The notes below the pieces were generated by a model that was given only the letters and a program-made list of their open reading frames with translations, did not search any database and had not been told where the DNA came from. A program made the position numbers and the translations under genes. 64,000 nucleotides of DNA from Rhodovulum marinum (lineage in GTDB: Bacteria; Pseudomonadota; Alphaproteobacteria; Rhodobacterales; Rhodobacteraceae), in NCBI RefSeq assembly GCF_004343075.1, contig NZ_SLXP01000002.1, forward strand, positions 310,001 through 374,000, given 5' to 3'. Of the stretch, positions 1 through 64,000 are shown one piece after another. The number at the start of each line of letters is the position of its first letter. The stretch's first letter is position 1.

Positions 1-1167
1 GCGGTCGAGTTTCAGGGGGGCCAGTTCGCCGGCCATCGCGGCATCCAGCCGTTCCGCGGCGGCGTGGCGGGCGGCGGTCAGCGCCGCGGCCTGGGTGTCA
101 TAGGCGGCCTCTGCCCTGGCAAGCGCGGCGCGCAGGTCGGCCAGGTCGTGGGCGCCCGCATCCAGCGCGGAGAGCCGCGCCCGCAGGTCATCGGCAAACC
201 CGCCCAGGTCGTCGGGCAGCACGCCGTGCTTGCGCGCCAGCGCGCGGATCGCGAACAGGCGTTCCTCGGCGGCCTCGAGCGCGGCGGGGTCGAAATCGAG
301 CGCCTCGATGCAGTCCTCGACGCCCTGGACCGCCTCGCCCAGTTCGACCAGCGCGCGGTTCAGCGCGGCGATCGGCGCGTCCAGCCGGCCATCGGCGCCG
401 TCGGCGGCCCCGTCAAGCCAGCGCAGCGCGTCGCCCATGCGCCCCTCGGCCCCCTCGCCGGGGCCGAGCGCGGCATGCGCCCGGGCGATATCCTCGCGGA
501 TGCGTTCGGCGGCCTGCATCCTCCGGCGTTTCGTGTCCAGCTCGGCCTCTTCGCCGGGCTGGGGGTCGAGCGCGTCCAACTCGGCGACGGCGTGGCGCAG
601 GAACTCCTCTTCGGATTTCAGGGCGGCGAGGCGATCCTCGGCCTCGGCCAGGGCCTTGGCGGCGCGGGCGCGCGCGGTCCAGGCGGTGCGCAGCGCGGCC
701 AGCTGCGGGGCCAGCCCGCCGAAGTCATCCAGAAGTGCGCGGTGGCCGCGCGGGTTCAGAAGGCCGCGGTCGTCCTGCTGGCCGTGCAGTTCCACCAGGC
801 AATCGGACAGCGCGCGCAGCACCTCGCCCGAGACGCGGCGGTCGTTGACCCAGGCGGTCTTGCGCCCCTCGGCGGTGTTGACGCGGCGCAGGATCAGTTC
901 GTCGCCCGCTTGCAGGCCGGCCTCGTCCAGGACGGCGCGGGCGGGATGGTCCGCAGGCAGGTCGAACACGGCGACCACCTCGCCCTGGGTGGCACCCGCG
1001 CGCACCAGTTCGGCCCGCCCGCGCCAGCCCAGCACGAAGCCCAGCGAATCCAGCAGGATCGACTTGCCCGCGCCGGTTTCTCCAGTCAACGCGTTCAGGC
1101 CCGGCCGGAACGTCAGTTCCAGCCGGTCGATGATCAGCATGTCCCGGATGTCGAGACTGCGCAGCAT
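1..1167 (-). CDS. recN: DNA repair protein RecN, 3' end cut off by the window
   Basis: SMC-like ATPase acting in double-strand break repair. Read leftward from an ATG at 1167, the frame stays open to base 1, giving 389 residues of a protein that is normally about 550. The ABC Walker A motif GETGAGKS lies at residues 29-36, and the next part contains the Q-loop region (GQQDDRGLL) and a charged helical stretch expected to form the coiled coil. The C-terminal signature and Walker B half lie outside the window. It sits 25 bases downstream of bamD on the same strand, a usual arrangement in Rhodobacteraceae, so it is probably co-transcribed with it. Confidence 0.93.
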   Translation of the reverse strand, partial: MLRSLDIRDMLIIDRLELTFRPGLNALTGETGAGKSILLDSLGFVLGWRGRAELVRAGATQGEVVAVFDLPADHPARAVLDEAGLQAGDELILRRVNTAEGRKTAWVNDRRVSGEVLRALSDCLVELHGQQDDRGLLNPRGHRALLDDFGGLAPQLAALRTAWTARARAAKALAEAEDRLAALKSEEEFLRHAVAELDALDPQPGEEAELDTKRRRMQAAERIREDIARAHAALGPGEGAEGRMGDALRWLDGAADGADGRLDAPIAALNRALVELGEAVQGVEDCIEALDFDPAALEAAEERLFAIRALARKHGVLPDDLGGFADDLRARLSALDAGAHDLADLRAALARAEAAYDTQAAALTAARHAAAERLDAAMAGELAPLKLDR

Positions 1168-1191
1168 CGCCCCACCCTTTCGCCGGTCAGA

Positions 1192-2037
1192 TCAGAGCCA
1201 CTCGCCCTTGATCATCTGGCGGTAGACCTTGGCAAGCCATCCGGTGCTGCGCGGTTCGGGCGCAAGGCCCTGGCCCTGAAGCAGGTTGAACCCGTCCTGG
1301 TACCACGAGGTGCCCTGGAAGTTGTAGCCGAGGATCGCACCGGCGGTTTGCGCCTCGCCATCCAGACCGAGGGCCAGGTAGGCCTCGATCAGGCGATACA
1401 GCGCCTCGGGCGTGTGGGTCGTGGTCTGGAAATCCTCGACCACGGTGCGGAACCGGTTGATCGACGCGGTGTAATGGCCGCGTTTCAGGTAATAACGCCC
1501 GACCTCCATCTCTTTCGCGGCGAGATGGTCGAAGGCGAGGTCGAATTTCAGAATCGCGGAGCGGGCATATTCGCTGTCAGGATAACGCTCGATCACGGTG
1601 CGCAGCGCCTGAAGCGCCTGGAAGGTCAGGCCCTGGTCGCGGCCCACCAGGTCGATCTGGTCATAGTAAGACAGCGCCAGCAGGTATTGCGCATAGGCCG
1701 CGTCCTCGTCGGCGGGGTAGAAGTCGATGTACCGCTGGGCGGCGACGCGGGAATTCTCGTAGTCGCGTTCGCTGTGATAGGCATAGGCCTGCATGATCAG
1801 CGCGCGCTTGGCCCATTCGGAATAGGGATACAGCCGCTCGACCTCGCCGAAGAGGCGCGCGGCCTCTTCGCCGTCGCGGTTGGTTTCCAGCTCGAATTCG
1901 GCCTTCTGGTAGATCTGTTCGGCGGTGAAGCTGTCCAGCGGCGGTTCGCGCCGGGATCCGATGGCGCCGCAGGACGCCAAGAGAGCCAAGGCGGCCACCG
2001 CCCCCACCGCCCGGATGCGTATGCTGCGCTTCGCCAT
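1192..2037 (-). CDS. bamD: Outer membrane assembly lipoprotein BamD
   Basis: Lipoprotein part of the BAM complex that inserts beta-barrel proteins in the outer membrane. The 281-residue protein opens with a basic, hydrophobic signal peptide ending in a lipobox (LASC, Cys23 lipidated), followed by TPR-like repeats rich in Tyr and Ala, such as the YQKAEFELE and YPYSEWAKRA stretches, as in the ComL/YfiO family. Length fits the family. It lies between lpxC and recN on the same strand, which groups two outer-membrane biogenesis genes at the tail of the dcw cluster. Confidence 0.95.
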   Translation of the reverse strand: MAKRSIRIRAVGAVAALALLASCGAIGSRREPPLDSFTAEQIYQKAEFELETNRDGEEAARLFGEVERLYPYSEWAKRALIMQAYAYHSERDYENSRVAAQRYIDFYPADEDAAYAQYLLALSYYDQIDLVGRDQGLTFQALQALRTVIERYPDSEYARSAILKFDLAFDHLAAKEMEVGRYYLKRGHYTASINRFRTVVEDFQTTTHTPEALYRLIEAYLALGLDGEAQTAGAILGYNFQGTSWYQDGFNLLQGQGLAPEPRSTGWLAKVYRQMIKGEWL

Positions 2038-2145
2038 CTGCCCGCTACCCCGTCCTCAGATCACCAGACCACCGGCCCTTGCGCGCCCTGCGCGCGCGAT
2101 TATGCGGCTGTCCTAGCACAGATAATCGGGAGGCAAAACGCCTTT

Positions 2146-2166
2146 GGGCCGCAAAAGCGGCGGCCC
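2146..2166 (-). terminator. Hairpin right after lpxC
   Basis: A 7-bp inverted repeat, GGGCCGC / GCGGCCC with a 7-base loop, abuts the lpxC stop codon. On the minus strand the stem is followed by AAAGGCGTTTTGCC rather than a clean T-run, so this is at best a weak or Rho-assisted terminator or an mRNA-stabilising hairpin. Confidence 0.35.
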
Positions 2167-3084
2167 TCAGGCGACGGCCCGCAGGTCGGCGACCTCGACC
2201 CCGATGCCGGGCAGCAAGGCGGCCTGGTCGTCCCCGCAGGTTTCCAGCCGGAACGCGCCGGGCCGTGCGAACAGCGCCCGCAGCAGGCGGTTGGTCAGCG
2301 CGTGCCCGGCCCGTTCGCCGCGATAGCGGCCCAGAATCGGCGCCCCGGCCAGCGCCAGGTCGCCCAGCGCATCCAGCATCTTGTGGCGCACCGCCTCGTC
2401 GGAATGGCGCAGGCCGCCGGGGCTGAGCACCCGGTCGCCCTCGACCACGACGGCGTTCGCCAGCGTGCCGCCCAGCGCCAGGCCGTTGGCGCGCATCGTG
2501 TCCACGTCGGCACTGCGGCAGAAGGTGCGGCTGTCGCAGAGTTCGCGCACGAAGGCGCCGTTGGCCATGTTCAGCCGCTTGGCCTGATGGCCGATGGCGG
2601 TGTCGGCAAAGTCGATCTCGAAGTCGATTTCCATGGTGTCGGCGGGCGCCAGGCTGGCGCGGGCATCGCCCTCGGCCACCTCGACCGGTTCGAGAATGCG
2701 CAGCGCGCGCACCGGCGCGGCAAGACGGCGCAGGCCGCGCGACAGGAAACCCCGCACGAAGGGCTGGGCCGACCCGTCCATCACCGGCACTTCGGGGCCG
2801 TCGATCTCGATCAGGGCGTTGTGGATGCCGCACCCGGCCAGCGCGGCCATCAGGTGTTCGACGGTGGCCACCTCGGCCCGGCCATTGGCCAGCTTGGTGC
2901 ACAGGCGCGACGGCACGACCGCGTCCCAGCGCGCCGGGATCAGCGCGTCGGGCCCGTCGATATCGGTGCGGCGGAACCAGATCCCGTACTCGGCCGAGGC
3001 CGGGTGCACGGTCATGCGCACCGGGCGGCCGCTGTGAAGGCCGGTGCCGGAAAAGGAAATCGCGGATTTCAACGTCGTCTGCAC
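2167..3084 (-). CDS. lpxC: UDP-3-O-acyl-N-acetylglucosamine deacetylase LpxC
   Basis: Zinc deacetylase catalysing the committed step of lipid A synthesis in the cytoplasm. The 305-residue protein starts with the family opening TLKSAISFSGTGLHSG. It carries the zinc ligand His77 in TVEHLMAAL, the motif HKMLDALGDL, and a second His in GHALTNRLLRAL near residue 265. Length matches family members. It follows ftsZ across a 332-base gap that contains the ftsZ terminator, so it probably has its own promoter; a clear one was not identified, although TTGTTT-N16-TTAAGT lies upstream. Confidence 0.97.
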   Translation of the reverse strand: MQTTLKSAISFSGTGLHSGRPVRMTVHPASAEYGIWFRRTDIDGPDALIPARWDAVVPSRLCTKLANGRAEVATVEHLMAALAGCGIHNALIEIDGPEVPVMDGSAQPFVRGFLSRGLRRLAAPVRALRILEPVEVAEGDARASLAPADTMEIDFEIDFADTAIGHQAKRLNMANGAFVRELCDSRTFCRSADVDTMRANGLALGGTLANAVVVEGDRVLSPGGLRHSDEAVRHKMLDALGDLALAGAPILGRYRGERAGHALTNRLLRALFARPGAFRLETCGDDQAALLPGIGVEVADLRAVA

Positions 3085-3362
3085 GGGTCACCTGCTCGTT
3101 TGATCCGGACTTCGCACGGTCCGGCAAGGATGACTTAAGCCTGCGGCGTTTTGGAAACAATTCAAACTTTGCAACCGGATGAAACATCGCAGGCCATGAT
3201 TCGCCCATGCCGGCGGCGGGCTGCATCCTGTTGATTGAAAACGTTTTTTCAAGGCGCGTTTCGCGCGGGCGCGATACGGACCGACGGGCGTGTTACGGTT
3301 CTGTAACGCCGCGCGCGCCCCGCGTGAGGACCGTTACCACCGCAGGCGGGGCGGGCGGCATG

Positions 3363-3388
3363 AAAAAGGGGCCGGAAAACCCGGCCCC
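3363..3388 (-). terminator. Intrinsic terminator of ftsZ
   Basis: An 8-bp perfect stem, GGGGCCGG / CCGGCCCC (3368-3375 with 3381-3388), with an AAAAC loop. On the minus strand it is followed by TTTTT (bases 3367-3363). It starts 29 bases after the ftsZ stop. The rest of the 3085-3416 gap shows no gene. Confidence 0.8.
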
Positions 3389-3416
3389 CGATCGCGTTTG
3401 CCCTGCTGTGGGGCGA

Positions 3417-5033
3417 TCAGTTCGCCTGGCGCCGCAGGAAGGCGGGGATTTCGATCCGCTCCTGCTCGGGGTCGAGTTCTTCCTCGTCGCGATGCACGGC
3501 CTGGCCGCGGCCATAGACCGGCGGCTGCTGGCGCATGGTGTGGGCGCCGCGCTCGGGCGTTTCACCATGGCCCGACATGCGGTTGATCAGCGTGCCGATG
3601 CCGAACCGGCCGTGGCGGGCCTCGTCGCCCAGCGGCTGGCCGGGGGCGGCGGCCTGCGGCCGTTCCGTGCCGGCGGCCTGGCGCGGCGATTTGCTGACCG
3701 CGGCGCGCAGCCGTTCCAGCGCCTCGGGGGTGGGCGTTCCGGGCGCGCGCGGGCGCGGCGCCACGAAGGCGGCCTGTTCGACCTCGGGTTCGGGCTCGTA
3801 CTCGTCCTCGGGCTGGTAGGCCGGGGGCGGCACGTCGTTGGTGACGGCCTCGACCGGGGCGGCGGCGGCCGCGGCGGCGGTGGCCGGGTCGAACCCTTCG
3901 AACAGCGAGGGTTCCTCGGCCTCGACCGGGTCGGCCTGACGGGCGACGGCGGGCTGGGCCTGCGGCTGGGGCCGCGGCTCGGCGCGTTCGGGCGCTGCGG
4001 TCGCCTGGCGCGGCAGCGGTTCGCTCATCGGGCGGCGCTGGACGGGGGTGTCGGGTTTCTGCGCCACGCCCACGTCGATGCCGGTGGCCACGACGGAGAC
4101 GCGCATCGTTCCTTCCATGTCGGGGTCCAGCGTCGAGCCGACGATGATGTTGGCATCGGCATCGACCACGTCGCGGATGCGGTTCGCGGCCTCGTCCAGT
4201 TCGAACAGCGTCAGATCGTAACCGCCGGTGATGTTGATCAGCACGCCGCGGGCGCCGTTCAGGCTGACCTCGTCCAGCAGCGGGTTGGCGATGGCCTTTT
4301 CGGCGGCCTGCACCGCGCGATCCTCGCCCGAGGCCTCGCCCGTGCCCATCATCGCCTTGCCCATCTCGTCCATCACCGCGCGCACGTCGGCGAAGTCGAG
4401 GTTGATGAGACCGGGCCGCACCATCAGGTCGGTCACGCCCTTGACGCCCTGGTACAGCACGTCGTCGGCCATCGAGAACGCCTCGGTGAAGGTGGTCTTT
4501 TCGTTGGCCAGGCGGAACAGGTTCTGGTTGGGGATGATGATGAGGGTATCGACGACCTTTTGCAGGGCCTCGACGCCTTCCTCGGCCTGGCGCATGCGCT
4601 TGGCGCCCTCGAACTGGAACGGCTTGGTCACGACGCCGACGGTCAGCACGCCGAGTTCACGCGCGGCCTGGGCGATGATCGGGGCGCCGCCGGTGCCGGT
4701 GCCGCCGCCCATGCCCGCGGTGATGAAGCACATATGCGCGCCGGCCAGGTGGTCGACGATCTGCTCGATCGATTCCTCGGCGGCCGCCGCGCCGACCTGC
4801 GGGCGGGCGCCCGCGCCCAGCCCCTCGGTCGCCCTGACGCCCATCTGGATGCGGGCGGGCGCGTTCGACTGTTTCAGCGCCTGCGCGTCGGTGTTCGCCA
4901 CCACGAATTCGACGCCTTCCAGGCGCTTCTCGATCATGTTGTTCACGGCGTTGCCGCCAGCGCCGCCAACGCCGAAGACCGTGATCCGCGGCTTCAGCTC
5001 GTCCTGTTCGGGCATCGAAAGGTTCAAGGTCAT
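3417..5033 (-). CDS. ftsZ: Cell division GTPase FtsZ
   Basis: Tubulin-like GTPase that forms the Z ring. The start is the ATG at 5033 ([10 protein letters not shown]), giving 538 residues. Upstream in-frame sequence to 5198 reads like a promoter region, not protein. The N-terminal GTPase domain has [13 protein letters not shown] near residue 21 and the signature GGGTGTG at 109-115. After about residue 320 comes a long linker rich in Pro, Ala and Glu, then the conserved C-terminal peptide with [10 protein letters not shown], which binds FtsA. The long linker is usual for alphaproteobacterial FtsZ. Unusually, ftsA does not abut it: a rightward gene lies between. Confidence 0.98.
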
Positions 5034-5086
5034 GTCTGTCCGCCTGTTGTCGTTTCTGGTGGCCTGCCCGGCCGTTTCCCCAAGAT

Positions 5087-5123
5087 CTTGCGTCATCCTA
5101 CGCAAGCACATGGGCGAGGTCAC
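5087..5123 (-). promoter_or_regulatory. Candidate ftsZ promoter overlapped by an inverted repeat
   Basis: A perfect 7-bp inverted repeat, CTTGCGT / ACGCAAG, at 5087-5093 and 5100-5106 has a 6-base spacer. Read on the minus strand, the spacer and first arm base contain TAGGAT, a possible -10, with GTGACC 17 bases upstream (5118-5123) as a poor -35. The predicted transcript start would fall inside the left arm, 54 or more bases before the ftsZ ATG. A repressor site is inferred; no regulator was recognised. Confidence 0.4.
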
Positions 5124-5400
5124 GAAAAAAACGTGGTTTTCACACAAAATCTGCACTGTTGACGGCGCACGTCCGCGGGATTTCGCCGATCCGACCACAT
5201 CTGGGGGGCTGTCCTGCGCCGCCGTCTAGATGCGCAAGCGGACCCCTCGGGGCGGTCGTCACGGACTACGCCCGCGGGCGCGTCGTTCCGGCGATGTGGG
5301 GCACACTGCTCATGCCTCGGCGGGTGTTTTCACCCTTTCGCCCAGAATAGCAGACCCGCCCGCCCCGGTCACGCGGAAAACGGCGCCCGGGCCGGGCGAT

Positions 5401-5429
5401 TTGGGGAATTCGGCGTCCCGGTGTAGGCT
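5401..5429 (+). promoter_or_regulatory. Promoter for the gene between ftsZ and ftsA
   Basis: TTGGGG at 5401-5406 is followed after exactly 17 bases by TAGGCT at 5424-5429, a good sigma-70 match for a Rhodobacteraceae promoter. Expected start is near 5436, about 27 bases before the ATG at 5463. The rest of the 5034-5400 stretch shows no further gene. Confidence 0.55.
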
Positions 5430-5462
5430 GGCACGGCACAACGGGACCGGGGAGACGGGGCG

Positions 5463-6074
5463 ATGCCGAACGAAGAGGATCTCAAGGCGCTGGCGGTGAC
5501 GGGGCGGCGGTTCGGCGCGGGGCTGGAACGCTGGGGCCGGCAGGCGGCGCGCACCGCGCAGGCGCAGGGCCAGCCCGGCCCGGCCGAGGTGATCGGGCGC
5601 ATCGCCACCAGGCTGCCTCGGATTGTGGACAAGCTGTGGCGCAAGATCATGGCGCTGGCCGAGCAGTTCGGCCTGTTCGACCTGGCCGGCGCGGTCGGCG
5701 CCTTCGCCGAGGCGGGCATAGACGAGCTGATGGACGTGCTGGACGACCTGCTGGGTATGCTGGAGGATGCCGGCACCGCCGCCGCGGACACGGTGATCGG
5801 CGCGGTCCTGGGCGTGATCGAGGCGATCAAGAAGGCGATCCACCTGGTGCTGGACCGGGTCAAGATGCCGCCCGTGACCGAACCGATCGAGATCATCCTG
5901 GACATGCTGGACAACCTGATCGGCAATATCGCCGAACTGGTCAGCCCCAAGGCGGGCACGATGGCGCGCACCTTCCGAAGCAACATGTACGGACAGCTGG
6001 GCGACATCCGCGCCGCGCGCGCCGCCCTGCCCGCCCGCGCGGTTCCCGACAAGGATGCCGAAGCGCCAGGCTGA
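5463..6074 (+). CDS. Unknown helical protein inserted between ftsA and ftsZ
   Basis: No family recognised. The 203-residue protein lies antisense to the dcw operon, stops 2 bases short of the ftsA stop, and has its own promoter and a purine-rich ribosome site (GGGGAGACGGGG). It looks all-helical: a charged N-terminus, then amphipathic segments rich in Leu, Ile, Ala and Asp (for example DLAGAVGAFAEAGIDELMDV and DMLDNLIGNIAELV), with no signal peptide and no strongly hydrophobic helix. Codon third positions are as GC-rich as in its neighbours. Its position breaks the ftsA-ftsZ unit that is normally contiguous. A role in division is possible from position only; it could equally be a lineage-specific insertion. 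Confidence 0.75.
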   Translation: MPNEEDLKALAVTGRRFGAGLERWGRQAARTAQAQGQPGPAEVIGRIATRLPRIVDKLWRKIMALAEQFGLFDLAGAVGAFAEAGIDELMDVLDDLLGMLEDAGTAAADTVIGAVLGVIEAIKKAIHLVLDRVKMPPVTEPIEIILDMLDNLIGNIAELVSPKAGTMARTFRSNMYGQLGDIRAARAALPARAVPDKDAEAPG

Positions 6075-6076
6075 GG

Positions 6077-7411
6077 TTACCAGTTCTCCTTGAACCAGCG
6101 CACCGCGCGTTTCAGCGACCGGGCGGGGTAGCGTTCGGTGGGGATGTCGAAATCCCACCATTCGTCCTGCGGATGCGCGGCGAACAGGCACAGCCCCACC
6201 GAGGCGGCAAAGCCCGGCCCCGTCGCCGATTGCGGCAGGCCCTGGATGCGCAGGGGGCGCCCCAGCCGCACCTGGCGGCCCAGGATATGCGAGGCCAGCC
6301 CGTCCAGCCCGGGGATCTGGCTGCCCGCGCCGGTCAGCACGATCTGGCGCGAGGGCAGGTGTTCGAACCCGGCCGCGTCCAGGCGGGCGCGGACGTCGAC
6401 CAGGATTTCCTCGACCCGGGGGCGCATGATCCCGATCAGTTCGGTCCGGCTGATCCGGCGGGTGTCGCGTTCGTAATCGCCGCTGTCGCCGCCCAGATCG
6501 ATCATCTCGCGGTCGTCCATGCCGGTGGCCACCACCCCGCCATGCAGGGTCTTGATCCGCTCGGCGGTGGAAATCGGCACGTGCAGCCCCTTGGAAATGT
6601 CCGAGGTCACATGTTCGCCGCCCAGCCGCACGTTGTCGGCATAGATCATGTGTTTCTTGATGAAGATGGAAATTCCGGTCGCCCCGCCGCCCATGTCGAT
6701 GCAGGCCGCGCCCAGCTCCTGTTCGTCCTCGACCAGCGCCGACATGCCCGACGCATAGGCCGAAGACGCCAGCCCCGCCAGTTCCAGGTCGCAGCGTTTC
6801 ACGCAATGGACAAGGTTCTGGATCGCGCCCGCGTCCACCGTCAGCAGGTGCATGTCACAGGCCAGACGATGCCCGATCTGGCCACGCGGATCGACCAGGC
6901 CCGAGCGGGTGTCGAGCGCGAAATTGACCGGCTGGGCGTGCAGCACCTCGCGCCCCGGGCCGATCGGCGGCATCTCGCAGGCGGCCAGCACGCGGGCGAT
7001 ATCGGATTCCGAGACCATCGAGTCCGACAGTTCCACCTGCCCCTCCAGCCCGTAGGAGCGCGGCCCCGCCCCGGCGAAACAGGCGATCACGTGGTCGACG
7101 CGGACCTGCGCCATCTTCTGGGCGGCCTGCACGGCGGTGCGGATCGCGCGCTCGGCCTCGTGCATGCCGTGGATCTCGCCGAAGCTGATCCCGCGCGAGC
7201 GCGTGGTCGCCGCGCCGATCACCCGGAACCGCGACTGCCCGGCCAGCGAGCCGATCTGCTCCACGCCCCCCGCGGGCCGGATGCCGTCGAAACGCAGCAC
7301 GAGGCAGGAAATCTTGGAACTGCCGACATCCAGGATCGCGATCACGCCGCGGTCCATCGCCTGCTTGCGCATCCGCCGCATCGCCCGCTGGGCCTGGTAG
7401 AGATCGGTCAT
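6077..7411 (-). CDS. ftsA: Cell division actin-like protein FtsA
   Basis: Actin-fold ATPase that tethers FtsZ to the membrane. The 444-residue protein shows the phosphate-1 motif AILDVGSSKISCLVLR near residue 25, a nucleotide-binding IDMGGGATGISIF segment, and the late TGAGSQIPGL adenosine motif. The C-terminus ends in an amphipathic, Lys/Arg/Trp-containing helix (RAVRWFKENW) suited to membrane binding. The ATG shares one base with the ftsQ stop codon (TGATG), so translation is probably coupled. It converges with the unknown gene at 5463. Confidence 0.97.
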   Translation of the reverse strand: MTDLYQAQRAMRRMRKQAMDRGVIAILDVGSSKISCLVLRFDGIRPAGGVEQIGSLAGQSRFRVIGAATTRSRGISFGEIHGMHEAERAIRTAVQAAQKMAQVRVDHVIACFAGAGPRSYGLEGQVELSDSMVSESDIARVLAACEMPPIGPGREVLHAQPVNFALDTRSGLVDPRGQIGHRLACDMHLLTVDAGAIQNLVHCVKRCDLELAGLASSAYASGMSALVEDEQELGAACIDMGGGATGISIFIKKHMIYADNVRLGGEHVTSDISKGLHVPISTAERIKTLHGGVVATGMDDREMIDLGGDSGDYERDTRRISRTELIGIMRPRVEEILVDVRARLDAAGFEHLPSRQIVLTGAGSQIPGLDGLASHILGRQVRLGRPLRIQGLPQSATGPGFAASVGLCLFAAHPQDEWWDFDIPTERYPARSLKRAVRWFKENW

Positions 7412-8286
7412 CAGTTCGTCGCTCCTGTCTGAAGTCTTCTTATCCGCCGGAATTCCTCGACCGCGTCGGGGGACAGCCGCACCGTGGGGCGGGCCGGGTT
7501 GCGCAGGTCGACCACCACGATGTCGCGCCCCAGCATGTCGGACACCTCGTCCAGCGCCAGCACGCGTTCCAGTGCCGTCACCGCGTTCTGCGCGGGCAAC
7601 AGGATGCGCTGGTCGCGGTCCAGCACCACGTCCCAGCGCCGCGCGCCGATCCGCACCAGCCCGCGCAGCCGCTGTTCCAGCGGCGCGGCCGCCGCGATCA
7701 GCTGCAGCGCCTCGGCCACGGCCAGGTCCGCCCCCTCGCCCGCGATCAGCGGCAGGTCGGGGCGCAGCGCGCGGGCCTCGATCGGTGCGACGCGGTGGCC
7801 CTGTTCATCCAGCAGTTCCAGCCCCGCCTCGCCGCGCCAGACCACGGCGGGCACGCGTTCCTCGACCGTCAGTTCCAGGATGCCGCCGGGGCGCACGCGC
7901 ATCTGCGCGGTTTTCACCGCGTCCAGCCCCTCGACCGTCTTGCGCATCTCGTGCAGGTCCAGGTCGAAGGAGGACAGCGGGAAATCCAGCGGCAGAACCT
8001 CGCGGATATCGGCGTCGGTCTCGGCCGAGGCGCCCTCGATGGCCATCAGCTTGACCATGAATTCGGGGCGGGTTTCGACCTGGCGGCGGATGTCGGCGAT
8101 CTGGGCGGCCAGGTCGGCGCGGCGGGTGTCATCGGCCAGCCAAAGGGCCGGGATCGCCATCAGCGCGGCCAGCGGCAGGCCCTTGAGGACGGCCTTGCGG
8201 AACAGCGGCGTCAGCCACAGCCGTTCCAGCCGATAGGCCCAACGCGACGGCGCGGGGTCGCGCGGCGGAACGATCAGCGCGCACAT
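7411..8286 (-). CDS. ftsQ: Cell division protein FtsQ
   Basis: Bitopic inner-membrane protein linking early and late divisome parts. I take the ATG at 8286 (MCALIVPP, 291 residues), which overlaps the ddl stop by 13 bases; an in-frame ATG at 8337 lies deeper inside ddl. One transmembrane helix ([15 protein letters not shown], about residues 39-53) is followed by a POTRA region ([13 protein letters not shown] to AVVWR) and the beta domain. The length is typical for alphaproteobacteria. It is coupled to ftsA by a one-base overlap. Confidence 0.93.
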
Positions 8287-9197
8287 GAGGCGTCCTCCAC
8301 GATCCAGCGGCACAGCGCGCCGAAGGGGATGCCGCAATGGGCCGCCTGTTCGGGCGACAGAGAGGTGGGCGTCATGCCGGGCTGGGTGTTGGTTTCCAAC
8401 AGGATCAGCCCGTCCAGCCCGCGCGCCTCGTCCCAGCGGAAATCGGTGCGCGACAGGCCCCGGCAGCCCAGCGCCCGGTGCGCGCGCAGCGCGTAGTCAA
8501 GGCAGGCATCGAACACCTCGGCGGGCAGGTCGGCGGGCACCACGTGGCGCGAGCCGCCCTGGGCGTATTTCGCGTGGTAGTCGTACCAGCCGTCGGTCAG
8601 GATATCGGTCACGGTCAGCGCCCGGTCGCCCATCACGGTGGTGGTCAGTTCGCGCCCCGGGGCATAGGCCTCGACCATCACCAGGTCGGGCATCTCCTCG
8701 CCCATCTCGGGCGGCGCGTTGGCGGCGTCGTGGACGATATGGATGCCGACCGACGAGCCCTCGTTATTGGGTTTCACCACGTAAGGGGGCGCCATGACGT
8801 GGCCCGCCGCCACCTCGGCCTTGCGGGCCAGCAGGCTGTCGACCACGGGCAGGCCGGCGGCGCGGTAGGCGGCCTTGGAGCGTTCCTTGTCCATCGCCAG
8901 CGCCGAGGCCAGCACGCCCGAATGGGTGTAGGGGATGCGCAGCCATTCCAGCAGGCCCTGCACGCAGCCATCCTCGCCCCAGCGGCCATGCAGCGCGTTG
9001 AACACCACGTCGGGGGCACAGTCGCCCAGCCGCGCGGGCAGATCCTGCCCCGCGTCGATCTCGACCACGTCGAAACCTTCCCCACGCAGCGCGGCGGCGC
9101 ATTCGCGCCCCGACGACAGGGACACCTCGCGCTCGGCCGAGGGTCCGCCCATCAATACCGCCACTCTGGGGGCTGTCCTGCTCGACTTGCCCGCCAC
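8274..9197 (-). CDS. ddl: D-alanine--D-alanine ligase
   Basis: ATP-grasp ligase making D-Ala-D-Ala for the peptidoglycan stem. The 307-residue protein has the N-terminal [15 protein letters not shown] motif, the HGRWGEDG motif, [12 protein letters not shown] of the ATP-grasp fold near residue 140, and the C-terminal [15 protein letters not shown]. It lies between murB and ftsQ as in most Rhodobacteraceae dcw clusters and overlaps ftsQ by 13 bases. Confidence 0.96.
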
Positions 9198-9248
9198 CTG
9201 TGCCTCATGTCCGGGGCGTCTGACGGCCCCTTGGTTCAGCTTGTCTGT

Positions 9249-10181
9249 TCAGCTTTTGTCCGGGGCCGGTTCGCCGACCCTCATGATTTCCCACTCTAGC
9301 TGTATTCCGCTGTTTTGGAAAACCCTTTTTCGGACCTCCTCGCCCAGCGATTCAAGGTCCGCGGCACTCGCCCCGCCGGTATTCGTCAGGAAATTCGAGT
9401 GCTTTTCCGACATCTGCGCGCCACCGATGCGCGCGCCGCGCATCCCCGCCTCGTCGATCACCTTCCACGCCTTCAGCTCGTGGGTGTCATCGGCGCGCCC
9501 GGTCGAACTGAACCCCGCAGGGTTGCGGAAGGTGGACCCGGCGGTGCGGTCCTTCGTCGGCTGGGTCGCGTCGCGTTTCGCCAACTGGTCGGCCATCGCG
9601 GCGGCCAGCGTGTCGGGGTCGCCCGGCGGCCCCTCGAACGTGGCCTCGATCAGGACACAGCCGTCGGGCAGGTCGGTCTGGCGATAGCGGAAATTCAGGT
9701 CGTCCGCGGTCAGGGTGACGATCCGGCCCGCCCGCGTCACGGCCCGCGCCGAGACGAACACATCGGCCACGTAACGCCCGTAGCAGCCCGCGTTCATCCG
9801 CACCGCGCCCCCCACGGCGCCGGGGATGGTGCGCAGGAAGGTCAGGTCGATGCCCGCCTCGGCCGCCTTGCGCGCGACATGGGCATCCAGCGCGGCGGCG
9901 CCCGCGGTCACGCGGGTGCCGTCGACGGTGATCCCGTTGAAGGCGCGCCCCAGCCGGATGACCACGCCGCGGATGCCGCCATCGCGCACGATCAGGTTGG
10001 ACCCCACCCCCATCGGGAAGACCGGCACATCCGCCGGCAGCGCGGCAAGGAAGGCGGCCAGATCCGCGGCATCGGCGGGCTGGAACAGCCAGTCGGCCGG
10101 CCCGCCCACGCGCAGCCAGGTCAGGTCGGCCAGCGGCCGGTCCGGGGTCAGGGTGCCGCGGGGTGCGGGCATCTGGGTCAT
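9249..10181 (-). CDS. murB: UDP-N-acetylenolpyruvoylglucosamine reductase MurB
   Basis: FAD enzyme reducing UDP-GlcNAc-enolpyruvate to UDP-MurNAc. The start at 10181 (MTQMPAPRG, 310 residues) overlaps the preceding small gene by 4 bases (ATGA). FAD-binding motifs include [13 protein letters not shown] and [26 protein letters not shown] and the catalytic Ser in [10 protein letters not shown] are present, and the C-terminus has [10 protein letters not shown], characteristic of the short (type II) MurB. An ATG 18 bases further upstream is possible but lies inside the previous gene. Confidence 0.96.
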
Positions 10182-10444
10182 TCGCCGCCTCCGATCCATG
10201 CGCCGAGGGCATAGAGCAGCAGCGACAGCACCGCAACGCCCGCCCAGGGAACGATCACGGCCGAAGGCGCGACCGTCGCGGCCGCCTGCGCGCCCAGCGC
10301 GGCCCAGGTCACCCAGGCGAGCGCGGTGTAGAGCGCGAAGAGCACCGCGAACCCGCGCGGCGCCCGGCGCAGCCCGTGCGACAGCGCCGCATAGGCCACC
10401 AGCGGCGCCGCCGCCCAGCCCGCATAGGCCAGAAGGACGGTCAT
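10178..10444 (-). CDS. Small three-helix membrane protein
   Basis: 88 residues, unknown. Three hydrophobic segments ([37 protein letters not shown] and [20 protein letters not shown]) fill most of the chain, with an Arg-rich loop after the first (HGLRRAPRG). It overlaps both neighbours by 4 bases (ATGA), the DUF2484 gene upstream and murB downstream, so translation of the three is probably coupled. The tight position in a cell-wall operon suggests a role at the inner membrane, but nothing in the sequence says what. Confidence 0.75.
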
Positions 10445-10701
10445 TCCCCGCCTTGACGCCGGCGCAGGGGCCGGGCCAGCCAGCGGGCGAAATAGACCAG
10501 CGGCCAGCGCACCACCGAGGCCCCGGCGCCCAGCGCGATCAGCCCCGGAAGCGGGCCGTTCTGGTAGGTGACATAGCCCACGATCGGGATGCCCACCGCG
10601 ATCAGCCCATAGGCCGCGGGCCAGTGGAACCGCGCGGGCAACAGGCCCAGCGCCGCGGCGATGACGACCCAGACACAGGCAAGAACCAGGGACAGCGTCA
10701 T
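10441..10701 (-). CDS. DUF2484 family small membrane protein
   Basis: 86 residues with two or three hydrophobic segments ([34 protein letters not shown], and a shorter [11 protein letters not shown] stretch) and a basic C-terminus ([12 protein letters not shown]). It matches what I know as DUF2484, a family of unknown function found between murC and murB in Rhodobacteraceae. It overlaps the APC permease stop and the next small gene by 4 bases each. Its constant location suggests a link to cell-wall synthesis, but no activity is known. Confidence 0.8.
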
Positions 10702-11885
10702 GCAAGCCCTCCGAATGACAGCGCCAGCGCGGCAAGCGACGTGACCAGCCCCGCCCAGGGCACCCAGGCCGGCACCCGGAACGGCGCGTCGGGCGCGCGC
10801 CGCTTGAGCGCGATCAGCGACAGGTTGACCAGCGCGAACACCATCAGCAGCACCACCGAGGTCGCCCCCGCGAGCGTGGCGACCGGAAGCGCCAGCGCCC
10901 CCGCGATGACCGCCGCGCCCACCACCAGCGTGGCCAGAACCGGCGTGCCAAGGCGCGGGTGGGCATGGTGAAAGACCGAAAGGCGCGGCGCGCGCCGGCC
11001 CAGCCCGAACAGCACGCGCGCAGCCATCACCACCTGCGCCAGCACCCCGTTCAGCGCCGCCGCCCCCGCGATCAGCGACAGGAACGCCGCCGACCCGCCC
11101 GTGCCGCGTTCCCAGACCAGGGCCAGCGGGCGGTCGCTGGCGGCAAGATCGGCCACCGGCACGGCGCGCACGGTGACGATGGACACCGCGGCATAGATCA
11201 GCGTGGTCACCCCCAGCGCGACCAGGATCGCGCGCGGCAGGGTGCGGGCGGGCTCGGCCACCTCTTCGGCCATGTTCACCATGTCCTCGAAGCCGATGAA
11301 GGCAAAGAAGGCCAGAACCGCGGCCACCCCCAGCCCCGCCAGCGGGACCGGCGCGGGCCGGGTCCAGTCGGGCGTGGGCGCGGCCTGAAGGCCGGCGTAA
11401 ACCACGAGGCCAAGCCCCAGCAGCTCCACCGCCGTCAGAACCGCGGCGAACGCCAGGCTTTCCAGAACGCCCAGCGCCGCGACCGCGACAAGCCCCGCGC
11501 CCAGCGCCACCAGCAGCGGCACGAAGGGCAGGTTCCCCGCCGCGGCCAGGTAGCCCGTGCCGCCCCGCAGGACCGCCGCCGCCGACACCGTGCCCGCGAC
11601 GACGATGGCCAGCCCCACGCCCACGGCCAGCCAGTGCAGCCCCAGCCCCTGCTCGACATAGGCGGCCTCGCCCGCGGCCTCGGGGATGCGGGTGGAAAGT
11701 TCCGCGTAGGACAGCGCCGAGGGCGCGGCCACCAGCCCCGCCAACAGGAACGCCAGGGGCGCCCAGATGCCCGCCGCCCCCGCGACCGCCCCCACCAGCA
11801 CGTAAATCCCGGCGCCGACGATGACGCCGATTCCGTAGGCGGTCAGCAGGCCGGGTCCGATGCGTCGTTTCAGGACCTCGGCCAT
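10698..11885 (-). CDS. APC-superfamily amino acid permease
   Basis: Inner-membrane transporter of 395 residues with about eleven to twelve hydrophobic helices. The start region GPGLLTAYGIGVIVGAGIYV is the APC hallmark (helix 1 with GxG around the substrate site), and FFAFIGFEDMVNMAEEV is the helix-6 motif with Glu and Asn that follows. Substrate cannot be told; a neutral or cationic amino acid is likely. It starts only 6 bases after murC and overlaps DUF2484 by 4 bases, so it is embedded in the cell-wall operon, which is not a standard dcw gene order. Confidence 0.88.
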   Translation of the reverse strand: MAEVLKRRIGPGLLTAYGIGVIVGAGIYVLVGAVAGAAGIWAPLAFLLAGLVAAPSALSYAELSTRIPEAAGEAAYVEQGLGLHWLAVGVGLAIVVAGTVSAAAVLRGGTGYLAAAGNLPFVPLLVALGAGLVAVAALGVLESLAFAAVLTAVELLGLGLVVYAGLQAAPTPDWTRPAPVPLAGLGVAAVLAFFAFIGFEDMVNMAEEVAEPARTLPRAILVALGVTTLIYAAVSIVTVRAVPVADLAASDRPLALVWERGTGGSAAFLSLIAGAAALNGVLAQVVMAARVLFGLGRRAPRLSVFHHAHPRLGTPVLATLVVGAAVIAGALALPVATLAGATSVVLLMVFALVNLSLIALKRRAPDAPFRVPAWVPWAGLVTSLAALALSFGGLA

Positions 11886-11891
11886 GGCGCC

Positions 11892-13289
11892 CTAGCCCCC
11901 CAGCCGCTGCGGCAGGGCGTTGGCCCAGGCGCTGATCGTGCCGGCGCCCAGGCAGACCACCATGTCGCCGGGGCGCGCCTCGGCGCGGACCAGGCGTTCC
12001 AGGTCGTCCTCGCTGCGGATCGCGGTGGCGTGGCGGTGGCCGTGGCGGATCAGGCCCGCCACCAGGTCGTCACGCGACGCGCCCGGGATCGGGTCTTCGC
12101 CCGCGGCATAGACCTCGGCGATGCCGACCACGTCGGCGTCGTTGAAACAGGTGCAGAAATCGTCGAACAGCGTGTGCAGCCGCGAATAGCGGTGCGGCTG
12201 GTGCACGGCGATCACCCGGCCCGTCGTGGCCTGGCGCGCGGCGCGCAGCACGGCGGCGATTTCCACCGGGTGATGGCCGTAATCGTCGATGATGGTGACG
12301 CCGCCCACCTCGCCCACCTTGGTAAAGCGGCGATTCACGCCCTTGAACCCCGCCAGCGCCGCGCGGATCTCGTCGCCCTTCATGCCCAGGTGGCGGGCCA
12401 CCGCGACGGCGGCCAGCGCGTTCGAGACGTTGTGATCGCCCGGCATCGGCAGGGTGCAGCCCTCGATCAGGATATCCTCGGCCTGCAGCGCGATGTCGAA
12501 ATGCGCCACGCCCCCCTTGTAGGTCAGGTTCACCGCGCGCACGTCGGCCTGCGCGTTGAAGCCGAAGGTCACGACCCGGCGGTCGGTGACGCGCCCCACC
12601 AGCGCCTGCACCTCGGGGTGGTCGGTGCAGCACACGGCCAGCCCGTAGAACGGGATGTTCGACACGAAATCGTAGAAGCCCTGGCGCAGGTTCTCGAAAT
12701 CGCCCCAGTGTTCCATGTGCTCGGGGTCGATATTGGTGACGATGGCGATGGTGGCGGGCAGGCGGTTGAAGGTGCCGTCGCTTTCGTCGGCCTCGACCAC
12801 CATCCACTCGCCCTCGCCCATCCGCGCGTTCGAGCCATAGGCATGGATGATCCCGCCGTTGATCACGGTCGGGTCGATCCCGCCCGCGTCCAGCATGGTG
12901 GCGACCATGGTGGTGGTCGTCGTCTTGCCATGGGTGCCCGCGACCGCGATGTTCGATTTCAGCCGCATCAGTTCGGCCAGCATCTCGGCCCGGCGCACCA
13001 CCGGCAGGCCGCGCAGGCGGGCGGCGTCAAGCTCGGGGTTGCCCGGCTTGATCGCCGAGGAAATCACCACGACTTCCGCGTGCTCAAGGTTCTCGGCGCG
13101 CTGGCCCTCGTAGATGGTGGCGCCCAAGGCCTTCAGCCGGTCGGTGATCTTCGTCGCCTTCAGGTCCGAGCCCTGCACCCGGTAGCCCAGGTTCAGCAGA
13201 ACCTCGGCGATGCCCGACATGCCGATGCCGCCGATGCCCACGAAATGGATCGGCCCCACATCGGTCGGAAGCTTGGTAACCGCGTTCAT
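11892..13289 (-). CDS. murC: UDP-N-acetylmuramate--L-alanine ligase MurC
   Basis: Mur ligase adding the first amino acid of the stem peptide. I choose the ATG at 13289 (MNAVTKLP, 465 residues), which follows a GAGGG and begins as family members do; an in-frame ATG at 13316 adds 9 residues. The Rossmann motif [12 protein letters not shown], the ATP-loop GTHGKTTTT near residue 110, and [10 protein letters not shown] and HQPHRYSRL typical of MurC are all present. It lies between murG and the permease on the same strand. Confidence 0.96.
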
Positions 13290-13319
13290 CCACTCGATCC
13301 CTCGTGCCAGGTTCATGCC

Positions 13320-14411
13320 TTATCCCTCCCCGCCCAATGCCTCGACGATTTCCACCAGGCGTTCCGTCGCGTCGGGCCGCCCGCAAGACAGCGCCGCGCG
13401 CGCCATCTGCAGCGCGCCGTCGGGCTGTTCCAGAACCGTGGCGATGTGCTCTGACAGCGTGGCGGGGTCAAGGGCCGATTCCGGGATCAGGATCGCGGCC
13501 CCAGCCTCGACCAGGCCGCGGGCATTCGCGGTCTGGTGATCGCCGGTCGCGTAAGGATAGGGGATCAGGATCGCGGGCCGCCCGATCACCGAGATATCGG
13601 CGATGGACGAGGCCCCCGCGCGGGAAATCACCAGCTGCGCCTCGGCCAGCCGCTTCGGGATGTCGTCGAAGAAGGGGCGGACCTCGGCCTCGACGCCCGC
13701 GGCATCATAGGCGGCGGTCACGCGGGCGACGTCCTCCTCGCGGGCCTGGTGGGCGACGCGAACATGCCGGCGCAGGGGCGCGGGCAGCGCGGCGACGGCG
13801 GCGGGCACGTTGTCCGACAGGGCGCGCGCGCCCTGGCTGCCGCCGATGGCGACGATGCTCATGGGATAGTCGCCCGGCGGGATATAGGGGGCGCCCGCGC
13901 GGTCCATCACCGCCGCGCGCACCGGGTTGCCGCAATGCCAGCCCTCGACCCCCTCGGGCAGGTCGGTCGGCCAGGTGCCGCAGGCCACCGCGTGCACGCG
14001 TTTCGCGTAAAGCTGGTTGACCCGGCCCAGCACCCCGTTCTGTTCGTGGATCATCCGCGGCAGCTTCAGCGCGATGGCCGCCGACAGCGCCGGGAAGGAC
14101 GGGTAACCGCCGAACCCCGCCACCACGCTGGGCCGGTCGCGCAGCATGTTGACCAGCGCCGCCAGCACGCCCGCGCCCAGCCGGAAGGGGGCGGCGATGC
14201 GTTCGGCCAACCCGCCGCGCGCCAGGCTGTCGGCGGCGACGCGCAGGATTTCCACCTCGCGCGGGAAGCCGCCCGCATAGCGCGCGCCGCGCGCATCCGT
14301 CGACAGCTTCACCCGCCAGCCGCGCGCCAGCATCGCCTCGGCCAGCGCCTGGGCGGGGAACATGTGCCCGCCCGTGCCGCCTGCCGCGATGACCAACAGG
14401 GGCGCGCTCAT
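13320..14411 (-). CDS. murG: UDP-GlcNAc:lipid I transferase MurG
   Basis: GT-B glycosyltransferase making lipid II at the inner face of the membrane. The ATG at 14411 overlaps the ftsW stop by 4 bases and gives 363 residues. N-terminal glycine motif [12 protein letters not shown] at about 9-20, [33 protein letters not shown] at the start of the second domain, and [11 protein letters not shown] are all MurG signatures. Longer in-frame sequence upstream belongs to ftsW in another frame. Confidence 0.97.
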
Positions 14412-15577
14412 GCCCGCCCCCGGCGGCGCAGGATGTCGCCGATCTCGCCCTGGGGCCGGGTCCGCGTCAGCGCCAGCAACATGCCCACGGTGATGCCCCC
14501 CGCGATCAGCGACGAGCCGCCATAGCTGACGAAGGGCAGCGTCATGCCCTTGGCCGGCAACAGTTTCACCGCCACCCCCATGTTGATCAGCGCCTGCACG
14601 GCAAAGGTACAGGCCAGCCCCGTGCCCGCCAGCCGGATGAAGGTGTCGCGCTCGCGCATCAGGCGGAACAGCGACCGGATCACGATGGTGGCGTACAGCA
14701 GGATGATCGCGGCCACCAGGACCAGCCCGTATTCCTCGGCCGCCACGGCGATGATGAAATCGGTATGGGCATCGGGCAGCGACCATTTCACCTGCCCCTC
14801 GCCCACGCCCACGCCGAAGAACCCACCCTCCTGGATCGCGTTGACGGCATAGCCCAGCTGCGTGCGCGGGTCGATCTCGGGGTTGAGAAACCCGTCGATG
14901 CGGCGGGCGAAATGCTCGGAATGCTCATAGGCCAGCGTTCCGGCGGCCACCACCGCGCCGGCCAGCCCCACCAGCAACAGGAACGGCGCCCCGGCCACGA
15001 AATAGATCACGCCCCAGGCGAAGAGGATCAGCGCCGCCTGCCCGAAATCGGGCTGGAACGCCAGGAAGGTCGCCACCAGCAGCGCAAGCCCCAGGGACAT
15101 GGCCCGCCCCGGCGGGCCGTTCAGATCCTGCGCGGCCGACATCATCCAGGCCGCCAGAACGATGAAACCGGGCTTCAGGAATTCCGAGGGCTGCACGCTG
15201 GCGAAACCCAGCGAATACCACCGCGTCGCGCCCTTGCCGAAATCGGTGCCGAAGACCGGCAGCAAGACCAGCGCGACGAAGGCCGCCAGGAAACCGATCA
15301 CCCCCAGCCGGCGCACAAGGTCCGGCGACATCATCGAGAACACCAGCATCGCCGCCAGCGCCATGCCGCCGAACACCACCTGGCGCTCCACATAGTGAAA
15401 GGCGTCGAACCCGTTCTTCGCGGCCAGCGGCGGCGAGGCGGCAAGCCCCAGAAGCAACCCCACCCCGAACAGCATCAGGATGCAGGACATCGCCCACTTG
15501 TCGACTGTCCGCCACCAGCGTGGCAGGACCGGTTCGCCCGCGCGAATGGGCGCGGTGCCATAGACCATTTCCGTCAT
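14408..15577 (-). CDS. ftsW: Lipid II polymerase FtsW
   Basis: SEDS-family glycosyltransferase of the divisome. The 389-residue protein has about ten membrane helices, [12 protein letters not shown] and FQPDFGQAA motifs, the large periplasmic loop with RIDGFLNPE and the C-terminal [11 protein letters not shown]. It is the first cell-wall gene after the murD-ftsW interruption, with 301 bases upstream before the decarboxylase gene; it must therefore be transcribed either from there or by read-through. Confidence 0.97.
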
Positions 15578-15729
15578 GGGCGTACTGCCTCGACTGCCTC
15601 TCGTGCCGCCCGTTTGCCGGGTCTGACGTCAAGTGTAACGCCAAAGCGCGCTTGGCGCCAGCACGGAAAGGTTACCGGCCGCGGCGCACGCCCCGGACCC
15701 GCTGACCGGCGAAGGACGGGCCACGGGTT

Positions 15730-15808
15730 TCGCCCCGGCTGACGCCGGGGCGACCGGCTGGGGGCTCCGCCCCCAGACCCCCAGAGTATTTTTTCCAAGA
15801 AAAAGAAC
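15730..15808. repeat. Rhodobacteraceae-type intergenic hairpin repeat
   Basis: Two perfect hairpins in tandem: TCGCCCCGGC / GCCGGGGCGA at 15730-15739 and 15744-15753, then CTGGGGGC / GCCCCCAG at 15758-15765 and 15769-15776. They are followed by ACCCCC AGAGTATTTTTT and a T-run/A-run inverted repeat (TTTTTTC / GAAAAAG). GGGGCTCCGCCCC followed by AGACCCC and GAGTATTTTT is a pattern I recognise from many Rhodobacteraceae intergenic regions. It can act as a rightward terminator or mRNA-end hairpin. The rest of 15578-15878 shows no gene. Confidence 0.65.
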
Positions 15809-15856
15809 AAATTTGCCTTCTTCTGGCCCGAAATATCCCGGGGGGAGTCCGAAGGA

Positions 15857-15875
15857 CGGGGGGCAGCGCCCCCCG
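15857..15875. repeat. 19-bp palindromic repeat, copy 1
   Basis: A perfect 8-bp stem around AGC: CGGGGGGC-AGC-GCCCCCCG. It ends 3 bases before the decarboxylase stop codon and probably serves as its mRNA 3' end. The identical 19-mer occurs at 18364-18382, on the far side of the decarboxylase-dehydrogenase pair. Confidence 0.7.
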
Positions 15876-15878
15876 CTT

Positions 15879-17051
15879 TCAGATCACCACCACGTCCAGC
15901 GGCGGAAAGCCGTTGAAGCCGACCGAGGCATAGCTCGAGGTATAGGCGCCGGTATTGCGGATGATCACCCGGTCGCCGGCCTTCAGCCCCGTCGGCAGCA
16001 GGACGGGACGCTTTTCGTACAGCACATCGGCGCTGTCACACGAGGGACCCGCCAGGATGCAGGGGGCCATCGGCTCGTGGTCGCGGTCGGTCACGAACTG
16101 GTAGCGGATCGCCTCGTCCATGGTTTCGGCCAGCCCCGAGAACTTGCCGATATCGAGATAGACCCAGCGGAACGCATCGGTGTCGCATTTCCGCGAGACC
16201 AGCATCACCTCGGCGGCGATGGCGCCGCACTCGGCCACCAGGCCGCGGCCCGGTTCGGCCATGACGCGGGGCACGTCGCCGAAGCGGGCCGCGATCTGGG
16301 CGCGCACCGCCGCGGCATAGGCCGTGGGGGCCTCGACCTCTTCGCCGTAAAAGGCCGGGAAACCGCCGCCGATGTTCAACAGCTCGAGGTCGAACCCCGC
16401 CGCGCGCGCGGCATGCCAGGTGCCCGCCACCTCGTCCAGCACCGGCCCCCACATCGCCGCGACCCGGGTCTGGCTGCCGACATGGAAGGACAGGCCCACC
16501 GGGCGCAGGCCGGCCGCGCGGGCCCGCTCCAGCAGCGGCTGGACCTTGCCGGGGGCGCAGCCGAACTTGCGCGACAGCGGCCAGTCGGCGGCGCTCGCGG
16601 TGACCAGCACCCGGATATAGACTTGGGCGCCGGGGGCGTGTTCGGCGATCTTGTCCAGCTCTTCCTCGGCATCGGCGGCGAACAGGGTGATGCCCGCGCG
16701 ATGCGCGAACGCGATGTCTGCGGCGCGCTTGACGGTGTTGCCGAAGGAGACGGTTTCGGGCCGGGCGCCCAGCCCGAGGCACAGTTCGATCTCGGCGCGC
16801 GAGGCCGCGTCGAAGCCCGAGCCGAGGGCGACCAGCCGCTCGACGATGGCGGGTGCGGGGTTGGCCTTCACGGCATAGTGGATCGCCGCATCGCCCAGAC
16901 CCGCGCGCAGCGCGGCAAAGCGGTCCGCCACGGCCTCGGCGTCCAGCACCAGCGTCGGGCGGTCGAACTGGGCGCCGCGGATGAAGGATTCGGCGCGCGA
17001 GGGCGCAGCGACGGGGGATCGGCCGACGAAATCGGCTTGCGTAGCGTACAT
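15879..17051 (-). CDS. Ornithine/lysine-type PLP decarboxylase (fold III)
   Basis: Cytoplasmic decarboxylase of the eukaryotic-type ornithine decarboxylase family, expected to make putrescine (or cadaverine). The start at 17051 (MYATQADF, 390 residues) has GGAG seven bases upstream; a second ATG at 17057 abuts that GGAG and is less likely. PLP lysine Lys62 is in HYAVKANP; HVGSQT, NIGGGFP and EPGRGLVAE are barrel motifs, and the active-site Cys is in GPSCDSADVLYE. It is transcribed leftward, divergent from lactate dehydrogenase, and lies inside the dcw cluster between murD and ftsW. Ornithine versus lysine preference cannot be read with confidence. Confidence 0.9.
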   Translation of the reverse strand: MYATQADFVGRSPVAAPSRAESFIRGAQFDRPTLVLDAEAVADRFAALRAGLGDAAIHYAVKANPAPAIVERLVALGSGFDAASRAEIELCLGLGARPETVSFGNTVKRAADIAFAHRAGITLFAADAEEELDKIAEHAPGAQVYIRVLVTASAADWPLSRKFGCAPGKVQPLLERARAAGLRPVGLSFHVGSQTRVAAMWGPVLDEVAGTWHAARAAGFDLELLNIGGGFPAFYGEEVEAPTAYAAAVRAQIAARFGDVPRVMAEPGRGLVAECGAIAAEVMLVSRKCDTDAFRWVYLDIGKFSGLAETMDEAIRYQFVTDRDHEPMAPCILAGPSCDSADVLYEKRPVLLPTGLKAGDRVIIRNTGAYTSSYASVGFNGFPPLDVVVI

Positions 17052-17066
17052 GGTCATCTCCAATAG

Positions 17067-18293
<1,227 letters not shown>

Positions 18294-18363
18294 CGCCGGG
18301 CCGCTGCGGGCAACCTCTCCGGGGCCGGCCCGCCCTTGCCGCCCGCGCGTCCCCCGGGGGGTG

Positions 18364-18382
18364 CGGGGGGCAGCGCCCCCCG
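18364..18382. repeat. 19-bp palindromic repeat, copy 2
   Basis: Identical in all 19 bases to the repeat at 15857 (CGGGGGGC-AGC-GCCCCCCG). It lies 71 bases after the lactate dehydrogenase stop and may be its 3'-end hairpin. Confidence 0.7.
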
Positions 18383-18387
18383 CCCGG

Positions 18388-18409
18388 TCGCCTCGCGAAA
18401 GCGAGGCGA
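18388..18409. repeat. Hairpin repeat TCGCCTCGC, copy 1
   Basis: A perfect 9-bp stem, TCGCCTCGC / GCGAGGCGA, with a GAAA tetraloop, followed by AACC. The second copy, at 18535, has the same arms but a three-base loop. Both are in the gene-free stretch 18294-18596 between the convergent ldh and murD. Confidence 0.7.
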
Positions 18410-18534
18410 AACCACCCGCCTCAAAGCCCAACCCGCCGGGAACCGTGCCGCGTCCCGCCCGCGCTTGTCCCGGCCCCGCCTGGCCTCCCCCGCCGGGATA
18501 GCGGACGCGCCGCGGGCGCAGCCCCCGGCGCCGG

Positions 18535-18555
18535 TCGCCTCGCGCAGCGAGGCGA
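18535..18555. repeat. Hairpin repeat TCGCCTCGC, copy 2
   Basis: Same 9-bp arms as the copy at 18388, with loop GCA, again preceded by CGG and followed by AACC. It lies 42 bases before the murD stop codon. The change of loop with unchanged arms suggests that the stem itself is what is kept. Confidence 0.7.
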
Positions 18556-18596
18556 AACCCGGACATCGCGCCCCCGCGCACCACCGGGCGCGTGCC

Positions 18597-20000
18597 TCAG
18601 CGCTGCAGAACCCGCGCCACCTCGGCGATGAAATCCTCGCCGCGCTTCTCGAAATTGTCGTACTGGTCGAAACTTGCCGCCGCGGGGGCCAGCAGCACCA
18701 CCTCGCCCGCCTCCGCCTCCTCCGCGGCCCGCGCGACCGCCGCGGCCATCGTGGTGCAGAGCTCGTGCGGCAGGTCCCTAAGGTGCAGCGCGAAGCCCGC
18801 CGCCTCGCGCCCGATCACATAGGCCTTGGCGACATGGCCGAAATGGGGGGTCAGCGCGCCCAGCCCGCCCTCCTTTTCCAGCCCGCCACAGATCCAGCGG
18901 ATGCGCGGAAAGGCCGCCAGCGCGCGCGCGGCACTCGCCGCATTCGTCGCCTTGGAATCGTTGACGAAGCGCACGCCGCCCGCCTCGGCCACCAGCTGGC
19001 TGCGATGGGGCAGGCCGGCGAAATCGTTGAACGCGCGCTCGATCTCGCGCGGGCCGATGCCAAGGCAGCGTGCCGCGGCATAGGCGGCGCAGGCGTTCTG
19101 GTGATTGTGCGCGCCGGGCAGGCCGGGCACCCCGCGCAAATCGATGCTGGCCACCTGGCGCCCCTTGCGCCATTCGGCCAGGAACCCCTTGCGCGCAAAG
19201 ACCGACCAGCCCGGCCCCGCCAGCTTCGCCTCGGCCGAGACGCGGATCACCCGGTCGTCGCCCGGCCCCTCGGCCATCTGGTTGGCCAGGAACCGGCCCT
19301 CGTCCTCGTCCACGCCGATCACCGCGCGGTCCGGCCCACCCTCGGCGAACAGCCGCCGCTTGGCTGCGAAATAGCCGCCCAGGCCCCCGTGCCGGTCCAG
19401 GTGGTCGGCCGACAGGTTGGTGAAGACCGCGATATCGGGGGTCAGCGCGCGTGCAAGCTCGGTCTGGTAGGACGACAGCTCCAGCACCACCGCGCCGCCC
19501 TCGCCCGGCGGGTCGATATCCAGCACGCCGCGGCCGATATTGCCCGCCAGCTGGCTGTCGCGCCCCGACGCCGCCAGCACGTGGTGGATCAGCGCCGCGG
19601 TGGTGGACTTGCCGTTCGACCCGGTAACCGCGATCACCTTGGGCGGGCTGTCGAAACTCTCCCAGGCCTCGGTCGCGAAGGACCGGAAGAACAGGCCGAT
19701 ATCGTTGTCCACCGGCACGCCCGCCGCCCAGGCCGCGGCCACCACCGGGTTCGGCGCGGGGTAAAGATGCGGGATGCCGGGGCTGAGGATCAGCGCTGCC
19801 GCACCCTCCAGCGCGCCCGCCCGCGTCAGGTCGGCGGGTGCGAACCCCTCGGCCTCGGCCGCGGCGCGCGCGGCCTCGTTATCGTCCCAGGGCAGAACCT
19901 CGGCCCCCCCTGCCCGCAGCGCGCGCGCCGCCGACAGGCCGGACCGCCCCAGCCCCAGCACGGCCACCCGCGCCCCGTTCACGCCCCGCACCGGAATCAT
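18597..20000 (-). CDS. murD: UDP-MurNAc-L-alanine--D-glutamate ligase MurD
   Basis: Mur ligase adding D-Glu. The 467-residue protein begins with a Rossmann-like [17 protein letters not shown], has the ATP loop TGSNGKSTT near residue 127, ELSSYQTE typical of Mur[14 protein letters not shown] of the C-terminal part and [15 protein letters not shown] with the carbamylated-Lys region nearby. It is downstream of mraY and the 146-residue membrane gene, and last before the ldh/decarboxylase interruption. Confidence 0.96.
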
Positions 20001-20086
20001 GCCCTACCCCCGTTCCAAGGTGGCGCGAGCATGCCCGCGCGGGGCGGGCGGATGCAAGACGGCCCGGACCCGGGCCGCCCCGGCCT

Positions 20087-20527
20087 TCAGACCAGGTAGT
20101 GCCAGCCCAGCATCAGCGGCGGCACCGCCACGGCGGTCAGCGCGAAGACGAAGCCCGCCGTCCGGTTGCCGCCCATCCGCTGCACCGCGCCCGAGATCGC
20201 CGGCGCCACCACGATCGCGGCCAGCACGATCGGCAGGATTTTGTCGAAGATCGGCGCGCAGTTCTGCGGCTGGGCGAAATTCTCGATGCAATAGGGCACC
20301 AACTGGTTCGAGAAGACCAGCGTCAGCGCGATCAGGTAGCCGATGAACGCCACCACCGCGTAGGGCGGCACGCCGTCCCACTGCTTGAGGGTCGCGTCGG
20401 GCGTGACCGCGTGCAACCTGGGCGCGGCCCAGAAATCCGACGCGCGGCGCCGTTTCTGCGGCTTGGGCTCGGGCGCGGGGGTTTCGTAGTCCCGGACGAA
20501 ATCCTCGTCCACGATCTTGTATTCCAT
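20087..20527 (-). CDS. Unknown membrane protein between mraY and murD
   Basis: 146 residues, family not recognised. The first 55 residues are charged and probably cytoplasmic (VDEDFVRDYETPAPEPKPQK, then a run of three Arg). Three hydrophobic segments follow (AVVAFIGYLIALTLVFS, ILPIVLAAIVVAPAISGAV and TAGFVFALTAVAVPPLML), with two Cys in the loop after the first (YCIENFAQPQNCAP) that could form a periplasmic disulfide. AGGAGG lies 7 bases upstream of the ATG. It is 27 bases from mraY and on the same strand, so it is likely part of the operon. Confidence 0.75.
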   Translation of the reverse strand: MEYKIVDEDFVRDYETPAPEPKPQKRRRASDFWAAPRLHAVTPDATLKQWDGVPPYAVVAFIGYLIALTLVFSNQLVPYCIENFAQPQNCAPIFDKILPIVLAAIVVAPAISGAVQRMGGNRTAGFVFALTAVAVPPLMLGWHYLV

Positions 20528-20554
20528 GCTCTCGTCCTCCTGTTCCCCCAGGTG

Positions 20555-21640
20555 TCACCGAACCTTGAGGGTCGCCAGCCCGATCAGCGCGAGGATCAGG
20601 CTGATGATCCAGAAGCGTATCACGATCTGCGGTTCCGCCCATCCCTTCTTCTCGAAATGGTGGTGGATGGGTGCCATCAGGAACACACGTTTCCCGGTCG
20701 CCTTGAAATAGGCGACCTGGATGATGACCGACAGCGCCTCGGTCACGAAAAGCCCGCCTACTATGGCCAAAACGATCTCGTGCTTGGTCGCGACGGCGAT
20801 CGCGCCCAGCGCGCCACCCAGCGCCAGCGACCCCGTATCGCCCATGAAAACGGCCGCCGGTGGGGCATTATACCACAGGAATCCCAGCCCCGCGCCGATC
20901 AGCCCGGCGCAGAAGATCAGGATTTCGCCGGTGCCGGGCACGTAATGCACGTCGAGATACTCGGTAAAGTCGACGCGCCCCACGGCATAGGCGATCACCC
21001 CCAGCGTGCCGGCCGCGATCATCACCGGCATGATGGCGAGGCCGTCCAGCCCGTCGGTCAGGTTCACCGCGTTGGCCGCGCCCACGATCACGATCATCGC
21101 GAAGGGCACGAACAGCAGCCCCATGTTCCACAGCGTGTCCTTGAACACCGGGAAGGCCAGTTGATAGCTGAGGTCCGCCGGGTGGACCGAGGCCGCCCAG
21201 ACCCCGGCGATGGCCGCGATCAGCAGGCCGAGGCCGAACCGCACGCGCCCCGGCACGCCCTTGGTGTTGTTCTTCGACACCTTGGCATAGTCATCGGCGA
21301 ACCCGATCGCGCCGAAGGACAGGGTCACGAACAGCAAGAGCCACACGTAGGGGTTGTCGAGCCGCGCCCACAGAAGCGTCGAGAAGATCAGCCCGCCCAG
21401 GATCAGCACGCCCCCCATGGTCGGCGTGCCCGCCTTGGTTTCCAGGTGGCCCGCGGGGCCGTCGGCGCGGATCGGCTGGCCGTTCTTCTGGCGCTTGCGC
21501 AACAGGTTGATCAGCGGCCGCCCGAACAGGAAGCCGAAGACCAGCGCGGTGAAAAAGGCCGCGCCGGCGCGGAAGGTGATGTAGCGGAACAGGTTGAACG
21601 CACCGCCCCCGTCGGAAAGATCGGCCAGCCAGAACAGCAT
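20555..21640 (-). CDS. mraY: Phospho-N-acetylmuramoyl-pentapeptide transferase MraY
   Basis: Ten-helix membrane enzyme making lipid I. The 361-residue protein shows [10 protein letters not shown], the Asp pair in [19 protein letters not shown] and the HHHFEKKGW loop near the C-terminus (residues about 332-340). The ATG shares one base with the murF stop (TAATG). Confidence 0.98.
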
Positions 21641-23088
21641 TACTCAAGGTCCTCGTCGGTTTCGGGGACCGATTGGCCCAGTTTCCGCAGCGCGTCAACG
21701 ACGACCGAGACGCGGCTGCCCTTGGAGCCCTTGACCAGCACCACGTCGCCGGCATCGACCAGCCCGTGCACCTTGGCCGCCAGCGGCTCGGCCTCGTCGA
21801 ACCACTGGCCGCGGCGTTTCAGGGGCAGCGCGAAATAGAGCGCCCGCATCCGCGGCCCCACGCAATGCACCAGATCGACGCGGCCCATCGCGGGCAGGTC
21901 CGCCAGGCCCGCATGCATCGCCTGTTCGTCCGCGCCCAGTTCCAGCATGTCGCCCAGGATCGCGATGCGCCGACCGCGGGCGACCCGGCCGACGCCGTCG
22001 CGCGGCATCGCCGCGGCCAGCACCTCGAGCGCGGCGGCCATCGAGGCGGGATTGGCGTTGAACGCGTCGTCGATCACCTCGAAGGCCATCTCGGGATCGA
22101 GCGCGTCGAGCGGCACCTTCAGCCGCGCGCCGCGCCCGCCGGGCGGGGCCCAGGTGGCCAGGTCGCAGGCGGCCACCGCCCGGTCGATGCCCAGCGCCTC
22201 GGCCACGGCCAGCACGCCCAGCGCGTTCGCAGCGAAGTGGCGCCCGGGAGCACGGATCTTGAACAGCAGCTTCTCGCCCCCGACCTTGGCCTCGACCACC
22301 GTCGAATGAGGATGAAGCTGAGCCCCCAAGAGCCTGAAGTCGCACGATTTCGACGCCCCGAAGGTGATCGGGCGGGCAGCCTGGCCGCGGGCCGCTTCGG
22401 CCAGGATCGGGCTGACCTCGAGATCGTCGGGATAGACCGCGACGCCGCCGTCCTCGAGCCCCTCGAAGATCGACGCCTTCTCGTGCGCGATGCCCGCGAG
22501 GTCGTCGAACGCCTCGAGATGCGCGGGGGCCACCGTGGTGATCAGCGCGACATGGGGGCGCGCCAGGCGCGCCAGCGGCGCGATTTCGCCGGGGTGGTTC
22601 ATGCCGATCTCGATCACCGCGAAATCGTCGTCCGAGGGCAGGCGCGCCAGGGTCAGCGGCACGCCCCAGTGGTTGTTGAAACTCGCCTCGGCGGCATGCA
22701 CCCGGCCCTGCCCGGCCAGAACGGCGCGCAGCATTTCCTTGGTCGAGGTTTTGCCGACCGAGCCGGTGACGCCGACCACCCGCGCCCGCGCCCGCGCCCG
22801 CCCCGCGCGCCCCAGCGCGCCCAGCGCCGCCAGCACGTCGGGCACGATCAACAGCGGCGCGTCCCCGGCCACGCCCTCGGGCACGCGCGAGACCAGCGCG
22901 GCGGCGGCGCCGCGGGCCAGCGCGTCCGCCACGAAATCATGCCCGTCGCGCTGATCGGTCAGCGCCACGAACAAATCGCCCGGGGCCAGGCTGCGGGTGT
23001 CGATGGACACGCCCGTCGCCTGCCAATCACAGGTCGCCCGCCCGCCCGTGGCGGCGGCGGCCTCGGCGGCGGTCCACAGCGCGCTCAT
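21640..23088 (-). CDS. murF: UDP-MurNAc-tripeptide--D-Ala-D-Ala ligase MurF
   Basis: Mur ligase attaching D-Ala-D-Ala to complete the pentapeptide. The 482-residue protein has the N-terminal [19 protein letters not shown] loop [14 protein letters not shown] near residue 105, [13 protein letters not shown] and [15 protein letters not shown], all MurF motifs. It overlaps murE by 4 bases and mraY by one, giving a tightly coupled murE-murF-mraY run. Confidence 0.97.
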
Positions 23089-24572
23089 GCCAGCCGCCCG
23101 TCCAGCGCGGCCACCGCGACGCTGGCCTGTTCCACGTCGTCAAAGGGGAATACGTCGTCGCCCACCACCTGCCCCGTCTCGTGGCCCTTGCCCGCGATCA
23201 ACAGCGCGTCGCCCGGCTCCAGCGCGTCGACGCCGCGCAGGATCGCCTCGGCCCGGTCGCCCACCTCGATCGCCTCGGGACAGCCCTGCAGCACCTCGTG
23301 GCGGATCACCGAGGGGGTCTCGCTGCGCGGGTTGTCATCGGTGACGAACACCACGTCGGCATGGGCCGCCGCCGCCTGCCCCATCAGGGGCCGCTTGCCC
23401 CGGTCGCGGTCGCCGCCCGCGCCGAACACCACCACGATGCGGCCCATTACATGCGGGCGCAGCGCCCGAAGCGCGGTCGCCAGCGCGTCGGGCGTGTGGG
23501 CGTAATCGACGAACACCGCCGCCCCGTTTGCCCGCGTCGCGGCCAGTTGCATCCGCCCGCGCACCCCCGACAGGTCGGGCAGCGTGTCGAACACCTGCCC
23601 CGGATCGTCGCCGCAGGCGATCGCAAGCCCCGCGGCCAGCGCCACGTTCTGCGCCTGGAACCCGCCGATCAGGTTCAGCCGGACCTGCCGCGCCCGCCCC
23701 TGCCAGTCCAGCCGAAGGTCCTGCCCGGTCGCGTCGAACCGCTGGCCCGCGATGCGCAGATCGGCGCCCGGATCGGTACCGACGCGCAGCACATCCTGCC
23801 CGCGCGCGGTGGCGATGCCGGCGATCACGGGGCCCTTGGGATCGTCCACGTTGACCACCGCGGTGCCGTCGGCGGGCAGAACCCGGTCGAACAGCCCGGC
23901 CTTGGCGGCGAAATACTCCTCGAACGTCTCGTGGTAATCCAGGTGGTCCTGGGTGAAGTTGGTGAACCCCGCCGCGCGCAGCACCACCCCGTCCAGCCGC
24001 GCCTGCGCCAGCCCGTGGCTGGAGGCCTCCATGATCGCGTGGGTGACGCCCGCGCCCGTCATCTCGGCCAGCAGGCGGTGCAGCGTCAGCGGGTCGGGCG
24101 TGGTGTGCGCCAGCGGCGCCTCGAACGCGCCCTCGACGCCGGTGGTCCCCAGGCTGGCCGCCGCGTGCCCCAGAAGCGTCCAGATCTGGCGGGTGAAATG
24201 CGCGACCGACGTCTTGCCATTGGTCCCCGTGACGGCGGCCATGGTGGCGGGCTGGGCCGCGAACCACAGCGCCGCGGCGCCGGCAAAGGCCGCGCGGGGG
24301 TCCTCGGCCACGATCAGCGCGGCGTCAGAGCCGGCCAGGACATCGGCCGCCAGCGCCGCGCCCTCGGCATCGGTCAGGATGGCGGCCGCCCCCTGGCGCA
24401 GGGCGTACTGGATGAAATCGCCGCCATGGGCGCGGCTGCCGGGGAAGGCGGCGAACAGAAAGCCCGGCTTGACCGCGCGGCTGTCGATGGCAAGCCCGGT
24501 GACCCGGGCCTCGCGCCCGCCCCTGGCCCGAAGGCCCAGCGCGGCAAGCGTTGACTCCATGCGGCCCGTCAT
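23085..24572 (-). CDS. murE: UDP-MurNAc-tripeptide synthetase MurE (meso-DAP type)
   Basis: Mur ligase adding meso-diaminopimelate. In 495 residues it has the N-terminal IDSRAVKPGFLFAAFPG, ATP loop GTNGKTSVAHF near residue 111, and DNPRSE in the C-terminal domain; DNPR is the signature of enzymes selecting meso-DAP over lysine. An ATG four codons in (MESTLAAL) is an alternative start. It follows ftsI after 14 bases. Confidence 0.97.
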   Translation of the reverse strand: MTGRMESTLAALGLRARGGREARVTGLAIDSRAVKPGFLFAAFPGSRAHGGDFIQYALRQGAAAILTDAEGAALAADVLAGSDAALIVAEDPRAAFAGAAALWFAAQPATMAAVTGTNGKTSVAHFTRQIWTLLGHAAASLGTTGVEGAFEAPLAHTTPDPLTLHRLLAEMTGAGVTHAIMEASSHGLAQARLDGVVLRAAGFTNFTQDHLDYHETFEEYFAAKAGLFDRVLPADGTAVVNVDDPKGPVIAGIATARGQDVLRVGTDPGADLRIAGQRFDATGQDLRLDWQGRARQVRLNLIGGFQAQNVALAAGLAIACGDDPGQVFDTLPDLSGVRGRMQLAATRANGAAVFVDYAHTPDALATALRALRPHVMGRIVVVFGAGGDRDRGKRPLMGQAAAAHADVVFVTDDNPRSETPSVIRHEVLQGCPEAIEVGDRAEAILRGVDALEPGDALLIAGKGHETGQVVGDDVFPFDDVEQASVAVAALDGRLA

Positions 24573-24586
24573 GATCCCCCGCGCCC

Positions 24587-26365
24587 CTAGTTCGCGGCCA
24601 GTGTTACCCCGAAGCCCGCGGCCGTTTCAATCTCTGGCCGCAGCCCCAGAAGCGGCGCGGCGCGGCGAATGATCTCGCCGGCGACGGGGGCGGCGGTCCA
24701 GCCGGCGGTGCGGCGGGGTTCGGAACCGGTGCGGTCCTCGGGCTCGTCCAGGCTGACCACCAGCACATAGGCGGGATCGTCGGCGGGAAAGATGCTGGCG
24801 AAGGTGCCGATCACCTTGTCCTTGTAATAGCCGCCCGTGGGCTTTGGCTTGTCGGCGGTGCCGGTCTTGCCACCCACGGCATAGCCTTCGACATCGGCGA
24901 AGGTCGCGGTGCCGCGCGACACCACCTGGCGCAGCATCGAACGCACCGCGCGCGAGGTCGATTCCGAGATCACCCGATCGCCCGGCGCGACCGGCCCGGC
25001 CAGGATCGTCGGGCGCACCCGGGTGCCGCCATTGGCGATGGTGGCATAGGCGGCGGCCAGGTGCAGGGGGCTGGCCGACAGCCCGTGGCCATAGGAAATC
25101 GTCATGGTGGAAATCTCGGACCAGTTCTGCGGCAACAGCGGCTTGCCCGAGGCGGCCTCGACGATTTCCAGCGGGGTGGGCTCCAGCAGGCCCAGCTTTT
25201 CCAGGAACGCCCGCTGGCGCTCGGCGCCGATGCGCTGGGCGATGCGCGCGGTGCCGATGTTCGAGCTTTCCACCAGCACGTCGGTCACCGAAAGCTGCGG
25301 CCCGTAATTGTGGAAGTCGCGAATCCGGTGGCGGCCCCAGACCAGCGGGCCCTTGGTGTCGATCATCGTGGCGGGCGAGACGATGCCCTCGTCCAGCGCC
25401 TGGGCGATGGTAAAGGTCTTGAAGGTCGAGCCCAGCTCATAGACGCCCTGCACCGCGCGGTTGAACAGCGGGCTGTCGGACGCGTCGCCCTTGACCAGCG
25501 GGCGGGGGCGTTCGTTCGGGTCGAAATCGGGCAGGCTGACCAGCGCGATCACCTCGCCGGTCTGCACATCCATCAACACCGCCGCCGCGCCCTTGGCATT
25601 CATCAGCTTCATGCCGCCGGCCAGCACCCGTTCGACCGCCGCCTGCACGCTCAGATCCAGCGACAGGCGCAGCGGCGCACCGCCATTCGCGGGGTCGCGC
25701 AGCCACGAATCGAACGCCTTTTCCACGCCCGCGCGGCCCACCACCTCGGCCGAGGAAACGCCCTCGCGGCCGAAACCCGACCCGCCCAGGACATGGGCGG
25801 CCAGCGGGCCATTGGGATAAAGCCGCATCTCGCGCGGGCCGAACATCAGCCCCGGATCGCCGATATCATGCACGCGCTGCATCTGCTCGGGGCTGATCTT
25901 CTTCTTGATCCACAGGAACTTGCGCTTGCCGGTGAAATCGCGGACCAGCTTTTCCTCGTCGAGATCGGGAAAGATCGCGACCAGTTCGCGCGCGACCCGC
26001 AGCGGTTCGATCATGTTCGGCGGCTGGGCATACAGCGAATGCGTGGCCAGGTTGGTGGCCAGGATGTTGCCGTTGCGATCCACGATATCGGCGCGCTGGG
26101 CGACGATGGCCGCGCCCGAGGTGGCGGCGCGCGGCTCGGACGGCTCCGAGGCGGCCAGGCTGCCCATGCGCACGCCGACCACCAGGAAGGCGGCGAAGAA
26201 CATCACCCCCAGCATCAGCAGCCGCCCCTCGGCGCGGTCGCGGGCGGCGTCGCGCATCTGTTCGTGGCGCAGGCGCAGGTTCTCGCGCTCGATCGCGGCG
26301 GGGCTCTCGCCCCGGGCGCGGGCCTCCAGGATGCGCGCCAGCGGGCGCAGCGGTGTGCGGATCAT
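24587..26365 (-). CDS. ftsI: Septal peptidoglycan transpeptidase FtsI (PBP3)
   Basis: Class B penicillin-binding protein of the divisome. The ATG at 26365 overlaps the ftsL stop by 4 bases and gives 592 residues. One N-terminal transmembrane helix (LMLGVMFFAAFLVVGV, about residues 50-65) is followed by the PBP dimerisation domain (RADIVDRNGNILATNL) and the transpeptidase domain with all three motifs: STFK, SSN and KTGT. Partner of FtsW, whose gene is further down the same operon. Confidence 0.97.
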   Translation of the reverse strand: MIRTPLRPLARILEARARGESPAAIERENLRLRHEQMRDAARDRAEGRLLMLGVMFFAAFLVVGVRMGSLAASEPSEPRAATSGAAIVAQRADIVDRNGNILATNLATHSLYAQPPNMIEPLRVARELVAIFPDLDEEKLVRDFTGKRKFLWIKKKISPEQMQRVHDIGDPGLMFGPREMRLYPNGPLAAHVLGGSGFGREGVSSAEVVGRAGVEKAFDSWLRDPANGGAPLRLSLDLSVQAAVERVLAGGMKLMNAKGAAAVLMDVQTGEVIALVSLPDFDPNERPRPLVKGDASDSPLFNRAVQGVYELGSTFKTFTIAQALDEGIVSPATMIDTKGPLVWGRHRIRDFHNYGPQLSVTDVLVESSNIGTARIAQRIGAERQRAFLEKLGLLEPTPLEIVEAASGKPLLPQNWSEISTMTISYGHGLSASPLHLAAAYATIANGGTRVRPTILAGPVAPGDRVISESTSRAVRSMLRQVVSRGTATFADVEGYAVGGKTGTADKPKPTGGYYKDKVIGTFASIFPADDPAYVLVVSLDEPEDRTGSEPRRTAGWTAAPVAGEIIRRAAPLLGLRPEIETAAGFGVTLAAN

Positions 26366-26724
26366 TGCAGCCCCTCCCCCTCCTCGGCCAGCAGGCTGCC
26401 CAGGAAATCCTCCGGGATCACGATCTCGGGCAGCTCGTAGACCGGGTAGGCCACCTGGTCGAGATTGCCGAACTGTTCGGGCGCCAGCGGCATCAGGCCC
26501 AGCCGGTCGAAATTGATCTCGGCCAGCGCCATCAGCCGGTCGGGCCGGTTCAGATAGGCCCATTCGGCGTTCAGCACGGCCAGCTTTTCACGCAACACGC
26601 CGATATCGCGGTGCAGGTCCTCGACCTCGGCGATGGCCTGCTGGGTGCGGTAATTCTCGCGATAGGCCCAGACCGCCAGCCCCATCACGGCCAGCGCGGT
26701 CAGCACGTAGAACAGGCTGCGCAT
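26362..26724 (-). CDS. ftsL: Cell division protein FtsL
   Basis: Small bitopic divisome protein that works with FtsB and FtsQ. 120 residues: a short N-terminus, one transmembrane helix (LFYVLTALAVMGLAVWAY, residues 4-21), then a predicted coiled coil (IAEVEDLHRDIGVLREKLAVL) with heptad leucines. A DRLMALAEI stretch followed by LPLAPEQF-like residues is common in alphaproteobacterial FtsL. It starts directly after the rsmH stop and overlaps ftsI by 4 bases. Confidence 0.9.
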   Translation of the reverse strand: MRSLFYVLTALAVMGLAVWAYRENYRTQQAIAEVEDLHRDIGVLREKLAVLNAEWAYLNRPDRLMALAEINFDRLGLMPLAPEQFGNLDQVAYPVYELPEIVIPEDFLGSLLAEEGEGLQ

Positions 26725-27723
26725 CTAATGCCCCTCCATGATCTTCGGCAGGCCCAGTTCGGCCCGGTCGACGGGACCGGCGGGCGCCTCGGTGCGGATC
26801 GCGACGCGCAGCTTGGCGGAGCGCGCGCGCGGGTTGGCGGCCAGTTCGGCCTCGTCGGGCGGGGTGGCCTTGCGGGTCAGCAGGGTAAAGCGCGGCTCTT
26901 CCTGCGGCTGTTCGGGGGCATACCGGCTGCCGCCGCCGCCCTGGCCCGCGCGCAGTTGCAGGAAGCGTTTGACGATCCGGTCCTCGATCGAATGGAAGGT
27001 CACGACCGCCAGCTTGCCGCCCGGCGCCAGCGCGCGTTCGGCGGCCTCAAGCCCCGCGACCAGCTGGCCCAGCTCGTCGTTCACCGCGATGCGGATCGCC
27101 TGGAAACTGCGCGTCGCGGGGTGGCTTTGGCCGGGTTTCTGGCGCGGCAGGCAGCGCGCGATCACCTCGGCCAGTTGCGCGGTGGTGACGATGGGCGCGA
27201 TGGCCCGCGCCGCCACGATCGCCCGCGCGATGCGGCGCGCGGCGCGCTCCTCGCCGTAATGGAACAGGATGTCGGCCAGCTCGCCCTCGGACGCGGCGTT
27301 CACCAGGTCGGCCGCCGACGGCCCGCTATCGCCCATCCGCATGTCCAGCGGCCCGTCCTTCTGGAACGAGAACCCGCGTTCCGCCCGGTCCAGCTGCATC
27401 GAGGACACGCCCAGGTCCAGCACGACGCCATCCAGCGGCCCGCCCGCGATCCGGTCCAGGTCGGAAAACGTGCCCTCGACCAGCCGCAGCCGGTCGCCAT
27501 AGGCCTCGGCCCAGCCCTCGGCCATCTCGAACACGCTGGGGTCGCGGTCCACGCCGATCACGCGGTCCGCCCCGGCGTCAAGCAGACCGCGCGCATAGCC
27601 CCCCGCCCCGAACGTGCCGTCCAGCCAGATGCCCGACACGGGCGAGACCGCCTCGAGCAGCGGGCGCAAGAGGACGGGGATATGCGGCGGGTCGGTCGGG
27701 GAAAGGCGTTCTGCACCGGCCAT
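26725..27723 (-). CDS. rsmH: 16S rRNA (cytosine-1402-N4)-methyltransferase RsmH
   Basis: SAM-dependent methyltransferase (MraW) modifying C1402 in the 16S rRNA decoding site. In 332 residues it begins with [13 protein letters not shown], has the SAM motif [14 protein letters not shown] near residue 35, [10 protein letters not shown], and the conserved [12 protein letters not shown] near residue 255. Second gene of the dcw operon, 3 bases after mraZ, as in most bacteria. Confidence 0.97.
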
Positions 27724-27726
27724 CCC

Positions 27727-28230
27727 CTAGTCCTCCAGCGATCCATCGAGAAGGGACGCCACGTCGAAATCGGGCGGCAGTTCCTCGAACCGGGCGATGG
27801 CGCGGGCCATTTCCTCGGTTTCGTAGGTGTCGGGGTTCCAGATGCGGAATTTCTCGCCCGAGCCGACGAACAGCGCCTCGTCGGTCAGCCCGATCTTTTC
27901 GCGCAGCTTCTGCGGCAGCACGATGCGGCCGTCATTGTCGACCTCGGTGGGGTGCGACTGGACGTTGAAGGTCATCTCCAGCATCTGCCGTTCGATGGAC
28001 CCGCGCGGCTTGGACTCGATCTTGCGGTCGATCTCCTCGATCGCCTCCATCGTGTAGCATTCCAGGAACTTGCGGCGCGGATCGCCGTAGACGATCACCA
28101 CCTGGGGGCGCAAACCGTCGGTCCAGTCGGGATCGCCCGCCTCGAGGATGCGCCGGAACAGGGACGGAATCGATACCCGTCCCTTGGCATCCACCTTGTG
28201 GCGGCTTTCGCCTCTGAACCTGCGCGCCAC
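27727..28230 (-). CDS. mraZ: Transcriptional regulator MraZ
   Basis: DNA-binding protein that represses its own operon in E. coli. The 167-residue protein has two SpoVT/AbrB-type half domains: RHKVDAKGRVSIPSLFR near residues 8-24 and HPTEVDNDGRIVLPQKLR near 93-110. It is first in the dcw operon, and a phased array of TGGGA-like boxes lies 240-314 bases upstream, where MraZ would be expected to bind. The long distance from array to ATG implies a long leader. Confidence 0.95.
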   Translation of the reverse strand: MARRFRGESRHKVDAKGRVSIPSLFRRILEAGDPDWTDGLRPQVVIVYGDPRRKFLECYTMEAIEEIDRKIESKPRGSIERQMLEMTFNVQSHPTEVDNDGRIVLPQKLREKIGLTDEALFVGSGEKFRIWNPDTYETEEMARAIARFEELPPDFDVASLLDGSLED

Positions 28231-28469
28231 CGGACCTGCGCTCCTTTTGCCTCACCGTCCGCCGGGTACGAAAACGGCGGATTGAGCTGCTGCCACTGCC
28301 CAATCCGCCGCCCTCGTCCCGCTTCGGGATGTCCGGCTGCGCGATGCCACCTGGGGGGATGTTCTGCTCGCCCGCGCGCCGGATCTCTGTTTTTCGATGA
28401 AGGCGGAGGTGCCTGTATGAAGCCTGACTGACTTGCGGGGTCTTGCTGCCCCTGATTGCCCGTCCTCAT

Positions 28470-28544
28470 CGGATGAACAAGGGATGCCATGGGAATTCAT
28501 GGAAATCAACTGAAATCGATGGGACACAACGGGGGAATAAGGGA
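28470..28544. promoter_or_regulatory. Phased TGGGA array, probable MraZ operator
   Basis: On the plus strand TGGGA-like pentamers recur exactly every 10 bases: CGGAT (28470), AGGGA (28480), TGGGA (28490), TGGAA (28500), CTGAA (28510), TGGGA (28520), CGGGG (28530), AGGGA (28540). E. coli MraZ binds TGGGN repeats separated by 5 bases, which is the same 10-base period. Here the repeats read TCCCA on the operon's coding strand. The remainder of 28231-28469 (leader of mraZ) shows no gene. Confidence 0.65.
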
Positions 28545-28610
28545 GAGCACCCGGCCCCGCGTCGGCTTGACCTGCCGAAACGGACGCGAAAAATGGCGCA
28601 GGTTGCGAAG

Positions 28611-28642
28611 AAAACAAAAGCGGCCACAACATCTTGTGGCCG
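28611..28642 (-). terminator. Intrinsic terminator of mrp
   Basis: A perfect 9-bp stem, CGGCCACAA / TTGTGGCCG (28621-28629 with 28634-28642), has loop CATC. On the minus strand it is followed by CTTTTGTTTT. It separates leftward transcription of mrp from the dcw promoter region. A second strong hairpin without a T-run (CCGGGGCCGG / CCGGCCCCGG, 28765-28787) lies between it and the mrp stop. Confidence 0.75.
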
Positions 28643-28810
28643 CTGGCGCGGGGCAGGATTTTCCCGTGATTTCCCAGAATTTTCGGGCGCAGGCCCCGAC
28701 CGGGGCCGAAAACCCGCCCGATCAGCCCGGATCGCGCCCGGTCACGCCCCGGTGATTCGCAGCGCCGGGGCCGGTTTCCGGCCCCGGACCATGAATTCCC
28801 ATGGCGTCCG

Positions 28811-29884
28811 TCAGGCCATCCCGCCGCCGATCAGGCGGGCGGCGATATGGGCATAGGCCTCGGCCGCGGGCCCCTCGCCCAGCGCCACGGGCCTGCCCGC
28901 GTCGCCCGCCTCGCGCACCTCCAGCGCCAAAGGCAGCGCCCCCAGAAGCGGCACGCCCAGTTTCTCGGCCTCGGCGGCGACACCGCCATGGCCGAAGATA
29001 TGCGCCTCGTGCCCGCAATTGGGGCAGACATAGGTGGACATGTTCTCGACCAGGCCCAGAACCGGCGTCTTGAGCTTGGCGAACATGTCGATGGCCTTGC
29101 GCGCATCCAGCAACGCCACGTCCTGGGGCGTGGACACCACGACCGCGCCGCTCAGCTTGGTGCGCTGGCACAGGGTCAGCTGGATATCGCCGGTGCCGGG
29201 CGGCAGATCGACGATCAGCACGTCGAGCGGCCCCCAGTTCACCTGGGTCAACAGTTGTTGCAGCGCCCCCATCAGCATCGGGCCGCGCCAGATCACCGCC
29301 TGCCCCTCGTCCAGCATCAGCCCGATCGACATCATGGTGACGCCATGGGCCACGACCGGTTCGATCGTCTTGCCATCGGGCGAGGCGGCGCGGCGGTCGA
29401 CCCCCATCATGCGCGGCTGCGAGGGGCCATAGATATCGGCGTCCAGCAGACCCACCCGGCGCCCCTGCCGGGCCAGCGCGACGGCCAGGTTGCTGGCCAC
29501 GGTGGACTTGCCCACGCCCCCCTTGCCCGAGCCCACCGCCAGGATGCGGTCGATGCCGGCGGGGTTCTCGGGGCCGGCCTGGGCGGTGGGGTGGCGGCCG
29601 ATCTTCAGCCCGCCCTCGGGCGGGGCCTTGGGCGCGGGGCCGTGCGCGGTCAGCACGGCGGACACCTTGGCCACGCCGTCCATCGCCTGCACCGCGGCCT
29701 GCGCAGCGGCGCGCAGCGGCTCCATCGCGGGGGCCTGCGCGGCGTCGGGCGCCTCGATCACGAAGCGCACCGCGTCCCCCTCGACGCTCAGCGCCCGCAC
29801 CATGTCGCGCGAAACCAGGTCGCCCCCGTCCGGCAGCGCGATTCGGGACAGGGTATCGAGCACGGCATCGCGGGTGACGGGCAT
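28811..29884 (-). CDS. mrp: Mrp/ApbC family iron-sulfur carrier ATPase
   Basis: P-loop ATPase that carries and delivers Fe-S clusters. The 357-residue protein has an N-terminal FeS-assembly domain (DUF59/MIP18-like, about residues 1-85), a linker, then the deviant Walker A motif GKGGVGKST near residue 120, DIYGPSQPRMMG, DLPPGTGD and the CPNCG cluster-binding pair near residue 280. It is a single gene with its own downstream terminator, upstream of and separate from the dcw operon. Confidence 0.95.
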   Translation of the reverse strand: MPVTRDAVLDTLSRIALPDGGDLVSRDMVRALSVEGDAVRFVIEAPDAAQAPAMEPLRAAAQAAVQAMDGVAKVSAVLTAHGPAPKAPPEGGLKIGRHPTAQAGPENPAGIDRILAVGSGKGGVGKSTVASNLAVALARQGRRVGLLDADIYGPSQPRMMGVDRRAASPDGKTIEPVVAHGVTMMSIGLMLDEGQAVIWRGPMLMGALQQLLTQVNWGPLDVLIVDLPPGTGDIQLTLCQRTKLSGAVVVSTPQDVALLDARKAIDMFAKLKTPVLGLVENMSTYVCPNCGHEAHIFGHGGVAAEAEKLGVPLLGALPLALEVREAGDAGRPVALGEGPAAEAYAHIAARLIGGGMA

Positions 29885-30054
29885 TTGGGCCTCCTTGGGG
29901 GTGATTGGGTTAACCTCTTACTTGTGCACCGGCGCGGCAAGCGCAAGATTGTTCGCACGGTGCCGGATTTCGCGGCAGCGGGGCGCAGGGCGCCCAGAAT
30001 TACGTCAGCAAGACTTATGCATTTTCTGCATGGCGGCAATTCACATGCGGACCA

Positions 30055-30082
30055 TTGTGCATCCGCAGCATTTGGCTATCTT
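30055..30082 (+). promoter_or_regulatory. Candidate promoter for the stem-loop RNA array
   Basis: TTGTGC at 30055-30060 and TATCTT at 30077-30082 with 16 bases between. Start expected near 30089, about 78 bases before the first stem-loop. No gene lies between; the 29885-30054 stretch holds nothing else I recognise. A heat-shock or stress sigma factor is equally possible and cannot be told apart here. Confidence 0.35.
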
Positions 30083-30166
30083 CAATTCAACGGCGCGCGG
30101 CACGGTCCGCGTATCGGGATCGCCAAGGGCCGCGACGGTGGCAAGAGGCAGCCCGTAAAGCCTTGG

Positions 30167-30203
30167 AAAAGGGAAACCCCTCCTCCTCCCTGGGTTTCCT
30201 TTT
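30167..30203 (+). ncRNA. CCUCCUCCC stem-loop RNA 1 (CcsR-like)
   Basis: An 8-bp stem, GGAAACCC / GGGTTTCC, plus an A4/T4 extension across a one-base bulge. It displays CCTCCTCCC (30182-30190) in its 12-base loop and ends in TTTT. The loop is anti-Shine-Dalgarno in sequence, the hallmark of the CcsR (cuckoo) RNAs of Rhodobacter sphaeroides. Strand follows from the motif. Confidence 0.7.
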
Positions 30204-30206
30204 ATC

Positions 30207-30240
30207 GCGGCGGCACCGACCTCCTCCCTGGTGTCGCCGC
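30207..30240 (+). ncRNA. CCUCCUCCC stem-loop RNA 2 (CcsR-like)
   Basis: An 11-bp stem, GCGGCGGCACC / GGTGTCGCCGC, with a single G-U pair. The 12-base loop carries CCTCCTCCC at 30220-30228. It starts 4 bases after the first stem-loop. Confidence 0.75.
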
Positions 30241-30273
30241 ACATTTTCGACGGAACCGCACGGCTCCGACAGT

Positions 30274-30309
30274 TACGGCGGGCGTCTCCTCCTCCCTGAC
30301 TCCGCCGTA
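30274..30309 (+). ncRNA. CCUCCUCCC stem-loop RNA 3 (CcsR-like)
   Basis: A perfect 8-bp stem, TACGGCGG / CCGCCGTA, with a 20-base loop holding CCTCCTCCC at 30288-30296. The 33 bases before it (30241-30273) are less structured, so the units may be cut apart after transcription, as in R. sphaeroides. Confidence 0.7.
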
Positions 30310-30316
30310 GTATGGA

Positions 30317-30360
30317 ACGGCGGCACCTACCTCCTCCCAGGTGCCGCCGTTTCCCTTTTC
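30317..30360 (+). ncRNA. CCUCCUCCC stem-loop RNA 4 with terminator tail (CcsR-like)
   Basis: A perfect 12-bp stem, ACGGCGGCACCT / AGGTGCCGCCGT, has the ten-base loop ACCTCCTCCC (motif at 30330-30338). It is followed by TTCCCTTTTC and is the strongest stem of the four, so it probably doubles as the terminator of the array. It lies 27 bases from the convergent Hint gene stop. Confidence 0.75.
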
Positions 30361-30386
30361 CGGACCATCAAAACGGGGTTGTGCGC

Positions 30387-31475
30387 CTAGCGCGGGTCCA
30401 GTGCCGCATCCGCGGCATCGGCCATGGCCGCCACCGGCAGGACGGCGGGGCGCGCGGACGCGCGGGACGGGCCGAACAGCGCGCGCGCCTCGTAGCTGCG
30501 CAGGATCGGGCGGGCGGCCTCGAACGGTTCGTCGCCGGCGGGGGTGAAATCCAGTTCGGGGAAATGGGTGGCGATCTCGTCGCGCGCCTCGGAATCCAGC
30601 GCGCGGCGCGCGACATCGCCCAGGTAAAGGCTTTCGCAGGCCACGCCCTCGGCCAGCACCAGTTCGTGACGTTCGAACAGCAGGTGGACATAGCGCACCA
30701 TCGGCCGTTCCACGATCGCCGCGCCCCCCACCCCGGCCATGGCCATGGCCCGCGCCGAGACCAGGACCTCGGGCGCGGCGAACATCATTTCCGCCATCGC
30801 CGAGGCATGCAGCACCCGGTGCTGTTGCGACAGGACCAGCGGCCGGTCATTGCCCAGCGCGCCCGGCGGGAATTCCACCGGCGCCATCGGGCCGGTGCCG
30901 CGGGTGACGCTTTGGCCCACCCACAACAGCATCTGCGGCCCGTGGTCGACGGTTTCCACCATCATGCCGGGCACCAGGCTGGCCGCGCGCACCGGGCCGC
31001 GCGGCGTGGCGATCATCGTCTCGGCCTCGAAACAGATCACCGGGGCGGAATATTCGGTGTTCGGGTCGCGGTCGTAGACGTAGAACCCCGGATTGTCGGA
31101 CGGCGTGTAGTTGTCCCAGTACCATTGTTCCAGGTCGAATGTAGGCGACCAGACCACCTGGACCAGGTCGCCGTTTTCATCCGTGCCCTCGAACACCACG
31201 GCATAACCGGGGGCGAAATCGATCTCGTCCGAGCGGATCACCACCGCATCGGTCAGCGTGGCCGAGTGCGCGCCGCCAAAGGACACCTCGTAGACATCGC
31301 CCACCTCGAACGTATAGGGGTCGGGGTCGCCCTCTTTCGAGGTGATGACCAGGTCCTTGGTCCCGTTCGGCGGATAGTCGAATTGCGACGTCCCGGCGCC
31401 GCCAACATTGTTGTTGACGTTGTCGCCCGTGGACGCGGCGAATTCGGTATCTACGGCGTTGAACGTGACGATCAT
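30387..31475 (-). CDS. Hint-domain (Hedgehog/intein-type) protein
   Basis: 362 residues. The first 145 form an acidic, glycine- and asparagine-rich beta-type region with no cysteine and no signal peptide. A Hint domain starts at Cys148 (VICFEAETMIATPRGPV) and includes the LVPGMMVETVDHG and LVLSQQHRVL motifs seen in the many Hint proteins of Rhodobacteraceae. The family is often found in secreted, calcium-binding or adhesin-like proteins and may self-cleave at the cysteine; function here is unknown. It converges on the stem-loop RNA array. Confidence 0.85.
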   Translation of the reverse strand: MIVTFNAVDTEFAASTGDNVNNNVGGAGTSQFDYPPNGTKDLVITSKEGDPDPYTFEVGDVYEVSFGGAHSATLTDAVVIRSDEIDFAPGYAVVFEGTDENGDLVQVVWSPTFDLEQWYWDNYTPSDNPGFYVYDRDPNTEYSAPVICFEAETMIATPRGPVRAASLVPGMMVETVDHGPQMLLWVGQSVTRGTGPMAPVEFPPGALGNDRPLVLSQQHRVLHASAMAEMMFAAPEVLVSARAMAMAGVGGAAIVERPMVRYVHLLFERHELVLAEGVACESLYLGDVARRALDSEARDEIATHFPELDFTPAGDEPFEAARPILRSYEARALFGPSRASARPAVLPVAAMADAADAALDPR

Positions 31476-31592
31476 GACAGAGTCCTTCGTCCCAGACTCT
31501 CGTCATCCGCCCCGAAAGAAGGGTTAACACGCCCCTTCGGCCACGCCGTTTTTCCCTTGGATTTTCAATAAATTCCGCGTGCCGGACGCGCC

Positions 31593-33950
31593 CTAGAACG
31601 GTACGTCGTCGGCCTGTTCGGCGGCCACGACAAAGCGCGCGACGACCTTCTTCTCGCCGGCCTTGTCAAAGGCGATGTCCAGCTTGTCGCCCTCAATGCC
31701 CGTCACCGTGCCATAGCCGAATTTCTGGTGGAACACGCGCGCGCCGGTCTCATAGGCGGCCACCGCCTGGGCGTCGATGGTGATGGTGCGGCTTTCGCGC
31801 GGCTGGGCCATGGGCCGCGCCCCGCTGCGCGCCTGCAACCGTTTCCAGCCGGGCGAGTTGTAGACATTCGCGCTGGCCGCCGCCTGTTCGATGCCCGATT
31901 GCGCGGGCGCGGCCATCCCTCCGCCGTAAAGGCCCGGCGGGGTCAGGATATCCACGTGCTCTTCGGGCAGTTCGTCGATGAAACGGGACGGCAGCGCCGA
32001 TTGCCACTGGCCATAGACGCGGCGGTTGGCGGCAAAGGAAATCGTGCAGACCTCCTCGGCGCGGGTGATCCCGACATAGGCCAGGCGGCGTTCCTCCTCG
32101 ACGCCTTTCAGGCCGTTCTCGTCCATCGAGCGTTGGCTGGGGAACAGGCCGTCCTCCCACCCGGGCAGGAAGACCACGGGGAATTCCAGCCCCTTGGCGG
32201 CGTGCAGCGTCATGATGGAAATCTTGGCGCCCTGTTCCTCGGTCTCGTTGTCCATGATCAGGGCCACGTGTTCGAGGAACCCTTGCAGGTTCTCGAATTC
32301 CTCCAGCGCCTTGACCAATTCCTTGAGGTTCTCCAGCCGCCCCGGCGCCTCGGGCGTCTTGTCGTTCTGCCAGTGTTCGGTATAGCCGGATTCGTCGAGG
32401 ATACGCTCGGCCAGCTCGATATGGCTTTCGCGGGCATCCAGCGCCGCGCCGTGCCAGCGGCCGATCCCCTCGATCAGCTTGCGCAATTCGCCCGCGCCCT
32501 TGCCGGTGATCCCGCCGGTTTCGATCAGCAGCCGCGCGCCCACGACCAGCGGCACGCCGTTCGTGCGCGCCATCTGCTGGATCTTCTGCTGCGCCTTGTC
32601 GCCAAGGCCCCGTTTCGGCGTGTTGACGATGCGTTCGAACGCAAGATCGTCCTCGGGCGACACGGCGAGGCGGAAATAGGCCATCGCGTCGCGGATTTCC
32701 ATGCGTTCATAGAAGCGCGGGCCGCCGATCACGCGATAGGGCAGACCGATGGTCAGGAACCGGTCCTCGAAGGCGCGCATCTGGTGGCTGGCGCGCACCA
32801 GGATCGCCATGTCGTCCAGCGAATAGGGCCGCATCCCGCGGGTGCCCGCCTGCATCGCCTCGGCCTCTTCGCCGATCCAGCGGGCCTCTTCCTCGCCGTC
32901 CCAATGGCCGATCAGGCGGACCTTTTCGCCCTCGTCCGCCTCGGTCCATAGCGTCTTGCCCAGCCGGCCCTTGTTGGCCGCGATCAATCCGCTGGCGGCT
33001 GCCAGGATATGCGGGGTGGAGCGGTAATTCTGTTCCAACCGGATCACCTGCGCGCCCGGGAAATCCTTTTCGAAGCGCAGGATGTTGCCCACCTCGGCGC
33101 CGCGCCAGCCATAGATCGACTGGTCGTCATCGCCCACGCAGCAGATGTTGCGATGCCCCCCCGCCAGCAGGCGCAGCCACAGGTACTGGGCGACGTTGGT
33201 ATCCTGGTATTCGTCCACCAGGATATAGCGGAACCAGCGGCGGTATTGCTCCAGCACGTCGGGATGCGCCTGGAAGATCGTCACGACATGCAACAGCAGG
33301 TCGCCGAAATCGACCGCGTTCAGGGTTTTCAGGCGGTCCTGGTAGGCGGCATACAGCGCAACGCCCTGGTTGTTGAAGGCCGCGGATTCGCCCGCGGGCA
33401 CCTGTTCGGGCGTCCAGGCGCGGTTCTTCCAGTGGTCGATGATCCCGGCCAGTTGCCGCGCGGGCCAGCGTTTCTCGTCGATATGGGCCGCGACGATCAA
33501 CTGTTTCAGCAGGCGGATCTGATCATCGGTGTCGAGGATGGTGAAGTTCGATTTCAGGTCCACCAGTTCGGCATGCCGGCGCAGCAGTTTCACGCAGATC
33601 GCGTGGAAGGTGCCCAGCCACGGCATCCCCTCGACCGTCTGGCCCATCAACCGGCCCACCCGCTCCTTCATCTCGCGCGCGGCCTTGTTGGTGAAGGTCA
33701 CGGCCAGGATTTCATTGGACTGCGCGGACCCGGTGAACAGCAGATGCGCGATGCGCGTGGTCAGCGCCTTGGTCTTGCCGGTGCCCGCCCCCGCCAGCAT
33801 CAGCACGGGGCCGTCCAGCGCCTCGACCGCCTGGCGCTGGGCGGGGTTCAGGCCATCCAGATAGGGCGCGGGGCGCGCCGCCATGGCCCGGGCGGCCAAG
33901 GAGCTTTGCGCGGCGGCCTCGAAGGCCTCGGAGTCGTCGATGGGGCACAT
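31593..33950 (-). CDS. UvrD/PcrA-type 3'-5' DNA helicase
   Basis: SF1A helicase of nucleotide excision and mismatch repair. The start is the ATG at 33950 (MCPIDDSEAFE), giving 785 residues. Walker A LAGAGTGKTKAL lies near residue 54; AVTFTNKAAREMKERV, VDEYQDTNVAQYLWL, GDDDQSIYGWRGAEV and LMTLHAAKGLEF-type motifs (here IMTLHAAKGLEF) are all present. A C-terminal small beta domain (FGYGTVTGIEGDKLDIAFD, about 745-763) is the PcrA Tudor-like domain. It is transcribed divergently from the small lipoprotein gene at 34080. Confidence 0.95.
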   Translation of the reverse strand: MCPIDDSEAFEAAAQSSLAARAMAARPAPYLDGLNPAQRQAVEALDGPVLMLAGAGTGKTKALTTRIAHLLFTGSAQSNEILAVTFTNKAAREMKERVGRLMGQTVEGMPWLGTFHAICVKLLRRHAELVDLKSNFTILDTDDQIRLLKQLIVAAHIDEKRWPARQLAGIIDHWKNRAWTPEQVPAGESAAFNNQGVALYAAYQDRLKTLNAVDFGDLLLHVVTIFQAHPDVLEQYRRWFRYILVDEYQDTNVAQYLWLRLLAGGHRNICCVGDDDQSIYGWRGAEVGNILRFEKDFPGAQVIRLEQNYRSTPHILAAASGLIAANKGRLGKTLWTEADEGEKVRLIGHWDGEEEARWIGEEAEAMQAGTRGMRPYSLDDMAILVRASHQMRAFEDRFLTIGLPYRVIGGPRFYERMEIRDAMAYFRLAVSPEDDLAFERIVNTPKRGLGDKAQQKIQQMARTNGVPLVVGARLLIETGGITGKGAGELRKLIEGIGRWHGAALDARESHIELAERILDESGYTEHWQNDKTPEAPGRLENLKELVKALEEFENLQGFLEHVALIMDNETEEQGAKISIMTLHAAKGLEFPVVFLPGWEDGLFPSQRSMDENGLKGVEEERRLAYVGITRAEEVCTISFAANRRVYGQWQSALPSRFIDELPEEHVDILTPPGLYGGGMAAPAQSGIEQAAASANVYNSPGWKRLQARSGARPMAQPRESRTITIDAQAVAAYETGARVFHQKFGYGTVTGIEGDKLDIAFDKAGEKKVVARFVVAAEQADDVPF

Positions 33951-34079
33951 GTTTGGCAATCTAGCGCGGGTCGGATCAGAGTTAAAGGCGTGTTCGCAGA
34001 ATGTTCTGACCGCGCCGCGCATCCCGGCGCAACCCCGCCCGCCGGTTGCCTTTTCGCGTGAAACGGGAATAGTCGGGGC

Positions 34080-34505
34080 ATGACACAGGCTCGCGCCATC
34101 GCGATGATCCTGGGGCTGGCCGCCCTCGCCGGCTGTGCCGCGCCGCCCGACCGCGCGCCCGAGGGTCTGCGCCCGGTCGAGGCGGTGCCGCTGCCGGCCG
34201 AGCGCATTGCCGGGACCGGCCCGGCCCCGGTCGCCGACCTGCGCCCGATCCCGCCGGGCCCGCGCGCCGAGGCGGCGAAACAGGCGGCGGCCGCCGCCAT
34301 GGCCACCCCGCCGCCCGAGGCGCGGCGGACCTGCACCGCCGAATTCGCCACCCGGTTCCGCCTGCCCGACGCCGCGGTCCTGATGGGCGAACAGGGGCGC
34401 ACGGCGGCGGGCTGGTTCGTCGACCTGGGCAGGCCGGACAGCGACCGAACGTGGCGCTGCCAGACCGATCCGGCGGGCCGGGTGGTGACCGTCACCCCGC
34501 GCTAG
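34080..34505 (+). CDS. Small lipoprotein, unknown
   Basis: 141 residues with a lipoprotein signal peptide ending in LAGC (lipidated Cys19). A Pro/Ala-rich stretch of about 60 residues follows, then a compact C-terminal part with two Cys (RRTCTAEFATRF and WRCQTDP) that could pair, and a conserved-looking GWFVDLGRPDS. No family recognised. It starts 130 bases from uvrD on the other strand and ends 107 bases before pyruvate carboxylase. Confidence 0.75.
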   Translation: MTQARAIAMILGLAALAGCAAPPDRAPEGLRPVEAVPLPAERIAGTGPAPVADLRPIPPGPRAEAAKQAAAAAMATPPPEARRTCTAEFATRFRLPDAAVLMGEQGRTAAGWFVDLGRPDSDRTWRCQTDPAGRVVTVTPR

Positions 34506-34520
34506 CTGGGCCGACGCCCC

Positions 34521-34548
34521 TTGCGCCGCCCCGGCGCCAAGATATACC
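34521..34548 (+). promoter_or_regulatory. Candidate promoter of pyruvate carboxylase
   Basis: TTGCGC at 34521-34526 and TATACC at 34543-34548 with 16 bases between. Transcription would start near 34555, some 58 bases before the TTG start codon. Confidence 0.45.
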
Positions 34549-34612
34549 GATATGACACTTCCCCCGCGCGCCACCCGCGCCGGACGGACCGATCCAACAA
34601 GGAGGCCCGCCC

Positions 34613-37600
34613 TTGACCGAATTCCGCAAGATCCTGATCGCCAACCGCGGTGAAATCGCCATCCGCGTGATGCGCGCCGCCAACGAGCTGGGCAAGAAGA
34701 CGGTGGCGGTCTACGCCGAAGAGGACAAGCTGGGCCTGCACCGGTTCAAGGCGGACGAGGCCTACCGGATCGGCGAGGGGCTGGGCCCGGTGCAGGCCTA
34801 TCTCTCGATCGACGAGATCATCCGCGTGGCCAGGATGTGCGGCGCCGACGCGATCCATCCGGGCTATGGCCTGCTGTCCGAGAACCCCGATTTCGTCGAG
34901 GCCTGCGAAGCCGCCGGCATCGCCTTTATCGGGCCCAGGGCCGAAACCATGCGCGCGCTGGGCGACAAGGCATCGGCCCGCAAGGTCGCGATCAAGGCCG
35001 GCGTGCCGGTGATCCCCGCGACCGAGGTTCTGGGCGAGGACATGGACGCGATCCGCGCCGAGGCCGACGCGATCGGCTATCCCCTGATGCTCAAGGCGTC
35101 CTGGGGCGGCGGCGGGCGCGGCATGCGCCCGATCAACGGCCCCGACGAGCTGGAGGACAAGGTGCGCGAAGGCCGGCGCGAGGCCGAGGCCGCCTTCGGC
35201 AACGGCGAAGGCTATCTCGAAAAGATGATCCTGCGCGCCCGCCACGTCGAGGTGCAGATCCTCGGCGACCAGCACGGCAACATCTATCACCTGTGGGAAC
35301 GCGACTGTTCGGTGCAGCGCCGCAACCAGAAGGTCGTCGAACGCGCCCCCGCCCCCTACCTGTCGCCCGCCCAGCGCGAACACCTGTGCAATCTCGGCAA
35401 GAAGATCGCCGAAGAGGTGAACTACGAATGCGCGGGCACCGTCGAATTCCTGATGGATATGGAGACGGGCGAGTTCTACTTCATCGAGGTGAACCCCCGG
35501 GTGCAGGTGGAACACACCGTCACCGAGGAAGTCACCGGCATCGACATCGTGCGCGCGCAGATCCTGGTGGCCGAGGGCAAGAGCCTTGTCGAGGCCACCG
35601 GCGTGGCCAGCCAGTATGACGTGGAATTGCGCGGCCACGCCCTGCAATGCCGGATCACCACCGAGGATCCGCTGAACAACTTCATCCCCGATTACGGCCG
35701 GATCACCGCCTATCGGGGCGCCACGGGCATGGGCATCCGGCTCGATGGCGGCACCGCCTATTCGGGCGCGGTCATCACCCGCTATTACGACTCGCTTCTG
35801 GAAAAGGTCACCGCCTGGGCCCCCACCCCCGAGGCCGCGATCGCGCGGATGGACCGCGCCTTGCGCGAATTCCGCATCCGGGGCGTCAGCACGAACATCG
35901 CCTTCGTCGAGAACCTGCTGAAGCACCCGACCTTCCTGAACAACGAATACCACACCAAGTTCATCGACCAGACGCCGGAACTGTTCCGTTTCGAAAAGCG
36001 GCGCGACCGGGCGACGCGGCTGTTGACCTATATCGCCGATGTCACCGTGAACGGGCACCCCGAAACCGAAGGGCGCGCCCGCCCGCCCGCCGAGGCCAAG
36101 ACGCCGCGCCCCCCCGAGAACCGGCGCGAAAGCTATGCCCCCGGCACCCGCCAGATCCTGGATGAATTCGGCCCGCAGGCGGTGGCCGACTGGATGGCCG
36201 AGCAGAAACAACTTCTGCTGACCGACACCACGATGCGCGACGGGCACCAGTCGCTGTTGGCGACCCGGATGCGGTCCATCGACATGATCCGCGTGGCGCC
36301 CGCCTATGCCCACAACCTGCCGCAGCTGTTTTCCGTGGAATGCTGGGGCGGCGCCACCTTCGACGTGGCCTATCGCTTCCTTCAGGAATGCCCGTGGCAG
36401 CGGCTGCGCGACATCCGCGCGCGGATGCCCAACCTGATGACGCAGATGCTGCTGCGCGGGTCGAACGGGGTGGGCTATACCAACTATCCCGACAACGTGG
36501 TGCAGGGCTTCGTGCGTCAGGCCGCCGACACCGGCGTCGACGTGTTCCGCGTGTTCGACAGCCTGAACTGGGTCGAGAACATGCGCGTGGCGATGGACGC
36601 GGTGATCGAGACCGGCAAGGTCTGCGAGGGCGCGATCTGCTATACCGGCGACATCCTGGACCCCGACCGCGCGAAATACGACCTGAAATACTATGTCGAG
36701 ATGGGCAAGGCGCTGCGGGACGCGGGCGCCCATATCCTGGGGCTCAAGGACATGGCGGGGCTGTTGAAACCCGCCTCGGCCACGGTGCTGTTCAAGGCCC
36801 TGAAGGAAGAGGTCGGCCTGCCGATCCATTTCCACACCCATGACACCAGCGGGATTTCGGGCGCCACCATCATCGCCGCCGCCGAGGCGGGCGTGGACGC
36901 CGTCGATGCCGCGATGGACGCCTTCTCGGGCGGCACCTCGCAGCCCTGCCTGGGCTCCATCGTCGAGGCGATGCGCAACACGCCGCGCGAAACCGGCCTG
37001 GACATGGACGCGGTGCGCGAGATTTCCGATTACTGGGGCCAGGTGCGCGCGCAATACGCCGCCTTCGAATCCGGCATGCAGATCCCCGCGTCCGAGGTCT
37101 ACCTGCACGAGATGCCGGGCGGCCAGTTCACCAACCTCAAGGCGCAGGCCCGCTCCCTGGGGCTGGAGGACCGCTGGCCCGAGGTCGCCAAGACCTATGC
37201 CGACGTGAACCGGATGTTCGGCGATATCGTCAAGGTCACGCCATCGTCAAAGGTGGTGGGCGACATGGCGCTGATGATGGTCAGCCAGGGCCTGACGCGC
37301 GCCGACGTCGAAGACCCCGACAAGGACGTGGCCTTCCCCGATTCCGTCATCGACATGCTGCGCGGCAACCTGGGCCAGCCGCCGGGCGGGTTCCCCCCGG
37401 CCATCGTCCGCAAGGTGCTGAAGGACGAAAAGCCCAACACCGAACGCCCGGGCAAGCACCTGCCCCCGGCCGACCTGGACAAGCTGCGCGCCGAGTTGTC
37501 GGCGCAGTTCGAGGACCTGAAATTCGACAACGAGGACCTGAACGGATACCTGATGTATCCCAAGGTCTTCACCGACTACACCGCGCGGCACACGCAATAC

Positions 37601-38056
37601 GGCCCCGTGCGCACCCTGCCCACGCGCACCTTCTTCTACGGCATGGAACCGGGCGAGGAGATCACCGCCGAGATCGACCCCGGCAAGACGCTGGAGGTGC
37701 GCCTGTCCGCCGTGGGCGAGACCACCGAGGAAGGCGATGTGCGCGTCTTCTTCGAGCTGAACGGCCAGCCCCGCGTGATCCGCGTGCCCGACCGCAAGGC
37801 CAAGGCCCAGGTCGCCAAGCGGCCCAAGGTGGAACTGGGCAACCCCGCCCATGTCGGCGCGCCGATGCCGGGCGCGGTGGCCTCGGTCGTCGTCAGCCCC
37901 GGCCAGAAGGTCAAGGAAGGCGACCTTTTGCTGACCATCGAGGCGATGAAGATGGAAACCGGCCTGCATGCCGAACATGACGGCACGGTCAAGGCCGTCC
38001 ACGTGACCCCCGGCGCACAGATCGACGCCAAGGACCTGCTGGTCGAATTCGAATGA
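34613..38056 (+). CDS. pyc: Pyruvate carboxylase
   Basis: Biotin enzyme that makes oxaloacetate from pyruvate, ATP and bicarbonate (anaplerosis). The start is a TTG at 34613 with GGAGG 7 bases before; no ATG fits. The 1147 residues show three domains in order: biotin carboxylase (KILIANRGEIAIRV at 6-19, SWGGGGRGMR, EVNPRVQVEHTVTEE), carboxyltransferase (LTDTTMRDGHQSL, about 537 on), and the biotinyl domain with EAMKMET, Lys about 1113. Full family length. It is a single gene ending in a strong hairpin. Confidence 0.97.
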   Translation: MTEFRKILIANRGEIAIRVMRAANELGKKTVAVYAEEDKLGLHRFKADEAYRIGEGLGPVQAYLSIDEIIRVARMCGADAIHPGYGLLSENPDFVEACEAAGIAFIGPRAETMRALGDKASARKVAIKAGVPVIPATEVLGEDMDAIRAEADAIGYPLMLKASWGGGGRGMRPINGPDELEDKVREGRREAEAAFGNGEGYLEKMILRARHVEVQILGDQHGNIYHLWERDCSVQRRNQKVVERAPAPYLSPAQREHLCNLGKKIAEEVNYECAGTVEFLMDMETGEFYFIEVNPRVQVEHTVTEEVTGIDIVRAQILVAEGKSLVEATGVASQYDVELRGHALQCRITTEDPLNNFIPDYGRITAYRGATGMGIRLDGGTAYSGAVITRYYDSLLEKVTAWAPTPEAAIARMDRALREFRIRGVSTNIAFVENLLKHPTFLNNEYHTKFIDQTPELFRFEKRRDRATRLLTYIADVTVNGHPETEGRARPPAEAKTPRPPENRRESYAPGTRQILDEFGPQAVADWMAEQKQLLLTDTTMRDGHQSLLATRMRSIDMIRVAPAYAHNLPQLFSVECWGGATFDVAYRFLQECPWQRLRDIRARMPNLMTQMLLRGSNGVGYTNYPDNVVQGFVRQAADTGVDVFRVFDSLNWVENMRVAMDAVIETGKVCEGAICYTGDILDPDRAKYDLKYYVEMGKALRDAGAHILGLKDMAGLLKPASATVLFKALKEEVGLPIHFHTHDTSGISGATIIAAAEAGVDAVDAAMDAFSGGTSQPCLGSIVEAMRNTPRETGLDMDAVREISDYWGQVRAQYAAFESGMQIPASEVYLHEMPGGQFTNLKAQARSLGLEDRWPEVAKTYADVNRMFGDIVKVTPSSKVVGDMALMMVSQGLTRADVEDPDKDVAFPDSVIDMLRGNLGQPPGGFPPAIVRKVLKDEKPNTERPGKHLPPADLDKLRAELSAQFEDLKFDNEDLNGYLMYPKVFTDYTARHTQYGPVRTLPTRTFFYGMEPGEEITAEIDPGKTLEVRLSAVGETTEEGDVRVFFELNGQPRVIRVPDRKAKAQVAKRPKVELGNPAHVGAPMPGAVASVVVSPGQKVKEGDLLLTIEAMKMETGLHAEHDGTVKAVHVTPGAQIDAKDLLVEFE

Positions 38057-38061
38057 CCCCC

Positions 38062-38086
38062 GGCGGGCCGGGCTGACCGGCCCGCC
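38062..38086. terminator. Hairpin between pyc and the VPLPA-CTERM gene
   Basis: A perfect 10-bp stem, GGCGGGCCGG / CCGGCCCGCC, with loop GCTGA lies between two convergent genes, 6 bases after the pyc stop. There is no T-run on either side, so termination may need Rho. Confidence 0.5.
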
Positions 38087-38097
38087 AGGTCTGTGGC

Positions 38098-38709
38098 CTA
38101 GCGCGTCTTGCGCCGGGCAGCGGCACCCAGCGCGCCCAGCGCCGTCAGGATCAGCACGCCGCCCGCCGGCAGCGGCACCGCCGACGGCGTGGCGCCCGTC
38201 GTGACCGAGACGCTATAGCTCTTCTGACCCGGTTGAAACTGGGCGACCAGCGGACCGTTCAGGTCCGGGACCGCGAACGTGACCTCGAAACGGCCGCCGT
38301 TCAGCAGGACGTTGAAGTCGTAGACGGACGTGTCGGAGAAATCGCGGTCGATGTCGGTCCCGAAGGACAGGGTTTCACCCGGATCGAAATCGGTGACCTG
38401 GAACACGATCTCGTCGGGGCGCATCCCGCCGCCGGGGTAACAGGTGCCGACCTCGGGCGTTGTGAACCCAAGGGTGCCGCCCGCGGGCGCCACCGGGTTG
38501 CTGACGCAGTCGAAATTGTAGGCGGTGTTGCCGATGACGGCCCGGCCGCCGGTGATCGTGGCCGCGCTGGACGTGTTCGCCAGCGAAAAGACCGGCCCGT
38601 TCGCCTCGCCGGAAATGGTCAGGTCGAACCCGACGGTCGCCGCCCCGGCCGCCCCGGCCGCCCCGGCGAGGGCCGTCGAAACGACGGCCATGGTGATGAG
38701 TTTTTTCAA
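38098..38709 (-). CDS. VPLPA-CTERM sorting-domain surface protein
   Basis: 203-residue exported protein. The start is taken as TTG at 38709 (read as MKKLITMAVV), with AAGGGG 8 bases before; this gives a clean signal peptide cut near AGAAGAA-T, whereas longer in-frame sequence spoils it. The body is a Thr/Gly/Asp-rich beta domain with one Cys pair (NFDCVSN and GTCYPGG). The C-terminus has VPLPAGG, a hydrophobic helix and RRKTR, the VPLPA-CTERM tripartite signal handled by exosortase-type systems. Ligand or role unknown; a link to exopolysaccharide is usual for the class. Confidence 0.85.
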   Translation of the reverse strand: MKKLITMAVVSTALAGAAGAAGAATVGFDLTISGEANGPVFSLANTSSAATITGGRAVIGNTAYNFDCVSNPVAPAGGTLGFTTPEVGTCYPGGGMRPDEIVFQVTDFDPGETLSFGTDIDRDFSDTSVYDFNVLLNGGRFEVTFAVPDLNGPLVAQFQPGQKSYSVSVTTGATPSAVPLPAGGVLILTALGALGAAARRKTR

Positions 38710-38980
38710 GATCGTTACCCCTTGCACGAATTGAATATGGCGGAATAGCGGCACCATCGCGGCGAAAGTTCAATCGCAATCGCGCGCCCGCCCCGCCACC
38801 GGCGCGCGCCAAACGTCGCAGCCCCCCGGGACCATGGACAATCGTGGAAATCGGCCGGGGTTGTCCCCGGAACCGGGGCCGATCGACCGCCCGCCCGCGC
38901 GGCGGCGCCGGTCGGCCCGGCCCAGGCGACGGATCGGCAAAGGGCATCGCAAAAAATTTCCCGCAGGCGTATTTTTCTCC
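38710..38980. other. Gene-free stretch upstream of tRNA-Gly
   Basis: Apart from the leader of the VPLPA-CTERM gene and the tRNA promoter that follows, no gene was found. Reading frames here lack ribosome sites and overlap hairpin-prone GC-rich sequence. Confidence 0.5.
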
Positions 38981-39009
38981 TTGCAGCCCCCGGCCCAACT
39001 TTATAAATC
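38981..39009 (+). promoter_or_regulatory. Promoter of tRNA-Gly
   Basis: TTGCAG at 38981-38986 and TAAATC at 39004-39009 with exactly 17 bases between. The tRNA-His promoter at 56034 has the almost identical layout TTGCAA-N17-TAAATC. Confidence 0.6.
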
Positions 39010-39027
39010 ACGCCTCACCCAATGGAT

Positions 39028-39102
39028 GCGGGCGTAGCTCAGGGGTAGAGCATTACCTTGCCAAGGTAAGGGTCGTGAGTTCGAATCTCATCGCCCGCTC
39101 CA
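39028..39102 (+). tRNA. tRNA-Gly(GCC)
   Basis: A 75-base cloverleaf including the encoded CCA. Acceptor arms GCGGGCG and CGCCCGC pair perfectly, discriminator T, D-arm with GCTCAGGGGTAGAGC, anticodon stem CCTT / AAGG around GCC, and a T-arm GTGAG-TTCGAAT-CTCAT. The gene stands alone between two promoters in the same direction. Confidence 0.97.
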
Positions 39103-39156
39103 ATTTTCTCACCGATATCAGGCGGTTCGGGCCATCGCGATCCAAGTGTCCGCAGG

Positions 39157-39855
39157 TCAGACCGGCGCGGGCAGCGGCGAGAGGCCGATCACCGGGCCAT
39201 GCGCCCAAAGCAGCCCCACCCACAGCGCAAGGCCAACGCCCAGCCGCCGCAGGTCCGGCGCGCCCGCGGGGCGCCAGCGCCCGGCCAACAGCGCGGCCAG
39301 CGGCAGGATCGCGGTGCGGGCCGCCATCCGCTGCCAGTGCTCCGCCCCCATCAGACGCCGCATCCGCCGGTCGATGATGCGCATACCCGCAAGCGCGAAC
39401 CCCGCGAACCCCCCGAACACCAGCACATGCGCCAGGTCGGGATTGGCCAGCGCATGCGCCCCCGCCCACAGCGCCAGCGCCCACAGCAACGGGTGGCGCG
39501 TCAGCCCCACGATGCCCGGCCTGTCGGGATCGAACAGGCCGTTGCGCGCGCCCCCGAATCCCAGCGGGTTGGGCACGGCGGTGCCAAAGGCGATCAGCAG
39601 GCAGACCACCGGCATCACCAGGGCCGGCACCCAGGCCTGCCATGCCGCCCAGGGCAGCAGCGGCACGAACGGGGCACGGCCCGCCGCGACGATCAGCCAG
39701 GCCAGCATCGCCACCGACAGCGCCGAATAGGCCAGCAGATAGCCCCGCGGCCCCAGCGACGCCGTCAGCCGGGCCTTGACCGGCGGCTGCACCGGCAGCG
39801 CGTGCGAGCCAAGGAACGCCGCGAAGGCCAGCGCCAGTTCGCCCCAGCCCGCCAT
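39157..39855 (-). CDS. NnrU family membrane protein
   Basis: 232 residues with six or so hydrophobic helices; the start is the ATG at 39855 (MAGWGELALAFAAFLGSHAL). The segments NPLGFGGARNGLFDP and GIVGLTRHPLLWALALWAGAHALANPD match the NnrU family, linked by genetics to nitrite/nitric oxide metabolism and related to isoprenylcysteine methyltransferase-like membrane proteins. No denitrification genes are nearby in this window, so the role is open. Confidence 0.85.
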   Translation of the reverse strand: MAGWGELALAFAAFLGSHALPVQPPVKARLTASLGPRGYLLAYSALSVAMLAWLIVAAGRAPFVPLLPWAAWQAWVPALVMPVVCLLIAFGTAVPNPLGFGGARNGLFDPDRPGIVGLTRHPLLWALALWAGAHALANPDLAHVLVFGGFAGFALAGMRIIDRRMRRLMGAEHWQRMAARTAILPLAALLAGRWRPAGAPDLRRLGVGLALWVGLLWAHGPVIGLSPLPAPV

Positions 39856-40090
39856 CACGCCGCGCCCCTTGCCCGCAGGCGCGGGCCGCACTCCATGGCT
39901 GGGATCAGGCGCATCGGCGGCCCCTTCGGCTGGCGTTGCAGCGATTGTTACACAGGCCCGGCGCGCCGCGAAACGGCCAAGGCGGGCCCGCATCACCCGG
40001 ACGTGATCGGCCGCGCGCCGCGGGGCACTGGACGGAAGGGCCGCACGGCTGGCAGCATCGCACCACCATTCCCGGGAAAGGACACCCGCC

Positions 40091-40546
40091 ATGCGCCCCG
40101 CTGCCCCGCTTGCCGCCCTGCTGCTCGCCGCCACCGCCGCCCCGGCTCTGGCCGAGGGGCCGGCGATCCATGTTTTGAAGACCAGCGGTTGCGGCTGTTG
40201 CGTGGCCTGGATGGACCACCTGAAGGCGCACGGCTTCGCGGTGACCGCCGAGAACGTGCCGGGCGGCACCCTGGTGCAGCACAAGATCGACAGCGGCGTG
40301 CCCCCGGCGATGACCTCGTGCCACACGGCGCGCGTAGACGGCTACGTGATCGAGGGCCACGTGCCCGCCGCCGACATCCTGCGAATCCTGTCCGAACGGC
40401 CCGCGGCGGTGGGGCTGGCGGTGCCCGGCATGCCCTTCGGCTCGCCCGGCATGGGGCCGGAGTCGCGGCGCGAGGCCTATGACGTCCACCTGATCGGCCC
40501 GGCGGGCACGACCGAGATCTTCACCCGCTACGACGCCGCGGGCTGA
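40091..40546 (+). CDS. Exported DUF411 metal-binding protein
   Basis: 151 residues with a signal peptide (ALLLAATAAPALA, cut about residue 21). The DUF411 core starts IHVLKTSGCGCCVAWMDHL, a CxCC cluster, and has a later VPPAMTSCHTARVDGYVIEGHVP in which Cys and two His can complete a copper-type site. DUF411 proteins are often found in metal-resistance loci; here the neighbours are an NnrU protein and a di-haem cytochrome, which suggests a redox or copper context in the periplasm. Confidence 0.85.
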   Translation: MRPAAPLAALLLAATAAPALAEGPAIHVLKTSGCGCCVAWMDHLKAHGFAVTAENVPGGTLVQHKIDSGVPPAMTSCHTARVDGYVIEGHVPAADILRILSERPAAVGLAVPGMPFGSPGMGPESRREAYDVHLIGPAGTTEIFTRYDAAG

Positions 40547-40558
40547 GGCCGCGCCCGC

Positions 40559-42268
40559 TCAGATCGACTTGAGATATTCCAGCAGGGCGCGTTTCTCGGC
40601 CTCGGGCAGGGTCGTGCCATAGGGGTGGCCGCAGCGGCTGTTGCCGCTGTCCAGCGCCGCGCAGCCCGTGGTCTCGATCACCTGTCCGAACCCCGGCTGA
40701 TCGGTGGCGATGCCGACCGCCTCGATGTCGTAGACCGGGCCGGGGGTATAGGCCGCGAGACGCTCCTCGGGCGGGGTCAGCAACTCGCGCAGGCTGGGAA
40801 CCGACCCGTTGTGCAGATAGGGCGCCGCGGCCCAGATCCCCTCCAGCACGCGGGCGGCGTATTTGCAGCCCGTTTCGCCCGATTCCAGCCCCGTGCCCGC
40901 CGCCCCCATCGGGAAGGCCCCGCGCAGGTCGTCGAACTGGGCCATGAAGTCGGCCTGATCCGCCCCGCCCGCCTCTTGCCCCAGCCCCGCCGGGCCGAAG
41001 GACGTGGCCTGCTGGATGATCGCGCCGATCACCGCCACGCCCAACACCTCGAAGGCCGGGGCCTCGGCGCCCAGTTCGTCGCGCAACAGCGGGATCCTGG
41101 CACCTTCCAGAACGCCGGTCTGCACCCTGCGGCCCAGGATCGCGCATTCACGGGTGTCGGTGCCCACGTCCAGGATCGGCGTGGCATAGGTGCTGTGGAA
41201 CAGCGCGCGGCGCTCGCCCCGCCGCTTGCCGTGGCAGGCCACGCAGCCTCCCGCCGCGACGGGCCGGTTGAACACCGCCTGGCCTTGCCGGACCAGCTCG
41301 CGGTCCAGCGCCCAGGGCCAGCGCGGCGCGCCGATCTCCCACACCCAATCCTCCAGCGCGCGCAACCCGTCGAAATTGGCCGAATTGCGCGAGATGTAGT
41401 CATGGCCGAAGACAAGCCCGGGTTTCGTCGCCGGGTGGAACTCTCCGAACACGCCGTAGACCTCGCCCAGGTTGCGGGCGAGGCCCAGCAGGTCGTTGCC
41501 GTTCTCGGCGAACCCGGGCCATTGCGTGCGGTCCTGCCGCGCGGCGTTCCACAGGAACGGATAGCGCGTCGGCGCATCGGCCAGGGCGATGTTGTCGGGG
41601 ATCAGGTAATCCTCGGTCTCGGGGCCGATATCCAGCCCCGCCAACCGGTTGAAGATCATCGACACCGCGTCCAGCCGCCCCGGCCCCCAGGCCGGATCGG
41701 GCAGGGACCGCGCCATCAGCGTGTGAAAGCGCAGGCTCCAGGTCTCGACCGCTTCGCGCAGCGCGGCGGTATCGCCATCCGGCCCGGCAACCTCGGCGGC
41801 AAAGGCGTCAAAGGCGGCCGCATCGTCCAGCAACGCCAGGACGGCCGCATCCAGGTCCGCAAGGAACGCCTGAAAATCCACCATCGCCGGGCCGCCATCG
41901 ACCCGGTAGGCGGTGCCGTTCACCTCGATCTCGCGGGTGTGGCAGGCCGCGCAGGTCATGCCCACCGCCATGTCGGCGCCGCGGCCATTGGTGGTGAACC
42001 CCACCGGCAGGTCATCGTCCAGCCGCCCCGGCATCGGCAGATAGCCATAGCGCGCCAGCGCGTCCTGCAGGAACGGCGCCCCATCGGGCAGACGCAGCGC
42101 CCGCATCCAGGCCAGCGGCATGATTCGCGAACCCTGGTCCTGGGTGTAGAAGGCATCGCGCAGGGCGGGCGTCCAGTCGTCGCCCTGGTCGACGAACACC
42201 GTCTGCGCCGCCGCCGCCCCGCCGAACCCCGACAGCAGAACCATCGTCGCCAGTGCGCGCAATTTCAT
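40559..42268 (-). CDS. Exported di-haem c-type cytochrome, peroxidase/RoxA-like
   Basis: 569 residues from the ATG at 42268 (MKLRALATMV) with a signal peptide cut near AAAAQT. Two CxxCH haem sites are visible: CAACH at 106-110 and CVACH near 350. The order of the two haem sites and the size, well above the roughly 340 residues of classical CcpA peroxidases, are closer to the long di-haem family that includes RoxA-like oxygenases and their relatives. A third motif is absent; CGHPYGT near the C-terminus is not a haem site. It converges on the DUF411 gene. Substrate unknown. Confidence 0.85.
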   Translation of the reverse strand: MKLRALATMVLLSGFGGAAAAQTVFVDQGDDWTPALRDAFYTQDQGSRIMPLAWMRALRLPDGAPFLQDALARYGYLPMPGRLDDDLPVGFTTNGRGADMAVGMTCAACHTREIEVNGTAYRVDGGPAMVDFQAFLADLDAAVLALLDDAAAFDAFAAEVAGPDGDTAALREAVETWSLRFHTLMARSLPDPAWGPGRLDAVSMIFNRLAGLDIGPETEDYLIPDNIALADAPTRYPFLWNAARQDRTQWPGFAENGNDLLGLARNLGEVYGVFGEFHPATKPGLVFGHDYISRNSANFDGLRALEDWVWEIGAPRWPWALDRELVRQGQAVFNRPVAAGGCVACHGKRRGERRALFHSTYATPILDVGTDTRECAILGRRVQTGVLEGARIPLLRDELGAEAPAFEVLGVAVIGAIIQQATSFGPAGLGQEAGGADQADFMAQFDDLRGAFPMGAAGTGLESGETGCKYAARVLEGIWAAAPYLHNGSVPSLRELLTPPEERLAAYTPGPVYDIEAVGIATDQPGFGQVIETTGCAALDSGNSRCGHPYGTTLPEAEKRALLEYLKSI

Positions 42269-42532
42269 GGCGTTTCTCCCGTTCCCTAGGGTCAAAGGGT
42301 CGCATGGCGCGGCAGGTATTGCCAGAGAATTGGGCAAACGCGCAGAATTCTCGATCATTTCACGGGAATTCAGCGCCCTGCGACATCGCGCACACCCGGC
42401 CGGAACAGACTGCAACCGCCGACCTCAACCCCTTGATTCGACTTGTGGTTGTCATGCACGCAACGGGTAGCCGCATGCGCGAAATTGCATCTGGACTTTA
42501 TTTGCTAGTGGCAAGTAAGGTCACCCCTGCGG

Positions 42533-42832
42533 ATGGCGCGGCCCCTCGCCGACAGCCCCCCGCGCCGGTGGCGTTCATGGTTGCAGTGGTGGGAAAGGAA
42601 CCCGGTCGAAAAGGATACGAGGAAGATGCAGCAGGACGGGCAGGACGCGCTGGAAGAGGTTGCCACCACCCTCGAGGAACTGCAGTCATACCTGACCGCC
42701 GTCGAAACGCGGCTGGGTATCCGCGAGCCGCAATTCGCGCAGGTCCGTCGCGAACTGGCGACGCTTGCGGGGCTGGTGCGCTCGGGGCTTGCGCGCAGAC
42801 CCACCCACCTGCGGCTGGTCAAGGCGCAGTAA
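42533..42832 (+). CDS. Small unknown protein
   Basis: 99 residues if read from 42533; a shorter form of 68 residues from the ATG at 42626 (MQQDGQDALEEV) has AGGA just upstream and may be the true protein. The C-terminal two thirds form a likely helical hairpin (EEVATTLEELQSYLTAVETR and VRRELATLAGLVRSG), the N-terminus is Trp/Arg-rich. No family recognised. Coding is likely but not certain. Confidence 0.45.
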   Translation: MARPLADSPPRRWRSWLQWWERNPVEKDTRKMQQDGQDALEEVATTLEELQSYLTAVETRLGIREPQFAQVRRELATLAGLVRSGLARRPTHLRLVKAQ

Positions 42833-43135
42833 ACCGCCCCACCCGCACCCAAAAACACCGGCGCGCCCTGCGCCGCGGTGCTCTCCGTGCTGCGGCCGCA
42901 CGCGCCCCCTCCCCCGACGCGTGCCCGGGAATGCGTGCGCCGGGTCCGGGAACCGGGCATACCCGCGGCGATCGCGCCCTCGCGCCATCGACCTTGGATC
43001 GCGTTCATGACAAACCTGTCGCCCACCGGACCGGCCGCTGGCCCGGGACAAACGGTATGCGCCGTGACATGGTGAAACCGGTTCGACTCGCGCCGAACCG
43101 GCCCCGGGCCCCGGCGCGACGGCGAAAGGCAGAGG
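42833..43135. other. Gene-free stretch before the first hybrid kinase
   Basis: 303 bases with no supported gene, repeat or clear promoter. Open frames here are shadows without ribosome sites. Confidence 0.5.
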
Positions 43136-44851
43136 ATGACACGCGATCGCAAACGGGAACTGGACCGCCTTCGCGCGCTCAGCGCGTCCAGCTATCCCGA
43201 ATTGCTGACCGAAACCGCGCTGGTGCTGATCTGCGTGACGGTGGGCGCGGTGGCCTATCAGCTGTGGTGGCTGTTCGCCTGGTACGCGGTGCAATACACG
43301 TTGGTGGCGGGCGAACGGGTGTTGCTGAAATCCACGCCCGACTGGAACTCGCGCGGGTTCTTCGCGGTCGTCGTGGCGCTGAACCTGTTGATCGGCAGCA
43401 ATTTCGCGCTCTTGTCGGTGCTGCTCTGGCAGGTCGACGACCCGGTCTACAAGTTCGCGGTGATCGCGCTTCTGGTGGGCTCGACGCTGAACACCTTTCT
43501 TGTGCGCACCAAGGTCTGGCAGTCGATGCTGTGCTATGTCATCCCGAACGGGGTGGCGGTTTTCGTGATCGCGGCCACCTTCACCGGGCCAGGCTACCAG
43601 GTGCGCGACGCGGTCGCCGGCATGGTGATCGCCGCGGCGCTGGTCATCTACCTGCTGGTCTCGGTGCTGCGGGCCTATCGTTGGCATGACGGCTATGAAA
43701 AGACGCGGCTGAACCTGGAACTCGCGCGCCGGTCCGAGGCGATCGGCCGTCTGACCGGCGGGATCGCCCATGATTTCAACAACCTGCTCTTCGTGATCCT
43801 GGGCAACCTGGAGGCGCTGCGCGAAAGCGCGGGCAGCCCCGCCCAGCGCGACCTGATCGACGCGGGCATCCGCGCGACAGAGCGCGGCGCCGACCTGACC
43901 GGCAACATGCTGCGCTTTGCCCGGCAGGCGAACCTGACGCCGCGCGTCGTGGACCTGAACGCCGTGGTGGCCGAACTGACCCGCTTCGCCGCGCGCACCC
44001 TGCCCGACAACATCGTGATCGAAACCGACCTTGCCCCCGACCTGTGGCGCGTCGAGGTGGATGCCAGTTCGACCGAAAGCGCGCTGTTGAACATGGTGCT
44101 GAACGCGCGCGACGCGATGCCCGCGGGCGGCCGGATCCGGATCGTCACCGCCAACGAGACCCTTTCCCGGGCCGTGACCCTGCCCGGCGCGCGCCGCCTG
44201 CCCGCGGGGCGCTACGTCACCGTCGCGATCGAGGATGACGGCCAGGGCATCGCCGAACAGGACCTCGCGCGGGTCTTCGAACCCTTCGCCACGACCAAGC
44301 CGAACGGCACCGGGCTGGGCCTGGCGATGATCGACCTGTTCATGCACAAGTCGGGCGGCGGGGTCAGCGTCACCTCGGCCCCCGGGGCGGGCACGACGTT
44401 CCGGCTGTATTTCCGCGCCCGCCGCGACAAGGGGCCGGTCCCGCGCCCGGTCGCCGTCGGCACGCCCCGGACGGCCCGAAGTGGTGCGCGCATCCTGCTG
44501 GTCGAGGACGAACCCAACGTGCGCGAAACACTGCTGCGCACGCTGGAAAGCAGCGGCCATGACATCGTGCCGGTCCCCAGCGGCGACGCGGCCTGGCGGC
44601 TGTTCCAGGACGACCCGGGCTTTGACCTGGTCATCACCGACGTGGTGATGCCGGGCGCGCTGCAGGGGCCGGCCCTGGCCGAGCGGCTGCGGCAAATGCG
44701 GCCCGATCTGCCGGTGCTGTTCCTGTCGGGCCACGATTTCGGCAGCTTCGACCGCCACCCGGGCGTTCGGCCGGACGATATCCGCCTGGCGAAACCGGTG
44801 CGCCGAAGCCGCCTGATCGAGGCCATCTCGACCGCGCTGGCAGGCGGATAA
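43136..44851 (+). CDS. Membrane hybrid histidine kinase with C-terminal receiver
   Basis: 571 residues. About five to six N-terminal membrane helices (residues 25-180) with no periplasmic sensor domain, then HisKA with the H-box GGIAHDFNNLL (His212), a HATPase domain (NMVLNARDAMP N-box, DDGQGIA, GTGLGLAM), and a receiver domain with phospho-acceptor Asp502 (VITDVVMP) and LAKP. The layout is the same as that of the kinase at 45757, which faces it. The signal is unknown; membrane or quinone state is plausible from the bare membrane anchor. Confidence 0.93.
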   Translation: MTRDRKRELDRLRALSASSYPELLTETALVLICVTVGAVAYQLWWLFAWYAVQYTLVAGERVLLKSTPDWNSRGFFAVVVALNLLIGSNFALLSVLLWQVDDPVYKFAVIALLVGSTLNTFLVRTKVWQSMLCYVIPNGVAVFVIAATFTGPGYQVRDAVAGMVIAAALVIYLLVSVLRAYRWHDGYEKTRLNLELARRSEAIGRLTGGIAHDFNNLLFVILGNLEALRESAGSPAQRDLIDAGIRATERGADLTGNMLRFARQANLTPRVVDLNAVVAELTRFAARTLPDNIVIETDLAPDLWRVEVDASSTESALLNMVLNARDAMPAGGRIRIVTANETLSRAVTLPGARRLPAGRYVTVAIEDDGQGIAEQDLARVFEPFATTKPNGTGLGLAMIDLFMHKSGGGVSVTSAPGAGTTFRLYFRARRDKGPVPRPVAVGTPRTARSGARILLVEDEPNVRETLLRTLESSGHDIVPVPSGDAAWRLFQDDPGFDLVITDVVMPGALQGPALAERLRQMRPDLPVLFLSGHDFGSFDRHPGVRPDDIRLAKPVRRSRLIEAISTALAGG

Positions 44852-44943
44852 ATGCGCAGGTCTTGCCCCCTGCACGGATCGCTGTCGACCGGGGACGCCG
44901 CCGTGATAATGTGGCCGGAATACCGAAAACGACGCGGCACGGC

Positions 44944-45387
44944 ATGAACGAAATCACGCAGAACGGGTTCGATCGCAGCGATCTCGCGGTCGCGCTTTTG
45001 ATGGAGCGGATCGTGCGCGGCGCCTATGACACGCGGCAATCGCACGAGATCCAGCCGCTGCAATGGTCGATCCTGCGCTACCTGGCCCGCTATCCCGCCG
45101 AAGGCCGCACGCTGACCCGGATCGCGACCTACCTGGACCTGACCCATGCCCCGATCAGCCGGGCGCTGCGCACCCTGCGCGGGCGCGGCCTGGTCTCGAC
45201 CGAGGCGAACCCGGCCGACGCGCGCAGCAGCATCCTTTCGCTGACCGAGGCGGGGTGGGCCGCGCTCGAACTCGATCCGATCCGCAAGATCGCGCAACGC
45301 GTCGCCGCCCTGCCCGAGCCGGACCGCGACGCGGTGAAACGGGCGTTGCGCGTGATGGCCGTGCGCCAGGACCCCGAGGACACATGA
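44944..45387 (+). CDS. MarR family transcriptional regulator
   Basis: 147 residues from the ATG at 44944. A winged-helix core is visible: RTLTRIATYLDLTHAPISRALRTLR (helix-turn-helix, about 55-79), then GLVSTEANPADARSSILSLT, the MarR wing with the DxR motif. An ATG-less extension upstream belongs to the intergenic region. It ends one base before the lone receiver gene, so the two are probably one transcript; a DNA-binding partner for the nearby kinases is likely. Confidence 0.9.
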   Translation: MNEITQNGFDRSDLAVALLMERIVRGAYDTRQSHEIQPLQWSILRYLARYPAEGRTLTRIATYLDLTHAPISRALRTLRGRGLVSTEANPADARSSILSLTEAGWAALELDPIRKIAQRVAALPEPDRDAVKRALRVMAVRQDPEDT

Positions 45388-45388
45388 G

Positions 45389-45760
45389 ATGCCCAGGATC
45401 GCCGTGATCGACGACGAGCCCGAATTCCTGGACCTGCTGCCGCCGCTTCTGGCGGGCAGCGGGGTCCAGGTGGATTGCGCGCGCACCCCCGAGGCGTTCT
45501 TCGCCCTGCTGGCCCAGGCCCGCTACGACGCGGTGCTGGTCGATTTCTGGCTGGGCGGCGAAACCTCGCTGGGCGTGCTGGACCGGATCGCCGCCGAGGC
45601 GGGCGACCTGCCGGTGATCCTGGTCTCGGGCGGGGGCGGCGGCCATTCCGCCGAGATGGCCGAGGCGCTGGGCCATGTCAGCGGCGTCGCCGTGTTCCTG
45701 CACAAGCCGTTCCGCCGCGAAGAGCTGTTGCGCGCGCTGGACGCCTGCGCGCAGCCCTAA
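45389..45760 (+). CDS. Single-domain response regulator
   Basis: 123 residues, a receiver domain only: acidic pair IDDEPE at 7-12, phospho-acceptor Asp52 (VLVDFWLGG), the Ser switch in ILVSGGG and the Lys in LHKPF near residue 106. No output domain. It begins one base after the MarR stop and overlaps the end of the convergent kinase by 4 bases. Probably a phosphorelay partner for one or both hybrid kinases beside it. Confidence 0.92.
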   Translation: MPRIAVIDDEPEFLDLLPPLLAGSGVQVDCARTPEAFFALLAQARYDAVLVDFWLGGETSLGVLDRIAAEAGDLPVILVSGGGGGHSAEMAEALGHVSGVAVFLHKPFRREELLRALDACAQP

Positions 45761-47466
45761 CCCGCCCGCCGCCCGCGCAGCGCCGCACCGACCGCCCGGG
45801 CCAGCGCGTCGATGCGGAACGGCTTGGACAGCAACACCGGCGCCGGGCCGCGCAGCCCCGGATCGGTCGTGTCGCGCGCGGGATAACCCGACATGAACAC
45901 CACCGCCGCGCCCGGGTGCAGCGCCGTCAGCGCCCGCGCCCCGTCGACCCCGTCCATGCCGCCCGGCAGCACCACGTCGCTCAGCACGAGGTCGAGACTG
46001 TCGATCGAGCGCGCGATCGCCAGCGCCGCCTGCACGTCGCCCGCACAGCGCACCCGGTATCCCAGCCCGACCAGCGCCGTGTCCAGGAACCGCCGCACCT
46101 CGGGGTCGTCCTCCACCACGAGGATACGCTCGCCCTGCCCGCGCGGGGGCGTTTCGGCCATGTCCTGCGGCAACGGGGCATCCGCCTGCGCGCGGGGAAA
46201 GTACAGCCGCACGGTCGTTCCGGCGCCCGGCATGCTGTCGATCCGCAGGCTGCCGCCCGACTGGTGGACAAAGCCATGCACCATCGACAGGCCCAGCCCG
46301 CTGCCCTGCCCCGGCGCCCGCGTGGTAAAGAACGGCTCGACCGCGCGGCGGCGCACCACGTCGGACATGCCCTCGCCCCGGTCGGTCACCGCGATCACGA
46401 CGTGATCGCCCGCGGGCACGGTGCCGGTGACGCTGGCCTGCGGCTCGGCCAGCCTTGCATTGGCGAACCCGATGGTCAGCCGCCCGCCCCCCGGCATCGC
46501 GTCGCGGGCATTGATCGCCAGGTCCAGGATCGCGGTCTCGAACTGGCCGCGATCGACCCGCACCGGCCACAGCGCCTCGTCCATGTGAATATCGACCGAG
46601 ATGGTCTCGCCCAGGGTGCGGCGCAGCAGCCCCGCGATCCCCGGGACCAGCTCGCCCAGGTTCAGCGTTTCGGGCGCCAGCGGCTGTTGCCGCGCAAAGG
46701 CCAGAAGCCGCCGGGTCAGGTTTGCGCCCCGGTCGGTGGCGCGCAGGATCGCCGCCACCCCCGGCGCATCGGCGCCATAGGCATCCTCCAGCAGTTCGGC
46801 ATTGCCCTGGATCACCGCCAGCAGGTTGTTGAAATCATGCGCCACCCCCCCGGTCAGCTGGCCCAGCGTGCGCAGCTTCTGGGCATGGCGCAGCTGGCGT
46901 TCGGTCTCTTCGTTGTCCAGCCGGGTCTTGCGGCTCAGAAGGATCGCGTGCGCGACATAGCCCACCATGCCCAGCGCGCAAAACGTCATGGCAAGCCGGG
47001 CCATCTGCGACTCGGTCCGCGGCAGCGTCACCACCAGCGCGATCAGCACCGCCGCCGCCACGATGGCGATCTCGCCCCACACCATGAACCGCGGCGTGTC
47101 GCTGCGCCGGACCAGGAAGATCAGCACACTGGTCACCGCCGCGGCCCCCGATATCTGCAGCGCCAGGTCGTCCTGCAGCATCAACAGCCCCGGCATCCAC
47201 AGGAAGGCGGCCAGGATCACCAGGAACAGCGCCCCCGCGATCGTGACGTCGCTTTCGCGCGCCCGGCCCGCGCGCGCGCGCAGGAACCAGAAATGCACGC
47301 CATGGGCCAGCGCATACAGCCCCAGCCACAGATAGCTGAAGGTCCAGCCCGTATAGCCGACCAGGATCAGACCGCCCAACAGGATCGCCGAGAACCGGAA
47401 CGCCACCTCGCGCGGTTCGCCGTATTCCAGCGCGTAGAGCCGCGCGATCTCGCGGTCGGCATCCAT
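45757..47466 (-). CDS. Second membrane hybrid histidine kinase with receiver
   Basis: 569 residues from the ATG at 47466 (MDADREIARL); an ATG at 47472 is possible. About six membrane helices (residues 22-178), HisKA with GGVAHDFNNLLAV (His210), HATPase (AINARDAMPGGG, DRGEGMSD, GSGLGLSM) and a receiver with SDVVLPGG as the acceptor region and LSKPF. Same order and spacing as the kinase at 43136, but diverged in sequence. It points toward the MarR-receiver pair and overlaps the receiver stop. Confidence 0.93.
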   Translation of the reverse strand: MDADREIARLYALEYGEPREVAFRFSAILLGGLILVGYTGWTFSYLWLGLYALAHGVHFWFLRARAGRARESDVTIAGALFLVILAAFLWMPGLLMLQDDLALQISGAAAVTSVLIFLVRRSDTPRFMVWGEIAIVAAAVLIALVVTLPRTESQMARLAMTFCALGMVGYVAHAILLSRKTRLDNEETERQLRHAQKLRTLGQLTGGVAHDFNNLLAVIQGNAELLEDAYGADAPGVAAILRATDRGANLTRRLLAFARQQPLAPETLNLGELVPGIAGLLRRTLGETISVDIHMDEALWPVRVDRGQFETAILDLAINARDAMPGGGRLTIGFANARLAEPQASVTGTVPAGDHVVIAVTDRGEGMSDVVRRRAVEPFFTTRAPGQGSGLGLSMVHGFVHQSGGSLRIDSMPGAGTTVRLYFPRAQADAPLPQDMAETPPRGQGERILVVEDDPEVRRFLDTALVGLGYRVRCAGDVQAALAIARSIDSLDLVLSDVVLPGGMDGVDGARALTALHPGAAVVFMSGYPARDTTDPGLRGPAPVLLSKPFRIDALARAVGAALRGRRAG

Positions 47467-47630
47467 TCCCATCCCCCGGGGCCCAGCCCGCGCCAAGTCT
47501 AGAGGATCGGCGCCACGCTGAGAAGCGGCGCCACCGGCGGCGAGGGCTGGCCGCGATGATCGGGCGGTGCAATCCGCGCGCACCGTGCCATAGTGGTGTC
47601 AGGGAATCTACCGCAGGAGGAGGGGAACCG

Positions 47631-49610
47631 ATGCCGACCGCACTGGGCAGGCTGCGTGGCCGCGAGCCGGGTTTCGACGAGGCGGTGGCGCGGGCGCGCG
47701 ACCTGTTGGCGGCGGCCGCGCCGCCCGGCGGCGCGATGGGCACGGAAAGCGGCGATTCGGGCTATGTCACCTTCGAACTGGACAACGCGGCGCGCGACCT
47801 GGGCCGCGGCGAGGTCGAAAGCGCCTTTGCCACCCGCGGCGGCGCGATGGTCGAGGCGATCGTGCGCTCCACCCTGCGCCCGTCCTTCTACATGGCGCGC
47901 GACAGGGTGCTCAGCGCGCGCGAGGGGCTGTCGCCCATGGCGCGCCAGTTGATGGAGGGGATGGATCTCGACTTCGACGATCGCGCGATGTTCGACGCGA
48001 ACCGCGCCCTGCTGGAAACCTGCGCGCGGGCGGCCGGGCGGCTGGATCTCTTCAACGGGTTCCGCGAATACGCGGGCACCGGCTGGCTTGTGGATGACGG
48101 GATCGCGGTGACGAACCGGCATGTCGCCGAACTTTTCGCGCGGCGCTGGATGGGCGACGACTGGGATTTCCGGGACGGCCAGTTCGACCGCAAGGTCGAG
48201 GTCCGGCTGAACCCGCTGGCCCAGATCGACACGCCCCCCGACCCGGTGCGCGCGGCCTTCGTCACCGCCGTCCTGTGGGTCGCGGGGCCGGGCGAACCCG
48301 ACATGGCCTTCCTGCGGGTGCACGCCCCCGGGACCGAGCCGATCCCGCTCTCCGAGGCCCCGCTCGCCCCCGAAACGCCCGTCGCGGTGGTCGGCTATCC
48401 CGAACGCGACCCGCGCGACAACCCCGCCGAGCTGATCGGCTCGTTCTTCGGCGACCGCTTCGGGGTCAAGCGGCTGGCGCCCGGGCGGGTGATGGGGTCC
48501 GATGGCTGGGTGCTGGACCACGACGCCTCGACGCTGGGGGGCAATTCCGGGTCGGTGGTGATGGCGATGGAAACCGGCGCGGCGGTGGGGCTGCATTTCG
48601 CGGGTGCCGCCCAGGAACGCAACGTCGCCGTCCCCGCGGCCACCGTCGCCGCCGCGCTGCGCCGGGTGAAATCGCGCGTCACCGTCCCCGCCCTGCCCGC
48701 CGGCGCCACCCCCGCCGAACCCGAGGCCAGCCGCCCCGACAGTTTCGCCGACCGCAAGGGCTTCGACCGCGCCTTCCTGGGCGCCGACACCCCCCTGCCC
48801 TGTTTCGGCCGCTGGGCCGACGACCTCGCCCCCGTCGCGGGCGGCGGGACCGAGCTGAAATACTGCCATTTCTCGGTCTGGCAAAGCGCCACCCGCCGCC
48901 TGCCGCTGATGACCGCGGTCAACATCCACGGCGCGCATCTGCGCCGCATCCCGCGCAAGGGCCGCTGGCAGCTGGACGGCCGGCTCGACCCCGCCCACCA
49001 GGTCGGCAACGAGCTTTACCGCTCCAACCCGCTGGACCGCGGCCACATGGTGCGCCGGCTCGACCCGTGCTGGGCCGAGGACATCACCGATACCGACACG
49101 ATCCTCAAGGCGCAGGCCGACACCTTCCACTACACCAATTCCGTGCCCCAGCACGCCAATCTGAACCAGCGCGACTGGGTCGGGCTGGAGGATTACATCC
49201 TCGATGCCTCGGGCGAATACGATTTCAAGGTGAACGTCTTCACCGGCCCCGTCTTCCGCGACGACGACCGCCACCTGCGCAACCAGGCGGGGGCCCAGGA
49301 CATCGCCATCCCGCGCGAGTTCTGGAAGGTCGCGGTGATGCGCCGGGCCGCCTGCGGGAACCTGTCGGCCACGGGCTATGTCCTGAGCCATGGCGAGATG
49401 ATAAAGGGCCTGACCGAGGCCGAATTCGTCCTGGGCGCCTATGAAACCTACCAGGTGCCGCTGGCCCTGATCGAAGGCGCGACGGGGCTCGACTTCGGCG
49501 CGCTGAAAGCGGCCGACCCGCTGGCCGTGACCTCGCTGCGCGAGGCCGCCTTCGGCCAGCAGGTGCGGCGCGTGCGCGGCGCGGACGATCTGTCGCTTAC
49601 GCCTCGGTGA
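47631..49610 (+). CDS. Trypsin-like protease fused to a NUC1-type DNA/RNA endonuclease
   Basis: 659 residues; the ATG at 47631 has AGGAGGAGG upstream. Residues 1-145: acidic helical region of unknown family. About 146-345: chymotrypsin fold with a plausible triad, His164 (TNRHVAEL), Asp224 (EPDMAFLRV) and Ser306 (LGGNSGSVV). After a Pro/Ala linker, about 385-650 is a DNA/RNA non-specific nuclease: catalytic DRGHM with His472, and NSVPQHANLNQRDWVGLED with the metal Asn512. No signal peptide, so it is probably cytoplasmic. Protease and nuclease in one chain suggest a toxin or defence effector, with cleavage perhaps freeing the nuclease; this is inference. It overlaps the convergent hydrolase gene by 14 bases. 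Confidence 0.9.
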   Translation: MPTALGRLRGREPGFDEAVARARDLLAAAAPPGGAMGTESGDSGYVTFELDNAARDLGRGEVESAFATRGGAMVEAIVRSTLRPSFYMARDRVLSAREGLSPMARQLMEGMDLDFDDRAMFDANRALLETCARAAGRLDLFNGFREYAGTGWLVDDGIAVTNRHVAELFARRWMGDDWDFRDGQFDRKVEVRLNPLAQIDTPPDPVRAAFVTAVLWVAGPGEPDMAFLRVHAPGTEPIPLSEAPLAPETPVAVVGYPERDPRDNPAELIGSFFGDRFGVKRLAPGRVMGSDGWVLDHDASTLGGNSGSVVMAMETGAAVGLHFAGAAQERNVAVPAATVAAALRRVKSRVTVPALPAGATPAEPEASRPDSFADRKGFDRAFLGADTPLPCFGRWADDLAPVAGGGTELKYCHFSVWQSATRRLPLMTAVNIHGAHLRRIPRKGRWQLDGRLDPAHQVGNELYRSNPLDRGHMVRRLDPCWAEDITDTDTILKAQADTFHYTNSVPQHANLNQRDWVGLEDYILDASGEYDFKVNVFTGPVFRDDDRHLRNQAGAQDIAIPREFWKVAVMRRAACGNLSATGYVLSHGEMIKGLTEAEFVLGAYETYQVPLALIEGATGLDFGALKAADPLAVTSLREAAFGQQVRRVRGADDLSLTPR

Positions 49611-50964
49611 CGGCGAAGCGGATGTCGTTCTGCGCCTGCGCGCCGCTGGCGAACCGCATCAGGTACAGCCCCGCCTGCTCGATCGGCGGCAGGTAGACCG
49701 TCAGCCGCGTCACCCCCGGCCCGTCATAGGCGATGGCCGTCTCGCGCACGCCGCGTTCGGCGACCCGGCCCTCCTCGTCCACCCGGTCCAGGATGAAGCG
49801 GCCCTCGATCGCGCTCGCCGTCGCCGGTTCCGCCGCGCCCGCGGGCGGGACCAGCGACAGCGTCACCTCGATCGGTTCGCCCACCTGCTGCACCGGCTGG
49901 TCCGTGCTCAGCGAGACGGTCATGTTGGGCGCCTCGCCCCCCGCGACCTCGACCGGCGCCCCGGCATCCGCCCCGAACAGGCGGAAGAACACGCGCTTGA
50001 ACGGCACGCCCTCGAACACGGTGGAATGTTCGTTCACCACCAGTTGCCGCTGGCCGATCCGCGGCAGCGCACTATAGATCGGCACCGTGCCGTCGCCGCC
50101 ATCGGGCGTCTTGGTCAGCACCGTCCTGGAATGGTCGGCCTGCGCCGCGCCGCCCAGCTCCACGTTGACCCGCGTCACCGTCTTGTGCCCCACCCCCGCG
50201 AAGTAGAAATAGCGCACATGCGCCGGCTGGTTGTTCTGCCCCAGCACGTCGTGCAGCGCCCTGGCGCGGGCCACCAGCGCGGGCACCATCCCGATCTTCT
50301 GGGCGGTGGCATCGTCATAGGGGTCCAGCGCGGCCAGGTCGTCGCTCGCCAGGTCCCAGATCGACTCCTCGCCCGGCGCCGGGATCAGCTGATAGCCCGA
50401 GGGGTATTTCGGGTTCGCCGCCAGTTTCGCGAAATCGCTGCCCTTGATCCCCATCGTGCTGTCCACCCCGAAGATCCGCGCCAGCGCCAGCGGCGCGCCC
50501 AGGTGCGGCGCGGCCAGCGCGGCGAACAGGGTGATCTTGGGAAACCACGGCTCATTGTCGAACTTGCCGCTTTCCAGCAGCAGCCGCGACAACAGTCCGC
50601 CCATCGAATGGCCGATCAGCGCGATCTCGGTCGCGCCTTCGTCATGCAGCGCCCTCAGCCGGTCGGCCAGAACGTCGACCGTCTCGAACAGGTCGCGCCG
50701 CCAGTCATAGGGGAAATCGACATAGCGTTTCTGCGCGCCCCCCGGGGTATAGCCCGCCCCCGCCAGCAATTCCTTGATCGTCGAATAGAACTGGAAACTG
50801 AGGACGTTATAGATCAGCTCGGTGGGCTGCACCGCGTCGTCCTGCAGCTTGTCGATGCGGTCATAGCCGAAAATCGTCTCTTTCGGCTTCGGCGGCCAGA
50901 CCTCCTCGCCGTTCAGCTCCAGCCGGGTGGCCATGATGCCGGGAACCAGGAATGCGACCTTCAT
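49597..50964 (-). CDS. LCAT-like alpha/beta hydrolase with C-terminal beta domain
   Basis: 455 residues from the ATG at 50964, with AGGAGG at 7 bases. The opening LVPGIMATRLELNGEEVWP and the PYDWRRD motif (86-92) match the lecithin:cholesterol acyltransferase-like lipases. The nucleophile is Ser120 in GHSMGG; Asp in GGDGTVP and His in NEHSTVF complete a triad. Residues about 355-455 form a separate Ig-like beta domain. There is no signal peptide, so it would act inside the cell, perhaps on membrane lipids. It is convergent with the protease-nuclease and overlaps its end. Confidence 0.88.
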   Translation of the reverse strand: MKVAFLVPGIMATRLELNGEEVWPPKPKETIFGYDRIDKLQDDAVQPTELIYNVLSFQFYSTIKELLAGAGYTPGGAQKRYVDFPYDWRRDLFETVDVLADRLRALHDEGATEIALIGHSMGGLLSRLLLESGKFDNEPWFPKITLFAALAAPHLGAPLALARIFGVDSTMGIKGSDFAKLAANPKYPSGYQLIPAPGEESIWDLASDDLAALDPYDDATAQKIGMVPALVARARALHDVLGQNNQPAHVRYFYFAGVGHKTVTRVNVELGGAAQADHSRTVLTKTPDGGDGTVPIYSALPRIGQRQLVVNEHSTVFEGVPFKRVFFRLFGADAGAPVEVAGGEAPNMTVSLSTDQPVQQVGEPIEVTLSLVPPAGAAEPATASAIEGRFILDRVDEEGRVAERGVRETAIAYDGPGVTRLTVYLPPIEQAGLYLMRFASGAQAQNDIRFAVTEA

Positions 50965-51197
50965 GGAAATCCTCCTCCGAAATCGTATGTGCGGCGCCGC
51001 CGCCGGGCGGCGGGCGGGTCGGGGTACCAGGGCACTCGATATCGGGGCGGTGCGCACCACCACGTCCGGCCCGCGGGCGGGCAAGGCCGAGTATGCGGCC
51101 AGTTCGGCGCCGAGGCAATGGCGCCGCCCCACGGCCCTGTCGACGCGGGGCCCGCCGTGCCCTACCTTCGATGCGGGACAAACAGGGAGATGCCGGA

Positions 51198-52520
51198 ATG
51201 GCCGATGGAACTCAGAACGCGACCGCCGCCCGCCGCAGCGTGGTGGTGCAGGGCTTCACCAACAGCGTGCTCGACCCCGACGCGCCCATGCTGGGCCCGG
51301 TCGAGGATGGCGGCACGATCATCGCCAACACCGCGCCGGGCTGCTGGGGGCCGATGATCACCCCCAGCCTGCGCGGCGGGCACGAGGTCACGCAACCCGT
51401 GGAAATCGCGGGCGCCGAACCGGGCGACGGGATCGCGATCCGCATCCGCGATATCACGGTGACCTCCATCGCCACCGCGTCGGGCCATGACAGCTCGCCC
51501 GAGGGGTTCTGCCTGGGCGATCCCTACGTCGCCGCGCGCTGCCCCACCTGCGACGCGCTCTGGCCCGAAACCCATGTCGAGGGGATCGGCCAGGACGCCG
51601 TGAAATGCAACAAGTGCGGCAACCCGGTCACGCCCTTCGCGATCGTGCATGGCTATACCGTCACCTTCGACGAAACCCGCGCCGTGGGCCTGACCTTGCC
51701 GAAACCCGCGGCCGAGAAGATCGCGCATGCAGCCGACCATTACGCCGCCCTCCCCGACGAAAGCCACCAGCATTCGATCCTCGTCTACGCGCCATCCGAC
51801 ATGCCCGGCGCGCTGGTCCGCATGCGCCCCTTCCTCGGGCAACTCGGCACCTGCCCGTCCAAGGCCATGCCCGACAGCCACAACGCCGGCGATTTCGGCG
51901 CCTTCCTCGTCGGCGCGCCGCACGCCTATGCCCTGACACCCGAGGAACTGGCCCAGCACAAGACCGACGGCCACATGGATATCGACGCGGTCCGTCCCGG
52001 CGCGATCCTCGTCTGCCCGGTCAAGGTGCCAGGCGCGGGCCTTTACATGGGCGACATGCACGCGGGCCAGGGCGACGGCGAGATCGCGGGCCACACGATG
52101 GACGTGGCCGGCAGCGTGACGCTTCAGGTCGAGGTGGTGAAGAACTACCCCATCGACGGCCCCGTCCTGTTCCCCCTGGTCGAGGACCTGCCGCCGCTCG
52201 CCCGCCCCTTCACCCCCGAAGAAAAGGCCAAGGGCACGCGGCTGGCCGCGCAATGGGGCGTGGACAAGCTGGAAGAGGTGGCCCCCGTCTCGGTGATCGG
52301 CACGGCGGCCAACCTCAACGACGCGATCCAGAACGGGCTGGAGCGTGCCGCGACCCTTCTGGGCATGACCGTGCCCGAGGTCCGCAACCGCGCCACCATC
52401 AACGGCGCGATCGAGATCGGCCGCGCCCCCGGCGTGATCCAGGTCACCTTCCTCGCCCCGCTGGACAAACTCGACGCGGTGGGCCTCGGCGCCTATGCGC
52501 GCGAGCAATACAACCTCTGA
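51198..52520 (+). CDS. Acetamidase/formamidase family protein with zinc-ribbon insert
   Basis: 440 residues from the ATG at 51198; ATGs at 51171 and 51190 lie nearby. Core motifs fit the FmdA/AmdA family (EPGDGIAIRIRDI, and VPGAGLYMGDMHAGQGDGEI near residue 275). Between them sits a four-cysteine insert, CPTC and CNKC (about residues 116-140), looking like a zinc ribbon, which is not part of classical formamidases. A cytoplasmic amidase of a small amide is the likely role; substrate unknown. It is divergent from the LCAT-like gene. Confidence 0.85.
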   Translation: MADGTQNATAARRSVVVQGFTNSVLDPDAPMLGPVEDGGTIIANTAPGCWGPMITPSLRGGHEVTQPVEIAGAEPGDGIAIRIRDITVTSIATASGHDSSPEGFCLGDPYVAARCPTCDALWPETHVEGIGQDAVKCNKCGNPVTPFAIVHGYTVTFDETRAVGLTLPKPAAEKIAHAADHYAALPDESHQHSILVYAPSDMPGALVRMRPFLGQLGTCPSKAMPDSHNAGDFGAFLVGAPHAYALTPEELAQHKTDGHMDIDAVRPGAILVCPVKVPGAGLYMGDMHAGQGDGEIAGHTMDVAGSVTLQVEVVKNYPIDGPVLFPLVEDLPPLARPFTPEEKAKGTRLAAQWGVDKLEEVAPVSVIGTAANLNDAIQNGLERAATLLGMTVPEVRNRATINGAIEIGRAPGVIQVTFLAPLDKLDAVGLGAYAREQYNL

Positions 52521-52610
52521 CACCCCCGGCCCGCGCGGGGCATCTTTCCCCCGCGCGGCCAAGCCGCTATAGGGCGCGCGACCGCAACCCGCCAGAAGGA
52601 CCCCGCGCCC

Positions 52611-53036
52611 ATGCCCGAGCTGACCCCCGAAAAGGGCGAACCCGTCATCCGCACCATCGCCATGCCCGCCGACACCAACCCCGCGGGCGATATCTTCGGC
52701 GGCTGGCTGATGTCGCAGATGGACCTGGCCGCGGGCAACGTGGCCGCGCGGGTCTCGCGCGGGCGGGCGGCGACCATCGCGGTGGACGAGATGGAATTCC
52801 ACAAGCCCGTGCAGGTCGGCGACGAGGTGACGCTTTACGCCAAGGTCCTCAAGATCGGGCGCAGCTCCATGCGGATCGAGGTCCGCGCGTGGCACCGCCC
52901 CCGCTGCCAGGAATGGACCGAACAGGTCACCCGCGGCGTCTTCACCTTCGTGGCCATCGACGAGAACGGCAAACCCCGCCCGGTGCCGCAGGATGCGGAA
53001 CCCGCCGACCTGGCCGAACCGGCAAAGGACGCCTGA
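52611..53036 (+). CDS. yciA: YciA-type acyl-CoA thioesterase
   Basis: Hotdog-fold thioesterase of 141 residues. DTNPAGDIFGGWLMSQMD (residues 21-38) is the YciA active-site helix with Asn23 and Asp27; the second half has DEMEFHKPVQVGDEVTLYAKV. It would hydrolyse acyl-CoA in the cytoplasm. The low-complexity acidic C-terminus (EPADLAEPAKDA) is unremarkable. Confidence 0.93.
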   Translation: MPELTPEKGEPVIRTIAMPADTNPAGDIFGGWLMSQMDLAAGNVAARVSRGRAATIAVDEMEFHKPVQVGDEVTLYAKVLKIGRSSMRIEVRAWHRPRCQEWTEQVTRGVFTFVAIDENGKPRPVPQDAEPADLAEPAKDA

Positions 53037-53128
53037 GCGCGCGGCCCTACCCCCGTGTCCGGGTGGGGCGTGCGGAAAACGCCCCGGCGCAGCGCGGGCA
53101 CGGTCACGACCCCGGAACGAGGCCCCCG

Positions 53129-53536
53129 ATGGACGATCTGGCAAACGGACAGTGCCTGTGTGGGGCGGTGACATTCCGGATCACCGGCCCGTTCGACTGC
53201 TTTTTCCTGTGTCACTGCGCGCGCTGCCGCAAGGACAGCGGCTCGGCCCATTCGGCGAACCTGTTTTCTTCCCGGGCGACGATCACCTGGCTGTCGGGTC
53301 AGGAAAACACCAGGACCTTCCGGCTTCCCGGCTCTCGGCATGTGAAATGCTTTTGCACGGCATGCGGCTCGGCGCTCCCGTTCGCGCAGCCGGATGACGG
53401 CGGGATCGTGGTGCCGGCGGGGTCCCTCGACAGCCCGGTCGGCATCCGGCCCAAGGCGCATATCTGCATGGCAAGCCGTGCCGATTGGGACGACGACCTG
53501 GCCGCGCTGGACAAGATCGACGGCCTGCCCGGCTGA
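53129..53536 (+). CDS. GFA/CENP-V family zinc protein
   Basis: 135 residues with the three cysteine clusters of the glutathione-dependent formaldehyde-activating (GFA) fold: GQCLCGAVTF at 8-17, CHCARCRKDSGS, and CFCTACGS. The start is the ATG at 53129. GFA-like proteins are common and mostly uncharacterised; activity on S-hydroxymethylglutathione is only known for a few. Single gene between yciA and a convergent regulator domain. Confidence 0.9.
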   Translation: MDDLANGQCLCGAVTFRITGPFDCFFLCHCARCRKDSGSAHSANLFSSRATITWLSGQENTRTFRLPGSRHVKCFCTACGSALPFAQPDDGGIVVPAGSLDSPVGIRPKAHICMASRADWDDDLAALDKIDGLPG

Positions 53537-53548
53537 ACGGCCCGCCCC

Positions 53549-53788
53549 TCAGAACGCGTTGAAGGTCAGCGTCGTCAGCGACCGTTCGATCCCCGGAATG
53601 TCCAGCAGCCGGTCGTTGATGTACTTGCCGATATCCTCGTCCTTCGGGATGTACAGCTTCAGCAGCAGGTCGAATTCGCCGCTGGTGGAATACAGTTCCG
53701 AATGGATCTCGCGCAGCACGATTTCCTCGGCGACGTCATAGGTCTTGCCCGGGCGGCAGCGCAGTTGAACGAAGACACAGCTGGACAT
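53549..53788 (-). CDS. Stand-alone Lrp/AsnC ligand-binding (RAM) domain protein
   Basis: 79 residues, matching only the effector domain of Lrp/AsnC regulators: FVQLRCRPGKTYDVAEEI, YSTSGEFDLLLKLYIPKDE and IPGIERSLTTLTFNAF. There is no helix-turn-helix. Such proteins assemble as oligomers that bind amino acids, and may tune full-length Lrp partners. AGGAGG sits 5 bases upstream of the ATG. Confidence 0.9.
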   Translation of the reverse strand: MSSCVFVQLRCRPGKTYDVAEEIVLREIHSELYSTSGEFDLLLKLYIPKDEDIGKYINDRLLDIPGIERSLTTLTFNAF

Positions 53789-53925
53789 GTCGGGCCTCCT
53801 CTCGGCATCTCGGCCAGACCCTATTGAGGCCGCCCCGCCCCGGCAAGCGGCAAAAGCCGCGCCCGGGGCTGGAAGGGCGCGGGGCCGCGGTGTAAGGGAA
53901 ACCCACAGCAGAAGGAGGCGCGCCC

Positions 53926-54513
53926 ATGCGGCAGGCCAGCATCACCCGCAAGACGGCGGAAACCGATATCGCGGTCGAGATCGACCTCGACGGCAGCGGC
54001 GCCTATGACATGGCGACCGGCGTGGGGTTCTTCGACCACATGCTGGACCAGCTGGCGCGCCACTCGCTGATCGACATGCGCATCCGCTGTGCGGGCGACA
54101 CCCATATCGACGACCACCATTCGGTGGAGGACGTGGGCATCGCGCTGGGCCAGGCCCTGGCGCAGGCCCTGGGCGACAAGCGCGGCATCCGCCGCTACGG
54201 CGCCTGCCTGTTGCCGATGGACGACGCGCTGGTGCGCGCGGCACTCGACCTGTCGGGGCGGCCCTACCTGGTGTGGAACGTCGATTTCCCGACGGCCAAG
54301 ATCGGCGGGTTCGATACCGAACTGGTGCGCGAATTCTTCCAGGCGCTGTCCACCCATGGCGGGATCACCCTGCATGTCGACGCGCTGCACGGGATCAACA
54401 GCCACCACATCGCCGAGGCCGCGTTCAAGGCCGTCGCGCGCGCCCTGCGCGAGGCGGTCGAGACCGACCCGCGCAAGGCCGACGCGATCCCGTCGACCAA
54501 GGGGGCGCTGTAG
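53926..54513 (+). CDS. hisB: Imidazoleglycerol-phosphate dehydratase
   Basis: Histidine biosynthesis step six. 195 residues with the manganese-binding His clusters: [13 protein letters not shown] near residue 43, [10 protein letters not shown] near 64, and [16 protein letters not shown] near 160. It starts after AGGAGG and is 4 bases from hisH. The other genes of the pathway are not in the window. Confidence 0.97.
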
Positions 54514-54517
54514 GGGC

Positions 54518-55156
54518 ATGCTGACCGTCATCGTCGATTACGAGTCGGGCAACCTGCACTCGGCCCAGAAGGCGTTCGAACGCGTGGCCCGCGAACAGGG
54601 CGCGGGCGAGGTTCTGGTGACCTCGGACCCCGATACCGTGCGCCGCGCCGACCGCGTGGTGCTGCCCGGCGACGGCGCCTTTCCCGCCTGCCGACGCGAA
54701 CTGTTCGACCATCGCGGCCTGTTCGAGGCGATCGAAGAGGTGGTAGTCACCGGGGCGCGGCCCTTCCTCGGCATCTGTATCGGCATGCAGATGATGGCGA
54801 CCCGCGGGCTGGAATACAGCGAAACCCCCGGCTTCGACTGGATCGGCGGCGAGGTGGTGCATATCGACCCCGCCGATGGCGCGCTGAAGGTGCCGCATAT
54901 GGGCTGGAACGACCTGGTGATCGACCGGGGGCATCCGGTGCTGGACGGCATCGCCACGGGCGACCACGCCTATTTCGTCCATTCCTACCAGTTCCGCGTG
55001 GCCGACCCCGCGCACCTGCTGGCCCATGTCGATTACGGCGGGCCGGTCACCGCCATCGTCGGGCGCGGCACCATGGTGGGCACCCAGTTCCACCCGGAGA
55101 AAAGCCAGGCCACCGGGCTGCGCCTGATCGCGAATTTCCTGGCCTGGGCGCCCTGA
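54518..55156 (+). CDS. hisH: Imidazole glycerol phosphate synthase, glutaminase subunit HisH
   Basis: Glutamine amidotransferase partner of HisF. 212 residues; the nucleophile Cys87 lies in GICIGMQ, where Ile replaces the usual Leu, and HPEKS supplies the His of the triad. [13 protein letters not shown] at the start is typical. The stop is 4 bases after hisB ends the pair; hisA and hisF, which usually follow, are not here. A hairpin and the CATATG array lie just downstream. Confidence 0.96.
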
Positions 55157-55164
55157 GGCGCGGG

Positions 55165-55181
55165 TCCGGGCGGCGCCCGGA
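55165..55181 (+). terminator. Hairpin after hisH
   Basis: A 7-bp stem, TCCGGGC / GCCCGGA, with loop GGC lies 8 bases after the hisH stop. It is followed by GTCCGAAAAAAG, so it lacks a T-run on the plus strand. Confidence 0.4.
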
Positions 55182-55194
55182 GTCCGAAAAAAGT

Positions 55195-55233
55195 CATATG
55201 CGATTCATATGGAATTCATATGCGATTCATATG
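55195..55233. repeat. Four CATATG palindromes at 11-base spacing
   Basis: CATATG occurs at 55195, 55206, 55217 and 55228, each separated by GCGATT-, GGAATT- or GCGATT-type pentamers, so 11 bases from start to start. It lies between the convergent hisH and phosphatidyltransferase genes. A tandem operator or architectural site is possible; no known protein was matched. Confidence 0.8.
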
Positions 55234-55261
55234 CCGGATTCCGGCCTGTCGGGGGCCGGGA

Positions 55262-55870
55262 TCACCCGTTCGGAAACACCTTCCGCGCCAGCAGAACGCG
55301 GCTGATCGCGGTCACGAAACACAGCGCCCCGAACCCCCAGGCCAGCGGCGCGAATGCCCCGGGCCACAGGCAAAGCGCCACGAAAAACGCAATGGTTTCC
55401 GTGCCTTCCAGAAGGCCGCCGGTGAAGTAAAGCGACTTCGCCCCGCGCGCGGTGGTCTCCATCCGGCACCGCTCGGCCAGGATCGCGAATCCCAGGAAGG
55501 TCGCCCCGTTGAAATAGAAGCTCAGCAACAGGAACGCCCCCGCAATGCCATTCGCAGGATCCATGACCACGAACCCCAAAGGCACCGCCCCGTAGAATAA
55601 AAAGTCACTGATTACATCAAGATAGCCGCCGAAATCGGTCTTGCGCCCGGCCCTTGCCACCGCCCCGTCCAGCCCGTCGGCCAGCCGGCTCGCCAGAAGC
55701 GGGACCAACGCCAGACCGGGCCAGCCCAGCGCGATCAGCCCCGCCGCGATCAGCCCGAACGCCAGCCCCGTCAGCGTCACCGCATCCGCCGTCACCCCGC
55801 GCCCCGCCAGCGCCCGCCCCATCCGGTCGAGCGGCGGGTCGATCAGCCGGCGCATCACCCCGTCCAGCAT
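55262..55870 (-). CDS. CDP-alcohol phosphatidyltransferase family protein
   Basis: Inner-membrane enzyme transferring a phosphatidyl group from CDP-diacylglycerol to an alcohol. 202 residues from the ATG at 55870 (MLDGVMRRL), with AGGAGG at 7 bases. The family motif is complete: DGAVAR, then GGYLDVISD (the D-G-x2-A-R-x8-G-x3-D-x3-D pattern, about residues 68-90). About five hydrophobic helices. Acceptor not assigned; the extra in-frame sequence upstream overlaps the tRNA-His and is not coding. Confidence 0.9.
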   Translation of the reverse strand: MLDGVMRRLIDPPLDRMGRALAGRGVTADAVTLTGLAFGLIAAGLIALGWPGLALVPLLASRLADGLDGAVARAGRKTDFGGYLDVISDFLFYGAVPLGFVVMDPANGIAGAFLLLSFYFNGATFLGFAILAERCRMETTARGAKSLYFTGGLLEGTETIAFFVALCLWPGAFAPLAWGFGALCFVTAISRVLLARKVFPNG

Positions 55871-55946
55871 GCGAAATCCTCCTGCCGCTATCCTGTCAGA
55901 CGAACGGCCCCCCGGCGCAAGGGGTCTGACAGCGATGTGAGGGGAA

Positions 55947-56023
55947 TGGTACCGCCTCCCCGGCTTGAACGGGGGACCTCTGGATCCACAATCCAGCGCT
56001 CTAACCAACTGAGCTAAGGCGGC
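55947..56023 (-). tRNA. tRNA-His(GTG)
   Basis: 77 bases including the encoded CCA (55947-55949). On the minus strand acceptor GCCGCCT pairs with AGGCGGT (last pair G-U), D-arm GCTCAGTTGGTTAGAGC, anticodon stem CTGGA-TTGTGGA-TCCAG with anticodon GTG, T-arm CCCCG-TTCAAGC-CGGGG. Discriminator A73 and no G-1, the alphaproteobacterial form of tRNA-His. Confidence 0.97.
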
Positions 56024-56033
56024 ACTGCGGGGC

Positions 56034-56062
56034 GATTTAACGCCCCCGCGCGGGCATTGCAA
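56034..56062 (-). promoter_or_regulatory. Promoter of tRNA-His
   Basis: Read leftward: TTGCAA (56062-56057), 17 bases, TAAATC (56039-56034), ending 10 bases before the tRNA. Nearly identical to the tRNA-Gly promoter. No gene was recognised between it and 56248. Confidence 0.65.
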
Positions 56063-56247
56063 GCCCCGTTCCCGCCGCTTTGCGCGTTCGGCCGCATCGC
56101 CCCCCTTCGGTCACAGGCCCGCCCCGGTCACCTGCGCCCCGCCTCGGCGCGATGGCGGGACGGCCGGATCGGATGGCCGCCGCGGCCCTTGCCTCTGGCC
56201 GGGCAACGCGCTAGGCCAAACCGCCTTAACAGCGGGACGTTGCAGCC

Positions 56248-56466
56248 ATGGGCATCGACAAGCAAAGCGACCTTGCCGCCAACCTGCAGATCGGGCCGAC
56301 CAGCCTGGGCATGGTGCGGATCTATATCGAGGGCGACGGGTTCGAGTTGCCGATGGATTTCGAACCCGACGAAGCCGAGGAAATCGCCGAAGAGATTCGC
56401 GCCGCCGCGGCGCGTGCCCGCGCGGTCGGCGAGAAACCGGCGAAGAAATCCAAACCTAAGGGCTGA
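56248..56466 (+). CDS. Small conserved-looking protein, unknown (DUF6324-like)
   Basis: 72 residues. SLGMVRIYIEGDGFELPMDF at about residues 19-38 followed by an acidic helix with EAEEIAEEIRAAAARARAV and a Lys-rich tail. I believe this matches DUF6324, small proteins common in Rhodobacteraceae, but cannot confirm. It converges with and overlaps mmcB by 11 bases. Confidence 0.7.
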   Translation: MGIDKQSDLAANLQIGPTSLGMVRIYIEGDGFELPMDFEPDEAEEIAEEIRAAAARARAVGEKPAKKSKPKG

Positions 56467-56917
56467 GCACGGGGTCGCGCAGCGCCTGAAGCCGCAGCGC
56501 GGCGTGCCGGGCGAATTTCTGCGTGACCACCTTGCGCCGCGCGCCGGCCAGCCGTACCTCGGGGGCCTCGCGGACGATCTCGGCGCCATAGCCATCGGCC
56601 AGGATCAACCCGGTTTCGGCGGGCAGCAGATCGGTCGGGAATTCCGCGCCCACCGCCCAGAAGAACCGGTCGCACCAGTCCAGGTAGCCCTGCCACTTGC
56701 GGTCCGAGGTGTAATCGGCCCGGCTCGACTTGCACTCGACGATCCAGACCTCTCCCCGCGGGCCCAGCGCCATCACGTCGACGCGCAGCCCCCCGGTGGG
56801 CACCAGTTCCTCGACACAGGCAAAGCCCAGGTCGCGCAGGTGGCGGCAGACACCGCGGGCGATCAGCTGGCCGGGGGCAAGCGGGGCGGGGGCAGGACGG
56901 GCGGGATCAGCGGACAT
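56456..56917 (-). CDS. mmcB: MmcB family DNA repair nuclease-like protein
   Basis: 153 residues with a PD-(D/E)XK-type core: LRVDVMALGPRGEVWIVECKSSRADYTSDRKW (Asp and Glu-x-Lys spaced as in the fold), then YLDWCDRFFWAV. In Caulobacter MmcB belongs to the SOS regulon and acts with the ImuABC mutagenesis system. No LexA box was looked up. It overlaps the small gene at 56248 and is divergent from the RNA gene that follows. Confidence 0.85.
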   Translation of the reverse strand: MSADPARPAPAPLAPGQLIARGVCRHLRDLGFACVEELVPTGGLRVDVMALGPRGEVWIVECKSSRADYTSDRKWQGYLDWCDRFFWAVGAEFPTDLLPAETGLILADGYGAEIVREAPEVRLAGARRKVVTQKFARHAALRLQALRDPVLSP

Positions 56918-56955
56918 GGCGCCATGATGAACAATCCATGAACATCTGGCAAGAC

Positions 56956-56984
56956 TTGCGGCCGCCCCCGCGCCGCCCTATGTC
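56956..56984 (+). promoter_or_regulatory. Promoter of the structured RNA
   Basis: TTGCGG at 56956-56961, 17 bases, TATGTC at 56979-56984. The expected start, about 56990, is exactly where the closing stem of the RNA begins, which fixes the strand of the RNA gene. Confidence 0.65.
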
Positions 56985-56989
56985 TCGGG

Positions 56990-57168
56990 TCAGGCGGGTT
57001 CTGCCCTTCCCGTGACGAGGTCAAATTCCGGTGGCCTTAAGCAAATCCGAGGGAGCTGGCTCTGTTCGGGTCCTGGCCCGTCTACCTGGCGCCCACCTGT
57101 AGTAACAGGTCCTCGGGAATTCGTTGCCTCAACGGTTGCGGCGGTCCCGCCCCATCCCGCCTGACACA
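56990..57168 (+). ncRNA. ssrS: Long hairpin RNA, probably 6S RNA
   Basis: About 178 bases that fold into one long rod. A closing stem GTCAGGCGGG / CCCGCCTGAC (56989-56998 with 57156-57165); inside it GAGG / CCTC, AATTCC / GGAATT and CCGAGG / CCTCGG (57024-57052 with 57111-57130). Between the last two stems one strand carries an unpaired stretch of about 17 bases (GGTGGCCTTAAGCAAAT, 57030-57046), placed like the central bubble of 6S RNA. Length and shape fit 6S RNA, which mimics an open promoter to bind the housekeeping polymerase. The assignment is by structure and remembered motifs only; the usual neighbour gene (5-formyltetrahydrofolate cyclo-ligase) is not beside it. Confidence 0.6.
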
Positions 57169-57182
57169 CCCGGACCCGCGGT

Positions 57183-57200
57183 GCCGCCCCAAGGGGCGGC
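57183..57200. terminator. Hairpin between the RNA and the next gene
   Basis: A perfect 8-bp stem, GCCGCCCC / GGGGCGGC, around AA. It lies just after the RNA and just before the convergent gene's stop (57215), and could end both. There is no T-run. Confidence 0.4.
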
Positions 57201-57214
57201 GCAGCGGCGCGGGG

Positions 57215-57808
57215 TCATGTTCGCACGGCACCGATGCGGCGCAGGCGCGGGCGGGCGAGCCGCCGGGTTTTGGCGGCCGGTTCCTCGGCGTCGATCAATG
57301 GGGTCGCGTCCACCTCCGCCCCGCGCGCGGGCCGCGACAGGTATCCGCGCGCGCCGTAGCCCGCGACGCCACCGGCGGCCAGCGCCGTCACGATCAGGCC
57401 GGCCGTGAACACCTGGGCAAAGAACAGCGCCACGCCCAGACCCAGGCTTGCGCCCGTCACAAGCCCCACCTTCAGCAACCGCGTCCGCCCCTGCCCCATC
57501 TTCCGGGTCAAGGCCGACAGACGGGCGGCATCCTCGGTCTTGTGCTTGGCAAGCGTCGCCTGGAACCGGGCCTTGGCCGCGGCCAGCCGCTCGGACTGGC
57601 GCGCCTCGGTCAGCCGGCGCTGGTCGCGCAGCAACGTGCCGATCCACAGCGCCGCCAGAAGCCCCGCCCCCAGCGCCGTCGCGATGCCCAGGCCGACAAG
57701 CGCGGGATCGCGGCCATTCAGGACAAGCCAGAGCGGGCCGATGGTCAGGGCCTGCAGCAGCCAGACACCGATCAGAATGCGCATCTCAACGTCCACCCAT
57801 GATCGCAT
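57215..57808 (-). CDS. Unknown membrane protein
   Basis: 197 residues from the ATG at 57808, which has GGAGG only 2 bases before; an ATG at 57784 (MRILIGVW) is as likely. Two hydrophobic hairpins at the start (WLLQALTIGPLWLVL and LGIATALGAGLLAALWIG), a charged helix (about 80-125, KARFQATLAKHKTEDAARL) likely a coiled coil, another hydrophobic pair (VGLVTGASLGLGVALFFAQV and LIVTALAAGGVAGYGARGYL), and a basic tail. No family recognised. Confidence 0.7.
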   Translation of the reverse strand: MRSWVDVEMRILIGVWLLQALTIGPLWLVLNGRDPALVGLGIATALGAGLLAALWIGTLLRDQRRLTEARQSERLAAAKARFQATLAKHKTEDAARLSALTRKMGQGRTRLLKVGLVTGASLGLGVALFFAQVFTAGLIVTALAAGGVAGYGARGYLSRPARGAEVDATPLIDAEEPAAKTRRLARPRLRRIGAVRT

Positions 57809-57898
57809 AGCCTCCAAGTTTGCGACTATAGCGGGCCGGGCGCGGCGATACGAGTCCGGGCGCGGTCGCGGGGCCGGGGCGGAACCGGCGCCTGGCGG

Positions 57899-57925
57899 CA
57901 AAAAAACGGCGGCCCGAGGGCCGCC
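57899..57925 (-). terminator. Intrinsic terminator of the small membrane gene at 57960
   Basis: An 8-bp stem, GGCGGCCC / GGGCCGCC, with GA between. On the minus strand it is followed by a run of six or more T. It ends 34 bases after the stop of the upstream gene. Confidence 0.75.
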
Positions 57926-57959
57926 AGTTTGTGCATCATCCCGAACTCAGGCGTCGTCG

Positions 57960-58292
57960 TCAGCGCGGAAAACGCCGGTCATCCCGCACCGGCACCGGGA
58001 TCGGTGCCAGGGCATCGGCCAGCCCGCGCACGCGCTCCGGCTGGCGCCGGCCGCGCGAGTCGTCATCCTCGTCGCGGGCCAGAGACATCACAGCGATGCC
58101 GAACTGCACGCCCGAGAAGACGATACCGTTGAACATGAACAGCAGAACCCCGGCCAGCCACCCGCCCGAGACATGGGTCACCAGATGCCAGAGGTTCGCG
58201 ACGTTGAAATACATCAGAAGGGCCACGAAAACGCCCGAAAGGACAAAGCCGATGATCGTATGCCGGATGTAGAGGCTCACGAGTTTGGGCAT
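57960..58292 (-). CDS. Two-helix membrane protein, unknown
   Basis: 110 residues from the ATG at 58292 (MPKLVSLYIRH), with GGAG upstream. Two strong membrane helices (TIIGFVLSGVFVALLMYFNV and WLAGVLLFMFNGIVFSGVQFGIAVM) joined by a short loop with conserved-looking WHLVTHVSGG; the C-terminal 40 residues are charged (DEDDDSRGRRQ). No family recognised. It has its own terminator, so it is probably a single-gene transcript. Confidence 0.75.
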   Translation of the reverse strand: MPKLVSLYIRHTIIGFVLSGVFVALLMYFNVANLWHLVTHVSGGWLAGVLLFMFNGIVFSGVQFGIAVMSLARDEDDDSRGRRQPERVRGLADALAPIPVPVRDDRRFPR

Positions 58293-58439
58293 GGATCGTC
58301 TCCGTTGCTTGCCCCTATTACGTAGACATTCGCGATGCGATTCCAAGAAGAATCTTGGGGCACGGTTCCGATCCGGCTTGGCAAGGCGGGCATCGCCCGT
58401 CCATTCTGTGCGTTGCATGATTAACAGAACCTTTCCAAA

Positions 58440-59153
58440 ATGCTCGCCTTAAACGTGTTTTCGCCTGCGCTGGGCACGATCAGCCCCAGCCCGTTCTCGG
58501 TCAAGGCGCTGCTTCTGCTGGAGATGAGCGGGCTGCCTTATACCCGCTGCGCCGGTGACCCGCGCAAGGCGCCGCGGGGCAAGTTGCCGGTGCTGGTCGA
58601 CGGGGGCGAGGTGATTCCCGATTCGGAGGCGATCCGCGCGCACCTGGCCCGCGCCCACGGGTTCGACCCCGACGCGGCGCTGAGCGACCGCCAGCGGGCC
58701 GAGGCGGTGGCGATCCGCGCGCTGGTCGAGGATCATCTTTACTGGGTGCTCGTGCATTCCCGCTGGATCGAGCGGGCCGAGGTCACCCGCGCGGCGTTCT
58801 TCGGCCGGCTGCCCGCCCCCCTGCGCGCGCCGATCTTCGCGCTGGTGCGCCGCCAGGTGGCCCGGGCACTGCACGCCCAGGGCATGGGGCGGCACCCGGC
58901 GGAGGCGATCCATGCGATGGGGGCCGAGGGGCTGGCGGCGCTGGCCGCGCTGGTGGGCGAGGCGCCTTATGTCTTCGGCGAAAGGCCCAGCAGCATCGAC
59001 ACGGTGGTGTTCGGGTTCCTGGAGAACGTGATCGGGGCCGAGATGGACACGCCGCTGAAGGACGCGGCGCTGGGCCTGCCGGCGCTGGTCGACTATCACC
59101 GCCGCCTGCGTGCAGGGATCGCCGCGCCGCTGGTGGCCGGGGGCGCGGGCTAG
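58440..59153 (+). CDS. Glutathione S-transferase-like protein (Tom37/metaxin type)
   Basis: 237 residues with a thioredoxin-like N-terminus (SPFSVKALLLLEMSGLPY, GKLPVLVDGGEVIPDSEAI) followed by a helical C-terminal domain with YVFGERPSSIDTVVFGFLENVI, like the Tom37/metaxin branch of the GST superfamily. The active-site Ser/Cys of catalytic GSTs is not obvious. It ends 4 bases inside the convergent nusB stop. Confidence 0.85.
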   Translation: MLALNVFSPALGTISPSPFSVKALLLLEMSGLPYTRCAGDPRKAPRGKLPVLVDGGEVIPDSEAIRAHLARAHGFDPDAALSDRQRAEAVAIRALVEDHLYWVLVHSRWIERAEVTRAAFFGRLPAPLRAPIFALVRRQVARALHAQGMGRHPAEAIHAMGAEGLAALAALVGEAPYVFGERPSSIDTVVFGFLENVIGAEMDTPLKDAALGLPALVDYHRRLRAGIAAPLVAGGAG

Positions 59154-59617
59154 AACGCCTCGGGCTTGGCCTCGCGCGCCATGTGGTCGAGCACGGCATT
59201 GACGAATTTCGGCTCGCGCCCCTCGGGGAAGAACGCCTTGGCGACGTCGACATATTCGGTGATGACCACCTTGGGCGGGGTCTTGCCGCCGACCAGTTCG
59301 GCGCCGGCGGCGCGGAACAGGGCGCGCAGCGTCGGGTCGATCCGGTCGATCGGCCACTTGGCCACCAGCGCGCGGTCGGTCATCTGGTCGATCTTGGCCT
59401 GCCAGTTCACCGCGCCTTCCAGCGTGGCGCGGAACAGGTCCACGTCGCCCTCGGCCAGGTCCTCGCCCTCTTCATAGCCGATGCCGAAGCGCCAATCCTC
59501 GAACTCGCGCCGGACGGCGTCGACGCTTTGGCCCGACTGTTCCATCTGGAACAGCGCCTGCACGGCATAGAGCCGGGCGGCGGATTTCATCTGGCGTTTC
59601 TCGGCAGCGGAGGTCAT
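59150..59617 (-). CDS. nusB: Transcription antitermination factor NusB
   Basis: 155 residues from the ATG at 59617, which overlaps the ribH stop by 4 bases. All-helical RNA-binding protein of rRNA antitermination: SAARLYAVQALFQMEQSG at the start and ITEYVDVAKAFFPEGREPKFVNAVLDHM at the C-terminal end are family motifs. It is last in the riboflavin run, as in many alphaproteobacteria. Confidence 0.96.
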   Translation of the reverse strand: MTSAAEKRQMKSAARLYAVQALFQMEQSGQSVDAVRREFEDWRFGIGYEEGEDLAEGDVDLFRATLEGAVNWQAKIDQMTDRALVAKWPIDRIDPTLRALFRAAGAELVGGKTPPKVVITEYVDVAKAFFPEGREPKFVNAVLDHMAREAKPEAF

Positions 59618-60153
59618 GCGCGGTCGCTCCCCTCGGCGATCTGGAAGCTGCCGGCGGGCTTGAAGCCGACGCCCTTGGTCTGGCCGCCCCACTTGCGGGC
59701 CAGCGCGATCAGGTGCAGCGCAGCGGCCGCCGCCCCGCCGCCCTTGTCCATGTCGGCGGGGTTCGCCCGCTCGACCGCCTGTTCGTGGTTTTCCACGGTC
59801 AGGATGCCGTTGCCGATCAGCGCGCCCTGAAGGCCCAACAGCGTCAGGCCGCGCGAACTGTCGTTGCAGACGGTTTCGTAATGCGTCGTTGCCCCGCGGA
59901 TCACGCAGCCCAGCGCGACATAACCGTCATAGTTCGACATCCGGTGCGCCAGCGCGATGGCGGGCGGCAGTTCCAGCGCGCCCGGCACCTGGACCATGTC
60001 ATGGGTGGCGCCGGCCTGTTCCAGTTTCGCGGTCGCCCCGGCGATCAGCATGTCGGCGATGTCGCGATAGAACGGCGCGACCGCGATCAGCAGTTTCACC
60101 GGCTTGTCGAAGCTGGGCAGTTCAAGGATGTGATGGGGGTCCTGGTCGGCCAT
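59614..60153 (-). CDS. ribH: 6,7-dimethyl-8-ribityllumazine synthase
   Basis: Condenses the butanone phosphate made by RibB with the ribitylamino-uracil. 179 residues with VPGALELPPAIALAH near residue 60, GCVIRGATTHYETVCNDSSRGL (about 92-113), and NHEQAVERA with the phosphate-binding region. It is 3 bases from ribBA and overlaps nusB. Confidence 0.96.
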   Translation of the reverse strand: MADQDPHHILELPSFDKPVKLLIAVAPFYRDIADMLIAGATAKLEQAGATHDMVQVPGALELPPAIALAHRMSNYDGYVALGCVIRGATTHYETVCNDSSRGLTLLGLQGALIGNGILTVENHEQAVERANPADMDKGGGAAAAALHLIALARKWGGQTKGVGFKPAGSFQIAEGSDRA

Positions 60154-60156
60154 GGC

Positions 60157-61269
60157 TCAGCCCTTTCCGTCGATCTTGCGGGTGCCCTCGATCGAGAGCC
60201 CGTAGGCCTCGAGCCCGACCACCTTGGGCAGGGGGGAATTGGTCAGAAGTTCCAGCCGGTGCAGGCCCAGCGCGGCCAGGATCTGCGCGCCCAGCCCGTA
60301 TTGCCGCAGCGTCTGCGGCGAGGCGGCGCCCTCGACGGCAAGTTTCATCGTGGTATCGCGCAACAGCACTACCACGCCGCGCCCCTCGTCGGCGATGATG
60401 CCCATCGCGCGGGCCAGTTCCCCCGGCGCGTGCGGGCCCAGGCCCAGAACGTCCTGCAGCGGGTCGAGCGCGTGCATCCGCACCAGAACCGGTTCCGGGC
60501 TGGAAATGTCGCCCTTGGTCAGCACGACATGCTCGGCGCCCTGGGTTTCATCGGTAAAAACCCGCATCAGCCAGTCGCCGCCATGGGCCGAGGTGACGGG
60601 GCGCACGGCGGTTTCGTTCACCAGGTTGTCGTGGCGCCGGCGATAGGCGATCAGGTCGGAGATCGTGCCGATCTTGAGCCCGTGCCGCTGGGCAAAGGTC
60701 ACCAGGTCGGGCAGCCGTGCCATGGTGCCGTCCTCGTTCATGATCTCGCAGATCACGCCCGAGGGGTTCAGGCCCGCCAGGCGGGAGACATCCACCGCCG
60801 CCTCGGTATGGCCCGCGCGCACCAGAACGCCGCCGTCGCGGGCGCGCAGCGGAAAGACATGGCCCGGGGTGGCGATGTCGCGCGCACCCTTGCCCGCGTC
60901 GATGGCCACGGCCACGGTGCGCGCCCGGTCATGCGCCGAGATGCCCGTGGTCACGCCCTCGCGGGCCTCGATCGACAGGGTAAAAGCGGTTTCGTGGCGC
61001 GAGGAGTTCTGCGAGGACATCAGCGGCAGGCCCAGCGCATCCACCCGTTCGCCGGTCAGCGCCAGGCAGATCAGCCCGCGCCCATGGGTCGCCATGAAGT
61101 TGATCGCCTCGGGCGTGGCCATCTGCGCGGGGATCACGAGGTCGCCCTCGTTTTCCCGGTCCTCGTGGTCGACCAGGATGAACATCCGGCCGTTGCGGGC
61201 ATCGTCGAGGATTTCCTCGGTCGAGGAAATCGCGTCATGCCAGGTTTCGGCGGCGGAATCGGAATCCAT
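60157..61269 (-). CDS. ribB: 3,4-dihydroxy-2-butanone 4-phosphate synthase with degenerate GTP cyclohydrolase II-like domain
   Basis: 370 residues. The N-terminal RibB domain is complete: DHEDRENEGDLVIPAQ near 34-49, HGRGLICLALT and GHTEAAVDVSRLAGL. The C-terminal 160 residues align in layout with GTP cyclohydrolase II (RibA) but have none of the zinc-binding Cys residues, and the middle reads HVVLTKGDISSPEPVLVRMHALDPL instead. So RibB activity is expected, and RibA activity is not. Such fusions are known from alphaproteobacteria. Co-transcribed with ribE, ribH and nusB. Confidence 0.9.
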   Translation of the reverse strand: MDSDSAAETWHDAISSTEEILDDARNGRMFILVDHEDRENEGDLVIPAQMATPEAINFMATHGRGLICLALTGERVDALGLPLMSSQNSSRHETAFTLSIEAREGVTTGISAHDRARTVAVAIDAGKGARDIATPGHVFPLRARDGGVLVRAGHTEAAVDVSRLAGLNPSGVICEIMNEDGTMARLPDLVTFAQRHGLKIGTISDLIAYRRRHDNLVNETAVRPVTSAHGGDWLMRVFTDETQGAEHVVLTKGDISSPEPVLVRMHALDPLQDVLGLGPHAPGELARAMGIIADEGRGVVVLLRDTTMKLAVEGAASPQTLRQYGLGAQILAALGLHRLELLTNSPLPKVVGLEAYGLSIEGTRKIDGKG

Positions 61270-61391
61270 GGTCTGCCCTTGCGGTTGGATCGTCGCGAGG
61301 CAGATAGACCATCTGGCAGACGGGTGCCAGAGGCGGATCGGCGCGCCGATCCAGTGCCCGGCCCGCGTGGCGGCGGCGGCCCGCCGGACGA

Positions 61392-61994
61392 TCAGGTCGG
61401 GAATTCGTTCAGGCGCGCGACATAGCGGGCCAGCGTGTCGATCTCGAGGTTCACCATGTCGCCGACCCTGGACAGGCCCCAGGTAGTGACCTCCTTGGTG
61501 TGCGGGATGAAGTTGACGCCGAAGGTCGCGCCTTCGACCTCGTTCACGGTCAGGGAGGTGCCGTTCAGCGCGACCGACCCCTTGGGCGCGATGAATTTCG
61601 CCAGCGCGTCGGGCGCACGGAAGGTGAACCGCGTGCTGTCGCCCTCATCCGTCATCGCGATGATCTCGGCCAGCCCGTCGACATGGCCCGACACGATATG
61701 GCCGCCCAATTCGTCGCCCACCTTCAGCGCGCGTTCCAGGTTGATCCGGCTGCCCTCGGCCCAGGTGCCCAGGTTGGTCTTGGACAAGGTCTCGGCCGAG
61801 AAGGACACCTCGAACCAGGCGCCCACCCCCTCCGCGCCCCGGTCGACCACCGTCAGGCAGACCCCGTCGCAGGCGATCGAGGCGCCGATCTCGATGCTGT
61901 CGGGCGCATAGCCGCAGCCGATCCGCGCGAGGGTGTCGCCCCGCTTTTCCAGCGCCTTGACGGTGCCGATATCGGAGATGATGCCGGTGAACAT
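61392..61994 (-). CDS. ribE: Riboflavin synthase alpha chain
   Basis: 200 residues in two similar halves: MFTGIISDIGTVKALE with GASIACDGVCLTVVD, and a second with GHIVSGHVDGLAEI and GSVALNGTSLTVNEV. Catalyses dismutation of lumazine to riboflavin. First gene of the leftward run in this window; ribD and nrdR, which often precede it, are absent. A 122-base gap to ribBA holds no gene. Confidence 0.96.
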   Translation of the reverse strand: MFTGIISDIGTVKALEKRGDTLARIGCGYAPDSIEIGASIACDGVCLTVVDRGAEGVGAWFEVSFSAETLSKTNLGTWAEGSRINLERALKVGDELGGHIVSGHVDGLAEIIAMTDEGDSTRFTFRAPDALAKFIAPKGSVALNGTSLTVNEVEGATFGVNFIPHTKEVTTWGLSRVGDMVNLEIDTLARYVARLNEFPT

Positions 61995-62108
61995 GGGCTG
62001 CGCTCCTTTGCCGTTGCGCGCCCGACCTAGCGGCTGGCCCGGTCAAGGGCAAGCGGCAGGGCGCCGCGTCCGCTTTCGCTCTTTCGCGCTGCCCGAAAAG
62101 ATGGCCCA

Positions 62109-63410
62109 ATGCCGCCGATGGCACAGTCTTCGGGCATTACGCGGCGCTTTCTGCTCCTTCAGGGGCCGCACGGGCCATTCTTCGACCGGCTGGGGCGGGG
62201 CCTGCGGGCGGCGGGGGCGCAGGTCTGGCGCGCGGGGTTCAACCGTGGCGACCGGGCGTTCTGGTCGGACGCGGCGCACTACCTGGCGGTGACCTGCCCG
62301 GCCGCGGACTGGCCGGCGCATTGCGCGGCCCTGCTGGACCGGCTGGGGATCACCGATATCGTGCTGTATGGCGACACCCGGCCGGTTCATGCCGCGGCGA
62401 TCGCGGCGGCGCGGGCGCGGGGCGTGACGGTCCACATCTTCGAAGAGGGCTACCTGCGCCCCTGGTGGGTGACCTATGAACGGGACGGCGCGAACGGGCA
62501 TTCGCGGCTGATGGGCCTGTCGATGGCCGAGATCGCCGCCCGGCTGCGGGGCGAGGGGCCGCCCGTGGCCGAGGCGCCGGCCCACTGGGGCGACATGCGC
62601 GAACATGTCTTCTATGGCGCGCTGTATCACGGGCTGGTGATGGCGCCATCGCGCCGCTATCGGCATTACCGGCCCCATCGCGGGTTGCCGGTGAGTGCCG
62701 AATTCGCGCTGTACCTGCGCCGGCTTGCCCTGTTGCCCGCCCATATCGCCGCGCGTTTCGCCGCGACGCGGGCGATCAGGCGGGGGGGCTTTGCCTATCA
62801 CCTTGTGCTGCTGCAACTGGCCCATGACGCAAGCTTTCGCCACCATGGGCCGTTCGACCGGATCGAGGATTTCCTGGCGCGGTGCGTCGAGGGGTTCGCC
62901 GCCGGTGCGCCCGCCCATCACCACCTGGTGTTCAAGGCACACCCGCTGGAGGACGGGCGCAGCCCCCTGCCCCGCAGTCTCCGCGCGCTGGCCCGCGCGC
63001 ATGGGCTGGCGGGACGGGTGCATTACGTACCGGGGGGCAAGCTCGCGCCGCTGCTGGACGGGGCGAAAAGCGCGGTGACGGTGAATTCCACCGCCGGGCA
63101 ACAGGCGTTGTGGCGCGGTCTGCCGCTGCGGGTCTTCGGGGCGGCGGTCTATGGCAAGCCCGAACTGGTTTCGGACCAGCCGCTGGCCGAGTTCTTCGCC
63201 GCGCCGCGCCGCCCCGACGCGGATGCCTATCGTGTTTTCCGGCGGTTCCTGCTGGAAACCAGCCAGGTGCCGGGCGGATTCTACTCGCGCCGCGGGCGCG
63301 ACCAGCTGATGCGCCAGGTGGTCGACATGGTGCTGGACGCGGCCGATCCCTACGAGGCGCGCCCGCGACCGGCCGCGGCGGCGGCGCAACACCTGCGGCT
63401 TGCGGGATAG
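62109..63410 (+). CDS. KpsS-like capsule polysaccharide biosynthesis protein
   Basis: 433 residues from the ATG at 62109 (an ATG 9 bases later is possible). GITRRFLLLQGPHGPFFDRLGRGL near the start, IFEEGYLRPWW about 113, HHHLVFKAHPLEDGR and VTVNSTAGQQALWRGLPL in the C-terminal half match KpsS/LipB-type capsule glycosyltransferases, which add beta-Kdo to the lipid anchor in E. coli. It precedes a polysaccharide export gene, so a capsule or exopolysaccharide locus begins here. Confidence 0.88.
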   Translation: MPPMAQSSGITRRFLLLQGPHGPFFDRLGRGLRAAGAQVWRAGFNRGDRAFWSDAAHYLAVTCPAADWPAHCAALLDRLGITDIVLYGDTRPVHAAAIAAARARGVTVHIFEEGYLRPWWVTYERDGANGHSRLMGLSMAEIAARLRGEGPPVAEAPAHWGDMREHVFYGALYHGLVMAPSRRYRHYRPHRGLPVSAEFALYLRRLALLPAHIAARFAATRAIRRGGFAYHLVLLQLAHDASFRHHGPFDRIEDFLARCVEGFAAGAPAHHHLVFKAHPLEDGRSPLPRSLRALARAHGLAGRVHYVPGGKLAPLLDGAKSAVTVNSTAGQQALWRGLPLRVFGAAVYGKPELVSDQPLAEFFAAPRRPDADAYRVFRRFLLETSQVPGGFYSRRGRDQLMRQVVDMVLDAADPYEARPRPAAAAAQHLRLAG

Positions 63411-63537
63411 CACCGGCCCTCGACAGGCTGGCCAGAGCCACCCGAAGCCTGTAGGCTGAAGGCAAATTATCGAGGCGGCATCAAGCCGTCCGGGACGATC
63501 CTGAGGCAGTCAAAAGCAAGAACGAGGAAGCCGAGCA

Positions 63538-64000
63538 GTGAAAATCATGCATTCCCGGGGGGCAAGGGCGGTGGCCCTGCTGGCCCTCGTGGCGACCGTG
63601 AGCGCCTGCGGCCTGCCGCGCTCCGGCCCGAACAAGCGCGAAATCTACCAGGGCTCGGTTCAGAAACAGGGCGACGCCTTCGTCGTGGCGGTGAACGATC
63701 GGGTGACCCGGGCCACGGCGGTGACCCCCGCGATCGGCTTTCCGCCCGAGTTCCGCGGCGCGGGCCTGGTGACATCCGACATCATCCGCAACGGCGACGT
63801 ACTGGGCCTGACGATCTACGAGAACGTCGATGACGGGCTGCTGGCACAGGCCGGCGGCAATGCCGCGGCCCTGAGCGAGGTGCAGGTGGACGATTCGGGG
63901 TTCATCTTCATCCCCTATGCCGGGCGCATCCGCGCCGCTGGCAACACCCCCGAACGGCTGCGCCAGATCATCACCGAGAAGCTGGACGCCCAGACCCCCG
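63538..64000 (+). CDS. Wza/KpsD-type polysaccharide export lipoprotein, cut by the window end
   Basis: The start is a GTG at 63538 with AGGAAG 7 bases before (an ATG at 63547 is alternative). A lipoprotein signal peptide ends in TVSAC (lipidated Cys24), followed by a polysaccharide-export domain with IRNGDVLGLTIYEN and a repeat beginning AALSEVQVDDSGFIFIPYAG. 154 residues are seen of a protein normally about 370-380. Forms the outer-membrane channel for capsule export. It lies 127 bases after the KpsS-like gene on the same strand. Confidence 0.88.
   Translation, partial: MKIMHSRGARAVALLALVATVSACGLPRSGPNKREIYQGSVQKQGDAFVVAVNDRVTRATAVTPAIGFPPEFRGAGLVTSDIIRNGDVLGLTIYENVDDGLLAQAGGNAAALSEVQVDDSGFIFIPYAGRIRAAGNTPERLRQIITEKLDAQTP

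Follow-up and report, generated by a model that had tools for sequence, protein, structure and literature searches.

An mrp-linked CcsR-type small RNA array in Rhodovulum marinum, with apparent loss of the co-transcribed ccaF1 gene

The closest described systems are three groups of RNAs with conserved hairpin loops. The CcsR1-4 RNAs of R. sphaeroides (Rfam RF02791, the "CIN1" cuckoo locus) carry CCUCCUCCC in their hairpin loops and follow a co-transcribed DUF1127 gene, ccaF1 (RSP_6037), from a promoter reported to be RpoHI/RpoHII-dependent (PMC10253847, PMC3320616). The CIN1 RNAs are matured to small RNAs in an RNase E/CcaF1-dependent way. CcaF1 is reported to help in this maturation, and to interfere with it when in excess. 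Other DUF1127 proteins work via protein contacts, a duality of roles that PMC12501420 describes in its discussion as an "intriguing puzzle". In rhizobia, NfeR1/ar14 provides earlier examples of CCUCCUCCC hairpin RNAs that stand alone (PMC10746234, PMC7143759). NfeR1 of Sinorhizobium meliloti (RF02344) has three hairpins with identical anti-Shine-Dalgarno loops, a sigma-70 promoter (CTTAGAC-N17-CTATAT) and, at -72 to -60, a TGCA-N6-GCAT motif described as an LsrB-type LysR box (PMC10746234). The third group is the cuckoo RNA family (Reinkensmeier and Giegerich 2015), in which a conserved loop sits on hairpins with unconserved helices, and which is given as 2-4 hairpins (PMC4504443).

Here we analyzed a 64,000-nucleotide stretch of the Rhodovulum marinum genome (the window), which contains an array of four such hairpins at 30171-30351, on the + strand only. 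The features of the locus are as follows.

26725-27723, - strand: rsmH (Pfam), dcw cluster, beyond mrp
27727-28230, - strand: mraZ (Pfam), start of the dcw cluster, beyond mrp
28811-29884, - strand: mrp/apbC Fe-S carrier gene (Pfam PF10609, E 1.2e-99), divergent from the array and marking the locus
30018-30031, + strand: TGCA-N6-GCAT palindrome, putative LysR-type (LsrB-like) box, centred some 64 nt ahead of the predicted transcription start
30055-30081, + strand: putative promoter, with TTGTGC at 30055-30060, inner GCAGCA at 30065-30070 and CTATCT at 30076-30081
30082-30170, + strand: unconserved leader; aligned as a gap where L092 and L099 carry their DUF1127 frames, the position of ccaF1 in relatives
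30171-30200, + strand: hairpin 1, CCUCCUCCC in loop, sequence almost invariant across the genus
30207-30240, + strand: hairpin 2, CCUCCUCCC in loop, paired with hairpin 1 as the CcsR1-model unit 30166-30245
30273-30310, + strand: hairpin 3, CCUCCUCCC in loop, stem the most variable of the four
30316-30351, + strand: hairpin 4, CCUCCUCCC in loop, with hairpin 3 the second CcsR1-model unit, 30271-30355
30350-30359, + strand: T-rich stretch following hairpin 4, probable terminator
30387-31475, - strand: Hint-domain protein gene (Pfam PF13403, E 1.3e-35), downstream and convergent with the array

The 64 kb window has four exact copies of CCTCCTCCC, each on the + strand and within 30182-30338, against a mean of 0.84 per shuffled window, and 2/100 shuffles reach four at any position. 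A genome listing of 81 CTCCTCCC places shows no other cluster of four. Folding of 30085-30365 gives -131.8 kcal/mol, compared with -109.0 (sd 5.5) for shuffled sequences (z -4.2), and 0/200 shuffles fold as well. When the window's stems were imposed on the 16 genus genomes, 140/144, 187/192, 160/204 and 189/201 cells were paired for hairpins 1-4. With the 3' arm shifted by a single base, 101-103, 51-57, 76-80 and 61-85 cells remained paired, respectively, and with a two-base shift 68-69, 65-86, 73-75 and 50-94. Pairs changed on both sides numbered 0, 3, 9 and 5, versus 0-1, 0, 1-5 and 0-1 in the slid controls; these were counted by alignment column, as counting from the loop outward inflates them via register shifts. 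Hairpin 1, nearly invariant, shows no covariation, and the double changes of hairpin 3, which is weaker and less well kept, have a background (1-5 in its slid versions). The motif count, fold z-score and stem conservation thus bear out the four hairpins with one shared loop motif that a first-pass annotation of this DNA had recorded. Its description of the stems as unrelated does not hold for hairpins 2 and 4, both of which carry CGGCGGCACC in the 5' arm. The last unit, to which it assigned a strong terminator, is followed by a T-rich stretch; no terminator-like site passed a simple scan, which admits loops of 3-8 only; the hairpin loops here are larger. An open reading frame, 30055-30390, overlaps the array.

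At curated cut-offs, Rfam returned two tRNAs only in the window, and CcsR1 and ar14 emerged in a permissive search alone. CcsR1 (RF02791) aligned at full length to 30166-30245 (56.2 bits, E 3.7e-13) and to 30271-30355 (40.7 bits, E 1.4e-8), both under its curated cut-off of 65.3 bits. Ar14 (RF02344) scored 50.7 bits (E 2.1e-8, cut-off 58.8), with a 29-base stretch aligned to one model position, and is exceeded by CcsR1 on the array. This covariance search agrees, at scores below the curated cut-offs, with the earlier assignment to a CcsR/cuckoo type. Since the CcsR1 model spans two hairpins, the four hairpins correspond to two CcsR-like units rather than to CcsR1-4 as first read. The locus resembles that of CcsR1-4/ccaF1 in its CCUCCUCCC loops, its two-hairpin unit, a promoter ahead of the operon and an mrp-linked site as in Rhodobacter relatives; it differs in having two units only, a score under the Rfam cut-off and no DUF1127 gene upstream in its transcript. 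L073 of Rhodobacter and L081 of Xinfangfangia each have eight motifs (four pairs), Rhodobacter L047 has six (three pairs), and 30 family array loci have 3 to 26 exact motifs on the array strand. Unlike cuckoo RNAs as given in PMC4504443, these relatives can be far longer. Two long arrays, L017 (G165) with 26 exact motifs and L030 (G272) with 14, contain near-identical repeated blocks, pointing to recent tandem duplication.

The window's mrp protein shares 91% identity with its Rhodovulum euryhalinum counterpart, 84-85% with the proteins from R. bhavnagarense and R. adriaticum, and 73% with the one from R. robiginosum. In papers on R. sphaeroides, the CcsR RNAs are numbered RSs0680a-d and the dcw-leader sRNA UpsM RSs0682, which fits the mraZ/rsmH/dcw neighborhood of the window. 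From this numbering and from Rhodobacter L047 and L073, we infer that the R. sphaeroides CcsR locus is also mrp-linked.

We next consider how often the DUF1127 gene accompanies the array. Of 41 mrp loci retrieved, nine with titles from other groups were dropped (L071, L072, L074-L079, L083) and 32 from Rhodobacteraceae were read. At least two exact motifs lie divergent from mrp in 29/32, the exceptions being L057 (where the sequence ends 814 bp upstream of mrp), L063 and L067. In 24 of these 29 loci a ccaF1-like DUF1127 gene separates mrp from the array, including the ten loci from which the DUF1127 HMM was built and which match by construction. The five array loci lacking it at mrp are four from Rhodovulum (L044, L045, L049, L070) and L052, a Rhodobacter MAG with the promoter and two exact motifs upstream of mrp and a short open frame of different sequence where DUF1127 is expected. 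L063 has DUF1127 and no array. A pattern of three spaced motifs, applied to one genome per genus, was found in 106/295 family genomes (reversed pattern, 10/295); it misses the window genome, where the middle gap is 60 nt. In the 30 other-genus array loci read out of these 106 matches, a DUF1127 frame precedes the last motif in 29 and the first motif in 28, and in L020 it is inside the array. One locus from another genus, L015 (G092), has the same promoter and an array without DUF1127, with an mraZ frame (72% identity, 54 residues) and no mrp in its 3.1 kb, and is a possible independent loss. Reciprocally, L221 (G048:C12:243000-245300) has a CcaF1-type DUF1127 gene and the promoter, with no TCCTCCC motif over the following 600-900 nt.

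In the window, no DUF1127 was detected in six frames by HMM over 2.5 kb upstream of mrp at E up to 10, as the first-pass annotation had stated. The array is present at mrp in 16/16 genus genomes, and DUF1127 is present at this locus in two (G303, G298), with Pfam PF06568 places agreeing independently. In the alignment, the promoter block precedes DUF1127 in G303 and G298; in the remaining 14 genomes it is followed directly by the leader and hairpin 1. By sequence comparison, then, the window holds the standard mrp-linked CcsR locus from which the DUF1127 gene appears to have been lost, loss being the simple reading because other-genus relatives mostly have the gene. The genus tree (mrp plus UvrD) is weakly supported inside, with values of 13-58 near the two genomes that keep DUF1127; it would imply three losses as printed and fewer if these two are basal. 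The annotation was right that the promoter leads straight into the array, but by mrp position and aligned promoter this is the same locus as in DUF1127-bearing relatives rather than an unrelated stand-alone one. Nor is a stand-alone array a new arrangement, as NfeR1/ar14 already has it. CcsR-type RNAs are likewise known; what differs is an array with the promoter directly ahead and ccaF1 missing in most Rhodovulum-group genomes. Among the titles and abstract starts retrieved on CcsR, cuckoo RNA, CUCCUCCC sRNA and Rhodovulum small RNA, none concerns a CcsR locus without ccaF1; Reinkensmeier 2015 (PMC4615179) and Gruetzner 2021 (PMC8034643) may describe one.

The promoter-like sequence at 30055 is conserved in all 16 genus genomes, where the alignment shows an invariant ATTGTGCA-N3-GCAGCA and a -10 of TAT-N-T. 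By analogy with R. sphaeroides it would be of RpoH type, with transcription predicted to start at about 30088; no sigma-70-type promoter passed a simple scan. The palindrome at 30018-30031 belongs to a sequence block that the genus alignment shows to be conserved. The rhizobial NfeR1 promoter carries the same motif at a similar position. TGCR-N6-GCAY lies 36-37 nt before the TTG of the -35 in 78/82 array promoters, drawn from four sets that partly share organisms and in which the promoter pattern matched 20/41, 16/16, 24/30 and 22/29 loci; mononucleotide shuffles gave 0.0025 per upstream. A putative NfeR1-like box of the TGCA-N6-GCAT type ahead of array promoters is a new point, and this shared LysR-type box may be a control input for CcsR besides RpoH.

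Five DUF1127 places occur in the window genome, and their 3 kb loci contain no array and one lone CTCCTCCC only. A further feature was relevant here:

G000:C5:14781-14993: CcaF1-like gene, 71 aa, upstream of tRNA-Gly (TCC)

Relatives of this gene occur in six of the 16 genus genomes, each upstream of tRNA-Gly (TCC), and 6/6 of these tRNA-Gly-linked genes have a TGCR-N6-GCAT box 36 nt before TTG[T/C]GC. The composite pattern occurs at 20 distinct places in the 16 genomes (24 rows, 4 repeats), 16 at array loci and 4 before the CcaF1-like gene; it misses that gene in G301 and G309, and neither it elsewhere in the 16 genomes nor its reversed control was found. A stricter version gave 17 places, the 16 arrays and one CcaF1-like gene. 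The shared composite promoter suggests a split, co-regulated operon. Of 29 loci retrieved from other genera with the C5 protein, 24 show two or more TCCTCCC motifs in the 900 nt that follow; those of L176 are 735 nt apart. Six of the 14 array-only genomes, the window genome included, have the tRNA-Gly-linked gene. G299 has a CcaF1-type DUF1127 (E 6.3e-16); neither the box and TTGTGC promoter nor an array or a tRNA lies close to it. In the seven others no CcaF1-type protein was recognized among 17 DUF1127 places, judged by score and sequence. In a DUF1127 tree that left out the RSP_0557-type paralogue of R. sphaeroides, the tRNA-Gly-linked proteins fall inside the array-linked group (supports 0.88-0.91); a zero-support node lies between, so either relocation or paralogy would fit. 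CcaF1-type genes also precede tRNA-Gly (TCC) in two genome groups (L195-L200), with two clearly different tRNA-Gly genes and different gene contexts.

We tentatively propose, as a possibility we would not yet favor, that in Rhodovulum the sRNA was split from its RNA-binding protein when ccaF1 left the CcsR operon. In 6/14 array-only species, the tRNA-Gly-linked CcaF1-type gene with the same box and TTGTGC promoter would keep RNA and protein co-regulated in trans; in the 7/14 where no CcaF1-type protein was found, the CcsR RNAs would therefore mature and act without it. The box would place CcsR and NfeR1 under related LysR-type control across Alphaproteobacteria.

The complement of the loop, GGGAGGAG, lies 3-9 nt before an ATG at 26 genome places, versus 3 for the reversed pattern, an excess that does not show regulation because GGGAGGAG is a strong Shine-Dalgarno sequence, expected of any strongly translated gene. 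Pfam was run on 25 of the 26 (L273, a 16-residue frame, was dropped) and gave the following candidate targets, each with GGGAGGAG before the ATG.

L271, L276, L286, L288: four solute-binding proteins
L272: RuBisCO large chain, also above the NCBIfam cut-off
L274, L275: 2Fe-2S small subunit of CO-dehydrogenase/aldehyde-dehydrogenase type and a nearby XdhC/CoxI protein
L281, L290, L291: three AMP-forming ligases
Others, among them a serine dehydratase and a GMC oxidoreductase

Four candidates (L269, L282, L287, L289) had no Pfam family. Genes for a large and an FAD subunit of this enzyme type come after the 2Fe-2S gene; "CO dehydrogenase" is a family-level label only, as neither the Fe-S nor the large subunit reaches the cut-off for an NCBIfam name. 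For this gene alone, 15 close sequences from 14 genomes (its own included) were compared: GGGAGGA is present in 15/15 and the full GGGAGGAG in 6/15, and some paralogues (L310-L313) also carry GGGAGG. The candidates resemble the roles reported for CcsR (C1 metabolism) and for NfeR1 (transporters).

Taken together, we consider it highly probable that the window contains an mrp-linked CcsR (cuckoo-type) sRNA locus of two two-hairpin units that has lost its co-transcribed ccaF1, and whose RNA, made under stress, blocks Shine-Dalgarno sequences with its loops. From the conserved stress-type promoter with its upstream LysR-type box, transcription would probably run from near 30088 to hairpin 4 and be induced by stress. 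The RNA may be processed in the linker between the hairpin pairs and, cut or whole, would expose four CCUCCUCCC loops able to pair with GGGAGGAG-like Shine-Dalgarno sequences, so that translation of metabolic and transport mRNAs would be blocked. The C5 CcaF1-like protein, with the same composite promoter, may help in trans.

An RNA that instead soaks up an RNA-binding protein (such as Hfq or a DUF1127 protein) or ribosomes, with no specific mRNA pairing, would suit the many identical loops on freely varying stems and the wide range of motif numbers in the family. We regard this as unlikely, since NfeR1, whose loops have this sequence, silences mRNAs through pairing (PMC10746234), and in R. 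sphaeroides the flhR mRNA is a reported target of CcsR RNAs (PMC8307010). Quite unlikely, too, is an NfeR1/ar14-like stand-alone sRNA under LysR-type control that does not descend from a ccaF1-CcsR operon and responds to nutrient status instead of RpoH stress. The ar14 match, the placement of the TGCA-N6-GCAT box, the hypervariable stems and the absence of a protein gene all recall NfeR1; however, the window has four hairpins in two pairs rather than three, CcsR1 outscores ar14, and position and promoter match those of DUF1127-bearing loci in the genus and family. A section of PMC11975290 is titled "LsrB is a LTTR unique to Rhizobiales", and the protein binding the window box would therefore differ. 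That the array is a degenerating remnant, non-functional once ccaF1 was gone, seems very improbable. Four hairpins against the higher motif counts of L073, L081 and L047, and the weaker hairpin 3, could be read this way, but the array is retained in every genus genome with its stems paired and its promoter conserved.

A CcsR-type locus that has lost its ccaF1 gene thus remains the preferred reading. Rhodovulum species with the RNAs but without the operon ccaF1, beside two with both, would offer a natural test of which CcsR functions need CcaF1.
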